Part shown: positions 1 to 64,000 of the stretch, piece by piece
Position numbering within the stretch: position 1 is the first letter of the stretch
Layout: each line of letters begins with the position of its first letter
Source of the DNA: Mesotoga infera
GTDB taxonomy: Bacteria > Thermotogota > Thermotogae > Petrotogales > Kosmotogaceae
Direction of reading: 5' to 3'
NCBI RefSeq assembly: GCF_900157305.1
Contig: NZ_LS974202.1
Coordinates: forward strand, 1,488,001 to 1,552,000
DNA: 64,000 nucleotides
Position numbers and translations under genes: made by a program
Notes under the pieces: generated by a model
What the model was told of the DNA's origin: nothing
What the model saw: only the letters and a program-made list of their open reading frames with translations
Database searches by the model: none

Positions 1-998
1 AAGATAAAGAATTTTACCGACCTGTCGCTCTCGAAGACCTTTCTCGCGCCTTCCAGATAGGCCCGCTCTTTTTCGGCCTTCTCCTTTTTCTCGTAAACGA
101 GACCGTACCGCTTGAGCGCCGACTTTATGTCCCTGAAAACTATGAACAGCGGGATCGAGACCACCACAAAAATGATCAGAATCAAAACGTCTATTCCGAT
201 GATTGTATCCACAACACTGCCCACCACGCCAAAGGGTTTGAGAAAATCTTCGTAGAGATACTGTACGCTGTTGAGTCCAAAGATATCGAGGATTCCGAGC
301 ATAAAGAGGACTATACTGACCGCGAAAAAGAAGAGAAAGGGAACGATGGCCAGCCTCAATAAGGGATGCATCTCCAGATAGAAGTAACTAGAAAACATCC
401 ATCTTGGCAACGCGTTCAAAGGCTGCACACATCGAACGTTAACCAGCCAGTTCTTTCTGCCCATTCTGGATATAAGGCCGGCGAGCGACAGAAGGTATCT
501 CGTTATGTAAAAACCGGCCGGTCTGCATAGTTCAGAGCCGGGCACTTCGATTTCGTTGAACTTGTCGTGTTGGTGGCCGTGCTCTATCCAGATCTTCTCG
601 TCGGCGATCTCCCTTATCAGGTGTTGGTTTTCATCCAGAAAGATGTTATATTCGCCGAGTTTTTCTTTCGAGCCGGGATAGCCGAGCACAGTGTGATCGT
701 GGTTTCCCACTATGTAGGTTATCCTTACGGATTCACCGGCCTTCCTGAAGGCCTGGAAGACATCGGCGTACTTGTCTAGAACGAAGTCAAGTTGAACGGG
801 TCCTTCAACGGTGGATAGTTCCCAGAAACCGAAAAAATCGCCGGCGATGATCAGTTCGACGTCCTCACCGGAGTCCCCGGTCTCGCTCAGCGAGTTCAAA
901 AAACCTATCAGCTCGGATTTGAAGGTTACATCCTCGAGTTCACCGTCTCCGCCAATATGTAGATCGCTGATAATGTAGTACTTCTTTTTTTCTCCCAT
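1..998 (-). CDS. Metallophosphoesterase with C-terminal membrane segments (partial, cut by window edge)
   Basis: The ATG is at 998 and the frame stays open to base 1, so the C-terminus is missing. The N-terminal domain shows the calcineurin-like motifs in order: SDLHIGG, AGDFFGFW, VGNHDH and HGHQHD. This layout recalls UDP-2,3-diacylglucosamine hydrolase-type enzymes. About 200 residues in, two strongly hydrophobic stretches (around FFFAVSIVLFML and LILIIFVVVSIPLF) predict membrane anchoring, followed by a Lys/Glu-rich tail. A secreted relative lies at 25264-26547. The substrate is unknown, and lipid, nucleotide or phosphoester hydrolysis are all possible. Family assignment is firm, function is not. 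The gap of 137 bases to the upstream ABC ATPase gene leaves open whether it is in that operon. Confidence 0.85.
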   Translation of the reverse strand, partial: MGEKKKYYIISDLHIGGDGELEDVTFKSELIGFLNSLSETGDSGEDVELIIAGDFFGFWELSTVEGPVQLDFVLDKYADVFQAFRKAGESVRITYIVGNHDHTVLGYPGSKEKLGEYNIFLDENQHLIREIADEKIWIEHGHQHDKFNEIEVPGSELCRPAGFYITRYLLSLAGLISRMGRKNWLVNVRCVQPLNALPRWMFSSYFYLEMHPLLRLAIVPFLFFFAVSIVLFMLGILDIFGLNSVQYLYEDFLKPFGVVGSVVDTIIGIDVLILIIFVVVSIPLFIVFRDIKSALKRYGLVYEKKEKAEKERAYLEGARKVFESDRSVKFFI

Positions 999-1135
999 TC
1001 GATGCCCCGCGGTCTGGAAAATCAGCTGCCCTTTTACTTTATCATACTTGTGAATTCTTTCGCGTCCGAATTTTGAGATGCGGAGATCGAACTACTTCCG
1101 GCTACAATCCTCAAAAACTTTTCACGACTACGATC

Positions 1136-2206
1136 TTACTTGAAGAGCACATAACTTTCAAACCGAAGCCCCACGGTCTGCCCAAGCTCGAACTCCTCGC
1201 CGGAGGAGGCTTCCACACGGATCTCTTCTTTTCCCAGCGCCACGCGGTAATCTAGTATATTGCCAAGATAGACTTTTTTGGTCACTTTTCCTCTTATTGA
1301 GCTGCTATCGGGGGAGACCAGCTTAACGTTCTCGGGCCTTATGGCAAAGACGAACCCCCCTTCGCTGCTCTTTCCGGTGTTTTCGGGATTCACTTCGAAA
1401 GGCGGCGTCTCGGGTGAGGATGGAAAAGAGGCCATCATTCGACCTTCTCGTTCTGTAACATCTATCTTCAAGAAGTTTATAAGGCCGATGAAGTCGGCGA
1501 CGAATTGGTTTTCGGGCCTCTCGTAAAGGTCCTTAGGGGTTCCGAGTTGCTGCACTCTGGCGTTGTGGAGCAGGAGTATCCGATCTGACATGGCCATGGC
1601 TTCTGCCTGGTCGTGTGTGACGTAGATTATCGTGACGCCTATGCGTCGCTGAATGTCCTTTATTTCGAAGCGCATCTCCTCGCGCAGTTTCGCGTCGAGG
1701 TTGCTGAGAGGTTCGTCGAGTAACATAACGTCAGGTTCCATGACCAGCGCCCTGGCCAGAGCCACGCGCTGCTGTTGACCGCCCGAAAGCTGGTGAGGAT
1801 AGCGTTTCTCCATGCCTGTCAGCTTAACCATGGAGAGAACCTTCATCACTCGCTCTTTCATTTCTTCGGCGCCGGTCTTCTTTATCTTCAACGGATAGGC
1901 GACGTTCTTGAAAACATCCATGTGCGGCCACACGGCGTAGTTCTGGAAGACCATGCCGACGTTCCTCTCTTCCGGCGGAACGAAGATCTTTTTCTCCACC
2001 GACGACACGAGTCTCTCGCCGATGAAGATCTCCCCGGTCGTGGGCATATCGAAACCGGCGATCATTCTCAGTGTGGTTGTCTTTCCACAACCCGAAGGAC
2101 CGAGAAAGGAGAGAAACTCGTGGTCTTTGATTTCCAGGTCTATATTATTGACGACATTCACATCACCGAACGATTTCGAAAGTCCCTTGAGAACAACTTT
2201 TGACAT
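1136..2206 (-). CDS. ABC transporter ATP-binding protein (FbpC/AfuC/PotA type)
   Basis: 356 residues. Walker A is GPSGCGKTT near residue 37, the Q-loop follows, the signature is LSGGQQQR, Walker B is VMLLDEPLSNLD and the switch His is in YVTHD. The last ~110 residues form a TOBE-type regulatory domain, as in importers of ferric ion, polyamines, maltose or sugar phosphates. It follows the fused permease by 14 bases, so the pair is co-transcribed and should form one importer with the binding protein encoded at 3957-4937. The family alone does not fix the substrate. Its operon (RpiR regulator, mutase-like enzyme) favours a phosphorylated sugar or organic acid over iron. Confidence 0.93.
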   Translation of the reverse strand: MSKVVLKGLSKSFGDVNVVNNIDLEIKDHEFLSFLGPSGCGKTTTLRMIAGFDMPTTGEIFIGERLVSSVEKKIFVPPEERNVGMVFQNYAVWPHMDVFKNVAYPLKIKKTGAEEMKERVMKVLSMVKLTGMEKRYPHQLSGGQQQRVALARALVMEPDVMLLDEPLSNLDAKLREEMRFEIKDIQRRIGVTIIYVTHDQAEAMAMSDRILLLHNARVQQLGTPKDLYERPENQFVADFIGLINFLKIDVTEREGRMMASFPSSPETPPFEVNPENTGKSSEGGFVFAIRPENVKLVSPDSSSIRGKVTKKVYLGNILDYRVALGKEEIRVEASSGEEFELGQTVGLRFESYVLFK

Positions 2207-2220
2207 TCAACTCGCTCCCC

Positions 2221-3897
2221 TCATATTCCGACTTTTCCTCTGGTTAGCCACTTCACCAGAAGGTTTCCTGCTATAACGATCAACAAAAGAAGTGTGGCAA
2301 AGGCGGCCGATATCTGCACATATCCGGCCTCCTGCATTTCGAACACGGCGACTCCAATAGTTACCGTCCTGGGTCCCCAGAGGAGTATGGACATCGTAAG
2401 TTCCCTCAGGGTCGGCATGAAAATCAAAAACCAGCCGGCCACCAGGCCAGGTCTTATCAGAGGCACGACTATATCTTTCAGCGAAGTGAACCAGCTGCCG
2501 CCCGAGATCCTGGCCGCCTCTTCAAGGGAGGTGTGTATCTGCTCCAGAGAGGCCGACGTCGTTCTCACGGCAAAGGCCACGTAATGGGCAACGTAGGCGA
2601 AGAGGAGTATCCAGAAGGTGTTGTAAAGATTCACCCCGTAACTGCCAGACCAGGCCAGTATCATAGCTATCGCCACGACCGTGCCCGGTATCGTGTAAGG
2701 TATCTGCGCAATAGTTTCAAGGGCCTTGCGGCCTCTTATTTTCGTTTTAACGCTTATATAAGCGATCAAGGAACCCAGGACCATACAGATCGTCGCGGCC
2801 GAAATGGCCAGCAGGAAGCTGTTCTTCAGGGCGTCTTTGGTTAGCCCGTACTCGAAGAGAATGTACCTGTAATTCCTGAAGGTGAGGTTCTCCCAAGTTA
2901 TATCGGCACCCCAGGCATCCAGCAGCGATGTGAGACCTATTGAAAAGAAGGGCATGATGACGGTTATAAAGACTACCACTAAGGCGACGATAAGGCAGGG
3001 TATCTTCCAGGCACCCAGATCGAGAGTCTTCGGTCTCATGCTCTTTCCGGATATGAGGGTGTACTGTTTCTTCTTGAGGTAGAAATTGTTTATGAGCAAG
3101 GCTCCGACCGAGATCACCATCAACATTATCGACAGGGCCGAAGCTGTGGCTATTCCGTTGAAACCACCGCTGTGCATGTACGAATAGATCATCGTCGTAA
3201 GAACGAAGACCCTCCCCTGCATTCCCACAAGCGCCGGAATGCCGAAGTTGGCTATACTCGAGGCGAAGACAAGGAGCGCTCCGCCCGCTATGCTTGGAGC
3301 TACCAGTGGAAGCGTGATATCGCGCATTATCTTCATCGTCTTCGATCCGCACGTTCTTGCAGCCTCCTCGAGCGTCGGATCCATCCTCTCGAGAGCCCCG
3401 GCCACGGTTATGAACACGAAGGGATAAAGGTATAGCGTCATCACCCATATGAGGCCCGGCATGGTGTTGACGTTGAAGACGTACCCTTCTATGCCGAAGA
3501 TCGACTGGATAAGTCTGTTTATATAACCGTTGCGCCTGTTGAGCAGCTGAGACCAGGCGATCGCTCCTATGAAAGGCGGAATCATATAGGGTAATATGAA
3601 CAGTGTTCTGAAGAGCTTCGCGAAAGGGAGGTTGGTTCTAGTCACCAGCCAGGCCAGAGGCGCTCCAAGCAGAACCGAAAAAAGCGATGTGAAGAGACCT
3701 AACTTTAGACTGTTGAAGAGAGCCGTATAATTTCTCTTCGCCTGAAAGACGGTAGCGTAGTTTTGAAGCGTGTAGGCCCCGTCGAATTTGAAGCTGTTCA
3801 AAAACAGCAGCGTCAGGGGAAAAACCACGAGAATGGCTATCACCACGAAAGTCCCGCCCAGAATGAAGGGATCGGCCTTGATCTTTCTCTGCAACAA
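2221..3897 (-). CDS. ABC transporter permease, two fused permease halves (FbpB/AfuB/ThiP type)
   Basis: About 558 residues with about 12 predicted membrane helices. Each half carries an EAA loop that contacts the ATPase: EEAARTCGSKTMKIMRDITLP in the first and EEAARISGGSWFTSLKDIVVP in the second. This fused arrangement is typical of ferric-iron, thiamine and AfuB hexose-phosphate permeases. The frame can be opened at a GTG at 3906, but that codon abuts the AGGAG ribosome site; the TTG at 3897 sits 8 bases after it and is preferred. The gene lies between the binding-protein gene and the ATPase gene and completes the importer. Confidence 0.9.
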   Translation of the reverse strand: MLQRKIKADPFILGGTFVVIAILVVFPLTLLFLNSFKFDGAYTLQNYATVFQAKRNYTALFNSLKLGLFTSLFSVLLGAPLAWLVTRTNLPFAKLFRTLFILPYMIPPFIGAIAWSQLLNRRNGYINRLIQSIFGIEGYVFNVNTMPGLIWVMTLYLYPFVFITVAGALERMDPTLEEAARTCGSKTMKIMRDITLPLVAPSIAGGALLVFASSIANFGIPALVGMQGRVFVLTTMIYSYMHSGGFNGIATASALSIMLMVISVGALLINNFYLKKKQYTLISGKSMRPKTLDLGAWKIPCLIVALVVVFITVIMPFFSIGLTSLLDAWGADITWENLTFRNYRYILFEYGLTKDALKNSFLLAISAATICMVLGSLIAYISVKTKIRGRKALETIAQIPYTIPGTVVAIAMILAWSGSYGVNLYNTFWILLFAYVAHYVAFAVRTTSASLEQIHTSLEEAARISGGSWFTSLKDIVVPLIRPGLVAGWFLIFMPTLRELTMSILLWGPRTVTIGVAVFEMQEAGYVQISAAFATLLLLIVIAGNLLVKWLTRGKVGI

Positions 3898-3956
3898 GAG
3901 TACCACTCCTCAGGATGAAAGTAAGGCCCGGCCGTGAGAGGCCGGGCCGAAAACCG

Positions 3957-4937
3957 TCAGAACAGCATGATATCGGAGAAGTTCGCATTGATCTCGGCGA
4001 GCCCTTCTTCGATATATTTCCAGTCAATTTCCATCGCCTGTCCCAGTATCTCGCCGGCGGGCGGCGTATTGGCCGGGGGATTAACGTCGCTCCGGACCGG
4101 AACCAGTGAACCAAGCTCGACCTGTGCCTTCTGGCCATCGATCGAGAGGATGTAGTTGACGAACTTCATAGCGGCCTCCATCTTCTGCGATGACTTCAAA
4201 ATCGCAATGGGGCTCGGGATGGCTATCGTGCCGTCGGTGGGGTAGATGATATCGATCGGGCTACCTTTGACATTGAGGTCGCGCGCAATGTAGTCGAGAG
4301 TCATGCCTATCGGGAACTCTCCGGCCGCTACCTTCTGCGCGACATCGCTGTTCCCTCTGACAACTACTGCCTCATTCTTTCTTAGATCCTCGAAGTATTT
4401 CCAGCCATATTTCTTGGCCAGCGCGCCGACCGCGGCGACGGCAGCGCCCGAGTACTCGGGGTTTGGCACTACGTAGTTGTCGTACCACTTTTCATCCGTC
4501 AGTTCCTTCCAGGATTTGGGAGCCGTTTCCGGCGTGAGCGCCTTGGTGTTGTAGGCTATAACCATGTTGATAAGCCTTCCAGCGTAGTAATAGCCTTCCG
4601 GATCCTTGAAGTTCTCCGGCAGTGCCGAGGCCTCCTCGGGGTATATCTGCGCCAGAAGACCCTGTTTCTTCAGAGTTTCATAGTAAGAGAACTCTGCGAC
4701 CCAGAGAACATCGGCCTGTATATTGCCGGACTGCACTTCGGCGGCGAGCTTGGTCTGGATGGTTCCGGTACCGGATCTGAAAACTTCCAGCTCGATACCG
4801 GGGTTTGCAGCCATGAAAGCATCGGCGATAGCCGTCATAATTTCCGTTGGAACCGAGGTGTAAAGCATTATCTTCTCGGTTCCAAAAAGCACCGCGCTAC
4901 AGATCAGTAGCAGAATTACAATTACGTACTTTCTCAT
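3957..4937 (-). CDS. Extracellular solute-binding protein (AfuA/FbpA-like)
   Basis: 326 residues with an N-terminal signal peptide (MRKYVIVILLLICSAVLFG). The fold is a type II periplasmic binding protein, with an early SGTGTIQTKL segment and internal FPIGMTLDYIARD and SLVPVRSD segments typical of family 1 / ferric-binding-like proteins. I do not see the paired Tyr-Tyr iron ligands of classical FbpA. AfuA of Actinobacillus, first annotated as iron-binding, binds hexose and heptulose phosphates (known from the literature). With an RpiR regulator next door, a phosphorylated ligand is the better guess here, but this is inference. The ribosome site AGGAGGTTGTCTA precedes the ATG well. Confidence 0.85.
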   Translation of the reverse strand: MRKYVIVILLLICSAVLFGTEKIMLYTSVPTEIMTAIADAFMAANPGIELEVFRSGTGTIQTKLAAEVQSGNIQADVLWVAEFSYYETLKKQGLLAQIYPEEASALPENFKDPEGYYYAGRLINMVIAYNTKALTPETAPKSWKELTDEKWYDNYVVPNPEYSGAAVAAVGALAKKYGWKYFEDLRKNEAVVVRGNSDVAQKVAAGEFPIGMTLDYIARDLNVKGSPIDIIYPTDGTIAIPSPIAILKSSQKMEAAMKFVNYILSIDGQKAQVELGSLVPVRSDVNPPANTPPAGEILGQAMEIDWKYIEEGLAEINANFSDIMLF

Positions 4938-4966
4938 TAGACAACCTCCTGCACCGGCCCGGGAAA

Positions 4967-5827
4967 CTATTCCTTCCCGTTAAGCCCGAAAATTTTAGGG
5001 ATCTCATCCAGTTTTTTAAGCGCTTTAAGTTTCTCTTCGTCCCTCTCGGCAAGATAGAGAATAAGTACGTTGAGTATGGCCATCGGAACGACGAGCGAGT
5101 TCAATAAGGGAACCGGCCCTCTATTGGCGACCAGTGTTACATCCGATCTCAAAGCCAGTTCCGAAACGGTGCTGTGAGTGAGTGCGATAGTCGGGATTGC
5201 CCTGGCCCTTGCGTAATCGAAGGCCCTGAGTATGTCCTGTGAGCAGCGAAAGAAGCCTATACCGAAAAGCACGTCCCTGTCGTTCATGAGAAGAAGCGTC
5301 TCGTAGAAGCTTTTCCCGCCGCCGGTGACGACCCGGGTATCGATTTGCATCCGTCTGAACCTGAATTCGAGGAACTTGCACAGCGATTCCGATACGCCCT
5401 GACCGGTCACGAAGACCCTTTTTGCGCCTTCGATAAGATCGACGGCACGATAAAATTCATCCGACGAAACCCTGGAAATGCCCTCCTTAAGGTTCTCGAC
5501 CTCGGCCGTCAACAGTCGCTCCAGAGAAGTTTCGCCGGACTTTATCTTTCTCACCGTCGCCGACATCTTCTCGGCCGGAGTCAACCTCTCCTTTATCAGA
5601 TCCTGGCTGTGCTGTCTGAGATCTGTGAAGCTTTCGTATCCGATCGATCTGGCGAACCTTATTACAGTCGTTTCACTGACTCCCAGCCTCGCCCCCAGCT
5701 CTTTGGGAGAGACGAAGGCGATGTTTTCCCAGTTTTCGAGGATACTGTCGGCGATGAGCTTTTGGGACTTAGTGAGGGTTGGATAGACCTCCCTTACCCT
5801 ATCGAGAATAGTCATGTCTCTTTCCAA
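4967..5827 (-). CDS. RpiR/MurR-family transcriptional regulator with SIS domain
   Basis: About 287 residues. The N-terminal HTH_6 domain shows LTKSQKLIADSILENW and the helix-turn-helix LGARLGVSETTVIRFARSIGY. The C-terminal half is a SIS sugar-phosphate-binding domain (VFVTGQGVSESLCKFLEFRF and later VLFGIGFFRCSQDILRAFDYA). The start is a TTG at 5827, 8 bases after GGGAGG; the ATG at 5815 is the alternative, and upstream in-frame codons overlap the previous gene. Members sense phosphosugars and control their catabolism. It sits 16 bases after the mutase-like gene and before the binding-protein gene, so it probably controls this operon through the repeats at 8227-8290. Confidence 0.9.
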   Translation of the reverse strand: MERDMTILDRVREVYPTLTKSQKLIADSILENWENIAFVSPKELGARLGVSETTVIRFARSIGYESFTDLRQHSQDLIKERLTPAEKMSATVRKIKSGETSLERLLTAEVENLKEGISRVSSDEFYRAVDLIEGAKRVFVTGQGVSESLCKFLEFRFRRMQIDTRVVTGGGKSFYETLLLMNDRDVLFGIGFFRCSQDILRAFDYARARAIPTIALTHSTVSELALRSDVTLVANRGPVPLLNSLVVPMAILNVLILYLAERDEEKLKALKKLDEIPKIFGLNGKE

Positions 5828-5843
5828 GAGCCCTTCCTCCCGT

Positions 5844-7373
5844 TTATAGCCCGTAATAGCATTCGCCTTTACCTTCCACGAGTGCATCATACACCGGCTT
5901 TGTTTTCCCTGTGTAATCTTTGCTTCTGTCCAGTGCGTAACCCCTTCCAACGGCTGTTACTACTTCGGTCTTTCCGAGTTCTTCGCGGTATTTCTCGAGT
6001 AAAGCGACGGCGCTTTTCGGCGGCGCGCTACGGCCGTCGAGTATCAGGTGTGAAAAGATTCTCTCTACATTCCTTGATTTTGCCACCTTCGAGATCGACA
6101 GAATCTCGTTTATATTCCCGTGAGAGCTGGCCTCCGAAAGCATACCTATAAGATGAAGGGAGGCTCCGTCTTTTATATCGTTCAACACCCTTTCGAGAAC
6201 CGGGTTGTCTTCGAAGCGGCGTTCTATGACTCTCATCAACCTGAGTTCGTCCTGTTCGATCAACCTTCCTGCCCCGATGGTAAGATGGCCTGTCTCGGAG
6301 TTGCCGCTCCTTCCGTGGGGAAGTCCAACGTATTCCTCGCTGGCCATAAGCCTTGTGAATGGGAACTTCCTCTTCAGGAAATCGAGGTTCGGAGTGGAGG
6401 CGGCCTTGAGAGGATTGATAGAGGGATCGTCGTTGCCCTCCCCCCAGCCGTCCAGTATGACCAGAACCACGCCGCTTGATACGGGAATTCTCTTGAGAAG
6501 AGAGCGGCCTGTCATCTCCTCGGGCTTGCGGATGTTCATCAGCGAGAGTATCGTCGGTGCCACATCGACCAGAGACCCACCGTTGATTATGTCATCTTTT
6601 CCGAGCATGGGATTGACCACTACGAAGGGGACCGGCGCCGTCGTGTGTGAGACAGAAGGTGTGTCTTCATCGGTAAAGCCTCTTTCCATTAGGCCGTGAT
6701 CGGCTGTGACTATCAGTGTGCGTCCGAGAGATTTGGCCTGACTGTAGATCGCGCTCAGCGCTTTATCGATCTCTTCTGCGGCCTTCACCTTCAATTCCAT
6801 TTCCTGGAGATGGCCTATCACGTCGCCGGCCGGGAAGTTGATTATGATGAAATCGTACCTGTCCATCGCCTTCACCACTGCCTTGCCGATCTCGGCACTC
6901 TTCATCTCCGGGTGATTCTTGAAGTCCTTCCAGCTCGGTATGATTTCGGCCACCTGACCGGGGTAGAGACGACTGTGCCGGCCGTTGAAGAAGAAGGTAA
7001 CGTGAGACTCCTTTTCAGACTCCGTCACCGCGAGCTGCTTCTTACCCTCACCGCTGAGAATTTCGCCCAGTGTCCTTTCCGGCCTGACCGGCGAAACTAT
7101 TGGCTCTATCTTCGAGAACTTTTCATGGTACTCTACCAGCGGCACGAAACGGAGCCTCGAAAAGTCGCGTACCGGAAAGGCCGCGAAACGCTTTTCCACG
7201 AAACTTTCCATCAGCTGGACTTCTCTCTCCCCCCTTCGGCAGCAGAAGATAACCGTATCGCCGTCCTGAATTCTTCCCGGCCTTTTATCTCCGTCACACG
7301 CAACTAGAGGCGGGATCCAGTAATCGTTTAGACCTTTATCGTATTGCCTTAGTATCGCTTCGCGGAGATTCAC
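5844..7373 (-). CDS. Circularly permuted cofactor-independent phosphoglycerate mutase-like enzyme
   Basis: 509 residues, the usual GpmI length, but the halves are swapped. Residues 1-296 match the usual C-terminal half: Lys121 in SEKESHVTFFFNG, Asp184/His188 in PAGDVIGH, Asp225-His226 in TADHG, His243 in SHTTAPVPF, then VAPTILSLM and MTGRSL. Residues 301-509 match the usual N-terminal half: Asp308 in VILDGWG, catalytic Ser359 in GNSETGH, His418, LDGR at 445-448, GR at 476-477 and LDR at 481-483. The break falls in the loop that normally joins these segments. All metal ligands and the serine are present. One substrate-contact Asp of GpmI (in LDGRD) is Ser449, so the substrate may differ. GTG start; the ribosome site AGGTGA overlaps the stop of the upstream gene. 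Confidence 0.92.
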   Translation of the reverse strand: MNLREAILRQYDKGLNDYWIPPLVACDGDKRPGRIQDGDTVIFCCRRGEREVQLMESFVEKRFAAFPVRDFSRLRFVPLVEYHEKFSKIEPIVSPVRPERTLGEILSGEGKKQLAVTESEKESHVTFFFNGRHSRLYPGQVAEIIPSWKDFKNHPEMKSAEIGKAVVKAMDRYDFIIINFPAGDVIGHLQEMELKVKAAEEIDKALSAIYSQAKSLGRTLIVTADHGLMERGFTDEDTPSVSHTTAPVPFVVVNPMLGKDDIINGGSLVDVAPTILSLMNIRKPEEMTGRSLLKRIPVSSGVVLVILDGWGEGNDDPSINPLKAASTPNLDFLKRKFPFTRLMASEEYVGLPHGRSGNSETGHLTIGAGRLIEQDELRLMRVIERRFEDNPVLERVLNDIKDGASLHLIGMLSEASSHGNINEILSISKVAKSRNVERIFSHLILDGRSAPPKSAVALLEKYREELGKTEVVTAVGRGYALDRSKDYTGKTKPVYDALVEGKGECYYGL

Positions 7374-7382
7374 AAAATCACC

Positions 7383-8210
7383 TCATAAATTGGAAAGCGC
7401 CTCTTTCCACCGGTGGATGACGTTCATGTTCTCTTCCAGTACCCTCATTCCATCTCCCGGTACGAAGCCTTCGATCGATACGGTGCCCCTATAAAATTGC
7501 GATAGTTCCTTCAGCACAGGCAGAAAATCGTATGCTCCTCTGGAGAGGGGAAGGTGAACTTTCTCCAGACTGGAGTTGCTCACGTGTACGTTGTAGATCT
7601 TTTTAAGCCTCTTCATATAATCAACGATACTCACGTTCAATTGAGCGGGCTCAATGGAGCCTTTGTAGTGGGTTGCGGCGTGGGCTATATCGAAAGTCGT
7701 TCCCAGTGAGTCGAGATTGACGATGTCGAGAAGAGCGTTAAGATCCTCCGGAGCTATCACCAGTTCGCCCGGTTTCCTTTCCATAACTTCCACCCCGACT
7801 TTAATTCCCAGCTCTTTTGCCTTTTTACCGATCCTGAAAAGAGCCTGCGTCTGTTCCTCGAAGAAATCCTCCGGGCTGTCCTTGGAAGAGGACATATGTC
7901 CCGGGTGAACCGTTACGACTTCTATGCCTAGCCGGTAAGCTATCTCGAGAGCTTCGAGCGTCTGCCTGACCGACTCGGCCTTTATCCCGGGGTTGGAGGA
8001 GGTGATGTTGACGTCTCTGGTGGGAGCGTGAAGCGTACGCTTCAGCCCCATAGAATCCATGAAGCCGCGCAAATCTTCCAGCGAGGATCTCTCCTTCCAC
8101 AGATGCTCGACCCAGATCTCAACGCCATCGACCTTCTTCTGCGCGAAGATTTCGAGCGCGTCCTTCAAAGGAAAATCTATCAGTACGTTGGAACTTAAAA
8201 GAAAATCCAT
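7383..8210 (-). CDS. Xylose isomerase-like TIM-barrel protein (AP endonuclease family 2)
   Basis: 275 residues. The (beta/alpha)8 pattern is clear: GVEIW, TLHAP, VTVHPGH, VGVEVME, TTFDIAH, NVHVSNS and VSIEGF mark successive strands. The metal-site acids and histidines typical of the family are present (Glu in VEVME, Asp/His in FDIAHA, His in VHVSN, Glu in SIEGF). Members are sugar isomerases/epimerases, inosose dehydratases or endonuclease IV relatives; the operon context favours sugar or polyol metabolism. It is the first gene of the minus-strand operon and ends 9 bases before the mutase-like gene. The exact reaction cannot be named. Confidence 0.85.
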   Translation of the reverse strand: MDFLLSSNVLIDFPLKDALEIFAQKKVDGVEIWVEHLWKERSSLEDLRGFMDSMGLKRTLHAPTRDVNITSSNPGIKAESVRQTLEALEIAYRLGIEVVTVHPGHMSSSKDSPEDFFEEQTQALFRIGKKAKELGIKVGVEVMERKPGELVIAPEDLNALLDIVNLDSLGTTFDIAHAATHYKGSIEPAQLNVSIVDYMKRLKKIYNVHVSNSSLEKVHLPLSRGAYDFLPVLKELSQFYRGTVSIEGFVPGDGMRVLEENMNVIHRWKEALSNL

Positions 8211-8220
8211 CGTCTCATCT

Positions 8221-8300
8221 CCATATTGAAGCTATTGCTGCAAAGCTAATAAGTATTTCGGCAATAATGAAGCTATCACTTCAGCAATAGGATATCACAC
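8221..8300. promoter_or_regulatory. Putative operator repeats in divergent intergenic region
   Basis: Between the divergent TIM-barrel and GH4 genes, TGAAGCTAT occurs at 8227-8235 and again at 8268-8276, exactly 41 bases apart. CTATTGCTG (8232-8240) is matched by its perfect inverse CAGCAATAG (8282-8290). Two sites about four helical turns apart are what a dimeric or tetrameric regulator would use. The RpiR protein encoded in the operon is the obvious candidate. The repeats are seen directly; the role is inferred. Confidence 0.5.
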
Positions 8301-8344
8301 GAGACCTCAAAAAAAGAAACGCACCAGGAAAATATCGAACGTAA

Positions 8345-8367
8345 GAACCTGGACGCACGCGTCGGAA
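8345..8367. repeat. Short copy of the GACGC-N-GCGTC hairpin repeat
   Basis: AAGAACCTGGACGCACGCGTCGGAA carries the palindrome GACGC (8352-8356) / GCGTC (8359-8363). Longer copies of the same unit occur at 14470-14505 and, inverted, at 31157-31190. Only the core is kept here. Function unknown. Confidence 0.6.
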
Positions 8368-8427
8368 TGAACATCCCCCTTACTGCTTTTTTTGCTCTTC
8401 TATACACACGGTTTCTCTTATCTATGA

Positions 8428-9879
<1,452 letters not shown>

Positions 9880-9883
9880 AACG

Positions 9884-10477
9884 ATGGAAACGATCGGTTT
9901 GGAGGAAAAAACTCGCTGTCCATGGGCTTATGGAGGCCCTCTATATATCGACTATCACGATAACGAGTGGGGCGTTCCGGTTCACGACGATATAAAACTC
10001 TTCGAGTTTATGATTCTCGAGAGCGCGCAGGCTGGCCTGAGCTGGATAACGATTCTCAGAAAGCGCGAGAACTATCGCCGGGCCTTCGCCGATTTCGACC
10101 CGGAGGCTGTATCAAGGTACGGAGAAAGAGATATCGAAAGGCTTATGAATGACCCTGGAATAGTCAGAAACCGCCGCAAGATAACGGCCGCCATAAACAA
10201 CTCGGCGGCCTTTTTGAAGGTCCGGGAAGAGTTTGGAAGCTTCGATAGCTACATCTGGAGCTTCACGGGTGGAAAGCCAGTGACAAATTACTGGACGGGG
10301 CAGAACGAGGTCCCGGCGGTCACGGAAAAGGCCGTGGAGATCTCTAAAGACCTCAAGAAGCGGGGCTTTTCCTTCCTGGGTCCGACAATAGTTTACGCTC
10401 ACATGCAGGCCACCGGGCTGGTCAACGACCACCTCGTATCCTGCTTCAGGCACGCGGAGATATCTAAAATGCTTTGA
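9884..10477 (+). CDS. tag: DNA-3-methyladenine glycosylase I
   Basis: 197 residues, close to the family norm (~187). It excises 3-methyladenine from alkylated DNA in the cytoplasm. Diagnostic segments: RCPWAYGGPLYIDYHDNEWG near the N-terminus with the zinc-ligand Cys, LFEFMILESAQAGLSWITIL, the R.NR.KI loop, and the C-terminal FLGPTIVYAHMQATGLVNDH with its zinc-binding His pair. It starts 5 bases after the GH4 stop codon, so it is co-transcribed with that gene although the functions look unrelated. Confidence 0.95.
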   Translation: METIGLEEKTRCPWAYGGPLYIDYHDNEWGVPVHDDIKLFEFMILESAQAGLSWITILRKRENYRRAFADFDPEAVSRYGERDIERLMNDPGIVRNRRKITAAINNSAAFLKVREEFGSFDSYIWSFTGGKPVTNYWTGQNEVPAVTEKAVEISKDLKKRGFSFLGPTIVYAHMQATGLVNDHLVSCFRHAEISKML

Positions 10478-10502
10478 AGAAGACCGTTGCGGATTGGAAG
10501 AA

Positions 10503-10511
10503 TGGTATAAT
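10503..10511 (+). promoter_or_regulatory. Extended -10 promoter element
   Basis: TGGTATAAT matches an extended -10 (TGnTATAAT) and lies 27 bases before the next start codon, right after the tag stop codon. No good -35 is visible at 17 bases, as is common with extended -10 promoters. It probably drives the metallopeptidase-iadA-flavodoxin run. Confidence 0.5.
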
Positions 10512-10537
10512 CTGAAAAAAGGTTGTGAGGCGATAGT

Positions 10538-11512
10538 ATGGAATGGTTGCACATAGAGCCGATACTTGATCTTATAGAACTCGTCGATACGCCCTCCTCT
10601 CTCGAGAAGAGGTTGAGTTTCATCATGAACTCACCCCTGAGGCATATGTTCGGCCAGTTTCAGGTGCCGGAAGAAGAGGCCAAAAGATGCCTGGCCGCGG
10701 CCCTTTCGGGAGAGGAAGATCACAGCGGACTTTCGAAGGACTGCACTGAGCTTATAGCATATATAGAAAACATAAGAAAGCGTGAAGAGGAACTCAGACT
10801 CTTCTTCGGCCTGATGGGCAAGCGCGAGGCCTCTATAAGAGAAGAAGCCATAAAAATGGCCCGGGAATATCTGCCGCCTTCGGCCTCCTTCGAGAAGCTG
10901 AACGTTTACTTCGTGCCGATGCCCTACAACGCCAACGCCGATAATCTTGGCGTCTATTTCGACCCGATCTTCGCCATGGACATCGGGCTGGACGCCATCA
11001 CCGGAGTTATGGCCCACGAAGCGCACCATATAGGCAGAAACTCCGTCACTTCGGAGCGTCTGGAATTTGGCGATAAACCTCTCGAAATGCTTGCTTACAG
11101 GTTCATGTGTCTCGAGACGGAGGGGATCGCCAATCTCGTCAACGACGCTTCGAAAATCCCCTCCTTGAAAAGGATAGCCCTGACCAGAGCCAAAATCATG
11201 GCCGAGTTCGAGAAACATCTCGAGCTCCTCCAGGAGGTCTTTTTGAACCTCGCCGGGGGAGTCATCACCGAAAGGGAGGCCCGCGCTCTCATGTCCCGGA
11301 GCTGGTTCACAACGGGCAGCCTTGCGCCCATCGGCATGAAAATGGCAATCGAGATAGAGAACGAGTTTGGAAAGGAAAACCTCGTGAAAACCGTCGGCGA
11401 CACCGTGGCCTTCTTGAAAGCTTACCAGAAAGTGGCTCTGAAGAAGAACTACTACCTTCTCGAAGACGAAACTTTCGACAACCTGGAAAAGCTTCTCAAG
11501 GCCCGTCCATAA
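10538..11512 (+). CDS. Putative zinc metallopeptidase (HExxH, DUF2268/DUF5700-like)
   Basis: 324 residues without a signal peptide or membrane segment, so cytoplasmic. The motif GVMAHEAHHIGR (about residues 160-171) gives the two zinc His and catalytic Glu. A downstream acidic segment, MCLETEGIANLV, could supply the third ligand, as in gluzincin-like DUF2268/DUF5700 proteins. Family-level placement is from memory and tentative. The next gene is isoaspartyl dipeptidase, 25 bases on, which suggests a peptide-breakdown operon. Confidence 0.7.
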   Translation: MEWLHIEPILDLIELVDTPSSLEKRLSFIMNSPLRHMFGQFQVPEEEAKRCLAAALSGEEDHSGLSKDCTELIAYIENIRKREEELRLFFGLMGKREASIREEAIKMAREYLPPSASFEKLNVYFVPMPYNANADNLGVYFDPIFAMDIGLDAITGVMAHEAHHIGRNSVTSERLEFGDKPLEMLAYRFMCLETEGIANLVNDASKIPSLKRIALTRAKIMAEFEKHLELLQEVFLNLAGGVITEREARALMSRSWFTTGSLAPIGMKMAIEIENEFGKENLVKTVGDTVAFLKAYQKVALKKNYYLLEDETFDNLEKLLKARP

Positions 11513-11537
11513 TTATCTATCGCCGGAGGTGAATCCG

Positions 11538-12695
11538 ATGCTTTTGCTCATTAAAAATATAAGCGTTTACTCACCCGGGCCGATCGGGAAAATGGATATG
11601 CTCGTCGGAGGCGAAGAGATACTGAAGATCTTCGAAAACATACCCTCGAGCGATATACTTTCAATGGGAGGAAGACTCGTCGATGGGACCGGCATGATAG
11701 CCGTACCGGGCTTTGTCGATGGTCACACACATCTCATAGGGGGCGGTGGCGAGGGCGGCTTCTCCACCAGAACTTCCGAAGGTTTTGCCGGGCAGTTCAT
11801 AGATGTCGGAACGACCACGGTGGTCGGTATGCTCGGCACCGACGGCATCACCAGGGACCACGCCTCGTTACTGGCCAAAGTGCGCGACTTCAACAACGAA
11901 GGAATCAACGCCTTCATGCTCACGGGCTCTTACAGGTACCCGCTCAAAACTCTCACCGGCGACTTGATGAAGGATATAGTTCTGGTGCCCGAGATAATCG
12001 GTGTGGGAGAGGTGGCCGTTTCCGATCACAGAAGCAGCAATATGACCGCTGCAGAGCTCCAGCGAATGGCCATGGACGCCAGGGTCGCCGGGATGCTTTC
12101 GGGCAAATCCGGGGTGACGGTTCTCCACATGGGCGACGCCCGGGCCGGGTTGAAGCCGCTAATGGAGGCCACCGACGACGGGACACTTAATCCGAAGCAA
12201 ATCATCCCGACCCACATAGACCGCACCGAAAGATTACTGGCCGAAGGTCTGAACTGGGTGAAGGAGCGTGACGGCTACATAGACTTCACCGCCGACGAAA
12301 ACCGGACTGCCCATACCCTGGCCGATCTACAATCTCGCGGCTACAACTTTGAAAGGTTCTGTGTCTCCTCGGACGGGCTCGGCTCAATGCCCCTCTTTGA
12401 TGAGCAGAAGAATCTGATCGGTATAAGATCCGGTCCAGTCGATACGCTCAGAAAAACCTTTGTGAGTCTCGTGAAAGAGCACGGACTCGAAATTCACCGC
12501 GCCCTAATGCCCTTCACATCTAACCCCTCGCGTTTCTACAAACTCGACTCGTCCGGTCTGGGATTCATAAAGGAAGGCAAAAAGGCCAATTTCCTTATCC
12601 TGAACGACGAACTTGAAATAAAGGGTGTCTTCTCGAAGGGAAGATTCCTGAAAGAGGGAGGTTCATTATATGACCGGAACGGCTGTGTATTATAG
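11538..12695 (+). CDS. iadA: Isoaspartyl dipeptidase
   Basis: 385 residues. It hydrolyses beta-aspartyl dipeptides formed by protein ageing. The amidohydrolase motifs are present: PGFVDGHTHLIGGGGEGG (metal His-x-His), TTVVGMLGTDG, TGSYRYP, GEVAVSDHRSS, HMGDA, IPTHIDR and VSSDGLGSMPLF with the catalytic Asp. The ATG at 11538 lies 8 bases after GGAGGT; a GTG 9 bases earlier overlaps that ribosome site. Its 3' end overlaps the flavodoxin gene by 26 bases, implying coupled translation. Confidence 0.93.
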   Translation: MLLLIKNISVYSPGPIGKMDMLVGGEEILKIFENIPSSDILSMGGRLVDGTGMIAVPGFVDGHTHLIGGGGEGGFSTRTSEGFAGQFIDVGTTTVVGMLGTDGITRDHASLLAKVRDFNNEGINAFMLTGSYRYPLKTLTGDLMKDIVLVPEIIGVGEVAVSDHRSSNMTAAELQRMAMDARVAGMLSGKSGVTVLHMGDARAGLKPLMEATDDGTLNPKQIIPTHIDRTERLLAEGLNWVKERDGYIDFTADENRTAHTLADLQSRGYNFERFCVSSDGLGSMPLFDEQKNLIGIRSGPVDTLRKTFVSLVKEHGLEIHRALMPFTSNPSRFYKLDSSGLGFIKEGKKANFLILNDELEIKGVFSKGRFLKEGGSLYDRNGCVL

Positions 12696-13158
12696 TTTCA
12701 CCGGATCAACGGAAGTTATCGCAAAGAGCTTTTCCGAAAAATCGGGCTTCAAACTCTTCAAACTGGAAGACAGAGAAAAAAGAAAATTCGCTCCCGCTTT
12801 CGCATCGATACTCGGCCTGGGGACGGCTCTCAAAGAGCCACTGCCGGACATAAAAAACGTCGATTTCCTGGTCCTGCTGACGCCCATCTACGCCTGGCAT
12901 CCCTCGGCCCAGATGAACACGTTCATAAAAAAAGCCGGCATCGGCGGCAAAAAACTCTTTCTTGTAGGTGTTGGAGCCGGCGAAACCAACGAAAAGGCCA
13001 TGGCGCGCTTCTCCAGTAAGGTGAAAAAGCTGGGCGGACAGGTGGTCGGAACCAAGACCTTCAAGGGCGTACAGCTTGGAAAGAACTACAAAGAAGTGGA
13101 AGCGGAGCTGCTGAAATCGGGCGAAGAACTGGCAAAAACAACCGACAGCCTCACCTGA
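12670..13158 (+). CDS. Flavodoxin-like protein
   Basis: 162 residues. The N-terminal YYSFTGSTEVIAKSF matches the FMN phosphate-binding loop (S/T-x-T-G-x-T), and VLLTPIYAWHPSAQMNTFIKK matches the second FMN-contact strand and loop. It probably carries electrons in the cytoplasm; the partner is unknown. It starts inside the 3' end of iadA after AGGGAGG. A weak inverted repeat follows the stop. Confidence 0.85.
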   Translation: MTGTAVYYSFTGSTEVIAKSFSEKSGFKLFKLEDREKRKFAPAFASILGLGTALKEPLPDIKNVDFLVLLTPIYAWHPSAQMNTFIKKAGIGGKKLFLVGVGAGETNEKAMARFSSKVKKLGGQVVGTKTFKGVQLGKNYKEVEAELLKSGEELAKTTDSLT

Positions 13159-13187
13159 CGCGCCAGCGGGCAACAACGCGAAAACCA

Positions 13188-13228
13188 CCGGAGTGAGAAG
13201 CTCAAGAATGTCCGGCGAATAACTCCGG
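13188..13228. terminator. Inverted repeat between convergent genes
   Basis: CCGGAGT (13188-13194) pairs with ACTCCGG (13222-13228) across a long loop, between the convergent flavodoxin and methyltransferase genes. There is no T-run, so a terminator role is only a possibility. Confidence 0.3.
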
Positions 13229-13232
13229 CGGA

Positions 13233-13904
13233 TCAAAGACTAAACCGGGTCGTATTTCTTTTCTGTACGTATGTCGTATAGCGCAGATTATCAGTGTAGA
13301 TAACCTCCAGACCGGTCTTTTCTCCAATGACCCTCATCGTTTGGGGAGTATAGAAAGAGATATGACTCATATCCCTCATATAGTACCAGTTCAGGAACTC
13401 CTCCTCGCTTTCGGGGTGGAAGAGAGTCATTATCGATAGAACACTTCCTTCCCCCATGCACTTTTTGAAGATTTCGAAATGCTCGAGTGGATTCTGGAGG
13501 TGTTCGATCACTTCCGTCGAGGTTATCATGGCGTAGGTCTTCCCCTCGTAAATCCTGTCAGGCGAGAAGAAGAGATCGTAAATATCCATCGAAAAGCCGT
13601 AGTCCCTCTCCAGAATCGTGGCCAGCACGGGAGAAGGGCCGCTGCCGTAATCAAGACCTCTCTTTCCCCTGCAGAAAGGAATCACCGCTTCCTCTATGAA
13701 TCTCTTGAAATAAGCCACATAACGCGGATCGTCTATACTGTTGTTGTGCCTGCTGTATATCTCAAGCTCTTTTTCCCGTGTAATCAACGAATTCTCATCC
13801 TTCGAGATGAATCCGCACTCGTGACAGTAGTAGTATTTCAACCGGAACTTCCTGTGGAGCATCTCTGCAGTGGGCGAGCCGCAGATCTTGCAAAAATCGT
13901 TCAT
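13233..13904 (-). CDS. Class I SAM-dependent methyltransferase with N-terminal zinc ribbon
   Basis: 223 residues. Residues 4-33 hold two Cys pairs (CKICG and CHECG), a likely zinc ribbon. The core is methyltransferase_23-like: GLDYGSGPSPVLATIL (SAM-binding glycine motif), then ITSTEVIEHLQNPLEHF, the usual motif-IV region, and SIMTLFHP. The substrate is unknown; relatives act in cell-surface polysaccharide or small-molecule synthesis. The ribosome site AGGAGGAG lies just upstream. It stands alone beside a repeat-rich intergenic region. Confidence 0.85.
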   Translation of the reverse strand: MNDFCKICGSPTAEMLHRKFRLKYYYCHECGFISKDENSLITREKELEIYSRHNNSIDDPRYVAYFKRFIEEAVIPFCRGKRGLDYGSGPSPVLATILERDYGFSMDIYDLFFSPDRIYEGKTYAMITSTEVIEHLQNPLEHFEIFKKCMGEGSVLSIMTLFHPESEEEFLNWYYMRDMSHISFYTPQTMRVIGEKTGLEVIYTDNLRYTTYVQKRNTTRFSL

Positions 13905-13924
13905 CTCCTCCTCCTGTGTTCATA

Positions 13925-14700
13925 AAACAGTGGTCAGAGGTCCATGGTCAGAGGTATGACAGAGCGATAAGATCCGAGCTTTTAATCTGACCTGTCGTCT
14001 CCAGTCTCTTTATAAGTGTACACCCTCCTCCCTGTGAGAACTGTTGCTCGTGTGGGTTGTGCGTTGTGGATCATAATGCTCCCGTACTGTCATCCCGTAA
14101 TGCTCTTATACGGGATCTCGTTCTTCCCGCTCTTTCGAAGGACGGAGATGCCGGATCGGAGTCCGGCATGATGTGAGGGAGCTGTCATCCCGTAGTGCTC
14201 CTATACGGGATCTCGTTCTTCTCGTTCGTCTCTAAGCAGAGGTAAGAGGAATGAGGTCAGAGGTAAGAAGATCAAAATCCCGCTCTTCTCGCCTCGCGAA
14301 GACCGGGATCCTGACTAGGAGCATGTCAGGATGACCCGAAGGGGCCATCATCCCGTTAACCGCCCCCATCCTGTCATCCCATGTTCTCCTATACGGGATC
14401 TCGCTCTTTATATATGGGACCCCGCTCTTCCGCTCTTCCCGTTCTCTCCTCTCTCTTCTCTTCTCGAATCTTTAACCGAGAACCTTGACGCGCAGCGTCG
14501 GAACCGCTCTTCTCATGCTGTTTTGCTCTTCTCGGAGGACGGTGAACGGAGAACGGCTTCTATGCTCTTCCACCCTTCGCTCCTTCTAAGGACGGTTCTT
14601 CCTGCTCTACTGCGGAAATCAATTTCACACTTTTCGAGCTTCACTGGAAACCACTTTCCCTTTGTTCGATTAATGCAATCGGTCGTACGATAGCAAACCA
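13925..14700. repeat. Mosaic of dispersed palindromic repeats (region 1)
   Basis: No convincing gene is present. Hairpins share one architecture, GTCATnC-stem / loop with GCTC..TA / stem-GnATCnCG. One is at 14089-14120 (ATCCCGTA/TACGGGAT), another at 14184-14215 with the same stem, 14148-14169 has ATGCCGGA/TCCGGCAT, 14306-14335 has ATCCTGAC/GTCAGGAT, and about 14373-14403 is a worn copy. The segment 14236-14290 recurs inverted at about 31258-31312, and about 14430-14505 recurs inverted at 31157-31225. Region 1 is thus built from pieces shared with the stretches at 26.6-27.2 and 31.2-31.9 kb. The chance reading frames here are explained by the repeats. Confidence 0.8.
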
Positions 14701-14870
14701 GAACAACTTCGCGAATCGCAATGCGCTGGAATTAAGAATACATCGGACATATTGTCTAATAAATGTATATTAAGATCTATATCGTAACATTAGATCGATT
14801 ATAGAGTGCTATGTTACATACTGACACGATAATGCTATATATATGTCAGCTTAGATTAGGAGGCGTAATG

Positions 14871-15368
14871 ATGAGTAGAAAAAAAGGGTTCTCTCTGGTT
14901 GAACTGTTGATCGTACTCGCCGTGATGGCAGCACTTATCGCAACAATCACACCCGTGGCGTTGAATGCCATCAAGAAATCCAAGGCAACACAGGTAGCAC
15001 AGAACTTGAAGACACTTGCGAGTGCAATTGAAAATGCAGCTTATGTGAATGGAGTAAACGATAACCACGTTCTTAAAGCTGGTACAACAACACCAATAGT
15101 ATTATCTGATCTTGGAAGGGATATTGATCCTGAAAAGTATGGTGTCTGGTATACTGGAACATCTAATAAACCAGGAGAATTCGAGGTTTTGATCTTCTAT
15201 AAAGGTACAGATGTCGATGCAAAACTAGTCAATCAAACAATGCCTAATGCTACAGATACCAAACCTAATGAATTTGATAGTATTGCTGGAAACAACCAAC
15301 TTGGGTCTAAATCATTACCTAATACCAAGGAAGGAATATTCTATACTCTGACATTTTCCGTCTATTGA
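14871..15368 (+). CDS. Type IV pilin-like protein A
   Basis: 165 residues. It starts MSRKKGFSLVELLIVLAVMA, a class III prepilin leader: the peptidase would cut between Gly and Phe, and Glu5 of the mature protein is present. The hydrophobic N-terminal helix is followed by a small variable globular domain ending FSVY. The ATG at 14871 is 7 bases after AGGAGG; an ATG 3 bases earlier is possible. It shares its first ~75 residues with the genes at 15504 and 24461, while the rest diverges. The variable part is visibly more AT-rich than neighbouring genes. Probably a minor or variant pilin/pseudopilin; no assembly genes are nearby. Confidence 0.9.
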   Translation: MSRKKGFSLVELLIVLAVMAALIATITPVALNAIKKSKATQVAQNLKTLASAIENAAYVNGVNDNHVLKAGTTTPIVLSDLGRDIDPEKYGVWYTGTSNKPGEFEVLIFYKGTDVDAKLVNQTMPNATDTKPNEFDSIAGNNQLGSKSLPNTKEGIFYTLTFSVY

Positions 15369-15401
15369 TGGCATAATCGATAAATTTTTATTGAATCACA
15401 A

Positions 15402-15420
15402 GGCCCTCAAATCGAGGGCC
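15402..15420 (+). terminator. Stem-loop after pilin A
   Basis: GGCCCTC / GAGGGCC with a 5-base loop lies 34 bases after the pilin A stop. It is followed only by GTTTGG, so termination may be weak and allow some read-through to pilin B. Confidence 0.5.
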
Positions 15421-15503
15421 GTTTGGTGCTTCCAGTTTGTTGGCACACCCTTGCATATAACTGTTCAGATGGATAAACCAACAAACAGGAGGGATAGTAT
15501 ATT

Positions 15504-15989
15504 ATGAAAAACAGAAAAAAGGGATTCTCGCTGGTTGAGCTTTTGATCGTTCTCGCGGTTATGGCCGCATTGATAGCGACAATCACACCGGTGGCGTTGA
15601 ATGCAATCAAGAAATCCAAGGCGACACAGGTAGCACAGAATATTAAAACATTGGCAAGTGCTTTAGAGAATGCAGCTTACGTAAATGGAATAACATCCGA
15701 TGGACTGATTGCAGGTCCTGGTGGAACCAGCGCTGTTACAATTGATCAGCTTGGTAGAGATATAGACGATACAAAGTATAGTGTAGCTTATGCTCAAACA
15801 GGTGGTAGTTTTACAGCAGTTATATATTATATAGGTGCAGATGCTGACATAAATGTAGTGGATGATATTCTTCCATTAGCAACTAATTCAGCAACTAAAC
15901 CAGACGGAACATACTCGACTACTCTTGGAAGTGCTTCTTATACATCAACAGATAGTATATATTATCAGATAACTTTCACCGTCTATTGA
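15504..15989 (+). CDS. Type IV pilin-like protein B
   Basis: 161 residues beginning MKNRKKGFSLVELLIVLAVM, with the same prepilin cleavage site and nearly the same first ~75 residues as pilin A, through the AIKKSKATQVAQN helix and ENAAYVNG. The rest is different and ends FTVY. At DNA level the shared part differs from pilin A mostly at silent positions, so the helix is under strong selection. The strong ribosome site AGGAGGG precedes the ATG. The variable region is AT-rich, as in pilin A. A clear terminator follows. Confidence 0.9.
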   Translation: MKNRKKGFSLVELLIVLAVMAALIATITPVALNAIKKSKATQVAQNIKTLASALENAAYVNGITSDGLIAGPGGTSAVTIDQLGRDIDDTKYSVAYAQTGGSFTAVIYYIGADADINVVDDILPLATNSATKPDGTYSTTLGSASYTSTDSIYYQITFTVY

Positions 15990-16005
15990 TAACCTCCAAT
16001 AAACC

Positions 16006-16030
16006 AAAGCCCTCTTCGGAGGGCTTTTTT
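16006..16030 (+). terminator. Rho-independent terminator after pilin B
   Basis: AAAGCCCTC, loop TTCG, GAGGGCTTT, then further T residues. A textbook terminator 16 bases after the pilin B stop. Confidence 0.9.
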
Positions 16031-16200
16031 ATGTTTTACCAGTTGCCGTATTCAATTCAATCCATCGAGAATATAAGAGCTTCGCTTGCCAATGAGATTT
16101 TATGCACGAAAGATAGAAGCTAATTTTTCGCCCTCTCGAAGCTCGCTTCATCTGATTCTCCCAAGTACCGCCTTTAAGATAATCCGGCAGATCTTTAGAA

Positions 16201-17211
16201 TCACTTGACGGTGACTTTCGAGTCCTTTTTCCCATTCGAGCCCCTGGTGGTGCTGCGTAATTGCTCCTGCCATTTGCCGCATCTGTCGCCCCAGACTGCC
16301 ACGACTTTGCCGTCGGCTTTTGCGTTTATCACTTCGCAATTGTTTGAGCAGCCGTTGCAGATGAAGCTCGAGGGTCTGAAGTCTGTGTTGAGGTAGTCGA
16401 AGCCCCTGAAGGTGCTTTCCCGCCCGGTTCTCTCGACCTCTTCTCTGGCAAGTATGGCCGCACCGATCGCGCCCATGACATCGTAGTTGGCCGGAACTAT
16501 CACCTCGCATCCCATCGCCTCTTCGAAGGCTTTTTTGATCCCCTTGTTGGCCGCGACGCCTCCCTGGAAGACGAACGGGGGTTCGAGCTTCTTTCCCCTT
16601 CCGAGGTTGTTTATGTAGTTTCTAACCAGCGCCCTGCAGAGGCCCCAGATTATGTCTGGCTTCGAAAAGCCGTACTGTTGTTTGGCGATCATGTCGGATT
16701 CGGCGAAGACGGTGCACCTCCCGGCTATCCTGACCTCGTTCTCGGCCTTCAGCGCAAGGTCTCCGAAGTTCTCGATCGGTATGCCGAGCCTCTCGGCCTG
16801 ATGGTCGAGGAAAGAGCCGGTACCGGCGGCGCAGACGGTGTTCATGGCGAAATCCACGACCATTCCGTCTTTTATGAGTATTATCTTGGAGTCCTGTCCG
16901 CCGATCTCGAAGATCGTTCTAACGTGCGGGATTTCTCTTGAGGCGGCCACGCCGTGCGCGGTGATCTCGTTTTTGACTATATCGGCCCCCAGCAGAACCC
17001 CTGCCAGCTGTCTGCCGCTGCCGGTTGTCCCCACACCCAGCACGAGGGGCTCTCCCAGCTCTTCTCTCAGCCTGGACATCGCGAACTTGACGACGTCCAT
17101 CGGCTGGCCGTTGGTCCTTATGTAGTACTTGAAGAGTATGTTTTCGCTCCCGTCAAGGGCCACGACGTTCGTACTTACAGATCCTACATCCACTCCGACA
17201 AATATCTTCAT
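16201..17211 (-). CDS. Acyl-CoA dehydratase activase-type ATPase (HgdC/BadF family)
   Basis: 336 residues of the ASKHA fold: phosphate loop GVDVGSVSTNVVALDG, second motif FEIGGQDSKII and adenosine motif VFQGGVAANKGIK. Two Cys that hold the dimer-bridging [4Fe-4S] cluster in HgdC are present (NTVCAAGTGSFLD and AGRCTVFAESD). A C-terminal extension adds FICNGCSNNCEV and a further Cys. Known relatives use ATP to fire low-potential electrons into 2-hydroxyacyl-CoA dehydratases or double-cubane proteins. The next two genes (17233 and 18321) are its usual companions, but no dehydratase substrate-pathway gene is present. Confidence 0.9.
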   Translation of the reverse strand: MKIFVGVDVGSVSTNVVALDGSENILFKYYIRTNGQPMDVVKFAMSRLREELGEPLVLGVGTTGSGRQLAGVLLGADIVKNEITAHGVAASREIPHVRTIFEIGGQDSKIILIKDGMVVDFAMNTVCAAGTGSFLDHQAERLGIPIENFGDLALKAENEVRIAGRCTVFAESDMIAKQQYGFSKPDIIWGLCRALVRNYINNLGRGKKLEPPFVFQGGVAANKGIKKAFEEAMGCEVIVPANYDVMGAIGAAILAREEVERTGRESTFRGFDYLNTDFRPSSFICNGCSNNCEVINAKADGKVVAVWGDRCGKWQEQLRSTTRGSNGKKDSKVTVK

Positions 17212-17232
17212 ATCTCCACCCACCCGTAGATA

Positions 17233-18324
17233 CTACGCGGTTTTTGCGGCCATTTTCTTCCGCTTGCTGTTTTTGATCAGGTCAACGAAGGCCTCTATTC
17301 TCGTCATGCTGTTGGCCTTGCCGCTCTGCTCGTCTATCGCCAGGGTCAGGACCGGGATGCCGTAATCTTCCGAGATCCTCGGTATGATACTCTGGGAAAC
17401 CAGTTCAGGCAGACACGCGAAAGGCATCAGGTGAACCACTCCATCGAAGCCCCGCTTGCTGTAATCCACGATGTGGCCGACGTTCTGCTTGGCGTGGCCA
17501 CCGATTATTATCTTTATGTAATCCTCGCCCATCTTGAGGATTTCCTTCTCCCTGCCCTTGCCGAAAAAGTTGTGATCGACCCATTCGCCTATATACTGTG
17601 ATCTTTCGGCCTCACAGCCGAGACTGCAGAGTGTGTTCTCTATATCCATATTTATGCTCGACTCTATGACGACGAAGATCTCGCCGACCACTCCTATACG
17701 TATTTTATCCCTTTCGTCAACTTCTTCAAGCTTTATGGAAGCGAGCAGCTCTTTCGCCTCTTCGTAGGCCGTCTCCGTCTCTTTCATGGTCCAGCATCTG
17801 TCGTAGGAACTCCTGATCTCCTCGAAGGCTTTGAGACACGAGCCATGCACCGTCTCGTAAGGAATCATGGTGTGTATCTTCTTGTCGAATTCGTCGAGAT
17901 CTTTCAGCATCCGCAGTATGACCCTGCCGGTCGAGATGACCTTTCGTAGAGAGTTCTTGCCTTTCAGCCTGAAGAACTTCGATACGTCGCCGCGCAGGTC
18001 GCGCTTGATCGAGTCGAAGATTATCAGCTCGACATCGTAGCCCATATGCCTGAGCGTTCTCTCGTGGAGTTCGCCGTAGAAACCGGCCCTGCACGGCCCG
18101 TGCCCTCCGCTGGTTACTATTATTCCCGCCCCCTGCTCGCAGGCCTCTATGTAGTTGCCCATCAACATCTTGTAGGGGAAACAGGCGAACTCGGGACTGT
18201 TTTTCGTCCCCAGGTCTATCGTCTTCTGCGTCGGTCTGGGAGGGACTACAACTTCGTAGCCCAGCATCTCCAGGAGCTTTTTGTAAACAAGCACGTTTCC
18301 CAGGTAGGGAAAGGAGTACTTCAT
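17233..18324 (-). CDS. 2-hydroxyacyl-CoA dehydratase-like / CoA-activase companion protein (COG3581-type)
   Basis: 363 residues. It has repeated Rossmann-like segments and scattered conserved Cys: PEFACFPYKMLMGNY, TSGGHGPCRAGFYGEL, MPFACLPELVSQSI. The pattern fits the dehydratase-like proteins encoded beside or fused to HgdC-type activases, which may bind iron-sulfur clusters. It overlaps the gene encoded upstream (18321-19310) by 4 bases and ends 21 bases before the activase start, so all three are co-translated. The reaction is unknown; double-cubane-type reductive chemistry is one possibility. Confidence 0.8.
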   Translation of the reverse strand: MKYSFPYLGNVLVYKKLLEMLGYEVVVPPRPTQKTIDLGTKNSPEFACFPYKMLMGNYIEACEQGAGIIVTSGGHGPCRAGFYGELHERTLRHMGYDVELIIFDSIKRDLRGDVSKFFRLKGKNSLRKVISTGRVILRMLKDLDEFDKKIHTMIPYETVHGSCLKAFEEIRSSYDRCWTMKETETAYEEAKELLASIKLEEVDERDKIRIGVVGEIFVVIESSINMDIENTLCSLGCEAERSQYIGEWVDHNFFGKGREKEILKMGEDYIKIIIGGHAKQNVGHIVDYSKRGFDGVVHLMPFACLPELVSQSIIPRISEDYGIPVLTLAIDEQSGKANSMTRIEAFVDLIKNSKRKKMAAKTA

Positions 18325-19310
18325 ACCGCATCACCCACCGGAACGGTCTTTCTCTTTAGCATGTCCACGAAGGCCTCGACCCTCGTCTGGAGGTGGTTCT
18401 CGCCCGTGTGCTCGTCTATCCTCACCGTCATGAAGGGAATCCCCGAATCCTCCGACTCCAGCTCGAGGAGCTTGCCCAGGAAGGCGTCGGGGCCGCAGCC
18501 GAAGGCCGTGACGTGTATCACCCCGTCGACCGATCTCTCCCTGAACATCTTGTATGCTCCTCCAAGCAATTTATCGCTGAAGGTCCAGAAGAGACTTTTC
18601 TTCATCTTCTTTATATATCTCTTAAGCTCTCTATTGGAAAGCATCTCGAAAGTCAGCACGTTGATTCCGAGCTGTCTCAGCCTCTCGGTCACATTCATGC
18701 TGACGAACTCGTCGTAAACGTCGTAAACGTATCCCAGAAGACCTATCTTCGGCCCGTCTATCTTCACGGGTTCTTTTATCCTGTTGGGATTCTTGAGTCC
18801 CTCGAAGGCTTCGGCGATCGTCCTGCCGCCCAGGCCGAGCTTTCTGAACTTCCGCCAGACCTCTGCGCCCTTCCTGCAGGCCAGCTCGATTCGCTTATCC
18901 GAGACGGCCAGCTTTTCGGCTATGGAGTAATACATCTTCGGGGAGAATATATTCTCCGACCTGGATTGAACGTCCATGGTCAGAAGCTTTCCGGCTACCC
19001 CTGGAATGCTGTGCCTGGCCATGTCTGGCAGTCCCATGAACTTGGGGCAGAAATACTTGCCCTTTTCCACCGAGGCCATGCGGGGTATGAAGACATAATC
19101 GACCCCGCTTTTGAGTAACTGGAGAACGTGACCGTTGAATATCTTTATGGGGACGCAGATCTCCGGTACCGAGACCCCTATCCCCATATCGACGGTTTTC
19201 TTGTCTGTACTGTGCGAAACCACCACTTCCGCACCGAGTTCTTTGAAGAACTCCGTCCAGAATGGACCGTAATAGTAATAAAGCAAAGCGTTAGGAATAC
19301 CTATTTTCAT
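18321..19310 (-). CDS. CoA-activase companion protein (COG3580-type)
   Basis: 329 residues. It resembles the previous protein in plan: MKIGIPNALLYYYYGPFW at the start, SVPEICVPIKIFNGH, VFIPRMAS, and the conserved THV/FGCGPDAFLGK segment near the C-terminus. Both end with a similar EAFVD(M/L)(L/I)K segment, so the two genes are probably old duplicates. First gene of the three-gene activase operon. In some Firmicutes these parts occur as one very long protein (known from family descriptions). Substrate unknown. Confidence 0.8.
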   Translation of the reverse strand: MKIGIPNALLYYYYGPFWTEFFKELGAEVVVSHSTDKKTVDMGIGVSVPEICVPIKIFNGHVLQLLKSGVDYVFIPRMASVEKGKYFCPKFMGLPDMARHSIPGVAGKLLTMDVQSRSENIFSPKMYYSIAEKLAVSDKRIELACRKGAEVWRKFRKLGLGGRTIAEAFEGLKNPNRIKEPVKIDGPKIGLLGYVYDVYDEFVSMNVTERLRQLGINVLTFEMLSNRELKRYIKKMKKSLFWTFSDKLLGGAYKMFRERSVDGVIHVTAFGCGPDAFLGKLLELESEDSGIPFMTVRIDEHTGENHLQTRVEAFVDMLKRKTVPVGDAV

Positions 19311-19515
19311 CTGCTTTCTGCCTCGCCCATCCCGTCCACGAACAATCCGACATCCCGAACTGGACAGTTTATCCGATCATACCAAATATAGCATTATACT
19401 CATCTTTTGTACCGCTTTTAGTGTTAAAGCTTTGACCTCTTTAATTTCCCTTTAATTGCGTACCCGCTATGCTCGATTTGTGAACTTTCAAATCACGAAA
19501 CTGGAGGTGTCTGCG

Positions 19516-20403
19516 ATGAAGAGAAACAGTTTTTTCCTGCTGGTAGTTCTAACGATCTTTCTGGTCAGCGGTTGTTTCAACTTTCCCGTTCCGAAACCCG
19601 ATGAAAACGGCACGGTCAGGGTGTCGCTGACCGACGCCGTCATTCCCCTGGAGGATATTGAAAAGCTGGAGGTTACCATCGAGAGCATGGTGCTGTACGG
19701 CGCCGACGGTGCCACGCTCACAGAACAGACCCCGCTGATCGTTCTCGATGAAGCCATAACTGTGGATATCATGACCCTTATCGGCGAGGAGATAGACCTG
19801 GGCGTGTTCGAGGCAAGCGGTATATACAACCAGCTGAGGATGGAAATAAGCGAGGCTACTCTAACCGCCAACGGCAAAGTCTTCCCCGTCACGGTCAATT
19901 CCGGTTCACTCAAGATCAACAATCTGGGCATAGATCTGAGCAAGGACGAGGACACCTTTCTGGTGCTGGATTTCGACCTCTCAAGATCCCTCAAGATAAA
20001 CGGCAAATGGGAAGAGGCGAAGGGCGGAAAGGAGGGCCACGAGGATAAAGTGCACATGACGCCTGTGATACATATCCGCCACGGAAGTCTTTACGATGTG
20101 ACCGGTATCGCGACTCCGACCGGTGAGGCCTCGCCGCTTCTGGTCGCACTCGTGCCGGAAGAAATCGGTGATACGCTCCTCACCTTCACACACACGGATA
20201 CGCCGAAGTGGGAAAAGGGAGAGTTCCGCTTCTGCAAGGTCGCTCCCGGAAGTTATACGCTCAAGTTCTTTGACAATTACACCGATGAGGGTTTCGATGT
20301 CGATACCAGTGCGCCACTTTACACTTATCCCGAACCCGTGGTTGTTGTCGATAGGGATCTCTCTCTTGGTACAATAGTTCTTGAGTCAACTACCCCCGGC
20401 TAA
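19516..20403 (+). CDS. DUF4382 lipoprotein, 3' end altered by IS insertion
   Basis: 295 residues. The signal peptide ends in the lipobox LVSGC, so the protein should be lipid-anchored. The DUF4382 core starts at GTVRVSLTDAVIPLEDIEKLEVTIESM. The ATG is 8 bases after GGAGG. The last codons and stop (ACT ACC CCC GGC TAA) read into the IS element end. If the IS is removed, the frame ends a few codons later at a TGA overlapping the ATG of the next gene (21671), so the original gene was probably coupled to it. Function unknown; likely part of an envelope-sensing group with the downstream two-component system. Confidence 0.85.
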   Translation: MKRNSFFLLVVLTIFLVSGCFNFPVPKPDENGTVRVSLTDAVIPLEDIEKLEVTIESMVLYGADGATLTEQTPLIVLDEAITVDIMTLIGEEIDLGVFEASGIYNQLRMEISEATLTANGKVFPVTVNSGSLKINNLGIDLSKDEDTFLVLDFDLSRSLKINGKWEEAKGGKEGHEDKVHMTPVIHIRHGSLYDVTGIATPTGEASPLLVALVPEEIGDTLLTFTHTDTPKWEKGEFRFCKVAPGSYTLKFFDNYTDEGFDVDTSAPLYTYPEPVVVVDRDLSLGTIVLESTTPG

Positions 20404-21664
20404 AGCCGGGAGCTTGTAGCTCAAGGAACTGGCTACTTTAGGGCTTGTTGACGAAAGCCCATTCGTAATCGCTAGGTGTGCACTACGAATATTGTAAGCG
20501 GCATTAGTATCAGCATTGGCAACGTGTCCACATTGTTCGCAACGGAAACTATGTTTGTCTCTATTGGTCTTTGAAATATGTCCGCAAATAGAACAACGCT
20601 GAGAGGTATATTTGGGATCTATGTACACCACCTTTACACCTTTCGCCAACGCTTTGTACTCGACAAACTGCTCTAGTTGGTAAAATGCCCAGTTGGATAT
20701 TTGAAAATTGGTCTGTTTGCGATAACTTTTTATACGTTCACGTATATTGGCCAAATCTTCAAATACTAGAGTATCTCCAGGGTTCAAACTATTTACCAAC
20801 AGTTTAGAAATACAGTGATTCACATACTTCATCCATCTTTGCTCTTTGCCAGATAGCCGTTGCAGAGCACGTTTAGCACTCTTTGTGCCTTTGGCTTGCA
20901 GTCTTGCTCTAAGATGTTTGAAGCGCCGCCTTGTATGCTGTATTTCTTTTCCAGATATTTTTATGTTGTTGGTAGTAGCCACGATATTATATATGCCTCT
21001 ATCTACACCAACAATTTTAGAATCACTGTTGGCTAAATCGTCGGGATCAGGCACATCGTTTTTGATGGATATATCCAGATAAAACGTTTTGTTCCTCTTG
21101 TTGAAGTATAGTGTAGCGAACGTAGGTTTCTGGTCCAAAAGCAAGTGGCGCTGATAATTACCTATTGCTAATGGTATATGCAGTCTGCCATTTATTGTGG
21201 ACAAAGAAACTGTCCAGGAGTTTACATCGAGTGAAAATATACGCTGGTCATAATCTACAGATGTTGCCTTAAAATGGCGTGGACACGATTTCTTCTTCCT
21301 TGTAGACTTCATAGCCTGGGCAACACGAGCGATGGCTCTAACTGCTAAATTGGCAGTCAAGCCAAATCTGTCCCTTATCTCCTTGTAAGACTCGTGGTGT
21401 ATTTTGAATTGATTATGTATACCTTTTATGTAGGCGATATCGAGAGTGTAGTTGCAGGCATCGGCAAACTTGTGCACGGTGTCCTTAAGTGCATTGTAAA
21501 CATCACTGTTATATTCAACTTGTAGTTTGCAACGTACGCTCTGCACTAATTTCTTGATATATATCACCTCATAGTTGTTGTAACACATATATACAAAAAT
21601 AACAACGAAAGGTAGGTGAAGGCGTCATTCCTCACCGGGCTGAAGCCCTGTGTCTCCTGACGCC
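20385..21664 (-). mobile_element. IS200/IS605-group element carrying only tnpB (IS1341-type)
   Basis: About 1.28 kb. The right end has the hairpin CCCGGCT/AGCCGGG (20395-20410). The left end has GGGCT/AGCCC (21637-21648) nested in GGCGTCA/TGACGCC (21621-21627 and 21658-21664). Subterminal hairpins and no terminal inverted repeats or target duplication are as expected for this group. There is no tnpA, so movement would need help from a transposase elsewhere. The exact right boundary could shift by six bases (20385 or 20391). Confidence 0.82.
20386..21588 (-). CDS. tnpB: TnpB, RNA-guided nuclease of IS605-type element
   Basis: 400 residues, full length. The split RuvC acids are in GVDRGI, FEDLANI and ADTNAAYNI. 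The zinc finger CSICGH...CEQCGH lies before the last. The N-terminal wedge/REC part is intact, so the protein may be active. In known TnpB systems the guide (omega) RNA comes from the gene's 3' end and element right end, with the guide read from the flank. Here that flank would be inside the DUF4382 gene below 20385. The stop codon lies at the element/host junction and the 3' end overlaps the DUF4382 gene tail by 18 bases. Confidence 0.93.
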   Translation of the reverse strand: MCYNNYEVIYIKKLVQSVRCKLQVEYNSDVYNALKDTVHKFADACNYTLDIAYIKGIHNQFKIHHESYKEIRDRFGLTANLAVRAIARVAQAMKSTRKKKSCPRHFKATSVDYDQRIFSLDVNSWTVSLSTINGRLHIPLAIGNYQRHLLLDQKPTFATLYFNKRNKTFYLDISIKNDVPDPDDLANSDSKIVGVDRGIYNIVATTNNIKISGKEIQHTRRRFKHLRARLQAKGTKSAKRALQRLSGKEQRWMKYVNHCISKLLVNSLNPGDTLVFEDLANIRERIKSYRKQTNFQISNWAFYQLEQFVEYKALAKGVKVVYIDPKYTSQRCSICGHISKTNRDKHSFRCEQCGHVANADTNAAYNIRSAHLAITNGLSSTSPKVASSLSYKLPALAGGS

Positions 21665-21670
21665 ATTTCT

Positions 21671-22348
21671 ATGAGGAGAGTTATAAGGGCACTGGCCGTT
21701 TCGGTGCTGATTTTCCTTTCGATCTCCGTCCCCGGACAGACGACCCTGCTGGAGGCCGAGCAGGAGTTGCTAAACCAGTTGCTCGAAGGCGGAGAGCCGT
21801 TTCGCTTTCTCGATCTTGAACTGATCGACCTGGCTGTAAAAAAGGCCGGAGGGAACGTTCGCGCCCTGTACTATCTCCCTTCTGAAGGGACGCTTATCGT
21901 GATAACCGATAGAAACTCTTTCAGGCTGACCCCTGATCTGGAGATAGCTACGAGCGAAAAGTTTGAGACACCGCTGGCGGGAGTGAACGTGAAGCTCTCG
22001 CTCATAGACGCCTTTTCGCTGGTTTCTCTTCAGACCAGAGAGGGAATTCTTGGACTTTATCTGGAAGCCAGAGAGAGCGGCCCTTTCTGGCACGTTATAA
22101 CCGAATCCAGCGCCTACACTCTCGGCGCAGCCTTCGCTTCAACCGTCAGCGTCTCTGATACGCGAAGCGCTCTGAACGCCGTTTCTGAGAAGATCAAGAA
22201 AGAGAAAGAGAAAGCGATGGCCGAGAAACCCGGCCATCCCGAGGAACCCGGTCAGTCAGACCAGCCGGGTAAACCGGAAGAACCCGGCCGACCGGACGAT
22301 CCTGGCAAATCCGACGACACTCCCGGCAAGGGAAACGGGAAGAAATAG
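21671..22348 (+). CDS. Secreted protein with Pro/Gly/charged C-terminal tail, unknown function
   Basis: 225 residues. The N-terminal segment RRVIRALAVSVLIFLSISVPG is a signal peptide. A middle domain of about 140 residues is not recognised. Residues from about 180 on are low-complexity with repeats of the P-G-x-P-E-E-P-G kind. There is no ribosome site of its own: the IS left end now abuts the ATG, and the start was probably coupled to the DUF4382 gene before the insertion. It lies 5 bases before the response-regulator gene, so it is likely an accessory of that signalling system. Expression after the insertion is uncertain. Confidence 0.75.
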   Translation: MRRVIRALAVSVLIFLSISVPGQTTLLEAEQELLNQLLEGGEPFRFLDLELIDLAVKKAGGNVRALYYLPSEGTLIVITDRNSFRLTPDLEIATSEKFETPLAGVNVKLSLIDAFSLVSLQTREGILGLYLEARESGPFWHVITESSAYTLGAAFASTVSVSDTRSALNAVSEKIKKEKEKAMAEKPGHPEEPGQSDQPGKPEEPGRPDDPGKSDDTPGKGNGKK

Positions 22349-22353
22349 ACACC

Positions 22354-23031
22354 ATGAAGTTGCTTATTATCGAGGACGAGAGAAAACTCTCCGACAATAT
22401 ATCCGATTTTCTCAAAGGCGAGGGCTACTCCGTCGATGCGGCGTTCGACGGTGAAGAAGGGCTGGATCTGGCGCTCGAGCGAAGCTACGATTGCATAATC
22501 CTGGACATTCTGCTCCCGGGTATGGACGGCCTCTCGCTATGCAAATTTCTCAGGGAAGAGATAAAATCCACCGTGCCGATACTCATGCTAACGGCGCTGG
22601 GTGAGCTTGACAACAGGATAGAGGGGCTAAATGCCGGCGCCGACGATTACCTGCCCAAACCCTTCGATCTTCATGAGCTTCTTGCCAGGATCAAGGCGCT
22701 CCTGAGAAGGGCAAATCTCAGGGGCGGCGAAAGGATAGCCTGCGGTGAGCTCGTTCTCGACTCCAGAAAACAGACCGTTTTCTACGGCGAGAGACCGATC
22801 GAACTGAGCGCAAGAGAATTCTCGATTCTCGAGTTATTTATGAGAAACCCCGGAACGGTCTTCACCAGAGAGGAGATTACCGACAAAATCTGGGAGAGCG
22901 GCTACGAACCTCGCAGCAACATAGTAGACGTTTACATCCGATACATACGCAAAAAGCTCGAAGCGTTGATGCTCGACCACATAATAGAAACCGTTCAGGG
23001 CAGGGGATACAGGTTGAGGGAGAAGCCGTGA
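22354..23031 (+). CDS. OmpR-family response regulator
   Basis: 225 residues. Receiver domain with acidic pair EDE, phospho-acceptor Asp in CIILDILLPGMDG, Thr in MLTALG and Lys in PKPFD. The C-terminal winged helix shows LSAREFSILELFMRNPG and the recognition region SNIVDVYIRYIRKKL, ending GRGYRLRE. It partners with the kinase that overlaps its stop codon by 4 bases (GTGA). Confidence 0.95.
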   Translation: MKLLIIEDERKLSDNISDFLKGEGYSVDAAFDGEEGLDLALERSYDCIILDILLPGMDGLSLCKFLREEIKSTVPILMLTALGELDNRIEGLNAGADDYLPKPFDLHELLARIKALLRRANLRGGERIACGELVLDSRKQTVFYGERPIELSAREFSILELFMRNPGTVFTREEITDKIWESGYEPRSNIVDVYIRYIRKKLEALMLDHIIETVQGRGYRLREKP

Positions 23032-24314
23032 GGTCCATGACTATCAAGAACAAAATCACGCTCCTCTACCTTGCCACATACGGCTCGGTCGTCTTCGCGC
23101 TCAGCATAACGCTCTTTATGATATTCAGAACGCTCGAATATAGGAGGATAGACGGCTTGTTGCTATCTTTCCACAACGATATAGTAAATACCTATAAGTA
23201 CGCCGGGGAGGGCGAGAAAAGGCTCCTGAGTCTGGCCGGCGACGAAAATCTCGGCTTCGCTCTGTACGCCGGCGAAAAACCGCTGGCGAGCTTCCGGATC
23301 GAACCGGGCGTGTTGTCTTCCGTAGGTTTTGGAACGGGAACGGCGGGTGATTACCGCTACCGGGCGAGTCTGGAGAGTATCGAGGGCGTGGACCGGAAGG
23401 TAGTGACCTTCTACAGACTGGAAGAAACCCGGGCCCATTTGAATAACCTGCTGCTGATTATAATTCTCTCGGCAATCTTTACCCTGCTCTTTGTGAGCCT
23501 GGTGGGGATGGCCTTCACCAGAAAGCTCATGAAGCCAATTGAACAGGCGGGAGATCAGCTCGAAAGGATCAGCCGTTCCGAGATCGGCGGTGCGAGGGTG
23601 AAGGTTGAAAACACCGGCCAGGAAATAGAGAAACTCCAGCTCGAGATCAATAGGGCGCTCGACAGGATAGAAAGACTCGTCCAAGATACACGCCAGATGT
23701 CCTCGAAAATAGCCCACGAACTGCGGACTCCGCTGGCCATAATGAAAACGAGTCTTCAACTCTCGATTGAGAAGAACTCCTCGCCCGTGGAGATGAGACT
23801 CTCGCTCAAGGGCATAATGAATGAGCTCGACAAATTGATAAGGATGTCTGAGGGTTTTCTCCTGCTCTCAAGGATCGAAAGTGCCGTACCGCTGGAAATG
23901 GCCAGGGTGGATCTCTCCGGACTGCTTCTGGAAACGATCGAAAAGATAATGATACTTTACCCCGGTGTGGAGTTTGCGCTCGACGTAGCACCTGCCATCG
24001 AGATGCGTGGAGTCTCTCACATGATAGAGCACGCCATCATAAACCTCCTTGATAACGCAGCAAGGTACACGACCGACGGTTCGGCGAGTGTGCGGCTTTC
24101 AACCGGAGAAGGGCACATAGTTCTGGAGGTTACAAACAGGGGTCGAAAAGTCGAAATCGAAAGGCCCGGTATGCTGAGCGGATCCTCTGGAGCAACTGGA
24201 AACGGCATAGGTCTCACAATTGTACAGGAAGTGGCAAAACTGCACAAGGCCCTACTCCTCTACGAACACCGGGACGGAATAAATTGTTTCACTATCAGAT
24301 TCCCAGTTCGATAG
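23028..24314 (+). CDS. Sensor histidine kinase
   Basis: 428 residues. Two membrane helices (around residues 12-35 and 140-165) flank a ~100-residue extracytoplasmic sensor domain. A HAMP linker follows, then the H-box KIAHELRTPL, N-box HAIINLLDNAARYT and a G-box ending in TGNGIGLTIVQEV. The GTG start overlaps the regulator stop codon and has GGGAG 5 bases upstream. With the upstream lipoprotein and Pro-Gly protein genes it may sense envelope state; this is inferred from order only. Confidence 0.95.
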   Translation: MRSMTIKNKITLLYLATYGSVVFALSITLFMIFRTLEYRRIDGLLLSFHNDIVNTYKYAGEGEKRLLSLAGDENLGFALYAGEKPLASFRIEPGVLSSVGFGTGTAGDYRYRASLESIEGVDRKVVTFYRLEETRAHLNNLLLIIILSAIFTLLFVSLVGMAFTRKLMKPIEQAGDQLERISRSEIGGARVKVENTGQEIEKLQLEINRALDRIERLVQDTRQMSSKIAHELRTPLAIMKTSLQLSIEKNSSPVEMRLSLKGIMNELDKLIRMSEGFLLLSRIESAVPLEMARVDLSGLLLETIEKIMILYPGVEFALDVAPAIEMRGVSHMIEHAIINLLDNAARYTTDGSASVRLSTGEGHIVLEVTNRGRKVEIERPGMLSGSSGATGNGIGLTIVQEVAKLHKALLLYEHRDGINCFTIRFPVR

Positions 24315-24460
24315 GCTTAACCGTAAGGTGTGATTCGCTCGATTCAGTTTACTTTCCAAAACTCTTAACACCCACCCCCTCCACATCCATACGATTCAAA
24401 GTATAATTTAGGTAGTAATCTTTGCTATTTTGACGATCTAAACATCTCAGGAGGGCATAA

Positions 24461-24979
24461 ATGATTTTCGCGACCCGAAGAAAGAATGGTTTCTCCCTGG
24501 TCGAGCTGTTGATAGTCCTCGCAGTCATGGCTGCGTTGATATCGACGATCACGCCCGTGGCGATGAACGCGATAAAAAAGGCCAAAGCAACTCAGGTGGC
24601 TCAAAATCTGAAAACGCTTTCGAGCGCTCTTCAGCACGCCGCATATCTCAACGGAGCGAACTCCGCCGGCCAGATAAAAAGCCACGGAAATACCCCTATA
24701 AGACTGAGCGACCTCGGCAGAGATCTTCCAAAGGACTCCAGTGGTAATGATCTTTACGGTTTTGCTTACACCAGAACCTCGGGCGGCACTTACTACGCAG
24801 TGGTGTTTTACGCCGGCGGCGACGTCGATCTGGCAACGGCGGGCGAAATCTTGGGCAACCAGAGTCTGGAATACACTTCCACAAATCTTGACGCCGACGA
24901 CTCGCTGATAGAAGACGGCGCACCTTACCGATCCAGTGCAAGCGACGTTTACTACTACTTCTACTTCACGATATACTGA
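24461..24979 (+). CDS. Type IV pilin-like protein C
   Basis: 172 residues beginning MIFATRRKNGFSLVELLIVL, with the Gly|Phe prepilin site and Glu5. The helix is nearly that of pilins A and B (one Ala-to-Ser and a few other changes), the rest differs and ends YFTIY. Its base composition is GC-richer than A and B, closer to the genome. Ribosome site AGGAGGG; a TATAAT-like box lies about 60 bases upstream. It follows the two-component genes, which could control it. A strong hairpin follows. Confidence 0.9.
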   Translation: MIFATRRKNGFSLVELLIVLAVMAALISTITPVAMNAIKKAKATQVAQNLKTLSSALQHAAYLNGANSAGQIKSHGNTPIRLSDLGRDLPKDSSGNDLYGFAYTRTSGGTYYAVVFYAGGDVDLATAGEILGNQSLEYTSTNLDADDSLIEDGAPYRSSASDVYYYFYFTIY

Positions 24980-24988
24980 TCGGTAAAA

Positions 24989-25024
24989 GCGGGATGCCAG
25001 GCCCCGACACGGCATCCCGCTCTT
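24989..25024 (+). terminator. Hairpin terminator after pilin C
   Basis: GCGGGATGCC pairs perfectly with GGCATCCCGC across a 12-base loop, followed by TCTT. The T-run is short, but the position 9 bases after the stop supports termination. Confidence 0.7.
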
Positions 25025-25116
25025 ATCCACTACCCATCGCTCCACTCATCAGGACTCCCAAGAACACACTCTCCACAGCTAATTCAAAGTTGATTTTATA
25101 AGTAACTGGCCTGTAT

Positions 25117-25145
25117 TTGCAGTATACTGGTTGTTGATCTATATA
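25117..25145 (+). promoter_or_regulatory. Candidate sigma-70 type promoter
   Basis: TTGCAG, a 17-base spacer and TATATA. It would give a leader of about 110 bases before the metallophosphoesterase start. Confidence 0.45.
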
Positions 25146-25263
25146 CGGAAGATTATATCGATAGTTGGAGGCTACTAAATAATTAATGGCATTGACTTTG
25201 CTTCATTGGCGCTTTCTCTTTTATCTCCAAGAACTCTAAGCCTGACAAATAGGAGGAATTTCT

Positions 25264-26547
25264 GTGAAAGGATCTAAGAAAAGATTCGTTTTTGTACTTG
25301 TCCTGGTGCTTTTTTCGTCTGTGATGATCTCCGCCGATCTGACAAGAGAAATCGAACCGCTACCTTTATGGGAAAAGGAATCCGCTCATGAAGCCTACAG
25401 GGTAGTTGTTATAAGTGATTTACATCTAGGAGTGGATGACAGTTTTTCCGAAACAGTGAAGAACAAAGACCTGATCGCTGAGTTCTTGGAACGACTGGTT
25501 ATAAGCGACATCGACGAGCTTGTCATTGCAGGTGATATGTTTGACGAGTGGTTCGTACCGATATCGTATGAGCCACATAACGATCTGGGAGCTTTCTTCG
25601 AGCGGGTTGTAGAAAATAATGCTTCGATTGTTGTGGCTTTTGAGAAGATCATCCAAAGCGGCATTATCGTGGCCTATGTTCCGGGTAATCACGACCTTCT
25701 CTTGGACGAAGAAACGCTTGCGAAATTGATTCCCGGAATTGTCCAGGCCCGTGATGTTGATGGTCTGGGAATTTATCGCACGGGCATGCGCTCCGAGATT
25801 GCCATTGAGCACGGTCATCGTTATGATACTTTCTGCGCACCCGATATTTTGTCCAACAAAGAAATAACTGGCGATTACGCCTCATTCTTACCCCCCGGTT
25901 ATTTCTTCACCCGAATCGCATCTACATCTGTTGCGGAAGGCAAATCGGCGCCAAAGAAGGATTTCCCTGAGATCGAAGCCCCTTCAAAAGAAGATGCGGA
26001 TCAGCTTGATGCCTACACGTATTACAATATTTGGCTGTGGGCTATGACGACCTTTTCCATCAAAGCCGATTTCGACGAAAAAGCAATTTACGTCGGCGTT
26101 AATGGATACGACAACAGTTTTTCGCTGAGCGATTTGCTGCCAACTGTCCAGGATGATGGCTCAATAAGCGCCGTGTTATACGCGAACGTCCAAAGACGTT
26201 GGGACGAAGTGCAACAGATCAACAGAGTAGCCGTTAAGAATCCTTATTCCCAAGCTACTGCCGGTGCGATTGACCATACATTCTTAGACGAACAGGCTGT
26301 CAAACAGTACTTTGATCTGGATTCGACCGTTGATGTGGTCGTCTTCGGGCACTCGCATGTGCCACTCGTCAATCGCTACGAAAATGAGTACGACAAAGAA
26401 AAAGTATATGCCAACAGCGGTACCTGGATTGACGAAAATCTGATCGGTCTGGAAAGGTGCTTTGTAGTTATTGAATCCGGTGAGCAGTTCACAGACGTTC
26501 GCCTGATGGAGTATCATGCCGATGGAACTATAAGCGATACCGAATAA
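25264..26547 (+). CDS. Secreted metallophosphoesterase
   Basis: 427 residues. Signal peptide KKRFVFVLVLVLFSSVMISA. The calcineurin-like motifs are SDLHLGVDD, AGDMFDEWF, VPGNHDLLL, EHGHRYD and FGHSHVPLV, so all metal ligands are present. The motif spacing resembles the truncated protein at 1-998, but this one is exported instead of membrane-anchored. GTG start after AGGAGGAATTTCT. It has its own promoter candidate and terminator, so it is a single-gene unit. Substrate unknown; an extracytoplasmic phosphoester is likely. Confidence 0.9.
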   Translation: MKGSKKRFVFVLVLVLFSSVMISADLTREIEPLPLWEKESAHEAYRVVVISDLHLGVDDSFSETVKNKDLIAEFLERLVISDIDELVIAGDMFDEWFVPISYEPHNDLGAFFERVVENNASIVVAFEKIIQSGIIVAYVPGNHDLLLDEETLAKLIPGIVQARDVDGLGIYRTGMRSEIAIEHGHRYDTFCAPDILSNKEITGDYASFLPPGYFFTRIASTSVAEGKSAPKKDFPEIEAPSKEDADQLDAYTYYNIWLWAMTTFSIKADFDEKAIYVGVNGYDNSFSLSDLLPTVQDDGSISAVLYANVQRRWDEVQQINRVAVKNPYSQATAGAIDHTFLDEQAVKQYFDLDSTVDVVVFGHSHVPLVNRYENEYDKEKVYANSGTWIDENLIGLERCFVVIESGEQFTDVRLMEYHADGTISDTE

Positions 26548-26573
26548 AAAGTGAGGACTATGCTCTAATATAA

Positions 26574-26620
26574 AAACCGGCTTTCAGCAATTGAAACAGT
26601 GGTGGGAGCCGGTTTCTTTT
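26574..26620 (+). terminator. Rho-independent terminator
   Basis: AAACCGGCT (26574-26582) pairs with AGCCGGTTT (26607-26615), followed by CTTTT. It closes the metallophosphoesterase unit. Confidence 0.8.
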
Positions 26621-26639
26621 AGTTTCTTCGCTGCCCAAA

Positions 26640-27200
26640 TGGTGTCCAAATTAGATCCGAATCACACTTCGTCCAAGAGCGTGGACCCGTCATTGGAGAG
26701 AGCGGAACCAGAGGTGAGAGGGTAGAGGTGTGAGACGAGAAGAGCGGGATCCCAGGTCGGAGCCCGGGATGACAGCCCCCTAACGTCATTCTGGCATGTT
26801 CCTAGCCAGAATCACGTTCTTCCTTCTTCCCGTCATTCTGAGCTTGACTCAGAATCACGGTTTTGGTTTTCTAAGGAGTGGATCCCGGGTCGGAGCCCGG
26901 GATGACCCTGAATAGGAGCATTTCAGGGCAGGCTCTCCCCTAACGTCATTCTGGCATGTTCCTAGCCAGAATCCCGCCTTTTCCTCCTTCCCGTCATGCT
27001 GGACCCGATCCGGCATCCCGGTCTTTGCTCCCTTCACGTCATCCTGACAGGCTCCTGGTCAGGATCCCGGTCTTCGCGAAAAACGGGACAGACGTCAGGA
27101 GAATCGTCAGTCCCCATTTTCGCGGTTTTTCCTCCTTCCCGTCATGCCGGACCTGATCCGACATCTTGCTTTTACCCACTACTCACTACCCATCACGCTT
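26640..27200. repeat. Mosaic of dispersed palindromic repeats (region 2)
   Basis: No gene is seen. The segment about 26698-26750 recurs almost exactly at about 31226-31280. Hairpins of the shared architecture are GTCATTCTGGC...GCCAGAATC (twice, near 26785 and 26945), GTCATTCTGAG...CTCAGAATC near 26832, a GGATCCCGGG/CCCGGGAT pair near 26880-26905, GTCATGCTGGAC..GATCCGGCATC near 26992 and GTCATCCTGAC...GTCAGGATC near 27037. The segment 27037-27160 is a diverged copy of the 120-base unit repeated twice at 31.5-31.85 kb, including its CGAAAAACGGGACAGAC / GTCAGTCCC inverted arms. Confidence 0.8.
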
Positions 27201-27266
27201 CTTAAGAACTGTGAACGTCCATTCATTACCCTCACCTTTGCCAAGCACTGGATGCCTTTTCCTGTC

Positions 27267-27295
27267 TTGTCATATGGTGATAGAATTGTTTAATT
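27267..27295 (+). promoter_or_regulatory. Candidate promoter of hydrolase / FAD / radical SAM operon
   Basis: TTGTCA, 17-base spacer, TTAATT, 28 bases before the GTG start codon. The -10 is imperfect but position and spacing fit. Confidence 0.4.
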
Positions 27296-27322
27296 CGGAC
27301 TCTTCGGGGAGGAGATGAAACC

Positions 27323-27916
27323 GTGCTTACGAAAGCTCTGTTCGAAGAGAGTTTTGGTCGCGAGCGCAAGAAGCACAGACCTGTGCTTTACTCCCCGGCC
27401 TTGCTGGTGATCGATCTTCAAAATTACTTCAGCGACAGAAAATCACGGGCCTATCTGGAAGGAATCGAAACGGTTGTGGCCAATACGGGCAAACTCATAG
27501 AAGGATTCGTTAGCTGCCGCTTACTGGTCGCTTCGACTGTCCACAGAGGCGGCTCGAAGATGATGGAGGAGTGGTGGGGCAATACCGTCGCCGATAACTG
27601 GGCCGTTCCTCAGTTCAGTGATTTTCCCCTCTTCTACAAGGATAGTTATGATGCTTTCCACGGAACAGGGCTTGACGCCTTTCTAAAAGATAGGGGGGTG
27701 AACCAGCTCGTGATTTGCGGCGTAAGAACGCACCTGTGCTGCGAGACCACGGCGAGATCGGCCTTTGTAAAGGACTACAGAACGGTGATGATAGAAGATG
27801 CCCTGTGCGATAAAGATGTCGATCAGCATGTCCGATCTCTTAAAAACCTCGCAAGCGGCTTTTCAGCCGTGTCAAACACCCTGGAGATTCTTGAATTGCT
27901 GAGGAGGCGTTTATGA
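27323..27916 (+). CDS. Isochorismatase/nicotinamidase-like cysteine hydrolase
   Basis: 197 residues. The catalytic triad is visible: Asp in LLVIDLQNYF, Lys in LFYKDSYDAFHGTG and Cys in GVRTHLCCETTARSAF, with the preceding residues matching the usual cis-peptide region. Substrates in this family include nicotinamide, isochorismate, carbamoylsarcosine and biuret, and cannot be told apart here. It overlaps the FAD oxidoreductase gene by 4 bases (ATGA), and the radical SAM gene follows, so the three should act together. Confidence 0.88.
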   Translation: MLTKALFEESFGRERKKHRPVLYSPALLVIDLQNYFSDRKSRAYLEGIETVVANTGKLIEGFVSCRLLVASTVHRGGSKMMEEWWGNTVADNWAVPQFSDFPLFYKDSYDAFHGTGLDAFLKDRGVNQLVICGVRTHLCCETTARSAFVKDYRTVMIEDALCDKDVDQHVRSLKNLASGFSAVSNTLEILELLRRRL

Positions 27917-28704
27917 TCAAGACGGTGGGAGTCGTCGGAGCAGGACCGGCCGGTGTCGCGGCCGCGATAATGCTCAAAAGATACGGAATCGAAGTGCTGC
28001 TTTTCGAACGTAGAACCGTAGGCGGTCTCCTCAACAACGCCTGGCGTGTAGAAAACTTCCCTCCGCTCGAACCGTGCACCGGAGAGGAGCTCTGTCGAAA
28101 GCTGGAAGATCGCCTAACCGACAACGACATCGCGATAATTAATGAAGAGGTCACGGCCATTCGCGATAGAATCATCGTTACCCGCAGGGCCCGATACAAG
28201 GTGGATTACGCTCTGGTGGCCACCGGTACCGCACCGAAGAGGCTTCCCACGCTCGAGACCTGCTCAAGGGTGGTTTACGAATACAGGGATATCCCCCCGG
28301 GAACTGAAGTAATCGCGATCTACGGTGCCGGAGATATGGCCTTCGACGGTGCCGTCAGAGCAAGCCTGAGAGGGAGTAGAACATTGCTCTTCTCCAGAAG
28401 CGAGACATTGAGGGCAATAGAGCCGTTGAAAGCATCGGCGGAGAAGGCGGGAGTCGAGTTGCACCGCGCCGAATCTATCCTGCGGGTTGAACCGGACGAA
28501 GCATTATTGAAGATAACGACCTCGCTGAACGTCTATTCGGCCGACGCCTTACTTATCTGTATTGGCAGAGAATCACTGATTCCAAGGATTGATTCGGACA
28601 GATGCGAGATAATCGGCGATGCCAGGGGCGAAATCTACAGACAGGCCTCCATAGCTATCGGAGACGGAATAAAAAGCGCCATGAAAATAGCACTGGAAGG
28701 GTGA
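27913..28704 (+). CDS. FAD-dependent oxidoreductase, thioredoxin reductase-like but without CxxC
   Basis: 263 residues, shorter than thioredoxin reductases (~310). The FAD site GAGPAGVAAAIMLKRYGI and E-rich strand end (LLFERR) are at the N-terminus, followed by GGLLNNAWRVENFPP, typical of this family. ATGTAPK precedes a second nucleotide-binding motif, IYGAGDMAFDGAV (Ala and Asp replace usual Gly positions). The C-terminal FAD contact is IAIGDGI. No redox-active Cys pair is present, so it probably reduces or oxidises a partner or small molecule directly. Middle gene of a three-gene operon. Confidence 0.85.
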   Translation: MIKTVGVVGAGPAGVAAAIMLKRYGIEVLLFERRTVGGLLNNAWRVENFPPLEPCTGEELCRKLEDRLTDNDIAIINEEVTAIRDRIIVTRRARYKVDYALVATGTAPKRLPTLETCSRVVYEYRDIPPGTEVIAIYGAGDMAFDGAVRASLRGSRTLLFSRSETLRAIEPLKASAEKAGVELHRAESILRVEPDEALLKITTSLNVYSADALLICIGRESLIPRIDSDRCEIIGDARGEIYRQASIAIGDGIKSAMKIALEG

Positions 28705-28709
28705 TGATA

Positions 28710-29660
28710 ATGAAGATAATAGAGAGTTTCGGAAAGGAAGAATTGGCTATCGTGCATACGGGTGAGACTTCACGGGCTTCGTGGGTGGAGTTCGTCGAAT
28801 CTCTGCAGCCACCGCTTCCACGCGAAGAGAAGTGGGTTCTGATCGTATCCACGATGGATGGCTGCCCTGTTCAGTGCGCCTTCTGCGATGCCGGTGGAGC
28901 GTACAGGAGAAACCTCGGCAGTGAAGAGATACTGGAACAGATAGACTACATGGTGAGCCGTAGATACGGGTCAACCGTTAACGTGAAGAAATTCAAGATC
29001 CAGTTCGCGAGAATCGGAGAGCCTGCACTGAACCCTTCGGTTCTGGAAGCGCTCGAAATGCTTCCCCGGAAGTACGACGCGCCGGGCCTTCTCCCCTCGA
29101 TCAGCACTATCGCTCCGGCAAGCTCGAAAGGCTTTTTTGAAAAGCTGTACACGATAAAAGAGAGGCTTTACAGGGGAAGGTTTCAACTCCAGTTCTCGAT
29201 ACACTCCACCGACATATTCCAGCGCGACTGGCTGATTCCCGTAAGAAAATGGAGTTTCGAAGAGATAGCCGATTATGGATCTATCTTCTGCGGTCCGACC
29301 GACAGGAAGATAACTTTGAATTTCGCTCTTTCTACCCGGTCTCTGGTCGATAGCGACATAATTTCTAGATTTTTCGACCCGGGCAAGTTTCTCGTGAAGA
29401 TAACGCCTGTGAATCCGACGTACCGCTCCCATGAAAAGGAAATCAAGACGGCGGTTGAAGACGACGGCTCGTTACTTTTGCACGAGAGCTTCGTGGATGG
29501 TCTGCGCGCGAGGGGCTTCGAGGTCATAGTGAGCGTGGGTGAGCCCGAAGAAAACCGTATAGGCAGCAACTGCGGGCTGTACATTCGCAGGCACATCGAC
29601 AGAATGAAGAAAAGCCCCGAAATGTATTCCTTCGTAAAATCGAAGGGTGGTATTGAATGA
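28710..29660 (+). CDS. RlmN/Cfr-like radical SAM protein lacking one catalytic cysteine
   Basis: 316 residues. The cluster motif is CPVQCAFC (Cx3Cx2C) in the segment STMDGCPVQCAFCDAGG, parallel to the RlmN segment. Further RlmN-like parts are QLQFSIHST and, near the end, RIGSNCGLYIRR, where Cys lines up with the methyl-carrying C-terminal Cys of RlmN. The second catalytic Cys of RlmN, seven residues before the first cluster Cys, is Ile here. So rRNA A2503 methylation by the usual route is doubtful. The ATG at 28710 is 8 bases after GGAAGGG; an earlier ATG is too close. Partner genes are a cysteine hydrolase and an FAD oxidoreductase. Confidence 0.82.
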   Translation: MKIIESFGKEELAIVHTGETSRASWVEFVESLQPPLPREEKWVLIVSTMDGCPVQCAFCDAGGAYRRNLGSEEILEQIDYMVSRRYGSTVNVKKFKIQFARIGEPALNPSVLEALEMLPRKYDAPGLLPSISTIAPASSKGFFEKLYTIKERLYRGRFQLQFSIHSTDIFQRDWLIPVRKWSFEEIADYGSIFCGPTDRKITLNFALSTRSLVDSDIISRFFDPGKFLVKITPVNPTYRSHEKEIKTAVEDDGSLLLHESFVDGLRARGFEVIVSVGEPEENRIGSNCGLYIRRHIDRMKKSPEMYSFVKSKGGIE

Positions 29661-29740
29661 TCGGATGGTAACTGCGGTGTATTGAAACGATATCCTGTTT
29701 TAAAGCCTTAAACAAAACTGAAGATACCCTGCAGTGCTAC

Positions 29741-30979
29741 TCACCGGCTGGATCTGAAGGCCTCGGCAAGCTCTTTCATGTACGGATCGATGTGACTGAA
29801 GTAAAGTTTCAGTCCGCTGCAGAGGTAATTAAGCCCGGCCTCTCCTTCGGGTGTTCTTACGAATCTGTTTTTCGGACATTCTCCGTGACAGGCAAACAAG
29901 TATTCGCATCTTTGACAGTAATCGGGAAGCGTCGCTGCCTTGGAAATACCGAATACCGTCTGCGACGTAGAGTTCACCATATCGATCAACCTCTTGTTCA
30001 TTATGTTTCCCAGCAAGTGTTCGGGATATACGAAGTGATCGCACGAGTAGATACTTCCGTCGGCCTCTATCGCCAGCGCGCGTCCGCAGGTTTCGGCGAA
30101 GATGCACAGCGAAGACTGCATACCAAGCCACTGGCCGAGGGCGCACTCGAAAAGAAAGACAAAGACGCGGCCGATATCGTTTCTGTACCAAAGGTCAAAG
30201 ACACCGTTCAAGAAGCGCCCGTAATCCTGTGGAACCACCGACCAGTCTGTTGCGATCGACCCAGCTTTTGACGGCAAGGCCTCGTTCGTACCGATTATAG
30301 GCATCGAATCCTCGGCCATGAAAGTTGTGGGCCTCTCCTTGAATATCTTTGGCTCGACCAGCGGAATGAACTGTATTCTCGTCGAACCTACCGAATCTCT
30401 CAGAAAGCGATACACCTCACCGGGGAATTTCGCGTTGATCCTGTTGACAACCGTGAGCGTGTTGAAATCTATACCGTATCTATGAAGAAGTTTTGTGGCG
30501 TTGAAGACTCTCTTGAAAGTGGGCCCCCCATCTTTCGAGACACGATATACGTTGTGGAGCCGCTCGGGACCGTCGATGCTTATGCCGACCAGAAAGTTGT
30601 ACTCTTTGAGAAACTCGCACCATTTCTCGTTCAGCAAGGTTCCGTTGGTTTGCAGGTCGTTGGCTATTTTTTTACCCGGAGGGCAGTACAGCCTTTCGTA
30701 TTCTATTACCTTTTTGAAGAAATCTATCCCGAGTAAAGTGGGCTCTCCGCCCTGCCAGGTGAAGACAATCTCGGAAACGTTCTGAGAGTTTATGTACTCG
30801 TAGATGAACCTCTCCAGTACTTCTTCGCTGATAACGTTCCTGCTGTTGATCAATTCCTGTTTGTGAAGGTAGAAGCAGTAAGCGCAATCTAGGTTGCACA
30901 GCGCCCCGGTTGGCTTGACCATAACATGAAAGGCCTGTACTTTGTGCTGATTATTTCTCTTGAGCGGTTCCTGTCCCAT
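29741..30979 (-). CDS. Anaerobic sulfatase-maturase-type radical SAM/SPASM protein
   Basis: 412 residues. Radical SAM motif CNLDCAYC with KPTGALCNLDC as in anSME; GGEPTLLG and DLQTNGTLLN follow. The C-terminal SPASM region carries CGRALAIEADGSIYSCDHFVYPE and CQRCEYLFACHGECPKNR, matching auxiliary [4Fe-4S] clusters. Known anSMEs convert Cys or Ser in sulfatases to formylglycine; close relatives modify other peptides. No sulfatase is in this window, so the target is elsewhere or is not a sulfatase. The ribosome site GGAGGT is clear. It converges with the preceding RlmN-like gene. Confidence 0.88.
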   Translation of the reverse strand: MGQEPLKRNNQHKVQAFHVMVKPTGALCNLDCAYCFYLHKQELINSRNVISEEVLERFIYEYINSQNVSEIVFTWQGGEPTLLGIDFFKKVIEYERLYCPPGKKIANDLQTNGTLLNEKWCEFLKEYNFLVGISIDGPERLHNVYRVSKDGGPTFKRVFNATKLLHRYGIDFNTLTVVNRINAKFPGEVYRFLRDSVGSTRIQFIPLVEPKIFKERPTTFMAEDSMPIIGTNEALPSKAGSIATDWSVVPQDYGRFLNGVFDLWYRNDIGRVFVFLFECALGQWLGMQSSLCIFAETCGRALAIEADGSIYSCDHFVYPEHLLGNIMNKRLIDMVNSTSQTVFGISKAATLPDYCQRCEYLFACHGECPKNRFVRTPEGEAGLNYLCSGLKLYFSHIDPYMKELAEAFRSSR

Positions 30980-31156
30980 ATTTTACCTCCGGCCGATTGA
31001 ACTCCGGTAACTTCAAGCCTTCCCGTCAACTCTGGAGACTCCACCGCCATCAAGTTGGACTCGCTTCCTTAACGCCCGACCGCGAGCGGGTTCTTCGATA
31101 CAATGATACAGGAAAAATGTACCTAAATATACTGGAGCGGAAAGAACGGCAGTTTG

Positions 31157-31870
31157 TTCCGACGCTACGCGTCCAGGTTCTCGGTTAAAGATTTGAGAAG
31201 AGGAGAGAGAGGAGAGAACGGGAAGAGCGGAACCAGAGGTGAGAGGGTAGAGGTGTGAGGCGAGAAGAGCGGGATTTTGATCTTCTTACCTCTGACCTCA
31301 TTCCTCTTACCTCTGTTATCGTTTACGTTTACCCTCGCTCTTCCCAAGGACGGGTCCATGATCTGGGACGGTGGACGGGGGACGGTTCTTCTGAGCGAGA
31401 TCCCGTATAAGAGCATTACGGGATGACACGGGATGACAGTCCCTTCCCGTCATGCCGGACACTGATCCGGCATCCCGGTCTTTGCTCCCTTCAGGTCATC
31501 CTGACGTGCTCCTAGTCAGGATCCCGGTCTTCGTGAAAAACGGGACAGACATGAAGAGATTTGTCAGTCCCTGTTTTTCGTGTCTTTCCTCCCTCACGTC
31601 ATGCCGGACCCCGATCCGGCATCTCCGTCCTTCGGAAGAACGAGATCCCGTATAGGAGCATTACGGGATGACACGAGGGGGAGCGTTTCAGGGCAGGCTC
31701 ATCAGGGCAGACTCTCCCTTCAGGTCATCCTGACGTGCTCCTAGTCAGGATCCCGGTCTTCACGAAAAACGGGACAGACATGAAGAGATTTGTCAGTCCC
31801 TGTTTTTCGTGTCTTTCCTCCTTCACGTCATGCCGGACCTGATCCAGCATCTCGATTTTACCCGCGACCC
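31157..31870. repeat. Mosaic of dispersed palindromic repeats (region 3)
   Basis: No gene is seen. About 31157-31225 is an inverted copy of about 14430-14505, including GACGC-TAC-GCGTC at 31161-31173. About 31226-31280 copies 26698-26750, and 31258-31312 inverts 14236-14290. A unit of about 120 bases, starting with the TCATCCTGAC...GTCAGGATC hairpin and containing GAAAAACGGGACAGAC / GTCAGTCCCTGTTTTTC arms, occurs twice in direct order at about 31496-31615 and 31725-31843. ATCCCGTA/TACGGGAT hairpins occur near 31400 and 31645. Confidence 0.82.
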
Positions 31871-31994
31871 ACATAACACACCACCTACTAACCACGGCTC
31901 TTAAGAGGCTTGAAACACATAAGTTGAGTACCGGGGCCTCCATCATCGACATAAAATGTATAATTGAAGTGTCATTGATTGAGAGGTGAGTTTA

Positions 31995-32591
31995 ATGAGG
32001 GTTAGAAAGCAGCAATCCTTTCCGGTCTTCAGGATCATCTTAATTTCCAGTCTGGCAGTCTCTTTAGTCCTCCTTGTGCTGTTTCTGATGCTTTTACTGA
32101 AGACCGGAAGGCTTGAGAAGACTCTTCAGGCTCTTGAAAAGAAGTACGCCGCCCTTGAACTAGAATTCAGTGCCGTAACCGGTACGCAAAAGACGATGAA
32201 GATCAGCCTTTACTATTACAATGAACTTTTGGACAAGGCGATCAACGGCGATGCCGTCTGCGATATAAACGCGGTTATTCCTGTCGAAAGGTCCCTTCCT
32301 TATTCTCAATCACCGATAAACGATGTTGTAAGGCTTTTAGTAAGGGGAGAATTAACGAAAGCTGAAAGGGATCTGGGGTTCAAAACGGAGTTCCCCGGCA
32401 GGGAGCTCCAGTTTCTCGGGGCACGTCTGGAAAACGGAGTTCTCTACTTGAAGTTCTCCGATCCCTCCGATTTCACATCGGGAGGGGCTTGCCGGATCGC
32501 TCTTCTGAGGGCACAGATAGAGAAGACCGTGATGCAATTCGACACTGTGAAGAGAGTCGTATATGAACCCGAGACGCTTTTTAAGCCTTAG
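31995..32591 (+). CDS. Membrane-anchored GerMN-domain protein
   Basis: 198 residues. A single N-terminal membrane helix (IILISSLAVSLVLLVLFLML) is followed by a short coiled coil (LEKTLQALEKKYAALELEF) and a GerMN-type domain: KISLYYYN..., VERSLPYSQSPINDVVRLLVRG, FLGARLENGVLYLKFSD and the closing QIEKTVMQFDTVKRVVY. GerMN domains occur in envelope and spore proteins; spores are not implied here. The ATG at 31995 follows AGGTGA by 6 bases; the frame also opens at a GTG 9 bases earlier. Probably an outer-leaflet envelope protein of unknown role. Confidence 0.75.
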   Translation: MRVRKQQSFPVFRIILISSLAVSLVLLVLFLMLLLKTGRLEKTLQALEKKYAALELEFSAVTGTQKTMKISLYYYNELLDKAINGDAVCDINAVIPVERSLPYSQSPINDVVRLLVRGELTKAERDLGFKTEFPGRELQFLGARLENGVLYLKFSDPSDFTSGGACRIALLRAQIEKTVMQFDTVKRVVYEPETLFKP

Positions 32592-32841
32592 GAGAGTCAA
32601 CGACGATATTCTGTCAGTATCGAGACTCCCGTTTTTCGACCATTTTGGCCTATCCAGGTCATGTCTTGCTGTATGGAGTATTTTTAAGATTGCGTTCATC
32701 GAATTGATATCTTTCGATATTGAATCCAGTTTACCCGGAGCGACGATTCAGTAGTCCGGAGTTTTTTTGTCTTTGGCCTTTGATCGAGCGATCAGCCGCC
32801 ATATGACGTGATAGAATATTTCAGGGAAGAGGAGTTGCATC

Positions 32842-34557
32842 TTGAAAAATTTCAGAATAAGAGACCTGGCTTTGCGGTTCAATTATGATAGCCCTTCGAT
32901 CTTTAGATCGGAGGTAAGAGCCATAGATCGGGACGAGTCTCTTTCTGCAGAGGAAAGAGAGTTCCTCTTGGCTCTGGACTTTGCCTATGCGAAAACCTTC
33001 GATGAAGAACCCGGTCTTACGATACAGGATTCGGACATAGACTCGCTGGCTAAAGGGCTTTATGCGCTCTCTTATTTCTACGCACGCAACTCAGAGGATA
33101 AAATAGCCTACATGGTTTCCAGGCTGGGAGTCGATTTGATAGCTCCGAAGTGTTCAGCCGAAAACTCTATAAACTTGCGGATGCTTCACATGATGACCTC
33201 TTTCGAAATGGGATTCGCAAAAGAGACTCTTTCTCTCTTTCACCAGCTTATAGAACAGGAACGGTTCGTTCCCGGTGCGAAGAAGTTCGAGTATTATAAC
33301 AATCTGGGGCTGGTTTCCACACAGCTGCAGACCGGCGACGATCCTTGGGAACTTTACGAAAAGGCCAAAGCCGAAACACGCTCGCCAGTTAGGGCTACGA
33401 TCGTTCAGTTAAACATAGCCGATTATCTTTACTCTCAAAAGAGGTTCGAAGAAGCGCTAAACGCGCTGGAAGAGACGGTCGAAATCCCCGACTTCGACTC
33501 CGTAAACGGTTATAGATTGATGCTCAATTTGAAGATAATGCTTCAAATGAACGATCTTGCAAATGCCGGTAGAGTGGCCGAACAACTCGAGGCCTTGATA
33601 CACTCCAGCAGCAGTTGGACAGACATTGCAGTTTCGTATATATTTCTTGGACATTTCTTTTCAAGAGTGAAATCCATCGAAAAGGCCAGATATTATCTAA
33701 ATCTTCTCAAGTCACTGCCCGATGAGTGTGTAACCAACTATATACTGGGCGAGACTCTAATTCTTGAAGCTTCGTTGATGCACAACCGCGGCGACTATTT
33801 CAAAGCCCTGGAAAACTCGCTCAGAGCCTTCGAGTCGCTGAGCGTTTACAGTACCATATCGCCACACCTGAAAGACTTCGTCAACAACCTCTTCGAAAGT
33901 TTGGTGTCGGTGTTCAACCAGCTAATGTACGAACTAAGGCGGAAAGACGATTATACCGCTCTCCACACGCTCAGAGTCCTGAAACTCTGCTATGGCTTTG
34001 GAAAGAGTCTCTCTCTGGAAAAGATGGACCTTTTCAACCTCTCTATAGGCGCGATGCTTCACGACTACGGAAAGGTCGATATCCCATACGAGATTCTCAA
34101 TAAACCTTCCCTGCTCACAGACGAAGAGTATTCGATAATAAAATGCCACCCAATCTACGGCGACAAATACCTGGGAGATCTCCGCTTCCCCGGCACGGTG
34201 AGAGATATAGTCAAGCACCACCACGAGAGAATCGACGGGAACGGTTACCCCGACAACCTTATGGGAGACGAGATCCACTACCTGGTCCAGATAGTAGCGA
34301 TAGCAGATGTTTACGACGCTTTGACCACCGATAGACCCTACAGAAAAGCACTCTCGCGTGAGGAAGCTCTATCGTATCTCAAAGAAAAAGGAGGCCAGAT
34401 AATCGAAATCGGTCTCCTGAGGAAATTCATCTCATATGTGAGAATGAACGAAATCATCGTGAAACATGAAGAACTAAACAGTATATGGAATATAATTATA
34501 TCCGAATTTTTCAGAGTGACTGATATCAATGAAACGGCCGATATGCGAGGCCAGTGA
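32842..34557 (+). CDS. TPR-like protein with C-terminal HD-GYP c-di-GMP phosphodiesterase domain
   Basis: 571 residues, TTG start. Residues ~90-360 are helical repeats of TPR type (for example FEYYNNLGLVSTQLQTGD, LNIADYLYSQKRFEEALNAL, IFLGHFFSRVKSIEKARYYL, EASLMHNRGDYFKALENSL). The HD-GYP domain follows: HTLRVLKLC, AMLHDYGKVDIP, HPIYGDKYL, HHHERIDGNGYP, IVAIADVYDALTTDRPYR. All metal-site residues are there, so it should degrade c-di-GMP. It has no receiver or membrane segment; the TPR part is the likely sensor. It converges with the WKIPE peptide genes, which end 45 bases away. Confidence 0.92.
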   Translation: MKNFRIRDLALRFNYDSPSIFRSEVRAIDRDESLSAEEREFLLALDFAYAKTFDEEPGLTIQDSDIDSLAKGLYALSYFYARNSEDKIAYMVSRLGVDLIAPKCSAENSINLRMLHMMTSFEMGFAKETLSLFHQLIEQERFVPGAKKFEYYNNLGLVSTQLQTGDDPWELYEKAKAETRSPVRATIVQLNIADYLYSQKRFEEALNALEETVEIPDFDSVNGYRLMLNLKIMLQMNDLANAGRVAEQLEALIHSSSSWTDIAVSYIFLGHFFSRVKSIEKARYYLNLLKSLPDECVTNYILGETLILEASLMHNRGDYFKALENSLRAFESLSVYSTISPHLKDFVNNLFESLVSVFNQLMYELRRKDDYTALHTLRVLKLCYGFGKSLSLEKMDLFNLSIGAMLHDYGKVDIPYEILNKPSLLTDEEYSIIKCHPIYGDKYLGDLRFPGTVRDIVKHHHERIDGNGYPDNLMGDEIHYLVQIVAIADVYDALTTDRPYRKALSREEALSYLKEKGGQIIEIGLLRKFISYVRMNEIIVKHEELNSIWNIIISEFFRVTDINETADMRGQ

Positions 34558-34601
34558 GGGGGCAAATGTTCCGTAAAGAACCTGCCGTCGGCCGGTCCTT
34601 A

Positions 34602-34748
34602 TCAAGCGCCCTCTGGAATCTTCCAGAAACCCGGGCCGCCGTCGGCGGTGATCGCATCTTCGGGGATTTTCCAGAAACCTGGACCTGCAAAAGCTACCGT
34701 GCCGAACGCTACCATACCTATAAGAAGAATTGCTATCATTTTTTTCAT
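34602..34748 (-). CDS. Secreted WKIPE-repeat peptide precursor 1
   Basis: 48 residues. A Sec signal peptide (MKKMIAILLIGMVAFGTVAFA) with an AFA|G cleavage site leaves a 27-residue mature peptide with two copies of GPGFWKIPE, separated by DAITADG. The ATG is 8 bases after GGGAGG (a GTG 3 bases earlier is possible); the stop is TGA. It differs from the copy at 34819-34965 by 5 of 147 bases; the proteins differ only at residue 4 and the mature parts are identical. I recognise no family. A secreted signal, toxin or modified peptide are the main options. Confidence 0.8.
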   Translation of the reverse strand: MKKMIAILLIGMVAFGTVAFAGPGFWKIPEDAITADGGPGFWKIPEGA

Positions 34749-34818
34749 CACTTCAACCTCCCTTAAGCCCTTCTAATAATCACTGATTGAAATATAGATG
34801 ATCGAAAGCCCTGCCGAA

Positions 34819-34965
34819 TCAAGCGCCCTCTGGAATCTTCCAGAAACCCGGGCCACCGTCGGCGGTGATCGCATCTTCGGGGATTTTCCAGAAACCTGGA
34901 CCTGCAAAAGCTACCGTGCCGAACGCTACCATACCTATAAGAAGAATCGCTATCAACTTTTTCAC
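34819..34965 (-). CDS. Secreted WKIPE-repeat peptide precursor 2
   Basis: 48 residues, GTG start 8 bases after GGAGG. Same layout as precursor 1: signal peptide ending VAFA, then a mature peptide with two GPGFWKIPE units. The coding copy is kept nearly base for base, while the spacer between the two genes is not, so the coding sequence itself seems to be selected or recently duplicated. Same strand and spacing as the neighbouring peptide genes, so probably one transcript from upstream of 35064. Confidence 0.8.
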   Translation of the reverse strand: MKKLIAILLIGMVAFGTVAFAGPGFWKIPEDAITADGGPGFWKIPEGA

Positions 34966-35028
34966 TTCAAACACCTCCGATTTTAGTAGTTTCAAAACAT
35001 CAGGAACTGCTCTTACCTTTGAAGCCAG

Positions 35029-35064
35029 CTAATGCGGTTCTTCTTCTTCGGGGATCTTCCACAT
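35029..35064 (-). CDS. Leaderless 11-residue peptide MWKIPEEEEPH
   Basis: ATG TGG AAG ATC CCC GAA, three more GAA codons, CCG CAT, TAG. AAGGAGGT lies 7 bases before the ATG, an almost ideal ribosome site. It shares the TGGAAGATCCCCGAAGA core with the 48-residue precursors but has no signal peptide. Either it is a true micropeptide, or a leader or relic of a third copy. First of three genes in the same orientation. Confidence 0.6.
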   Translation of the reverse strand: MWKIPEEEEPH

Positions 35065-35556
35065 AGAAATACCTCCTTGTCAGTTGTTTGAGTGATATTT
35101 AGCTGAAATAATAACTACTTTTCATAAAAATACCTTCATCATTACCAGTGAAAAAAAGCTATATAGCCAATCGCTCGAGATAACTTATAATCGTGTCATT
35201 CACCACAAAATTGAGATTTCAAGTACATTTTAAATTTTTTAGATTGATATTTCAAAAGATAGTAGCAGAGAGATAAATAGTATTAATTGGGTTTAAATGG
35301 CCATAATCGCCTTTAATCGCTTCAAGATAACTAAAAAAAATTATATTAATCAATAGAGTATCCAAAATGATTAAATCTATTGAATCATATTTTATTTACT
35401 GTTGATACCAGTTGATTTACGGTTGTTTTCGATAAAAAACGATCGTTGAATTGATTCGAATACTATCATCTAAGTATTCAATCTTGTTAGGATTGTTCAA
35501 AACTGCTGAAAGGCGTTGCGTCAAAAAGAGGAGTCGATATAAGTTGATTCTCGATT
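35065..35556. other. AT-rich gene-free stretch upstream of the peptide genes
   Basis: About 490 very AT-rich bases. No credible protein gene is visible beyond a possible 8-codon frame (MKSSYYFS, minus strand, ATG near 35125). An inverted repeat, CAATAGA / TCTATTG, sits near 35351-35382. The promoter for the peptide transcript should be here on the minus strand; a TATAAG box near 35185 is a weak candidate. No DnaA-box cluster is seen. Confidence 0.5.
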
Positions 35557-36087
35557 TTATCCGTTTATAAGTCTCCAGAAGATACCGGCCACTCCTGTGC
35601 CCAGAACTATCCAGATCACGGAGGGTTTGTAGCGATAAAGCACATAGAAGGCGACCAGCCCGGTTACCACGGCGAAGAGGTTGTTAATCGATTCGATGCC
35701 TATTCTGAAGGTGGCTGCCAGTATGAGCGAAACGATCGAAACCCGCAGCGCGTTGAAGACCAGCGCCGTATCTATCCAGCGAGAGAGTATCTTGAGAAGT
35801 TTTAAAATCAAGAAGATCCAGAAAACACTCGGAAGTACGACACCTATCGTCGAAATGATTGAACCGACCGGCCCGGCTATCCTGTAGCCTATGAAGGTGG
35901 CCGAGTTAATGGCTATCGGCCCGGGGGTCATCTGAGAGATAGAGATCAGATCCAAGAACTCCGGCAATTCCAGCCATTTATTCACATTGACTATCTGATC
36001 CTGAATGAGGCTCAGGGCTCCATACCCTCCGCCAAAAGCGAGAAATCCAATCTGGAAAAAGGCCCAGAAGAGCTCCAGATAGATCAT
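35557..36087 (-). CDS. Chromate transporter family (CHR) protein, subunit 2
   Basis: 176 residues, about five to six membrane helices. The CHR motif is FLAFGGGYGALSLIQDQ and the second is ISQMTPGPIAINSATFIGY. Short CHR proteins work as pairs with antiparallel topology. It overlaps its partner gene by 4 bases (ATGA). Family members export chromate; many homologues in anaerobes have unknown anion substrates. Confidence 0.9.
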   Translation of the reverse strand: MIYLELFWAFFQIGFLAFGGGYGALSLIQDQIVNVNKWLELPEFLDLISISQMTPGPIAINSATFIGYRIAGPVGSIISTIGVVLPSVFWIFLILKLLKILSRWIDTALVFNALRVSIVSLILAATFRIGIESINNLFAVVTGLVAFYVLYRYKPSVIWIVLGTGVAGIFWRLING

Positions 36088-36617
36088 CTTTTGAGCCTCC
36101 TGTCTATGAAATACACACAGGCCGAACTGATCAGCAGTATCCAGATAGAGGAGAAGTTCAATAGAACTATGGCCGCCGTACCGGCTGCGATTACCGCGAG
36201 GATCGGATATTTCCTGACATTTTTCTTAATTAGTTGCAAAGATAAATTTGCGAGAATTACCGTTACGCCAACCCTGGCTCCCATGAAAAACCCTTCGAAG
36301 ACTGGCAGATCGGCGAAATCGGTGAAAAAACTGGCGATAACCAGTATTATCAAGAATGGGGGCACTATGGAACCCAGAACGGCCACTACGGCTCCCCACA
36401 GACCCGCGAGCTTTGTGCCAAGGATCATGGCCGTGTTAACGGCTATCACCCCCGGCACCGTCTGGGCCGTCACGATCACGTCCATGAACTCGTCTTCACC
36501 CAGAAGTTTGTACTTATCTACGATGAACTCCTTAATCACAGGAACCATCGCGTAGCCGCCGCCTATGGTGAAGGAGCTGACTTTCACAAATATCATAAAC
36601 AGCTTGAATAAACTCAT
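36084..36617 (-). CDS. Chromate transporter family (CHR) protein, subunit 1
   Basis: 177 residues from the ATG at 36617 (MSLFKLFMIFVKV). CHR motifs SFTIGGGYAMVPVIKEF and TAQTVPGVIAVNTAMILG match those of the partner. The frame opens further upstream, but those extra residues are not membrane-like and lack a ribosome site; GAGGG lies 11 bases before the chosen start. First gene of the CHR pair. Confidence 0.87.
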   Translation of the reverse strand: MSLFKLFMIFVKVSSFTIGGGYAMVPVIKEFIVDKYKLLGEDEFMDVIVTAQTVPGVIAVNTAMILGTKLAGLWGAVVAVLGSIVPPFLIILVIASFFTDFADLPVFEGFFMGARVGVTVILANLSLQLIKKNVRKYPILAVIAAGTAAIVLLNFSSIWILLISSACVYFIDRRLKR

Positions 36618-36827
36618 ACAAGTGTCAACCCTCATAATTTTAGTCGTGTCTGTCTGCCCCATCGATGTATGAATCGCACCAGGACTCAAGCGCTCCCTGG
36701 CCTTTAAATGCACGGCCAATCAAAGATATTTTACAACCTTGCGCTTTTTCTTGCAGTCTTATACACTAAAACAACATCAGAGAGTATGCCGGGCATGTTA
36801 AACTTGTCTTTAAAGGAGGTGAGATAA

Positions 36828-37448
36828 ATGGAGAACAGAATAAAGTGGGGCGCCAGGGCGGTCTCCTCCGACGGAAAGGACCTTGGAAAGGTTATCCGGG
36901 TTGTGATACACCCAAAGAACAACGAAGTGACTCACATCGTTATCGAGAAAGGGGTATTCAATAGATTGGCCAAATTGATCCCGATAGCTACCGTTTTCTT
37001 CGCGGCACCCGACGAAGTGCGTTTGAAGATCGACTCCAAAAACGTTGAATCCCTTCAGGATTATGAAGAGACATTCTTCGTAACTGGCGAAGAGATCGAG
37101 AATCTGGAAAGTGGAGTTACCCCTGTTTACTGGCTCAGACCGGTCGGAGATTACGCCGAACTGTATCCCCTTCCTCCCCTCAACACATCGATAAACGTAC
37201 CCAAGGACACCAAATCTTTGGAACCCGGCTGCGATATAGTCACTGTCGAAGACAAAACAATCGGACGGGTCCGCAGTTTCGTCCTGAACGACGAAGGAAA
37301 GATAACCCACGTCGTGGGCGATATCGGTGGTTTCGGTTCGAAGTCCAGAAAACTCATACCCATAGACTGGGTGGAAGAGATAGACGAAGCGAAAGTTCTG
37401 GTTTCCGCTTCAGCGATAATGATCGAAAAACTACCTGAAATGGAATGA
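36828..37448 (+). CDS. Protein with two PRC-barrel domains
   Basis: 206 residues. Two copies of the PRC pattern: residues 8-75 (ARAVSSDGKDLGKVIRVVIHPKNNEVTHIVIEKG) and 130-205 (GCDIVTVEDKTIGRVRSFVLNDEGKITHVVGDIG, then KLIPIDWVEEID). PRC barrels bind partner proteins or RNA and are often stress- or photosynthesis-linked elsewhere. AAAGGAGGTGAGATAA gives a very strong ribosome site. The membrane protein gene 7 bases on is likely co-expressed. Confidence 0.88.
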   Translation: MENRIKWGARAVSSDGKDLGKVIRVVIHPKNNEVTHIVIEKGVFNRLAKLIPIATVFFAAPDEVRLKIDSKNVESLQDYEETFFVTGEEIENLESGVTPVYWLRPVGDYAELYPLPPLNTSINVPKDTKSLEPGCDIVTVEDKTIGRVRSFVLNDEGKITHVVGDIGGFGSKSRKLIPIDWVEEIDEAKVLVSASAIMIEKLPEME

Positions 37449-37455
37449 TCTGAAT

Positions 37456-38001
37456 TTGTTGGTTTATTATCTGGTCTTTTCAGTGGTTCTTTTCGCTCTA
37501 AATTTCTCCAGAGGTGTGCGGGTAGATCTCGTGTTTTTCTTTCTTCCTGCAGTCATCTTACTGGATTACTATATCGTTCTCGGCCTTCCCGGGAGTTCCT
37601 TCGCCGGCAGGGTCGCCCTGTTCGTGCAGAAGGCCGACAACCTGCTTAATTTCAGAAAAACCTTCGAAGAAGAGACAAAGGGAAAGTTGATAGATTCGGA
37701 AAACTTGAAAAACCTCGAGCAGGTCGTAACTTCGCTCGAATCCAGATTGAGAAAACCGACCGAAATCCAGAGAAAACTGTACCTCTTTTCCATATATGCG
37801 GCCCCGCTCTTCCCGATGGCGGTGATGCTTTCTTCTATTCTTCTGCAAAGGGGAACAGAGCTTTACGCAGGCCTATTCTCTTATGGAGCCTCCTTCATAA
37901 TCGTAATTCTTGCCAGAAGAGCCTTCAGAACGCTTGAGAATACTATTGAAAAGTTAAACAACGAGATAAGAAAAGCAATTGAAGATATATCGTATAATTA
38001 G
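37456..38001 (+). CDS. Membrane protein of unknown function
   Basis: 181 residues with four likely membrane helices: two at the N-terminus (LVYYLVFSVVLFAL and VFFFLPAVILLDYYIVLG), a charged coiled-coil-like loop of about 60 residues, then two helices (LFPMAVMLSSILL and YGASFIIVILA) and a charged tail. TTG start, no clear ribosome site, likely coupled to the PRC gene. I recognise no family. A TATAAT box at 37993-37998, in its last codons, may serve the following ABC genes. Confidence 0.65.
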   Translation: MLVYYLVFSVVLFALNFSRGVRVDLVFFFLPAVILLDYYIVLGLPGSSFAGRVALFVQKADNLLNFRKTFEEETKGKLIDSENLKNLEQVVTSLESRLRKPTEIQRKLYLFSIYAAPLFPMAVMLSSILLQRGTELYAGLFSYGASFIIVILARRAFRTLENTIEKLNNEIRKAIEDISYN

Positions 38002-38043
38002 AACATCGTTTTCTGGCTGTTCGATCGAAAGGAGATGCTACCA

Positions 38044-38766
38044 ATGACGTTTGTTGAAGTCAGGGACCTGAGCAAGACTTACAGGTCCGGTGAAGTCGTA
38101 GTTGAAGCATTGAAAGGAGTTTCGTTTGATATATACGAGGGTGAAATTCTTTCGATCCTCGGTCCTTCGGGCTGCGGGAAGAGCACTCTTCTAAACTGCT
38201 TATCTGGTATAGATGAACCAACTAGCGGAAAAGTGATAATAAAAGGCATCGATCTCCACTCCCTTAGAGACGATGAAAAAACGCGTTTCAGGGCATTGAA
38301 CATGGGCTTCGTTTTCCAGTTCTACAACCTCATCCCCGTTCTGAGATCGGTCGAAAACGTCGAGCTGGCCATGTTGACGATAGGAAGCAGTCAAAAGAAG
38401 GCGAGAAAGGCCGCTATGGATATACTGGCGAAGGTAAATCTCGATGGACGGGCGACTTACCTACCCTCGCAGTTGAGCGGCGGAGAGAGACAGAGAGTAT
38501 CCATAGCCAGGGCTCTAGTACACAGACCTGCGATAGTCTGGGCCGACGAACCTACCGGGGCTCTGGACACGAAAACCAGCACCGAGCTCATGAACCTTAT
38601 CATTGAGCTGAACAAAACCTTCAACCAGACCTTCGTAATAGTTACACATGACGAAAGGGTATCGAACTACTCTAACCGTATTTTGCATATGGATAGCGGA
38701 AAAATATTGAAGATAGACGAAAACCAAAATTTGAAGGTGTCTCAGAATGCTAATTCAAATTCTTAG
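38044..38766 (+). CDS. ABC transporter ATP-binding protein, MacB/LolD type
   Basis: 240 residues. Walker A GPSGCGKST, FQFYNLIPVLRSVENVELAM (the LolD/MacB signature after the Q-loop), LSGGERQRVSIARAL, Walker B IVWADEPTGALD and VTHDERV. The ATG at 38044 is 9 bases after AAAGGAG; an ATG 9 bases earlier is too close. It overlaps the FtsX-type permease gene by 20 bases, so the two make one mechanotransmission or export complex. Confidence 0.93.
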   Translation: MTFVEVRDLSKTYRSGEVVVEALKGVSFDIYEGEILSILGPSGCGKSTLLNCLSGIDEPTSGKVIIKGIDLHSLRDDEKTRFRALNMGFVFQFYNLIPVLRSVENVELAMLTIGSSQKKARKAAMDILAKVNLDGRATYLPSQLSGGERQRVSIARALVHRPAIVWADEPTGALDTKTSTELMNLIIELNKTFNQTFVIVTHDERVSNYSNRILHMDSGKILKIDENQNLKVSQNANSNS

Positions 38767-41700
38767 CATCCTGGTTGGAGCCGCGACTGTCGCGATAGTC
38801 GTCTCCATGATCTTCAATCCGGTGATATTCAAGATAGGCTTCAGAAATATCTTCAGGAGAAAGGCCGACACATTGCTGGTGATTCTCGGCTCGCTAATAG
38901 GTACGGCTCTGATAGTCGGCTCTATGGCGATGAACGATTCCTTCCAGAAATTTCTGCATAACCAGATAGAACGGAGCAACGGCGAGATCGACGAGTTTGT
39001 TTTCATTCCTTCGGAAAACCGGACCATAGCGAAGGAGTTCATACCCAACGGAGAGATTGAAGCTCTGGTGAAACACTTGCTTCAGGATTCGAATATCGAT
39101 GGCATTCTCCCGCTATTGAGTAGAAACGTCACGGCCGGCCGACCGGGAGAGACGAGAGCACAGAACGGAAAATCCGTCCAGATATCACTCATCGGCGTTA
39201 AACCCGAAAACCTGACGGAATGGCCCGATTCGAAAGGCGTGGTCGATCCATCAAGCCTCTCAAGTGCTGACGGTATCGCCAGTGTGGTCATAAACGAAGA
39301 GCTGGCCAATTCGCTGGCTCTATCGGTGGGTGATACGCTGGAGATAATGTCCGATGCGGGACAGAGGTTGCTTTTCTGGATAGAACTCCCCAAAGTCCAA
39401 ATCTCCGACATAGTCAAAGGCGACGGTCTGCTTTACTACCAGGTTGAGGCGAACAACCAGCCTCCAAACGGGTTCACAATGCTTGCCGATATAGACACCG
39501 CGAGAGATTTGCTCAAAATAAATGTTCCCGATTATTACAATGGCCTTCTGGTATCAAACAGGGGGGATTTTCTAGGCGGAGTCAAGTTGACCGATGCGGT
39601 AGCGGCATCTATAAGGGAGATCGCAGGTGGCGACTTCAAAATCGAGACACCTAAGAAAGACGCGCTCGATATGGCTGATCGGGGCAATATCGGTCTTTTG
39701 TTCCTCATGTTGAGCGTTTTTGCGATTTTTGCGGGAACACTGCTTCTCTCAAACATATATCTCATGCTTGCCCAGGAACGAAGGATGGAGCTCGGTACAT
39801 TGAGAGCGATAGGCTATTCAAGGCGTAGAGTCTCCAGAACGATCCTTTACGAGGGTTTCTTCTACTCTGTGTTCTCCTCGGCCATAGGGGTGGTAACGGG
39901 AGTAGCACTGGCAAACTTCATATTCGAGAGCTTCGTCAACCTTTTCACAGATATAACCGCTCTGATACCCTTCGAAGGGGCTGCCACGGTGTTCAGCTCC
40001 ATACAGAACTCCTTCGGATTTTTCGTCCGACCGGAGTCGATCTTCTATGGATTTCTTCTGGGTCTGATAATACCCATGATAATAGTCGTCTATACGGGAA
40101 GGAAGATATCCAGAACCAACATAGTTACGGCGGTCAGAAACATACCCGACGAGATGGATCAGAAGAGCAGGTTCATGATCAACATTATGGCCTCGCTGGG
40201 TGTGTTGGTATCGATCATCATGGCTTACAGCGGTTACTCGGCCGGAAACGCCACGCTCTTCTTCGTTGGAGTCGTCTTTACCGGGCTGCTCTTCCCTGTG
40301 GCGATACCGCTCAAGAACAAAAGAACGATCGAGTCGCTCTTTTCCATAGGTGTGATACTCTTTACGATGTTCAGCAACTCCTTCTCCCTTATTGCCGAAA
40401 ATAGCGGAGGTTCAGTCTATCTTGTCGTGGCAAAGGGCGGGGCCATTCTCTTCGCCGGTCTCTTCCTGATAGTCTATAACCTCAAGACCTTCGAGTACAT
40501 ACTCAACAAGATCTTCCAGAAAACGAGATCGGCGGCGCCGGTCTTCAAGATATCTATAGCTTTCTCCGCCAGGAACCGTGTCAGGACAGGTTTAACGATA
40601 GCCATGTACGGCGTCGTCATCTTCGTTATAACGCTGATTTCTATCATCCCCTACTCCCAGGAACAGGTTCTCGTTAAGAGTAGAGACATGATATTCGGGG
40701 GATACGATGTAGGTATCTTCTCGCTCTCTACAAGAAACATGGTCTCCTTCAGCGATCTGCAGTCAAGAGGCGAAGTCTCGGCCCTCACCAACATAGAGAG
40801 CATAAGCGTGGCGATGAAGAGAGAAGAAAGATACGTCCGTGAATACATGTACGGACTGGACGATAGTTTCATAGTCAACAACAAGTTCACGGAAATAACG
40901 TTCGATAAAGACAAATTCAAGAACTCCAGAGAAGTATGGGAGTATTTGCGATCGAACCCCGATACCGTAGTGGTCTCTTCCAACGTCATTCCCGGAATAC
41001 TCCCCGGAGATACGGTCGAGTTGAGAAGATTGATTCAGCGAGAGGAAGATACCGGCGGTATGTCGTCTTTCTTGATGAGAGGCATGAGCGACGTCATGAT
41101 CGGCGAGGAGCGGGTCAAAATGACGGTCATAGCCACGCTTCCTGAAAACACGATAACGTACATGAACGGGATATTCGTGTACAGGGGAAACATCCCCGAA
41201 TCCATCGACGGGAAGGTCTCGATCAGGAATTACCTCTTGAATTTGAGGGGAGAAACGCAAGAAGAGAAAAAGGCAAGTTTCGAATCTTTGAAAAACGCTA
41301 TGGGTTCGGGAAGTCTCTTTATGATCTTCGTTGACGATATAATAAAGTTGACGACAACGATTATACAGGGAACGATAAGCATTCTGAGATCCTTCCTGTA
41401 CTTCGGTATGCTCGTTGGAATAGTCGGTATAGCCATAATTATGTTCAAGGCTCTTTACGAACGCAAGAGGATAGTCGGTATGCTCAAAGCCATAGGATTC
41501 ACAAAGAAGATGGTCTTCGCCTCTTTCGTTCTGGAAACGTCGTTCATAGTCGTAATAGGGATCGTCCTTGGAATAATAACCGGCACCCTCACCAGTGTGG
41601 AAATCTATGCCTCGCCGTTGATGCAGGGTATGGCTCTTTCCATTCCCTGGGACCAGTTGCTGGGAATGTCGCTGATTTTCTACATCGCGTCGCTGGTTTC

Positions 41701-41767
41701 CACTATAATACCGAGCTACATCGCGTCAAAGATACCACCGGCAGAGGCGTTGAGGTATTTCGAATAA
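38747..41767 (+). CDS. Large FtsX/MacB-type permease
   Basis: 1006 residues. An N-terminal membrane helix (ILVGAATVAIVVSMIF) precedes FRNIFRRKADTLLVILGSLIGTALIVGS, a typical FtsX start. A ~200-residue extracytoplasmic domain is followed by a first FtsX core (LLFLMLSVFAIFAGTLLLSNIYLMLAQERR then GTLRAIGYSRRRV), extra central helices, a second FRISIAFSARNRVRTGL-like unit and periplasmic domain, and a last FtsX core (KALYERKRIVGMLKAIGFTKKMV). Both permease halves are thus fused. Likely exports or senses lipids, peptides or drugs. It is followed within 16 bases by a partner-switching module. Confidence 0.9.
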   Translation: MLIQILSILVGAATVAIVVSMIFNPVIFKIGFRNIFRRKADTLLVILGSLIGTALIVGSMAMNDSFQKFLHNQIERSNGEIDEFVFIPSENRTIAKEFIPNGEIEALVKHLLQDSNIDGILPLLSRNVTAGRPGETRAQNGKSVQISLIGVKPENLTEWPDSKGVVDPSSLSSADGIASVVINEELANSLALSVGDTLEIMSDAGQRLLFWIELPKVQISDIVKGDGLLYYQVEANNQPPNGFTMLADIDTARDLLKINVPDYYNGLLVSNRGDFLGGVKLTDAVAASIREIAGGDFKIETPKKDALDMADRGNIGLLFLMLSVFAIFAGTLLLSNIYLMLAQERRMELGTLRAIGYSRRRVSRTILYEGFFYSVFSSAIGVVTGVALANFIFESFVNLFTDITALIPFEGAATVFSSIQNSFGFFVRPESIFYGFLLGLIIPMIIVVYTGRKISRTNIVTAVRNIPDEMDQKSRFMINIMASLGVLVSIIMAYSGYSAGNATLFFVGVVFTGLLFPVAIPLKNKRTIESLFSIGVILFTMFSNSFSLIAENSGGSVYLVVAKGGAILFAGLFLIVYNLKTFEYILNKIFQKTRSAAPVFKISIAFSARNRVRTGLTIAMYGVVIFVITLISIIPYSQEQVLVKSRDMIFGGYDVGIFSLSTRNMVSFSDLQSRGEVSALTNIESISVAMKREERYVREYMYGLDDSFIVNNKFTEITFDKDKFKNSREVWEYLRSNPDTVVVSSNVIPGILPGDTVELRRLIQREEDTGGMSSFLMRGMSDVMIGEERVKMTVIATLPENTITYMNGIFVYRGNIPESIDGKVSIRNYLLNLRGETQEEKKASFESLKNAMGSGSLFMIFVDDIIKLTTTIIQGTISILRSFLYFGMLVGIVGIAIIMFKALYERKRIVGMLKAIGFTKKMVFASFVLETSFIVVIGIVLGIITGTLTSVEIYASPLMQGMALSIPWDQLLGMSLIFYIASLVSTIIPSYIASKIPPAEALRYFE

Positions 41768-41782
41768 AAAGGAGGTTCTCGA

Positions 41783-42901
41783 ATGAGCAGGATACTCGTC
41801 GTGGATGACGACCGGGCGGTTCGAGTTCTCTTGAAATCCATACTCGTCAAGGACAGTCACGAAGTTATCGAGAGCCCAGATGGGAGTTCGGCGCTGGTGG
41901 CGACCAGAGAAGAACGACCCGACTTGATCTTGCTCGATCTCATGCTCCCCGATTATAACGGATTGGAAGTTCTGTCGGCACTCAAAGAAGACAGAGATCT
42001 GGAAGCAATACCGGTGATAGTTCTCACAGGTTCGTCCGACCGCCAGAGCAAGCTGACGGCCTTGAGTTCGGGAGCTGTCGATTTCATATCCAAACCCTTT
42101 ATGTCGGAGGAGGTTCTGCTAAGAGTCAATACACAGCTCAAATTGCACAACCTCATAAAGTCTCTGAGGGTAGCGGTGGACAACCTGCAGAGCGATGTTC
42201 TGGCAGCAGGGAGAATTCAGGCGGCCCTCGTTCCTCAGAATGCTCTCCAGGGACTGAAGATGGAATGGATCTACTCTCCCTCGTACAGGGTGGGAGGCGA
42301 TATATTCGACGTCGTAAAACTGGGAGAGGAAAAGTTCTTCGTATATCTGGCCGATATGTCTGGTCATGGTGTGAACGCGGCGATGCTTTCGGTAATGGTC
42401 CACAGGTTCATCGAGGATTACAGGGGAGGTATTGGAGAGGGGGAATTCGACCTCAAGGACTTCATGGCCGAACTGGACGGCAATTTCAAGTTCGAGAAGT
42501 TCAACCTCTTCTTCACGATCATCTCGATGATCATAGATACATCGAGTAAAAAACTTCTATTGTGCAACGCCGGGCATCCCTCTCCTATGCTGATGGAAAA
42601 TGAAAGGCTCAGGGTTCTCGAAAACAAGGAAGGTCTGATAGGCATGAATATGATACGTGGATCTATCGAAGAGATTAACCTTTCGGAAGGGGACAGATTG
42701 ATTCTCTACACGGACGGCTTCACAGAGTCCACTAACGAAGACGGAGAGATGTTCGGTGAGGAAAGGCTGCGGAATATCCTGCTGGGCTGCCGGGATATGA
42801 GCCTTTCCGCAACCATAGAGAATCTTAGAGATCGTTTCGAAAAGTTCAAGGGAAGCAAGAAAGCCGAAGACGATGTCTCGCTACTCCTGATAGAGTTCTA
42901 G
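41783..42901 (+). CDS. Receiver-PP2C phosphatase (RsbU-like)
   Basis: 372 residues. Receiver domain with VVDDDRAV, phospho-acceptor Asp in LILLDLMLPDYNG, TGSS and Lys in SKPFM. A short linker leads to a SpoIIE/PP2C domain: RVGGDIFDVV, VYLADMSGHGVNAAML, CNAGHPSPML, LYTDGFTEST and EDDVSLLLIEF, giving all metal acids. It should dephosphorylate a STAS protein, and the next gene encodes one. The AAAGGAGG ribosome site is strong. Confidence 0.93.
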   Translation: MSRILVVDDDRAVRVLLKSILVKDSHEVIESPDGSSALVATREERPDLILLDLMLPDYNGLEVLSALKEDRDLEAIPVIVLTGSSDRQSKLTALSSGAVDFISKPFMSEEVLLRVNTQLKLHNLIKSLRVAVDNLQSDVLAAGRIQAALVPQNALQGLKMEWIYSPSYRVGGDIFDVVKLGEEKFFVYLADMSGHGVNAAMLSVMVHRFIEDYRGGIGEGEFDLKDFMAELDGNFKFEKFNLFFTIISMIIDTSSKKLLLCNAGHPSPMLMENERLRVLENKEGLIGMNMIRGSIEEINLSEGDRLILYTDGFTESTNEDGEMFGEERLRNILLGCRDMSLSATIENLRDRFEKFKGSKKAEDDVSLLLIEF

Positions 42902-42949
42902 AGTAGAGGATCTCCACGTCTAAGAAGGTGAGTTGAAAAAGGAGGGATT

Positions 42950-42970
42950 CCACAACGTAGTAGGTTGTGG
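42950..42970 (+). promoter_or_regulatory. Hairpin just before the STAS gene start
   Basis: CCACAAC and GTTGTGG pair perfectly around a 7-base loop, ending 7 bases before the ATG at 42978. It could mask or shape the ribosome site. The structure is seen; the role is a guess. Confidence 0.35.
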
Positions 42971-42977
42971 GTGCATT

Positions 42978-43319
42978 ATGTTTAAATTCGAACTGCTCAA
43001 AAAAAGTATAGGCGTAATTTCCCTGGAGAAACCCATCAGAATTACCGGCGAGACTTCGGCCAGTTTTCGCAAATGGTACGAAAGCAAGGATCTGGCCATT
43101 TGTTCTGCCGTGATAATCGACGGAAGCAACATCCAGTTCATAGACTCGATGGGAATTGCCGCGTTGATCAGTATATACAAATCTCTGACGACAAAGGGAA
43201 GCAACCTCCACCTTGTGAACCTGTCCCCGGAGATTAAAAAACTCCTGGCCACGCTCAGACTGGACAGGCTCTTCCAGATTCACGACGGTACAGTCGAAGA
43301 GGCTACAAAGTCTCTGTAA
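42978..43319 (+). CDS. STAS-domain anti-anti-sigma-factor-like protein (RsbV type)
   Basis: 113 residues from ATG 42978. The phosphorylatable Ser is in QFIDSMGIAALISIYK, with the flanking beta strand VIIDGS, and VNLSPEIKKLLATLRLD follows as usual. A TTG 45 bases upstream would add residues unlike the family. Its phosphorylation state would be set by the PP2C protein before it and the kinase after it. Confidence 0.88.
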   Translation: MFKFELLKKSIGVISLEKPIRITGETSASFRKWYESKDLAICSAVIIDGSNIQFIDSMGIAALISIYKSLTTKGSNLHLVNLSPEIKKLLATLRLDRLFQIHDGTVEEATKSL

Positions 43320-43329
43320 ACACAGTTGA

Positions 43330-43731
43330 ATGAAGCAGTCGAAGCAGCGTTTCTCAGTTAGACCTCTTATGAAAGAGGTGGACTTGGTTTCATCCAGAAT
43401 AACGGAAATAGTCAAAAAGGTGGCCGGCGAAGAGTTTGGCTTCAGGGCCGGCCTGGTCGTCACCGAGGCCTGTGTGAATATTGTCAAGCACGGTGATCTT
43501 GGAGAGGAAGAGAGAATCGAGATAGAGCTCAGCTTCGAAAACAGCTATACGAAGATAGTTATCGAAGACGCTTCGCGAGAGTTCAATCCCCTCGATGTGA
43601 GCGATCCAAACCTCAACAACTTCGAGCTCCTTCAGAAGGGCGGGATGGGAATTTACCTCATAAAAAGATGCTCCAGGAAGGTTGAATACGCGTATAAAAA
43701 CAACAAAAACATCCTCACGATCATTATTTGA
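43330..43731 (+). CDS. Anti-sigma-factor-type serine kinase (RsbW-like HATPase)
   Basis: 133 residues. N-box VVTEACVNIVKHGD, G1 box VIEDASREFNP and G2-like QKGGMGIYLIKRC match small GHKL kinases. It should bind or phosphorylate the STAS protein. The target may be a sigma factor or an enzyme; none is encoded next door. It closes the module 10 bases after the STAS gene. Confidence 0.88.
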   Translation: MKQSKQRFSVRPLMKEVDLVSSRITEIVKKVAGEEFGFRAGLVVTEACVNIVKHGDLGEEERIEIELSFENSYTKIVIEDASREFNPLDVSDPNLNNFELLQKGGMGIYLIKRCSRKVEYAYKNNKNILTIII

Positions 43732-43755
43732 TTCCTAAAATCAAGGCCGGACAAC

Positions 43756-43785
43756 TTGAATCGGCACGCAGAGATATGTTATAAA
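43756..43785 (+). promoter_or_regulatory. Promoter upstream of ABC-F gene
   Basis: TTGAAT, an 18-base spacer and TATAAA. A transcript from here would start near 43792 and carry a leader of about 170 bases before the ABC-F start. Confidence 0.55.
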
Positions 43786-43816
43786 GTACACAGGTCATAA
43801 CTATAAAGGTGCAGAA

Positions 43817-43837
43817 ATGAAGAAACTACCCCGATAA
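43817..43837 (+). CDS. Candidate leader peptide MKKLPR
   Basis: ATG AAG AAA CTA CCC CGA TAA, with AAAGGTG 5 bases before it. It sits in the ABC-F leader downstream of the promoter. Short leader frames like this control many antibiotic-resistance ABC-F genes by ribosome stalling (known). Possible small hairpins follow (ATCAC/GTGAT and GGCT/AGCC). Too short to be sure. Confidence 0.4.
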   Translation: MKKLPR

Positions 43838-43963
43838 TAGGCACAACTGAATATCACTTTTCCGTGATTGACTCCTGTTAAGCATTTCCATCGTTTTTCG
43901 GCTTCTCAGCCAACACCACATTGAATAACGGGAATTTCGCAGGCCATAATGGAGGTGGTTTCT

Positions 43964-45712
43964 TTGCTACACGTAAAAGATCTATCCGTATCGTTCGACA
44001 ACCTCGATATTCTGAAAAAAATAGATCTCGACCTGTCGCCCGGGGAGGTACTGGCGCTCACCGGCCCCAACGGCTGCGGCAAAACGACTCTTCTCAGGTC
44101 GATAGTCGGCGAGATCGCCCTTTCCGGCGGGAGTGTGCAGATCGAGCGTGGTTACTGGCCCGTTTATGTGCGGCAAGAAGATATAGATTACCGCGGAAGC
44201 ACGGGCAACTACCTGTTCGGTGCGAGACCGGAGCTGTTGAAATTGCGCGAAAAGCTAGAGGCGGCCGCCGATCCACTCGCGCACGCCGAGTACATAAACG
44301 AGTATCACGCGATCGGAGGCTTCGATTTCGAAGAGGAGATAGTTCTGACGCTCGTGGATTTCGGCTTCGAGAGAGACGAGATCCATAAAGGGTTCGACGA
44401 ACACTCGCAGGGTCAAAAGAGGCTTCTCTCTATAATGAGAGCGCTTCTCAGCCGATCGAAGCTCCTCCTGCTGGACGAGCCTACCAACCATCTCGACATA
44501 GCCATGACACTGAGGCTTGAAGAGATCATCAGCAGACTCAAAAGAAGGGGAACGGGAATAATCGTGGTCAGCCACGATCGTACTTTCATAGACAGGGTGG
44601 CCGACAAGACGATCTATCTGAAGTTCGGTCAATCGCTCTCGGTAAACGGTGGTTACTCGCTGATGCTAGAGCATCTGGAGAGCGATTCCCTCTCCAGACA
44701 GAAAGAGGCGGGAGAGATCGACAGGAAGATTCGTCAACTTGAGGCCGAGATAGTGAGAAGGAAAAACTGGTCGGCCTCCAAAGAGGCCTCCAAAAGGCAC
44801 GCGAGGGATAAAGGCTACGTTGGACATATGGCCGCCAAACAGGCCAGACGGGCGATGGCCGTTCAGAAAAGAACCGGAAAACTGATCGATGAACTGAAGG
44901 AAAAAAAGCCCTTCGTGGAGAAGCCCCTCTCTTTCTCTCTTTCAGATTACACCGTTTCCAGGAGAAAGATGGTGAGCGCTGAGGATATTAGCTTCTCCTA
45001 CGAAGCGGACGAGATCATAAGCGGGGCCTTTGTGGATATAGACACCACCGACAGAGTGGGGATAATCGGGCAAAACGGTTCTGGAAAGACGACGCTTATG
45101 AAGTGTCTGATCGGTGAGCTAGAGCCTTCATCCGGAAAGATTTACAGGAACGAAGGCGTCAGATGGGCCTACATTCCCCAGAACGTTCTAAATTTCTTCG
45201 AGAGGAAGACGCTGATCGAAGAGTTCCTCTCAACCGGAATAGAGGAGGAAAAGCTGAGAAGTCACCTCGCGAACATCCGTTTCAGGAGGGAGCGGGCGAT
45301 GGCCAGAATATCCGATCTGAGTCATGGAGAGTTGATGAGGGCCGCCTTGCTCAAGGTGATCGCCTCAAAGGCCGAATTTATATTCATGGACGAACCCACC
45401 AACCATCTAGATATAGAATCGCTCGAAGTCATGGACGACTTATTGGCGGGTTTCCCTGGCGGATTCGTGTTCATAAGCCACGACAGACGCTTCATAGCCA
45501 GTCATGGCCAGAGGCTCTTTTTCATCGACCGGGGTATTCTGAAGAGTTTCCAAAGTACGTCCAGAGTAGATGTTCGCCTTTTCAGGCAGATAAGCGACGA
45601 CATTTCTTATGCCGCGCGTGAGGCCGAGATGAGGCGGAGACGATCACAGGACGATTGGGAGAGCGTCGAGAAAGCCCCGCCCGAAGAAAAAGATGAAGAT
45701 ACTGAAGACTAG
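43964..45712 (+). CDS. ABC-F family ATPase
   Basis: About 582 residues with two ABC domains and no membrane segments. Domain 1: GPNGCGKTT, degenerate signature HSQGQKRLL, LLLLDEPTNHLD, VVSHDRTF. A charged linker of about 80 residues (KNWSASKEASKRHARDKGYVGHMAAKQARRA) sits where ABC-F proteins reach into the ribosome. Domain 2: GQNGSGKTT, LSHGELMRAALL, FIFMDEPTNHLD, FISHDRRF. The TTG at 43964 is 7 bases after GGAGG and is preferred to the ATG at 43949, which overlaps that site. Likely translation factor or ribosome-protection protein. Confidence 0.9.
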   Translation: MLHVKDLSVSFDNLDILKKIDLDLSPGEVLALTGPNGCGKTTLLRSIVGEIALSGGSVQIERGYWPVYVRQEDIDYRGSTGNYLFGARPELLKLREKLEAAADPLAHAEYINEYHAIGGFDFEEEIVLTLVDFGFERDEIHKGFDEHSQGQKRLLSIMRALLSRSKLLLLDEPTNHLDIAMTLRLEEIISRLKRRGTGIIVVSHDRTFIDRVADKTIYLKFGQSLSVNGGYSLMLEHLESDSLSRQKEAGEIDRKIRQLEAEIVRRKNWSASKEASKRHARDKGYVGHMAAKQARRAMAVQKRTGKLIDELKEKKPFVEKPLSFSLSDYTVSRRKMVSAEDISFSYEADEIISGAFVDIDTTDRVGIIGQNGSGKTTLMKCLIGELEPSSGKIYRNEGVRWAYIPQNVLNFFERKTLIEEFLSTGIEEEKLRSHLANIRFRRERAMARISDLSHGELMRAALLKVIASKAEFIFMDEPTNHLDIESLEVMDDLLAGFPGGFVFISHDRRFIASHGQRLFFIDRGILKSFQSTSRVDVRLFRQISDDISYAAREAEMRRRRSQDDWESVEKAPPEEKDEDTED

Positions 45713-45732
45713 AAGGGTACTAGCCCTTCTAG
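45709..45732. terminator. Inverted repeat containing both stop codons
   Basis: CTAGAAGGG / CCCTTCTAG with a 6-base loop. The TAG of the ABC-F gene and the TAG of the convergent DUF1700 gene both lie in the stems. It probably acts on both transcripts as a stem-loop; T-runs are lacking. Confidence 0.5.
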
Positions 45733-46289
45733 CTTCCCTTGAAAACATTTATGTTCCATTTCAAGAACCTAACGGTCAGTCCCAGAACTCCGTTCCAGAT
45801 CTTTCCGGACATGAAGAAGATGGCCAGCCCTATGAAGAAAAGGCCGAAGCTGAAGAGAAGCAGTTGTAGCTGAGTCACGTCGAATGGTAGATTTACGAGG
45901 TACGGAAAAAAGAACAGTATGAACGGACTGGCGACGAAGGCCGCGGCAACAACGTAAAGCGAGAGAACGAGCGCGTACAAAACTATGAAAAAGGGCAGGG
46001 AAACAACAAGGTTGAAGAAACTCAGCCCGATTATGCTCACGATCGCCGCGCCGATGCCCCGTCCTTTTCCGGATTTCTCTTCGATACTGCTGACTCTGTA
46101 CTCTGCAGTTATGGCACGGGCAATTTTCTCGGGATCGCCGAGTGCGCGCGATATCTCTTCTTCGCTTTTGCCGGCCTTTTTCCCTTCCCTGAAATGGTCG
46201 CGGTAATCCTGAAGGAGTTCCTGCCTCTCAACAGCGGAGAGGGAGCCAAGTCCCTTTTCGAGCAACCTGATGTATTCAAATTCCTTCAT
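45729..46289 (-). CDS. DUF1700/HAAS-type membrane protein
   Basis: 186 residues. The N-terminal helical domain (EYIRLLEKGLGSLSAVERQELLQDY...EEEISRALGDPEKIARAI) is the HAAS/DUF1700 signature; three to four membrane helices follow. These proteins go with PadR regulators and DUF4097 proteins in envelope-stress modules. ATG at 46289 after GGAGG by 6 bases. It overlaps the PadR gene by 14 bases. Confidence 0.85.
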   Translation of the reverse strand: MKEFEYIRLLEKGLGSLSAVERQELLQDYRDHFREGKKAGKSEEEISRALGDPEKIARAITAEYRVSSIEEKSGKGRGIGAAIVSIIGLSFFNLVVSLPFFIVLYALVLSLYVVAAAFVASPFILFFFPYLVNLPFDVTQLQLLLFSFGLFFIGLAIFFMSGKIWNGVLGLTVRFLKWNINVFKGS

Positions 46290-46605
46290 TGTCAACCTCC
46301 CCGCCGATGAGAGCGTTCACACTTTCGGCAAACTCTCTCCAATCTCTTTTCAGATCCATGAATCTCGATCTTCCCGAATCGGTCAACCTGTAGTATTTTC
46401 TTGCCGGTCCTTCACTGGATTCTATTATATATGAAGAGAGCAGGTTTTCTTTCTGGAGTCTCTTCAAAAGAGGGTATATAGTGCCTTCGGAGATCTCGAC
46501 AGCACTAGACACCCTCTCAACCAGCTGATAACCATAGCAATCTTCCTTGTCAAGAATGCTAAGAACACAGAGATCTAAAACACCCTTTTTCATCTGGCTA
46601 TCCAA
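46276..46605 (-). CDS. PadR-family transcriptional regulator
   Basis: 109 residues, TTG start at 46605 with GGGGTG upstream; a GTG 9 bases earlier abuts that site. The winged helix is typical: LDLCVLSILDKEDCYGYQLVERV, EGTIYPLLKRLQKENLLSSY and PARKYYRLTDSGR. Members repress envelope or drug-stress operons and are often autoregulated. The operator is probably at 47784-47802 upstream of the first gene of this group. Confidence 0.92.
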   Translation of the reverse strand: MDSQMKKGVLDLCVLSILDKEDCYGYQLVERVSSAVEISEGTIYPLLKRLQKENLLSSYIIESSEGPARKYYRLTDSGRSRFMDLKRDWREFAESVNALIGGEVDNEGI

Positions 46606-46647
46606 GTGAAACACCCCGTAACAGAAACAACCGCCCGGTTCTGGTCA

Positions 46648-47715
46648 TTATTTCTTCTTTAAAACTATGTCGGCGTTGCTGGTTCTGAGAGTTATATCCA
46701 GATCGCTGCCGTTGTTCAGGTTTCCCTTTATGCTGGTTTTGCTCATGCTCGATACGGTTATGGAGAGCCCGGTTATATCTACCCTGCCGTTTGAGGTCGA
46801 GGCATCGATGTAGGCCCGTATATCTTCGGGAACGAAGAGCACTATCTGACCGTTCGAAGAGGTCAGCTCGAGCGTTCCCTGCGACGGGAGCGCAGAATTC
46901 ACCGTGACCTTGCTGTTGGAGGTCCTGAAGCTGTTCGTAGTACCCATAAGGGTGCAGTCTGTGATATTGATGGATCCATTGGAGGTCAGCGCGCTAATAT
47001 TCGACGAGGAATTTTCCACGTTTATCGACGCATTCGACGTGGTAATCCGAAGGTCGCCTTCCAATCGCGTACCGGTGAATGAGCCGTTGCTGCTCTGGAA
47101 CTGCATCGGACCTGTTATGTCTCTGGCGTTGATCGGTCCGTTCGAAGTCTCCGCGACCACTCTCCCGTTTATGGAATAAACCTCAATACCACCATTAGAA
47201 CTTTCTACGTTTATATAAGAGTTCAACGAGGCCGCTTTCATCTTACCGTTGCTCGTTCTGGCCACTACCTCTTCCAGCAGTTCGATGGGAACACGGAGAT
47301 ATATAGAAGCACCCTGTCCCCTGAATTCACCGGTCTGCTGGAGCCTCGGTGTAACGATTTTTAGCAGTCCATCCAGAACAGTCACCACCGGCTTCGTTTC
47401 CTCGAAGTATTTCTCCTTGAGGTCTTCCGAGGAAACCTTCACGGTTTGTTTGACTTCAAGAGATATAAAACTCTCTTCCCACCCTATAATTTCTACTTCG
47501 CCGTTGAGAGTGTAGATATCTATCGATTTGATCGCGTCATTGAGCGATTCTTGATAGCTCCTGTCGAAACGTTGGCCGTCTAAAGACCAGCCGAAGTCGA
47601 AACCAAAATCAATACCGGCCGGTCCGATGGCCACTGCCACTCCTATAAGTATCAGACCGATAGCCAGCAGAATCCCCACCCATGCTACACCTAGCTTTCT
47701 TTCAAAACCTTTCAA
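46648..47715 (-). CDS. DUF4097-family putative adhesin / LiaG-like protein
   Basis: 355 residues, TTG start after GGGAGGT. One N-terminal membrane helix (AWVGILLAIGLILIGVAVAI), then a beta-helix-like domain with many TSNG / SSNG turns, diagnostic of DUF4097. The repeating half lies outside the cell membrane. It leads the PadR-DUF1700 transcript. In Firmicutes such proteins belong to cell-envelope stress operons; the exact role is unknown. Confidence 0.88.
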   Translation of the reverse strand: MKGFERKLGVAWVGILLAIGLILIGVAVAIGPAGIDFGFDFGWSLDGQRFDRSYQESLNDAIKSIDIYTLNGEVEIIGWEESFISLEVKQTVKVSSEDLKEKYFEETKPVVTVLDGLLKIVTPRLQQTGEFRGQGASIYLRVPIELLEEVVARTSNGKMKAASLNSYINVESSNGGIEVYSINGRVVAETSNGPINARDITGPMQFQSSNGSFTGTRLEGDLRITTSNASINVENSSSNISALTSNGSINITDCTLMGTTNSFRTSNSKVTVNSALPSQGTLELTSSNGQIVLFVPEDIRAYIDASTSNGRVDITGLSITVSSMSKTSIKGNLNNGSDLDITLRTSNADIVLKKK

Positions 47716-47769
47716 TTAGATTACCTCCCGATTCGTCCGGCGAAGAGGCCGGATTTCTATTCAGCGAAT

Positions 47770-47802
47770 AATATAACACCCATTACCTGGTATTGCAAGG
47801 TA
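47770..47802 (-). promoter_or_regulatory. Promoter with overlapping candidate PadR operator
   Basis: On the minus strand TTGCAA (47798-47793), a 17-base spacer and TATATT (47775-47770). Inside lies the inverted repeat TACCT-N9-AGGTA (47784-47802), so a bound dimer would block RNA polymerase. The promoter match is good; assignment to the PadR protein is inferred. Confidence 0.6.
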
Positions 47803-47919
47803 CTGTATGGAGTCGTCGCATTAAGTTTTTGTTAATGTTTTTTGAGTGGGAAGAGTCGTCGTTGGAAAGAGTGTTGTGAGCGAAAAATGGGGACGAATCC
47901 CTCGATGTCCCCGGTCAGA

Positions 47920-48627
47920 TTAATCGTTACCCAGTGTTTCTTTCTGACCGTAGTAGGCGTTCTTTCCATGCTTTCTCGAATAATGCTTATCGATTATATA
48001 CACAGGAAGGGTTTCAACGTCGCTTTTCAGCATCTTCGTCAAGAAGGCCATCTTCGCCACCTCTTCAAGAACTATACTGTTGTTTACGGCGTCATCCACA
48101 CTTTTGCCCCAGGTAAAGGGAGCGTGCCCGGCCACGAGGACTCCGGGAGTGCTCAAGTAATCCCTTCTGGCGAACGTCTCGACGATAGCTCTGCCGGTGT
48201 TCATCTCGTAGTTTTCTTCCGTTTCTTCCTCACTCAGGAATCTAGTGCAGGGTATTTCGTTGTGGAAGTGATCGGCATGGGTCGTCCCCAGAGAAGGGAT
48301 CGGTAACTTCGATTGGGCCCAGGCCGTGGCCCATGTTGAATGTGTGTGGACTATGCCGTTTACCCCCTCGAAGTTTCTGTACAGAACGATATGGGTCGGT
48401 GTATCTGAGGAAGGCCTCAGCTTTCCCTCCAGAACATTTCCATTCAGATCGACCACTACCATCTTTTCGGGTGACAGTTCGCCGTATCCCACCCCGCTGG
48501 GCTTTATTACCACGAGTCCCTTGCTGCGGTCAATACCACTCGCATTGCCCCATGTCAGAATCACTAAACCGGCCTCGACCAGCCGTATATTGGCCCTGAA
48601 GACCTTTTCTTTGAGCGCTTCCAGCAT
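47920..48627 (-). CDS. araD: L-ribulose-5-phosphate 4-epimerase
   Basis: 235 residues. Class II aldolase/epimerase fold: LTWGNASGIDRSKGLVVIKPSGVGY, zinc ligands in IVHTHSTWATAWAQ and TTHADHFHNEIPCTR, and GHAPFTWGKSVDDAVNNS. It converts L-ribulose 5-phosphate to D-xylulose 5-phosphate. It follows araA by 62 bases in the same direction; no ribulokinase is in the window, so that step must be encoded elsewhere. Confidence 0.95.
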   Translation of the reverse strand: MLEALKEKVFRANIRLVEAGLVILTWGNASGIDRSKGLVVIKPSGVGYGELSPEKMVVVDLNGNVLEGKLRPSSDTPTHIVLYRNFEGVNGIVHTHSTWATAWAQSKLPIPSLGTTHADHFHNEIPCTRFLSEEETEENYEMNTGRAIVETFARRDYLSTPGVLVAGHAPFTWGKSVDDAVNNSIVLEEVAKMAFLTKMLKSDVETLPVYIIDKHYSRKHGKNAYYGQKETLGND

Positions 48628-48689
48628 ACTCTGATTTCCTTTCGCATCACTTCAACGGCACTTCTGAATAAGCAGCGTTCACTGCTTTA

Positions 48690-50195
48690 TCACAGTTTCC
48701 GCAATTTGTAGTAGATATCGCCGTTTCTCAGCTCTCTTTTGAAGTCACGTATTTTCGTCTCTCCATCTATAACGACGAACTCTATATCGAGCATTTCGCA
48801 AAGGTCTTCCAATTGCTCGGTATTGACAACGTAGCTCAGACAGGAATGGTGCGCTCCTCCCGCCAGTATCCAGGCCGTTGCCGCTGTGGGAAGATCGGGC
48901 TTAGGGATCCATAGCACTCTGGCCACGGGAAGCCTAGGCATCTCTTCCTCCTGACGCCTTTTTACGACCTCTACTTCGTTGACGATCATCCTGAATCTAT
49001 CTCCGAACTCCACGATACATACCTGGACAGCCTCTCCCTCTCTGGCATCGAAAACAGATCTCGCTGGAGCTTCTTTGCCTCCTATCGAAAGGGGGTGAAC
49101 TTCGAGAGAAATCGGGCCATCTGCGAGAGATTCACACACTTCTAGCATATGAGAACCCAGTTCCTTCATGTTACCGGGTTCAAAATGGTATATGTAATCT
49201 TCCATGAACGATGTTCCACCCTCTCTGCCAGTGGCCATGACTTTCATCGTTCTTACCAGCGCGGCCGTTTTCCAGTCTCCTTCCCCTCCGAACCCGTAGC
49301 CGTCTCTCATAAGCCTTTGAACGGCCAGTCCAGGGAGCTGGCGAAGGCCGTACAGATCCTGAAAAGTAGTCGTGAAGGCCTTGAACGGACCTGTATCCAG
49401 AAAACGTCTGAGGGCTATTTCAATCCTTGCCGCCTCATGCAAAGAACTCTTAAACTCTTCCTGGGAAACGGAGGATCTGGTGAGATGATATTCCTGCCCG
49501 TACTGTTTTACGAGAGCTTCTATTTCGCTTTTTTTTACTTTCTTTACCAGCTTTATGAAATCGCCCATGGCGTAGCCGTGAACTTCGTATCCGAGATCTA
49601 TCTGGGCATCGACTTTATTGCCTTCGGTGACGGCGACGTCTCTCATGTTGTCACCCAGTCTCGCTACCTTGAGGTTCTGCATTTCATTCCAGCCGAGCGC
49701 TGCCCTGATCCAGTTTTCAACTCTTGTGATCATTTCGGGGTTCTTCCAGTGGCCCGCTATAACCTTCCGCCTTATATCGAGCCTTGTGGCAGTAAAGCCA
49801 AACTCTCTCCCGCCGTGTGCCGATTGGTTGGTGTTCATGTAATCCATATCTAGGCTCTTCCACGGGATCTTCTGGTCGAACTGGGTGTGGAAGTGAAGAA
49901 AGGGTTTTCTCAAGGCTTTAAGGCCGGCGATCCACATCTTTCCAGGCGAAAAAGTGTGCATCCAGGCCATCAGTCCTATACATCTGTCGTCGCCGTTGGC
50001 TTCGTTCATGAGGGTTCTGATCTGCTGCGACTCTTTCAAGACGGGTTTCCATACAATCTTTACCGGCAACCCGGCCTGGTCGTTCAAATACTCGACCAGT
50101 TTCTTCGAGTTGCTCTCCACCTTTTTCAGTACTTCTTTTCCATAAAGCTCCTGGCTTCCTGTTATAAACCATACTTCGAGACCTTCAACTCCCAC
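48690..50195 (-). CDS. araA: L-arabinose isomerase
   Basis: About 501 residues. EVWFITGSQELYG starts the conserved part, and CIGLMAWMHTFSPGKMWI, NQSAHGGREFGFTATRLDI, GDNMRDVAVTEGNKVDAQIDLGYEVHGY, GGEGDWKTAALVR and HPLSIGGKEAPARSVF are all present. It interconverts L-arabinose and L-ribulose. The GTG at 50195 is 10 bases after AGGAG; the longer frame opening at 50252 lies inside a long inverted repeat and is not used. First gene of the araA-araD unit. Confidence 0.95.
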   Translation of the reverse strand: MGVEGLEVWFITGSQELYGKEVLKKVESNSKKLVEYLNDQAGLPVKIVWKPVLKESQQIRTLMNEANGDDRCIGLMAWMHTFSPGKMWIAGLKALRKPFLHFHTQFDQKIPWKSLDMDYMNTNQSAHGGREFGFTATRLDIRRKVIAGHWKNPEMITRVENWIRAALGWNEMQNLKVARLGDNMRDVAVTEGNKVDAQIDLGYEVHGYAMGDFIKLVKKVKKSEIEALVKQYGQEYHLTRSSVSQEEFKSSLHEAARIEIALRRFLDTGPFKAFTTTFQDLYGLRQLPGLAVQRLMRDGYGFGGEGDWKTAALVRTMKVMATGREGGTSFMEDYIYHFEPGNMKELGSHMLEVCESLADGPISLEVHPLSIGGKEAPARSVFDAREGEAVQVCIVEFGDRFRMIVNEVEVVKRRQEEEMPRLPVARVLWIPKPDLPTAATAWILAGGAHHSCLSYVVNTEQLEDLCEMLDIEFVVIDGETKIRDFKRELRNGDIYYKLRKL

Positions 50196-50240
50196 GGTGA
50201 TTGATCTCCTTTCTCGATAATCGAGCTGGTATTTATAGTA

Positions 50241-50280
50241 TATATCCTGCACCGCGACTTGTCGTTCGGTGCAGGATATA
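50241..50280. promoter_or_regulatory. Long perfect inverted repeat upstream of araA
   Basis: TATATCCTGCACCG (50241-50254) and CGGTGCAGGATATA (50267-50280) form a 14-bp perfect stem, with CGAC/GTCG nested in the loop. It lies 46 bases before the araA start and 60 bases after the upstream gene's stop. No T-run follows on the minus strand, so it may be an operator or leader structure instead of, or as well as, a terminator. Confidence 0.5.
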
Positions 50281-50340
50281 AGGCTATGATGTTACTAAGG
50301 CGAAGATGCGAAATTCGTAACGATACCGGACCCTTCGGAT

Positions 50341-51111
50341 TTATCTGGCTACCGTGATTCCGACGAGCAACGTTTTGTTGTGTTCGCTTTCTTCCCAGGG
50401 CCTGGAGTAAGTGAACCTCACCAGAGAGATGCCCGCCTTGAGCGCTTGGAAGTCGAAGGCGACGTTAACCGGCGCGCCAAGAACTTCCTGCCGCCCTCCC
50501 AAGTCAACAATGGGGGCCACTCCAGGCGAATCGCTTTCTGTCAGCAAGGAGCGCTCGACCAACCTGAGTACGGCTGTATCGGAAACTTCTGCCCGCCAGG
50601 AGTAACCGGTTGAAGGGTTCTCCTGAAGAATTACCCTTGCCAGCTGCGACATTTCGACCTCACCTGACGAACTACCGAGGATGTTCACGTACTGCGGAAC
50701 GCACTCGCTCAGGCTGCCGTCGCGGACTTCGACGTTGTACACTCTCACGTCGATCGCCGTCTCTTCGCCTTCCCATGCTCTGAACAGCTTGAAGACCAGA
50801 GAAAAGAAGCCGCTCTTGTTGGGAGAAAAGAGCCAGGTGACGGTAGAGGGGCTACCGGCCATTACGGGAGTATCTACTGAGCTTTCAACAGTCTCCTTCG
50901 AAACGAGCGTCAGAAAGGAAGGATCGGAGACTTGATAAGACCAGGTGTATCCCGTGGAAGCGTTTTCAACCAGCTCGACTTTCAAACGCTGCTCAATACT
51001 CACTACATCTATAATCGCCGGAATAGTAACGATATCTTCCGATATACCGGAAAAGAGCATTGTGGAAATCACAGTCAAGACTGAAAAAATTACTATTGCC
51101 GATCTTCTCAT
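50341..51111 (-). CDS. Secreted protein with two chagasin-like (I42) inhibitor domains
   Basis: 256 residues with a signal peptide (RRSAIVIFSVLTVISTMLFSG). Two tandem copies of the chagasin pattern: VENASTGYTWSYQV ... GFFSLVFKLFRAWE and QENPSTGYSWRAEV ... GISLVRFTYSRPWE. In chagasin the NPTTGY, central and RPW loops insert into papain-like cysteine proteases. The second domain keeps all of them; in the first, FRAWE replaces RPWE. Probably guards the periplasm or surface against cysteine proteases. Single-gene unit. Confidence 0.85.
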   Translation of the reverse strand: MRRSAIVIFSVLTVISTMLFSGISEDIVTIPAIIDVVSIEQRLKVELVENASTGYTWSYQVSDPSFLTLVSKETVESSVDTPVMAGSPSTVTWLFSPNKSGFFSLVFKLFRAWEGEETAIDVRVYNVEVRDGSLSECVPQYVNILGSSSGEVEMSQLARVILQENPSTGYSWRAEVSDTAVLRLVERSLLTESDSPGVAPIVDLGGRQEVLGAPVNVAFDFQALKAGISLVRFTYSRPWEESEHNKTLLVGITVAR

Positions 51112-51318
51112 AACTTCAAACCTCCAGTATTCGTTGTGGTTGCGGATTTATAAGGTTGCTCAATTCTCCGGACCTTTCGTTTTAGACCGGACTTCCACGA
51201 GAAGGGTTCTATAACCGGTCACCATGATTTTCCGAAAAGTGTGGAATACCGATTCCGGGAATTCTTTTGGATTGGAAATGTATAATACTTCTGACGCTCT
51301 CTGAAGGGAAGGCTATCT

Positions 51319-52851
51319 ATGAATCCATTTGCCTTGTTGATGTTCATTACCACCGTATCTTGCGGCTTGCTGGGAATGTACAGCTTCTATAAACGGGAGT
51401 TGACAGGAGCGCGGCCTCTTGGTTTTCTGATGTTTGCCATCGCCTGGTGGTCCGCTATGTACGGTCTGGAACTTCTGAGCAATGATTTGCAGCAGATGCG
51501 TCTGTTGAACAGGATCTCCTATCCGGCGATCGTTTCGCTACCGGTTTTCGTCTTCATGTTTGTCATGGCGATTCTGGACAGAAGAGAATGGTTCACGGTC
51601 AAAAGAGTTATCCTGCTTTTCATAGTGCCCACGATCGTCGATCTGGCCATGTGGACCAACGAATTCCACTGGCTTTTCTACAGGGTTAGCGAGATAGATA
51701 CACAGTGGCCCTTTCCCGTCCAGAAACTCGTCCACGGTCCGCTCTTCTGGATCAATATCGTTTATACTTACGTGCTTCTAATATGCAGTATAGTATTGCT
51801 TCTCAGGGAGTGGTTCTATTCAGAGAGAGCTTACCGAACGCAGCTGGGCATTGTACTTCTGGGCATGGCCTTCCCGATACTTGTGAACTTAAACCACCTT
51901 TTCAAAATCCTTCCGGTGGGATATATCGACCTGACTCCGGTCGCTTTTTTCCTGACCGCTCTGTTCGAGGCTTTGAGCATTTTTAGATTCAGGTTGTTCG
52001 ATCTACGGCCCATCGCCAAAGAGACCGTGATCAGTAATCTGGAGGACGGGATAGTCGTTATCGACAAATCGGGCACACTAATAGACGTGAATCCCGTATC
52101 GGTAAGGCTTCTCGAAATCGATGGGGATAAAGCGCTCGGACTCTCCATAGACGACGCCTTTTCCCGGATACCAACTCTGCTGGATTTTATTGAATCGACG
52201 GACTCGCGATCAGAGTTGGTGATAGGAGAGAGGATCATTGAATCCAGAAAGACTTCCATAATGAGCAAACGCGGAAAACTTAGGGGGCATATTGTTCTTC
52301 TAACGGATATAACCGACCACAAAAGGACCGAAGAAGCTCTCAGGAAAAGCCAGGAGATGTACAGGACGTTGGCCACAACCGATATGCTCACGGGCGTGCT
52401 GAACAGGTATTCACTGGAACAGCTCCTGGAGGGTGAAACCGAAAGGTCCAGCAGGTATGGAGAACCGCTTTCGGTGATAATGTTCGATTTAGACGACCTC
52501 AAGAAGATCAACGACACTCACGGTCATATTGTTGGGGACAACGCCCTTAAAGCGATCAGCTTTCAAATTCTCTCTAAAATCCGTAAAAGCGACTCTCTAG
52601 GCCGCTGGGGAGGTGATGAGTTCTTGATCGTGGCTCCCTCCACCGATCTAGCGGGAGCTCTTGAAATGGCCGAAAAGTTGAGGGCGGAAATCGATTCCGT
52701 AGAGTTCGAAGCGATCGGGAAACTGAGTATCAGCATGGGTGTCTCATCGCTTGAAATGGGTGAGAAAGACTACGACGGGCTTTTACGCAGGGCCGACAGG
52801 GCCCTGTATGAATCCAAGAAAAGAGGTAAAAACAGGGTAATGGCCATCTAG
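51319..52851 (+). CDS. 7TM-PAS-GGDEF diguanylate cyclase
   Basis: 510 residues. Seven N-terminal helices with the LIHGPLFWINIVYTY-type pattern of the histidine-kinase 7TM domain (here LVHGPLFWINIVYTY). A PAS domain follows (LEDGIVVIDKSGTLIDVNPVS...), then the cyclase: DMLTGVLNRYSLEQ, MFDLDDLKKINDTHGH and the active site RWGGDEFLI. No RxxD inhibitory site is at the usual place before GGDEF. It makes c-di-GMP in response to a membrane or external cue. TATAAT at 51281-51286 is a likely -10. Confidence 0.93.
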   Translation: MNPFALLMFITTVSCGLLGMYSFYKRELTGARPLGFLMFAIAWWSAMYGLELLSNDLQQMRLLNRISYPAIVSLPVFVFMFVMAILDRREWFTVKRVILLFIVPTIVDLAMWTNEFHWLFYRVSEIDTQWPFPVQKLVHGPLFWINIVYTYVLLICSIVLLLREWFYSERAYRTQLGIVLLGMAFPILVNLNHLFKILPVGYIDLTPVAFFLTALFEALSIFRFRLFDLRPIAKETVISNLEDGIVVIDKSGTLIDVNPVSVRLLEIDGDKALGLSIDDAFSRIPTLLDFIESTDSRSELVIGERIIESRKTSIMSKRGKLRGHIVLLTDITDHKRTEEALRKSQEMYRTLATTDMLTGVLNRYSLEQLLEGETERSSRYGEPLSVIMFDLDDLKKINDTHGHIVGDNALKAISFQILSKIRKSDSLGRWGGDEFLIVAPSTDLAGALEMAEKLRAEIDSVEFEAIGKLSISMGVSSLEMGEKDYDGLLRRADRALYESKKRGKNRVMAI

Positions 52852-52881
52852 AAGACCGCCCGATATAAACTGCTCGTGGTT

Positions 52882-53505
52882 CTATGAAACTCCCACGGCT
52901 TTCAACCAGTGTCTCGCGATCAACGCATGGCCCTCCGGGGTCGGGTGGATTCCATCTTCGGCCCAGAAAGAAGTCTCTCTCTTTGTGGCAGCCGCCGCGA
53001 AGATTCCATCCAGCGGAACGTACACGGCTTTGAACTCTCTGGCCAGCCTGCGTATTATCTGTATCTTCGGTCCCAGGTCTTCCGTCCACATTTCCATCTC
53101 TCTGTAAGCCGGTAGATAAAAGGGTTCCATAATGATCAACGATGCACCCTTAGAAGCTGCCGATTGGAGCAAGTATCTGTAGTTGCTCTCGAAGAGTGCC
53201 GGTTCGGTCCTGTCGTCGCTGTCGTAAAAGCGCCAGCAGTCGTTTATTCCTATCAGGATAGAGACCCAGTCCGGCGAAAGATCCAGACAATCATCTTTCC
53301 AGCGGTTTTTGAGATCTTTAACCCTATCGCCTCCCACGCCCCTGTTCAGAAATTCGATCCTCATTTCCGGAAAAAGTGAACCTATCATGCCGGAGACGAT
53401 CGCGGGATAGCCGCTTCCAAGATCGAAAAAATCGTCTCTGTCTCTCCCGGTATCGGTTACGCTATCGCCCTGAAAAACAACTCTCTGCTCTCTCTGAAGA
53501 AGCAT
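52882..53505 (-). CDS. SGNH/GDSL-family hydrolase
   Basis: 207 residues, no signal peptide. Block I is VFQGDSVTDTG with the catalytic Ser, block II has the Gly in NRGVGGDRV, block III is IGINDCW with the Asn, block V is DGIHPTPEGH with Asp and His. All four oxyanion and triad residues are present. Substrates are often acetylated sugars or lipids. Last gene of the minus-strand run starting at 59481. Confidence 0.92.
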   Translation of the reverse strand: MLLQREQRVVFQGDSVTDTGRDRDDFFDLGSGYPAIVSGMIGSLFPEMRIEFLNRGVGGDRVKDLKNRWKDDCLDLSPDWVSILIGINDCWRFYDSDDRTEPALFESNYRYLLQSAASKGASLIIMEPFYLPAYREMEMWTEDLGPKIQIIRRLAREFKAVYVPLDGIFAAAATKRETSFWAEDGIHPTPEGHALIARHWLKAVGVS

Positions 53506-53534
53506 CTCCTTACCCCCTGTATGTATCGTTATTC

Positions 53535-54668
53535 TTATGATTCACCTTTCACGGATCGGGCCACTCCGTAAAGCCCCTCCGAGTTTTCTTTCAATATCCT
53601 TGCAGCCGCTTTCAACGCTTCGTTCAACGTCAATTCTCCGCACTGGATAGATCGCTCCAGAGACAACCCTACGGCCCTTCTGGCCCAGGTTGCGGCCAGA
53701 TAGAAACCTTCTGGCATGAATCTAGCGTCGGAGGAATAACAGATCTTCGTGACCGGCGCGATCTCCAGCATCTCTCCGATCACTGCTTCCATACCCGCGA
53801 CACTTAGAAGGGGAACGGAGAGGCCGAAATCGATATAGACCTCCGGATAAATCGCGGCAAGATACGCCGCTTCCCGTGTGTACGGGTAACAGTGGAGCAG
53901 AACCAGCCTGGTCCGCGAGTACTTATCTTCGTCGAGCAGAGGTTTAAGATGAAGCGGATTCGATTCGCGCAGATCGAGGTCGGAATCGCCCCAACCGGTG
54001 TGTATCTGCAAAGGGAGATCCCGACCCCTGCAGACTTCGAGAGTCAGTTTGAAGAGAAAACCCAGCAGCCTTCCATCGGTCAACCTTCCGGTGTTCCTCT
54101 CTTTTTCAACTAAGTAGCCGTCTCTGGCCGCTCTTTTGTCGTGCGATCCGATTCTCAGACCCGATCTGTAAGCTATTATGCTTTTGTAAGCCACGACGCT
54201 CCCCGGTGGATTGAGGAGTGCATCTCTGAAATCCGACAGGAAAGAATCGAAAGAGATTGAGTTTTCGAACAAGGCTTCGGCAAGACTTTCGATTCTCAAA
54301 GCCCTGTAAGTGTTCACAAAACTTGAGTGCCATTCCAGAGGCCGGGTTCGGTGGAACCAGAAGCCGTCGTCCAGAACGACGCCGGAGATATTAGCCTTTT
54401 TGAAATACAGATCGGCCAGTTCGGCCTGTTCCATCTTTTCACGCCTATTCCTGATCGCCTCGATCGAGGGATCGCATTCAAGAACGGCGGCGATATCCTT
54501 GAGACTTCTCTTGAAGGCGAGTGTCTCGCCTGCAAAAGATTTCAGATATTCCCTATCAGTGCTCTCGGTGAATATCCCTTCGATAGGATATTCCTTGAGC
54601 CATGCGGGGAGGAGAAGATTGTGTGCATGACCGTCGAAAACGGGAATTGACGATAGATCCAGTCCCAT
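53535..54668 (-). CDS. Amidohydrolase-like protein (FluG N-terminal type)
   Basis: 377 residues. VFDGHAHNLLLP carries the metal His-x-His; PLQIHTGWGDSD and LVLLHCYPYTREAAYLA supply later His residues; ICYSSDARFMPEGFY has the catalytic Asp. The ATG at 54668 overlaps the glutamine synthetase stop by one base (TGATG) and has GGAG 8 bases upstream, so upstream in-frame codons inside the GS gene are not used. FluG proteins fuse such a domain to a glutamine synthetase-like half; here the two are adjacent genes. Substrate unknown. Confidence 0.87.
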   Translation of the reverse strand: MGLDLSSIPVFDGHAHNLLLPAWLKEYPIEGIFTESTDREYLKSFAGETLAFKRSLKDIAAVLECDPSIEAIRNRREKMEQAELADLYFKKANISGVVLDDGFWFHRTRPLEWHSSFVNTYRALRIESLAEALFENSISFDSFLSDFRDALLNPPGSVVAYKSIIAYRSGLRIGSHDKRAARDGYLVEKERNTGRLTDGRLLGFLFKLTLEVCRGRDLPLQIHTGWGDSDLDLRESNPLHLKPLLDEDKYSRTRLVLLHCYPYTREAAYLAAIYPEVYIDFGLSVPLLSVAGMEAVIGEMLEIAPVTKICYSSDARFMPEGFYLAATWARRAVGLSLERSIQCGELTLNEALKAAARILKENSEGLYGVARSVKGES

Positions 54669-55987
54669 CAGAACCGCTCCAGTAGAATTTGGCGCTCTTG
54701 AGCGATCGTCAGTTCGGCCATAGTCTTCCATTCGGCTCTCTTAACCGCCAGATAGGCCCGGGACAGATCTTCGCCCAGGGTTTTCAGAAGGTACTGGTCG
54801 TTTTCAAGTGTATCCAGCGCAATGCCTAAAGAGGATGGAAGGGGATCGATCCGGCTATGGAAAAGCTCCTCGCCATTCATTAAGGCCGGGTCGCTCTGCA
54901 GATTGACCGGCGGTAGGACTTTTTTCCTCAGTCCGTCAATCCCGGCGAAGATCACCATTCCCAGGGCGAGGTACGGATTGCTGGAAGCGTCCACGCTCTT
55001 CAATTCGACGTGACCGGCGACGCTGCCGGAGGGATCTGTCGGAACCCTCAAAGCGGCTTCTCTGTTGTCCAAACCCCAGCATCTGTAAGCACCGGCCCAG
55101 CAGGAGGGCTTTATTCTCCTGTAAGAGTTTGTGGTCGGCGTCGTCACGGCCATGAGAGAGGGGAGATGTTCCAGAAGCCCAGCCATGAAATAGAGCGCAA
55201 CCTCCGAAAGCTCACCGTTATGGTCCCTCATTACGTTTTTTCCGTCTTTCAAAAGACTGAAATGCAAATGACAGCCGCTGCCTCCGAACTCTTCGAAAGG
55301 TTTGGGCATGAACGAGGCTATTAGACCGTTTCTCGCCGCGGTGGTCCGGACGGTTTCCCTGAAAGTGATCTGGTTGTCGGCAGCCTCGAGCGCAGGAGCG
55401 TGGGCTATGACGACTTCCTGCTGGCCCGGTCCCGATTCGGCGTAGTATCTCTCGACGGTCAGGAATTGGGCCTTGAGATTTTTGACTATATCGCCCACAA
55501 CCTTCGAGTTGAGGTCCATCGAAAAGGAGCTTGCAAAAAGCGTATTGTCCACCGGATCCAGAGACCTGTCGAAGAGATAGAACTCATTCTCGAAGGCGGC
55601 TCTCATTGTGAAACCGAGCTCGTCAAGAGCCTTTATGGACCTTTTCAGAAAAAACCTCGGACATAAACTCCACTCGCATTGACCGGTGAAGAGATCCGAA
55701 ATAACGCTCGCGTGCCCCTGGGTATAGGGAAGTACGTTCAGAGTATCCCAGTCCGGGTTTAGCCATATCTCACCAATGGGCATCAGTCCGCTTTCAGGCA
55801 CCACGCCGTCGTACATGACAGGCACCCCCTGTTGCGCGCGAGAGATACCTGCTACCGCTTCAAAATTATCTTCGAGCGAATCGATGTCGATCGATTTGGC
55901 CCTTATCACGTTGGCGTTATCGCACCAGAGAGACCTTACAAACTCTACCTTTGCGCTTTTTAGCGCTTTTATGAGTGCCTTTTTCAA
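54668..55987 (-). CDS. Glutamine synthetase-like ligase (FluG C-terminal / type I fold)
   Basis: 439 residues. The beta-grasp N-domain is followed by FENEFYLF (metal Glu), GPGQQEVV, GSGCHLHFSL (His), TNSYRRIKPSCWAGAY and NREAALRVP (substrate Arg). It is like gamma-glutamyl-polyamine or -amine ligases as well as FluG, so a housekeeping ammonia-assimilating role is not the best guess. Coupled to the amidohydrolase gene, which could cut a gamma-glutamyl product or related amide. Confidence 0.88.
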   Translation of the reverse strand: MKKALIKALKSAKVEFVRSLWCDNANVIRAKSIDIDSLEDNFEAVAGISRAQQGVPVMYDGVVPESGLMPIGEIWLNPDWDTLNVLPYTQGHASVISDLFTGQCEWSLCPRFFLKRSIKALDELGFTMRAAFENEFYLFDRSLDPVDNTLFASSFSMDLNSKVVGDIVKNLKAQFLTVERYYAESGPGQQEVVIAHAPALEAADNQITFRETVRTTAARNGLIASFMPKPFEEFGGSGCHLHFSLLKDGKNVMRDHNGELSEVALYFMAGLLEHLPSLMAVTTPTTNSYRRIKPSCWAGAYRCWGLDNREAALRVPTDPSGSVAGHVELKSVDASSNPYLALGMVIFAGIDGLRKKVLPPVNLQSDPALMNGEELFHSRIDPLPSSLGIALDTLENDQYLLKTLGEDLSRAYLAVKRAEWKTMAELTIAQERQILLERF

Positions 55988-56056
55988 CCTCGATACCTCC
56001 GTTATCTATCCGTCCACCTAAAATAATCCTGCGGTGTCTTCTTAAAGAAGTTAACT

Positions 56057-57592
56057 TTACGTCCGGGAGATATTCAAAACTCTATCAGCGGCAAGTTTGG
56101 CTGTAATCAGGCAAACCGGCACTCCCGCCGGATCGAAGCTCCACTGACCTATCTGAAAGAGATTCCTTACTGGCGTATCGATCGATCTCTTCATTTTTCT
56201 GAAGTCCCTCAAGGGAAAAGTCTCGGATGGATGGTAGTTCCATCCTGTAATAGAACCACCGCTGTTGAGGGTTTTCTCTTCCATGGTGAAGGGAGTGGAT
56301 ACTATCCTGAATTCGATCTTCTCTTTCAACGATGGATAAAGCCTAAAGAAGTTGGCCATTACATCGTCGGCGGCCTGTTCCTTAAGACGTTCATATTCCG
56401 CTCTGGAAACACTTCTTCCCCAGCCGTTCATGGCCTTCTGAGTCGTATTGACATTAAGAATTATCCCCGTCTTGCCGGCTGGAGCGAGAGAAGGGTCTCT
56501 CATGCAGGGAATGCTGATCTCCATTCCCGTAGTTTTGAAGTACTCCGGCGATTCATAGTCACAGTACTTGGCTGCAGCAGGAACATAGATTATGTGTTCC
56601 ACATGCTGGTCAAGATTCTCTGGAGCTGTGTCAACCCCCATAAATACGGAGAAGACAGAGTCGGAAACCTGCGCTCTGTTAAGCCTCTGAAGGAAATCTA
56701 GATCTACGGAATTCTCCGGGAGCAACTTGTTGTATAGCCTCTTCGCATCGGCTGCATTCACGATAACCGGAGACTCGATCTCCTGACCGGTATCTGTAAC
56801 CACTCCGGCCGGTGAACTGCGTTCGAGAAGAATCTTAGTAACTTCGGTATTTGTGAGTACGGTGCCCCCACTTTTTCTTATAAACTCTGCAAGTTCGAGG
56901 GGTATCTGTTCTATTCCTCCTCTGGGATAGAAGTAATCCCTGAAAACCGTCGGGTAGGCCAAACCAAAGAACGCGGGAGTTCCTTCGAAGAAGGGCTCGT
57001 CTATGATACTGACAAGCTCATCGTCGGGGATTCTAACTTTGAGGAAATCCCTGAACGGTATATTGTTGTATTTCAGTTTCTTCAGGAAGCCCAGAAGCTT
57101 CTTACCGTTCTTGAGAAACCAGGGAATTGATTTCAACTTGGTCAGAAACGTAGTCTTTCCGTAAAGCGGTCCTGACATTCCTGATAACGAACCCATAAAG
57201 CTGTTCAGCTCTTCCATTTCCTTAAGTAGATCCTCTATGCCGGATCTGCTTTCGGGAAAACGTTCACCGAGGAAGTCGAAGTACTCCAGAAGACTTTCGT
57301 CCGACTCCATGGAAAACACTTTGTCCTCGAAGCCAGCGTACACTCTGTTCTTTACGAAATTTAGCTTATCCATGATGCCGAAGTTTTCAAGCATTGGAAA
57401 TAAAAGCCCCGCGTTTTCCACTGCTTTTATTCCGCTGTCGAAATGGTATCCGTTATATTCGAAAGAGGAGAAATAGCCTCCGGGTTTTTCCGATCTCTCT
57501 ATCAATATGACTTTTTTGCCGGCCTTTGCTATGAAAGCCGCACAACTCAGACCCGATATTCCCGCGCCGATTACGATACAGTCGTATTTCAT
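56057..57592 (-). CDS. CrtI/CrtISO-like FAD-dependent oxidoreductase
   Basis: 511 residues. FAD-binding GAGISGLSCAAFIAKAGKKVILIERSEKPGG at the start and the closing FQIGQWSFDPAGVPVCLITAK match the phytoene-desaturase / carotenoid-isomerase superfamily. No carotenoid genes are nearby. It overlaps the previous gene by 4 bases (ATGA), and that gene encodes a related flavoprotein, so they probably act as a pair. The substrate is unknown; polyprenyl or retinoid-like saturation or isomerisation is possible. Confidence 0.87.
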   Translation of the reverse strand: MKYDCIVIGAGISGLSCAAFIAKAGKKVILIERSEKPGGYFSSFEYNGYHFDSGIKAVENAGLLFPMLENFGIMDKLNFVKNRVYAGFEDKVFSMESDESLLEYFDFLGERFPESRSGIEDLLKEMEELNSFMGSLSGMSGPLYGKTTFLTKLKSIPWFLKNGKKLLGFLKKLKYNNIPFRDFLKVRIPDDELVSIIDEPFFEGTPAFFGLAYPTVFRDYFYPRGGIEQIPLELAEFIRKSGGTVLTNTEVTKILLERSSPAGVVTDTGQEIESPVIVNAADAKRLYNKLLPENSVDLDFLQRLNRAQVSDSVFSVFMGVDTAPENLDQHVEHIIYVPAAAKYCDYESPEYFKTTGMEISIPCMRDPSLAPAGKTGIILNVNTTQKAMNGWGRSVSRAEYERLKEQAADDVMANFFRLYPSLKEKIEFRIVSTPFTMEEKTLNSGGSITGWNYHPSETFPLRDFRKMKRSIDTPVRNLFQIGQWSFDPAGVPVCLITAKLAADRVLNISRT

Positions 57593-59481
57593 CTTATCAC
57601 TTCCTTTTCCAGCCAGCTAAGAAGCCTTTTAATTGGGACTGACCTGTCATCGAAGGAGAGTCTTCTGCAGCTCTTCTCGCAGTATCCCGGGCAGTCGGCG
57701 CAATCGGTGCTCCCCTCCGTCTCTAGAAGCCGTCTCTTCGCCCCCAGAAAGTTTCCCGACTCCAGACGCCTTAAAATACCCCGAATATCCTTACCATCGG
57801 GACACTTCATCTTGCAGCCGGGGATTTCGCACAGCTGACAGTAGCCGCTAATCAAAGGGACCGTCTCGCGATCGAGCGCGGTATTTTCGAGATCCACCGC
57901 TTTCCTCTTTTTTTCTGAAAGATAGTGAACCCTCTCGATTTCGGGCTCTCTGTAACGGTACTCCTTCATTCTCGAATCCCTGAGAATCAGGTTTGCGGCC
58001 CCGATACCGGAGACCGTGACCGCCGGCGTCCCCATTCCCATCACGGTCGAATCACCGCATATGAACAGGTTTTTCCATTCGCTCCTGGCGTGAAGTCTCT
58101 TCAGTAATTCCTGGCCGATGGACTGCTTCGGGCCTCCGACACGGCCTTCGTTCTTTAGCGTGTATCTCTCGATTGTAAGCGGCGTGGCCGTTTCCAGATG
58201 TTTCAAAGAATCCCTGAGTTGGGGGAATTTCTTCTCGACCAGCTTCAGAACTCTCTCGGTCTCTGCTTTTTTCATCTCTTTGTACTGTTCGGTGCCCCGC
58301 GGCGGCCACTTCTTCTTTGACGGAGCGATCATGGACATTACATGAGTGCCTTCCGGGCAGATCGATGGATCGTCGATCGAGGATATATAAACTGTGACAT
58401 CACTCTCGGCTATCTCATCGAACTCCTCGACGAACATTTCGACGGGATTAGTTCCGGTCGGAACGGCCGAAGAATCGACGGCGGCGTAAACGACGATCGC
58501 GGGGAAGGTTGGCTGGAGGGATTGAACCCATTTCAGCTTCTCTGGCCTGATGTGTTCTTTTGGGATTATCCCTCCGTAAAGATTCCATACCGTCCCACCA
58601 TAGATAACATAGTTCGACCTGATCTCGCTTCCGTCCTCGAACTTAATACCGGCCGCTTTGCCATCTTCAAAGAGGATCTCGTCAACCCTGTTCTCATAAA
58701 GCAAGTAGCCGCCGTTTCTCTCAATTGACTTTTCAAGTTTGTTCGGGATCATCTGGGAGGAACCGGCCGGATAGAAACCACCACCCTCGTGATTGTCTAT
58801 GAACATGGTCACCGCGAGAATGCCGGGCGTCTCTTTGACTGTTGTATAACAGTAGGTGGAAGTGAGAACATCGAAGAACTGATAAAGCTCTTTTGCTTTT
58901 GGGTCGATGAATTTGTTCATGAGCTCTTCGGTGCTCTTGAAGAGCAGTCTGATCATCCTGGCCTGCCGCACCGGGTGCCTGAGCAGGGCTTTGAGACTGT
59001 CACTCCTCTTCATTTCAGTCGGAGGTACTACCACGGGATCGGCCACGATCACATTGTGATAGAAGTCGGCGAGATAGTCGTAAAACTTTCTGAGCTGGTC
59101 TTCATAGCCGGGGAAGTGCCTCCCGAGCTCGCTAATGAATCTGTCGAGATCCGGCCAGAATATAATTCTTTTCTCTCCAAAGGTCACGGAGTAAAGAGTC
59201 TCATGCCTTATCACGTCGATGTCCTCTCCGATCTCGTTGAAAACGAATCTGTGAGAGTTAAAACCACGGTTGCCGAATCCGAAAACCATTCCTACCGCAG
59301 AATCGAAAGTGAAGTCGTTTCTTCTGAAGATCGAGCAACACCCGCCGGGAAGATAATGCTGTTCGGCGACCAGCACCTTGAGACCCCTGTTCGCCAGTAA
59401 AGAGGCTGCCGCAAGGCTTCCGAGCCCAGAACCGATCACTGCAACATCGTATCTACTATCTGGAAAGAAACTGCCTTTCAT
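57589..59481 (-). CDS. CrtI-like flavoprotein fused to a C-terminal GltD-type iron-sulfur domain
   Basis: 630 residues. Residues 1-~530 are CrtI-like: GSGLGSLAAASLLANRGLKVLVAEQHYLPGG and a closing FICGDSTVMGMGTPAVTVSGIGAANLI. The last ~85 residues hold CQLCEIPGCKMKCPDG and CADCPGYCEKSC, closely like the bis-[4Fe-4S] N-terminal domain of GltD and dihydropyrimidine dehydrogenase, here at the C-terminus. This gives the flavoprotein its own electron path. First gene of the run ending at 52882; ribosome site GGAGGT. Confidence 0.88.
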   Translation of the reverse strand: MKGSFFPDSRYDVAVIGSGLGSLAAASLLANRGLKVLVAEQHYLPGGCCSIFRRNDFTFDSAVGMVFGFGNRGFNSHRFVFNEIGEDIDVIRHETLYSVTFGEKRIIFWPDLDRFISELGRHFPGYEDQLRKFYDYLADFYHNVIVADPVVVPPTEMKRSDSLKALLRHPVRQARMIRLLFKSTEELMNKFIDPKAKELYQFFDVLTSTYCYTTVKETPGILAVTMFIDNHEGGGFYPAGSSQMIPNKLEKSIERNGGYLLYENRVDEILFEDGKAAGIKFEDGSEIRSNYVIYGGTVWNLYGGIIPKEHIRPEKLKWVQSLQPTFPAIVVYAAVDSSAVPTGTNPVEMFVEEFDEIAESDVTVYISSIDDPSICPEGTHVMSMIAPSKKKWPPRGTEQYKEMKKAETERVLKLVEKKFPQLRDSLKHLETATPLTIERYTLKNEGRVGGPKQSIGQELLKRLHARSEWKNLFICGDSTVMGMGTPAVTVSGIGAANLILRDSRMKEYRYREPEIERVHYLSEKKRKAVDLENTALDRETVPLISGYCQLCEIPGCKMKCPDGKDIRGILRRLESGNFLGAKRRLLETEGSTDCADCPGYCEKSCRRLSFDDRSVPIKRLLSWLEKEVIR

Positions 59482-59572
59482 AGGTACCTCCGGTTAAAAT
59501 ATCTCTGGTTCTCAACTAATAAGATTCTAAATTATGAGAAAGCTCTTTTCCTAGCATTTTATAGTAGGTCTA

Positions 59573-59600
59573 ATTAAAAGGCGGAGCCTTAGACTCCGCC
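59573..59600 (-). terminator. Rho-independent terminator of fasciclin gene
   Basis: On the minus strand GGCGGAG / CTCCGCC with a short loop followed by TTTTAATT. It lies about 50 bases after the fasciclin stop codon. Confidence 0.85.
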
Positions 59601-59648
59601 AGCTACATGGAACTAATCGTTTTTGCCGGTCTTTGGGTTATACAGAGA

Positions 59649-60512
59649 TCACTGCGGGATCATAACTGCGTCGATTACGTGTATTACACCGTTTGCCGCT
59701 ATTATGTCTGTAGCTACTATTTTCGATCCCTGTATTTTTACTTCGTTCGGGTTGACGGTAAGCTGGCCTCCGTTGAGAGCCGTCAGCGATCTCATGTTCA
59801 GAACATCTTCAGCCATATATATTCCAGGAACTACGTGATATAGGAGAATATTCTTGAGAGCGGGAATGTCTTTCAAAAGTGATTCTATGGTTCCTTCGGG
59901 CAGTTTGGAGAAGGCTTCATCGTTCGGTGCGAAGACCGTGAAAGGACCTTCACCCATTAGAGCTTCTACAAGAGAGGCTTCCTGGAGGGCTGTTACGAGT
60001 GTTTTGAAAGTACCGGCTTCAATTGCTATCTCTGGGATTCTTCTAGTTTCTTTTTCAGGAGGAAGTATTACCGAGTCTATAACATGAATCACTCCGTTGC
60101 TCGCTTCTATATCTACTGCTGTAATCATTGCGTTGTCAACATAGACCTTACCGTCTTCAACTTTTATGGGGATAGCGCTGCCCTCCGCGGACTTTAGATA
60201 TTCAAGAGACACTACATCTGTCGACATGTACTTTCCTGGAACCAGGTGATATGTAAGTATTCTGGTTAGAGCGGGTATATCGTTCAGGAGGCTTTCAATA
60301 GTTCCTTCGGGGAGCTTTGCGAAGGCTTCATCCGTGGGGGCAAAGACTGTGAATGGTCCTTCGCCCGTTAAAACTCCTGCAAGGCCAGCCTTTTCAACTG
60401 CTGCAACAAGAGTGGTGAAATTACCGGCAGAAACTGCTAATTCAACGATATTCTTGGAGAAACCTGTGAATACTAATCCAATCAGAACCAACACCAGAAA
60501 TACCTTTTTCAT
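59649..60512 (-). CDS. Secreted protein with two fasciclin (FAS1) domains
   Basis: 287 residues from the ATG at 60512, after GAGGTGATGATT. Signal peptide [18 protein letters not shown]. Two FAS1 domains: each has GPFTVFAP(T/N)DEAF(A/S)[11 protein letters not shown], a YH(L/V)VPG box and an [10 protein letters not shown] or [10 protein letters not shown] end. The domains are strikingly alike, implying internal duplication. FAS1 proteins mediate surface adhesion. Monocistronic, with its own terminator. Confidence 0.93.
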
Positions 60513-60521
60513 AATCATCAC

Positions 60522-60976
60522 CTCAAATTAGAATTTTTATTTCTGTTTTTAAAAACTAAATCGCTGACAACTTGATTTTACTCCACCAATATCATTGCTG
60601 TCAATTAAGTAGCGAACAATTTATATTGAGCGATAGAAACTCCGATGTGGCTCTTCTGAAAAACTATACACAAATAATCAAACGAATGCTTAATTGATTC
60701 TTAATCGATGTTTTACAAAACGAAATTGGACAAAAGATCCTAAAATAGGCAGGGAATAGAAAGAAAGTTTGAAAGACTGAATTCGAGGGATTTGTTGTTC
60801 TGGATGACTTGCTTTCGAGAGAAAACACGAAGATTAAGACTGATACTTACCGGATGCTGTGAATGACTTCTATTCAACGGCGAAGTACGCCCCGGTTATC
60901 TTCAAACCTCTCCGGAGATCGAAAAGAGTTGTCCTTATCTCCACTTCGCGTTATAGAAGTATCTATCGATCGCGCA
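60522..60976. other. Gene-free stretch
   Basis: About 450 bases, AT-rich in the first third. I see no supported gene, repeat or RNA. The promoter of the fasciclin gene should lie here on the minus strand. Confidence 0.5.
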
Positions 60977-61807
60977 TCATGGCGCTTTCCTGCAAAAACG
61001 AAATCCAAAGAAATTATTTGAGCTGCCGGGATAGGCATAACCTCTATAAGAAACGCGTGAGCATGTCACATCATCCCCGAAGCTGCCACCGCGAACAGGC
61101 TTCATAGAACCGGTACCGACATAAGGATTAATACGTACAGAATCGGTATAAAGCGCATGCCAGTCACTGCACCATTCCCAGACATTCCCGGACATATCGA
61201 AGATTCCCAGTTCATTTGGGATTTTCTTTCCGACCTCCTGTGACTTTCCTCCCGAATTCGATGGATGCCAGGCTACCTGGTCAAAGTCGTCGCTACCAGA
61301 GTATATGTATCCCCGACTCAAATTTCCACCGCGTGCTGCAAACTCCCACTCCGCTTCGGTGGGCAACCTGTACCCTACGACTTTCGATACGTCTGTCGTC
61401 GTATTACCTTCAAAATCAAGCAGCTGACCCTCGTCTGGCTCACCGAGTGTTCTGTAAGCGACCGGAAGGCCTTCCTTTTCGCTCAGCCAGTTGCAATAGG
61501 CTATCGCGTCCCATCAGCTCACATTCGTGACCGGTATTGTTTTCACTTCCGGCCCAACTATTTCTATATCGCCCGCCTTACCGGAAGCCTCAAGAAAAAG
61601 AAAATACTCTTCGAAGGTAACCTCGTACTTGCCGATGTAAAAGTCGTACTCAATGATGACTTTATGCGTCGGCTTCTCGTCGCTGGCCCCAACATTGTGT
61701 ATATCACCCATCGTTAAACTTCCCTTTTCTACAACGACCATCTCATTCAGCGAGAAAACCATCACCGAGAAAACAACCGCTAGCAGTGTTATAAGGAATT
61801 TCTTCAC
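60977..61807 (-). pseudogene. Formylglycine-generating-enzyme-like (SUMF1/FGE) gene interrupted by one TGA
   Basis: Reading from a GTG at 61807 (8 bases after AAAGGGG), the frame has a signal peptide (KKFLITLLAVVFSVMVF), MVVVEKGSLTMGD, YDFYIGKYEVTFEEYFLFLE and PVTNVS, then TGA at 61516-61514. The same frame goes on without any shift: WDAIAYCNWLSEKEGLP, GYRLPTEAEWEFAARGG, MSGNVWEWCSDW, VRGGSF and a normal end FGFRFCRKAP. Family members read VSW(W/Y)DA here, so TGA replaces a Trp TGG. Single nonsense mutation, sequencing error or rare readthrough; the rest is intact. Confidence 0.85.
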
Positions 61808-62075
61808 CCTTCTCACCCCTTTTTGCACTTGTTTTTCTCCTGGCGATCACAGATCAAAGTTTTTATTCTCTGCTTGAGTCTTATCTGGCTGGTTTTCATT
61901 CTACCTTTGGGAAGTGTTCGACACAACTGGAAAGCGATTCTATGAAACGTCTGCATTCAAGAAGATTATAGCACCGGCGACTTACTTTGCTTACCTAAAA
62001 TTGTCAGAGCAAGGGCTTGTGACCGTGAAAAAGATTCACATCGATAACCCACAAGTTGTCATTTCCAGCACTAAA

Positions 62076-63005
62076 CTATTCGGCAACTATGATCTCGAAA
62101 TTCATGGTTGTTGCAGTCACAGGCAGTTGATCCGGTCTGATTCCCAGAATCATGGATTGAGGTGTCGGTTCGGCTCTTGCCTTAATGACATTCTCCACGG
62201 TTACATTCCATCCAGCTTCTTCAAGGCCTTCGACGAAGAGATGCGAAACGTGAAGATTCCTTTCCTTAACATATGCTAGATTCGGATCGTCTTCCTCGAA
62301 AAAGATGCACAGAGTAATCAGCTTCCTTGAAACTCTTCGGCTCTCCGTAAAGACTTCTCTGGAGTTCTCCATGTTCTGAAATCCCGCCGCACTTACAATT
62401 AAGTCCAGAGAATCGTTTTTGAACGGCAGTTTTTCGCCACCGGCGATAATCTGATAAACCCTGTCTCCCCAACCTCTGTATCTCAAATACTGAAGGAGTC
62501 CAAAACTGCTCGATGGGCTTATATCCGCTGATAGGTAATCTCGCTCCGTATATGTGAGGAGTTCTTCAAGAAGGCCGCCCATACCTGTGGCGAGATCCAG
62601 TACGACACCACTCTCCTTCTTTATGAGTTCGACGGTATGGTGGACGCTTTGAACCATCGCCCTGTTGTATTCCTCTGTGTATATGGCCTCTCTTGAACTT
62701 TGCATAAGCCTCTTGAATTCATCGAACTCTCCGCGGTACCACAGGGCGACGGCCTTTATTAGTTGATCGGCGGGAGAAAGCTGCTCTTCGGGGGTCTCAA
62801 AGAACCGTTTTTCAATCTCCTCCTGGCCGTTCATGAAGCCCTTTCCGACCATCTCCCACTGGTCCCTTCCTGACAACAAGAAATCATAGACTCCCATTCG
62901 CTTATTGAATCTCTTGCCGCAAAAGGAGCACATGAAACCATCTTCTTGCCTTAAAAGAGAAGAGCCACACGAAGGACACTGCAACAAACTCTCTATTTCA
63001 ATCAT
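62076..63005 (-). CDS. Zinc-finger class I SAM methyltransferase (RlmA-like layout)
   Basis: 309 residues from the ATG at 63005 (GGGAG 6 bases before). N-terminal zinc finger CPSCGSSLL...CSFCGKRF, then a linker, then the SAM motif VVLDLATGMGGLLEELL, acidic strand end YLSADISP, and motif IV LIVSAAGFQNMENSREVFTE. RlmA rRNA methyltransferases share the finger-plus-Rossmann layout, but I see nothing that fixes rRNA as the substrate. Single gene. Confidence 0.82.
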   Translation of the reverse strand: MIEIESLLQCPSCGSSLLRQEDGFMCSFCGKRFNKRMGVYDFLLSGRDQWEMVGKGFMNGQEEIEKRFFETPEEQLSPADQLIKAVALWYRGEFDEFKRLMQSSREAIYTEEYNRAMVQSVHHTVELIKKESGVVLDLATGMGGLLEELLTYTERDYLSADISPSSSFGLLQYLRYRGWGDRVYQIIAGGEKLPFKNDSLDLIVSAAGFQNMENSREVFTESRRVSRKLITLCIFFEEDDPNLAYVKERNLHVSHLFVEGLEEAGWNVTVENVIKARAEPTPQSMILGIRPDQLPVTATTMNFEIIVAE

Positions 63006-63233
63006 GATTTTCTCCCTTCTTATAAGCATCCGGTAAGTATTTTACTATCTTTCCCGACGATTTAAAAAGTTATGCGCACCTTTGGAAAATCAGTCCGTGA
63101 CAAACGAACCAAAAAACGAAAGCGCGGGAATTTCCAATTCTAGCCGGATATTAAAATTCGGCAGGCACAGAGTGGACAAATCTGATAAAATTGGTCATAT
63201 TAAATGAAAAAAATATTATTTGGAGGGGAAAAC

Positions 63234-63848
63234 ATGAAGCGAAAAATTGTGAGTTCTATCATACTGGTCATACTGGTTTTGAGCGCAACAACTGCTCTTT
63301 CAAGCGGGCCTGTACAGATAAAGCCACCGATTCTGGCAACGGCCGTTGGCGATGGAGAAGGCTCGGTAATCTTGAACCTCGTCTGCGGATGGAAGGGAAT
63401 AGAATGCGAGTCGGTTCTCGATCTGACTCCTGCCGCGCTGGAGGAGAGACTGGGTGAAATCGACGGCCCGGGGACGCTTGTTGTCGCCACCGGGGCTATT
63501 GTGGAGGGCGATCTCTATACGATTTGCAATATCGAGAAAATGAGCATAGAAAAGGAGTCGTCGAGAATAGAGGGGTTGATCGACGTCGCGAAATCCAACA
63601 GAATTCCGGTGATCGGTCTTCACATCGACCGGGGAATAACCTCTCCCGACACCGATCCTGGCAAGTCTTTAGATCTTATCATGCCTCACGCCGATGCCAT
63701 AATTCTTGTCACACACATCGGCATGGACGAGTATTTTGAAAAGATCGCCACAGCCGGCACAATACCATTGATCGTGATCGACAACTCAGATAAACTCATA
63801 GAAGCTCTCGAGGTGCTATTCTCTATGAATCTGGGTGAGTGCGAATAA
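63234..63848 (+). CDS. Small secreted protein (DUF6305-like)
   Basis: 204 residues from the ATG at 63234, 5 bases after GGAGGGG. Signal peptide RKIVSSIILVILVLSATTALS. The body has PPILATAVGDGEGSVILNLVC, GTLVVATGAIVEGD, RIPVIGLHIDRG and ADAIILVTHIGMDEYF, a Rossmann-like alternation. From memory it fits the DUF6305 group; no function is known. The frame opens 30 bases earlier, but the ribosome site supports this start. Confidence 0.7.
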   Translation: MKRKIVSSIILVILVLSATTALSSGPVQIKPPILATAVGDGEGSVILNLVCGWKGIECESVLDLTPAALEERLGEIDGPGTLVVATGAIVEGDLYTICNIEKMSIEKESSRIEGLIDVAKSNRIPVIGLHIDRGITSPDTDPGKSLDLIMPHADAIILVTHIGMDEYFEKIATAGTIPLIVIDNSDKLIEALEVLFSMNLGECE

Positions 63849-63957
63849 AGCGCGCCGGTTGAATTTCGCTTCCGGGTTGCTGTAATGTGCAATGGCTTTA
63901 CGGCAATCCAGAAGCTAATAGATTTTTATCCGGGCAGTCGGTATAAGTGATAGAAGA

Positions 63958-64000
63958 TCAGAATTTCTTCAGCCAGGGTACGTTGAGGTCGCAGACTGGA
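63958..64000 (-). CDS. C-terminal end of a gene running in from beyond the window
   Basis: Reading in from the right edge on the minus strand gives PVCDLNVPWLKKF then TGA (63960-63958). The short amphipathic ending looks protein-like, but 13 codons cannot prove a gene. Confidence 0.3.
   Translation of the reverse strand, partial: PVCDLNVPWLKKF

What the first reader, a model, noticed from the sequence alone, without database searches (positions are those of the whole stretch)
28710..29660. RlmN/Cfr-like radical SAM protein missing one of the two mechanistic cysteines, in a new operon
The protein aligns with RlmN through the cluster motif and the C-terminal NCGLY segment, yet the Cys seven residues before the cluster motif (Cys118 of E. 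coli RlmN) is Ile. Methylation by the known mechanism needs both. It is co-transcribed with an isochorismatase-type hydrolase and a small FAD oxidoreductase, not with RNA genes. This points to a different substrate or chemistry.
Basis: partly seen in the sequence, partly recalled or inferred. Interest (0 to 1): 0.6.

Follow-up and report, generated by a model that had tools for sequence, protein, structure and literature searches.

The report
Single-cysteine RlmN-like enzyme in three-gene cassette
This gene encodes an unstudied relative of the ribosome-methylating enzyme RlmN that has lost one of its two essential cysteines and its RNA-gripping region, travels with the same two partner genes across many bacteria and archaea, and so probably does a different reaction on a small molecule.

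Summary
Window 28710-29660 encodes a radical SAM protein with the RlmN/Cfr fold. The residue matching E. coli RlmN Cys118 is Ile45. In 99 family members it is Ile, Met, Leu, Val or Thr, never Cys; only Cys52, 56, 59 (cluster) and Cys288 (methyl-acceptor position) are invariant. The N-terminal RNA-recognition region is absent. The same genome has a normal two-cysteine rlmN.

The three genes (cysteine hydrolase; thioredoxin-reductase-like flavoprotein without its CxxC; radical SAM) form a conserved cassette: 17-18 of 61 genomes in the phylum search, and 52 of 65 testable loci from more than 20 lineages including archaea. I found no description of it.

A tree places the family in one Cys118-less clade with two phage groups. 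In one of those the tail cysteine sits on a separate ~40-residue protein (73 of 83 loci). Phage relatives, with or without Cys118, lie beside NAD-salvage genes far more often than chance.

Best reading: a single-cysteine, class-A-like enzyme acting on a small, probably nucleotide-like substrate, with the base and electron roles supplied differently. Fold, residues and cassette are shown; substrate and chemistry are inferred.

The parts
27323..27916 (+). Gene 1: isochorismatase-family cysteine hydrolase (197 aa); catalytic Asp31, Lys106, Cys139 kept
   Evidence: Pfam PF00857 7e-33; D31/K106/C139 in 73 of 73 cassette homologues; closest solved relatives EntB, cysteine hydrolases, RutB
27913..28704 (+). 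Gene 2: thioredoxin-reductase-fold FAD/NAD(P)H oxidoreductase (263 aa) lacking the CxxC dithiol (Glu123-Tyr-Arg-Asp126 in its place)
   Evidence: TIGR01292 85 bits, far below cut-off; AlphaFold pLDDT 94, top PDB match 5mh4 TM 0.86; CxxC replaced; nucleotide-binding Gly motifs conserved
28710..29660 (+). Gene 3: Cys118-less RlmN/Cfr-fold radical SAM enzyme (316 aa), the finding
28842..28844 (+). Ile45 codon, position of E. coli RlmN Cys118
   Evidence: alignment; conservation
28863..28886 (+). Cluster motif Cys52-x3-Cys56-x2-Cys59
   Evidence: sequence; invariant 99 of 99
29571..29573 (+). Cys288 codon, tail cysteine equivalent to RlmN Cys355 (methyl acceptor), in GSNCG

Best explanation
Gene 3 belongs to an undescribed, widely spread family of RlmN/Cfr-fold radical SAM enzymes that no longer act on ribosomal or transfer RNA. 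It keeps the iron-sulphur/SAM core and the tail cysteine, so it probably still methylates Cys288 from one SAM and turns it into a methylene radical with a second SAM (inferred from RlmN). That radical would add to an unsaturated carbon of a small, negatively charged, probably nucleotide-like metabolite held by new invariant residues (Lys96, Gln98, Arg101, Gln159, Gln161, Lys200, Lys230). The proton-abstraction job of Cys118 would be done by one of these residues or by the substrate, and the electron balance by the dedicated FAD/NAD(P)H partner. The cysteine hydrolase prepares the substrate or processes the product. Shown: fold, missing and retained cysteines, lost RNA region, conserved cassette, Cys118-less clade shared with phage enzymes. 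Inferred: methylene chemistry, substrate class, roles of the partners.
For: Fold and motif; Cys118 equivalent never Cys, Cys288 invariant; 51 residues before the first cluster Cys against 109 in the genome's own RlmN; R101, K200, K230 invariant in the Cys118-less clade where RlmN has G, R, N; canonical rlmN present separately, while 12 of 20 cassette genomes including 8 of 9 archaeal MAGs show no RlmN above cut-off, so the family is not tied to RlmN; flavoprotein gene directly upstream in 67 of 71 loci, mostly with a 4-nt overlap, hydrolase upstream in 53 of 65; flanking genes not conserved, so the module is self-contained; Cys118-less monophyly UFBoot 100; P0001 scores 140 bits with the phage group B profile, the genome's RlmN 73; nucleotide hint from phage relatives beside NAMPT/NadM genes. 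In RlmN, Cys118 acts as general base and C118A stalls as a covalent adduct (PMC9692996); flavodoxin and an NADPH reductase are purified for the in vitro RlmN work (PMC5130265).
Against: No activity, substrate or liganded structure was tested. The NAD linkage is seen only in phage relatives, including group A which still has Cys118; none of the 80 chromosomal loci carries those genes nearby. By the known mechanism an enzyme without Cys118 should stall on its product. About a dozen loci lack the hydrolase and a few lack both partners, so the partners are not strictly required. No model coordinates were available, so the placement of the new polar residues in the pocket rests on the alignment.
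Confidence: 0.5

Rival explanations
1. It uses the RlmN scaffold for non-methylating radical chemistry: Cys288 serves as a hydrogen-atom donor or ligand, and the 5'-deoxyadenosyl radical abstracts hydrogen directly from the substrate, as in most radical SAM enzymes.
For: Loss of Cys118 removes the step special to class A methylases (PMC9692996). New charged residues suggest a remodelled pocket. A conserved Cys as H donor is known in other radical SAM enzymes (general knowledge).
Against: The tail keeps the RlmN-type CG(Q/L) setting and the GEP motif is kept; the phage sister group keeps the same Cys on a separate small protein, which fits a mobile carrier better than a fixed ligand.
Confidence: 0.25
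2. It is still an RNA or nucleic-acid methylase, with Cys118's base role taken by another residue and a different RNA target.
For: All characterised RlmN/Cfr-fold proteins act on RNA adenosine; several basic residues are invariant.
Against: The N-terminal RNA-recognition region is absent, the gene travels with metabolic enzymes rather than RNA genes, and a normal rlmN coexists in this genome and in 8 of 20 others tested.
Confidence: 0.15
3. It is a decaying or inactive RlmN paralogue kept by chance.
For: One relative in the genus (G004) carries only a C-terminal remnant and three others show no intact copy.
Against: Cluster cysteines, Cys288 and dozens of other residues are invariant over bacteria and archaea, with the operon preserved.
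Confidence: 0.03

Closest known systems
RlmN (23S rRNA A2503 / tRNA A37 C2-methyltransferase)
   Same: Fold, CxxxCxxC and GEP motifs, tail Cys in a CG(Q/L) segment
   Different: No Cys118, no N-terminal RNA-recognition region, new charged residues, operon with hydrolase and flavoprotein; model score 50 against cut-off 290
Cfr (23S rRNA A2503 C8-methyltransferase)
   Same: Fold (9p0p TM 0.59) and cluster motif
   Different: Cfr needs Cys105 (the Cys118 equivalent); model scores 35-40 against cut-offs of 530-550; separate branch in the tree
phrog_24834 / phage group B (as analysed here)
   Same: Cys118-less, Arg101/Lys200/Lys230 pattern, same clade
   Different: Core is ~260 aa with the tail Cys on a separate small protein, Gly at the Cys118 position, no hydrolase or flavoprotein partner. 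The assignment of phrog_24834 to group B in particular was not tested
Thioredoxin reductase (partner gene 2)
   Same: Fold, FAD and NAD(P)H motifs
   Different: No CxxC dithiol and shorter; cannot work as a thioredoxin reductase
EntB, RutB and cysteine hydrolases of the isochorismatase family (partner gene 1)
   Same: Fold, Asp-Lys-Cys triad
   Different: Below every equivalog cut-off; substrate unknown; EntB has Gly in place of the catalytic Cys

Membership tests
RlmN | Two mechanistic cysteines (E. coli Cys118 and Cys355) | tested here: not met
   Ile45 at Cys118; Cys288 at Cys355 present
RlmN | Score above the TIGR00048 cut-off (290 bits) | tested here: not met
   50.1 bits; the genome's own rlmN 376 bits
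RlmN | N-terminal RNA-recognition region before the radical SAM core | tested here: not met
   51 residues before the cluster Cys against 109 in own RlmN; match starts at profile position 99
RlmN | C2 methylation of A2503 or tRNA A37 | not testable with these tools
   needs complementation or nucleoside mass spectrometry
Cfr | Score above rSAM_Cfr / CfrAB cut-offs and Cys105 | tested here: not met
   34.7 and 40.2 bits against 550 and 530; Ile45
Class A radical SAM methylase | Single canonical radical SAM domain with RlmN/Cfr fold | tested here: met
Class A radical SAM methylase | Two conserved cysteines used for methyl transfer (PMC9692996) | tested here: not met
   only one non-cluster invariant Cys in 99 sequences
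Class A radical SAM methylase | Methyl transfer to an sp2 carbon through methyl-Cys | not testable with these tools
   Cys288 retained; chemistry not assayed
Thioredoxin reductase (gene 2) | Redox-active CxxC | tested here: not met
   Glu123-Tyr-Arg-Asp126 in its place
Nicotinamidase (gene 1) | Asp-x-His...His metal site plus Asp-Lys-Cys triad | tested here: inconclusive
   Triad and one His kept (D31, K106, C139, H74); the metal-site Asp is not evident by inspection; 33 bits to PRK11609 against a cut-off of 174

The most novel reading that the evidence does not exclude
The Cys118-less clade runs a new single-cysteine version of class A radical chemistry on NAD- or adenylate-like small molecules. 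In the phage branch the cysteine is on a detachable microprotein, so the thioether adduct that is a dead end in C118A RlmN is the real product (a peptide-nucleotide conjugate) or is resolved in trans; in the chromosomal branch release is coupled to a dedicated flavoprotein.
Probability: 0.25. Interest if true: 0.95.

Novelty: new variant of a known kind. Interest (0 to 1): 0.72.

Why it matters
Class A radical SAM methylases are defined by two cysteines, and their characterised members act on RNA. A conserved family across bacteria and archaea that lacks one of these cysteines and has fixed partner genes means either a second solution to the release step or another reaction on this scaffold, and makes the role of Cys118 testable on natural variants. 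The sister phage group, with a detached cysteine tail and an NAD-salvage neighbourhood, offers a simple two-protein system for the same chemistry and a possible link to phage-host conflict over NAD.

Tried and rejected
Pseudogene or sequencing error: rejected by invariance. Replacement cysteine nearby: none is invariant. RNA-gene neighbourhood: none; flanks vary, with only four MttB-type neighbours (L063, L067, L071, L110) and no recurring partner beyond the two cassette genes. NAD-salvage genes beside chromosomal cassettes: searched with NAMPT and NadM, none in 80 loci. Viral scan with the cassette alignment gave nothing. Phylum-wide search around the Methanospirillaceae MAG found the family in 1 of 295 genomes, so it is rare and patchy there. 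Literature searches for this family, its operon, and phage RlmN-like proteins with NAD genes returned no description; the held library is incomplete. Promoter scan uninformative.

Full report
WHAT IS THERE. Window 28710-29660 (+) encodes a 316-residue protein, P0001. It matches RlmN and Cfr models at about 19-50 bits, far under their cut-offs, and an AlphaFold prediction (pLDDT 86, pTM 0.85) has RlmN and Cfr structures as its ten best PDB matches. The genome (2.97 Mb, one contig) also has a full rlmN (376 bits) with both cysteines (FCISSQVGC ... AAACGQL), between genes that read as rsmB and rsgA (the neighbours named by eye). So P0001 is not this organism's RlmN.

THE MISSING CYSTEINE. Counting back seven from the first cluster cysteine gives Ile45. 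The alignment to the solved C118A RlmN chains places Ile45 on residue 118 without gaps. In 19 Thermotogota homologues it is always Ile. In 99 sequences from many phyla the tally is I84/M7/L4/V2/T2. Cys52, 56, 59 and 288 are the only cysteines kept in all 99, so no other cysteine can take the role.

WHAT ELSE CHANGED. P0001 has 51 residues before the cluster; the genome's RlmN has 109, and model matches start at profile position 99. The N-terminal RNA-recognition region is therefore gone. Residues invariant in the Cys118-less clade but different in RlmN include Arg101 (RlmN Gly), Lys200 (Arg) and Lys230 (Asn); Lys96, Gln98 and Gln159 are fixed in the cassette family. These lie on or next to predicted barrel strands; I could not inspect coordinates.

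THE CASSETTE. Upstream are a cysteine hydrolase of the isochorismatase family (27323-27916) and a thioredoxin-reductase-fold flavoprotein without the CxxC (27913-28704). In the phylum search 18 of the 61 genomes examined have a full-length relative besides P0001's own or equal to it, and of the 18 retrieved loci (excluding the window) all have the flavoprotein gene adjacent and 17 a recognisable hydrolase. A collection scan found 414 relatives; among the best 80, from more than 20 lineages including Thermoplasmata and methanogens, the flavoprotein gene is directly upstream in 67 of 71 testable loci, usually with a 4-nt overlap, the hydrolase is upstream in 53 of 65, and both in 52. Flanks show no further shared gene. 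The flavoprotein is the tighter partner; a few loci have the radical SAM gene with no partner (L066, L102, L107). Distribution is patchy, with loss visible inside the genus. 12 of 20 cassette genomes tested show no RlmN above cut-off, including 8 of 9 archaeal MAGs (MAGs may be incomplete).

RELATIVES. A profile of phage relatives scores P0001 higher (140 bits) than the genome's RlmN (73 bits). A maximum-likelihood tree rooted on RlmN/Cfr gives: phage group A (Cys118 kept, RNA region lost), then one clade (UFBoot 100) of the chromosomal cassette (UFBoot 99), a Bacteroides-phage type with Thr at the position (22 of 22), and phage group B with Gly (UFBoot 99). On this sampling the N-terminal region was lost first and Cys118 once, later. 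In group B the protein stops before the tail; a separate ORF of about 40 residues carrying an ATxxE(I/V)...AACGQ segment lies downstream on the same strand in 73 of 83 loci, most within 25 nt. One phage (L139) has two copies of the segment in one ORF.

NAD LINK. The commonest neighbours of both phage groups are nicotinamide phosphoribosyltransferase and an NMN-adenylyltransferase/Nudix protein, named from annotation of a Vibrio phage relative and of database matches and by eye. Among group A records that hold NAMPT, 16 of 26 have it within 3 kb of the radical SAM gene (expected 1.96, P about 1e-13); in group B 13 of 20 (expected 2.14, P about 1e-9). The test assumes random placement and independent records; several are related, so the P values are too small, but gene order varies among the close pairs. 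No such genes lie by the chromosomal cassettes.

HOW IT MAY WORK. In RlmN, Cys355 takes a methyl from SAM, becomes a methylene radical and attacks adenine C2; Cys118 acts as general base that lets the adduct break, and C118A stalls as a covalent adduct (PMC9692996). P0001 keeps the Cys355 equivalent. I infer methyl-Cys288 chemistry on a small anionic substrate, with another base and with electrons from the flavoprotein; in vitro work on RlmN uses flavodoxin and an NADPH reductase (PMC5130265). The alternative, that Cys288 is only a hydrogen donor, stays open.

NOVELTY. By the definition that class A enzymes use two conserved cysteines (PMC9692996) P0001 is not a member; it is built on the same scaffold and may work in a related way. 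I found no account of the family or of the split phage form in the searched library, which is incomplete. I rate the focal family a new variant of a known kind; the split phage form may deserve more.

Noticed in passing
L133, L138-L220 (phage and viral contigs): Split RlmN-like radical SAM: ~260-aa core with Gly at the Cys118 position, and the tail cysteine on a separate ~40-aa ORF downstream (73 of 83 loci). Possibly the most unusual thing seen here.
   Followed up: partly
viral contigs L142-L220 and L225-L304: RlmN-like genes of phages without the RNA region, with or without Cys118, sit next to nicotinamide phosphoribosyltransferase and NMN adenylyltransferase/Nudix genes far more often than random placement.
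   Followed up: partly
L132, L305-L325: A third phage group, closest to the chromosomal cassette, with Thr at the Cys118 position and the tail TCGN in cis; no shared neighbours.
   Followed up: partly
L139:5626-5907: Vibrio phage D479: the tail ORF holds two tandem copies of the AACGQM segment.
   Followed up: no
L050:8971-9234: A genome of the same genus (G004) keeps only a C-terminal remnant of the radical SAM gene, with no hydrolase or flavoprotein nearby.
   Followed up: yes
L063:2695-6411; also L067, L071, L110: Four chromosomal cassettes follow an MttB-family methyltransferase gene; in L063 also a corrinoid protein and a homocysteine S-methyltransferase-like gene.
   Followed up: partly
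window 26680-27170: Intergenic stretch with repeated elements (for example GTCATTCTGGCATGTTCCTAGCCAGAATC twice) upstream of the cassette.
   Followed up: no
window 29741-30979 (-): Convergent second radical SAM gene whose sequence reads like an anaerobic sulfatase-maturase/SPASM protein (by eye).
   Followed up: no
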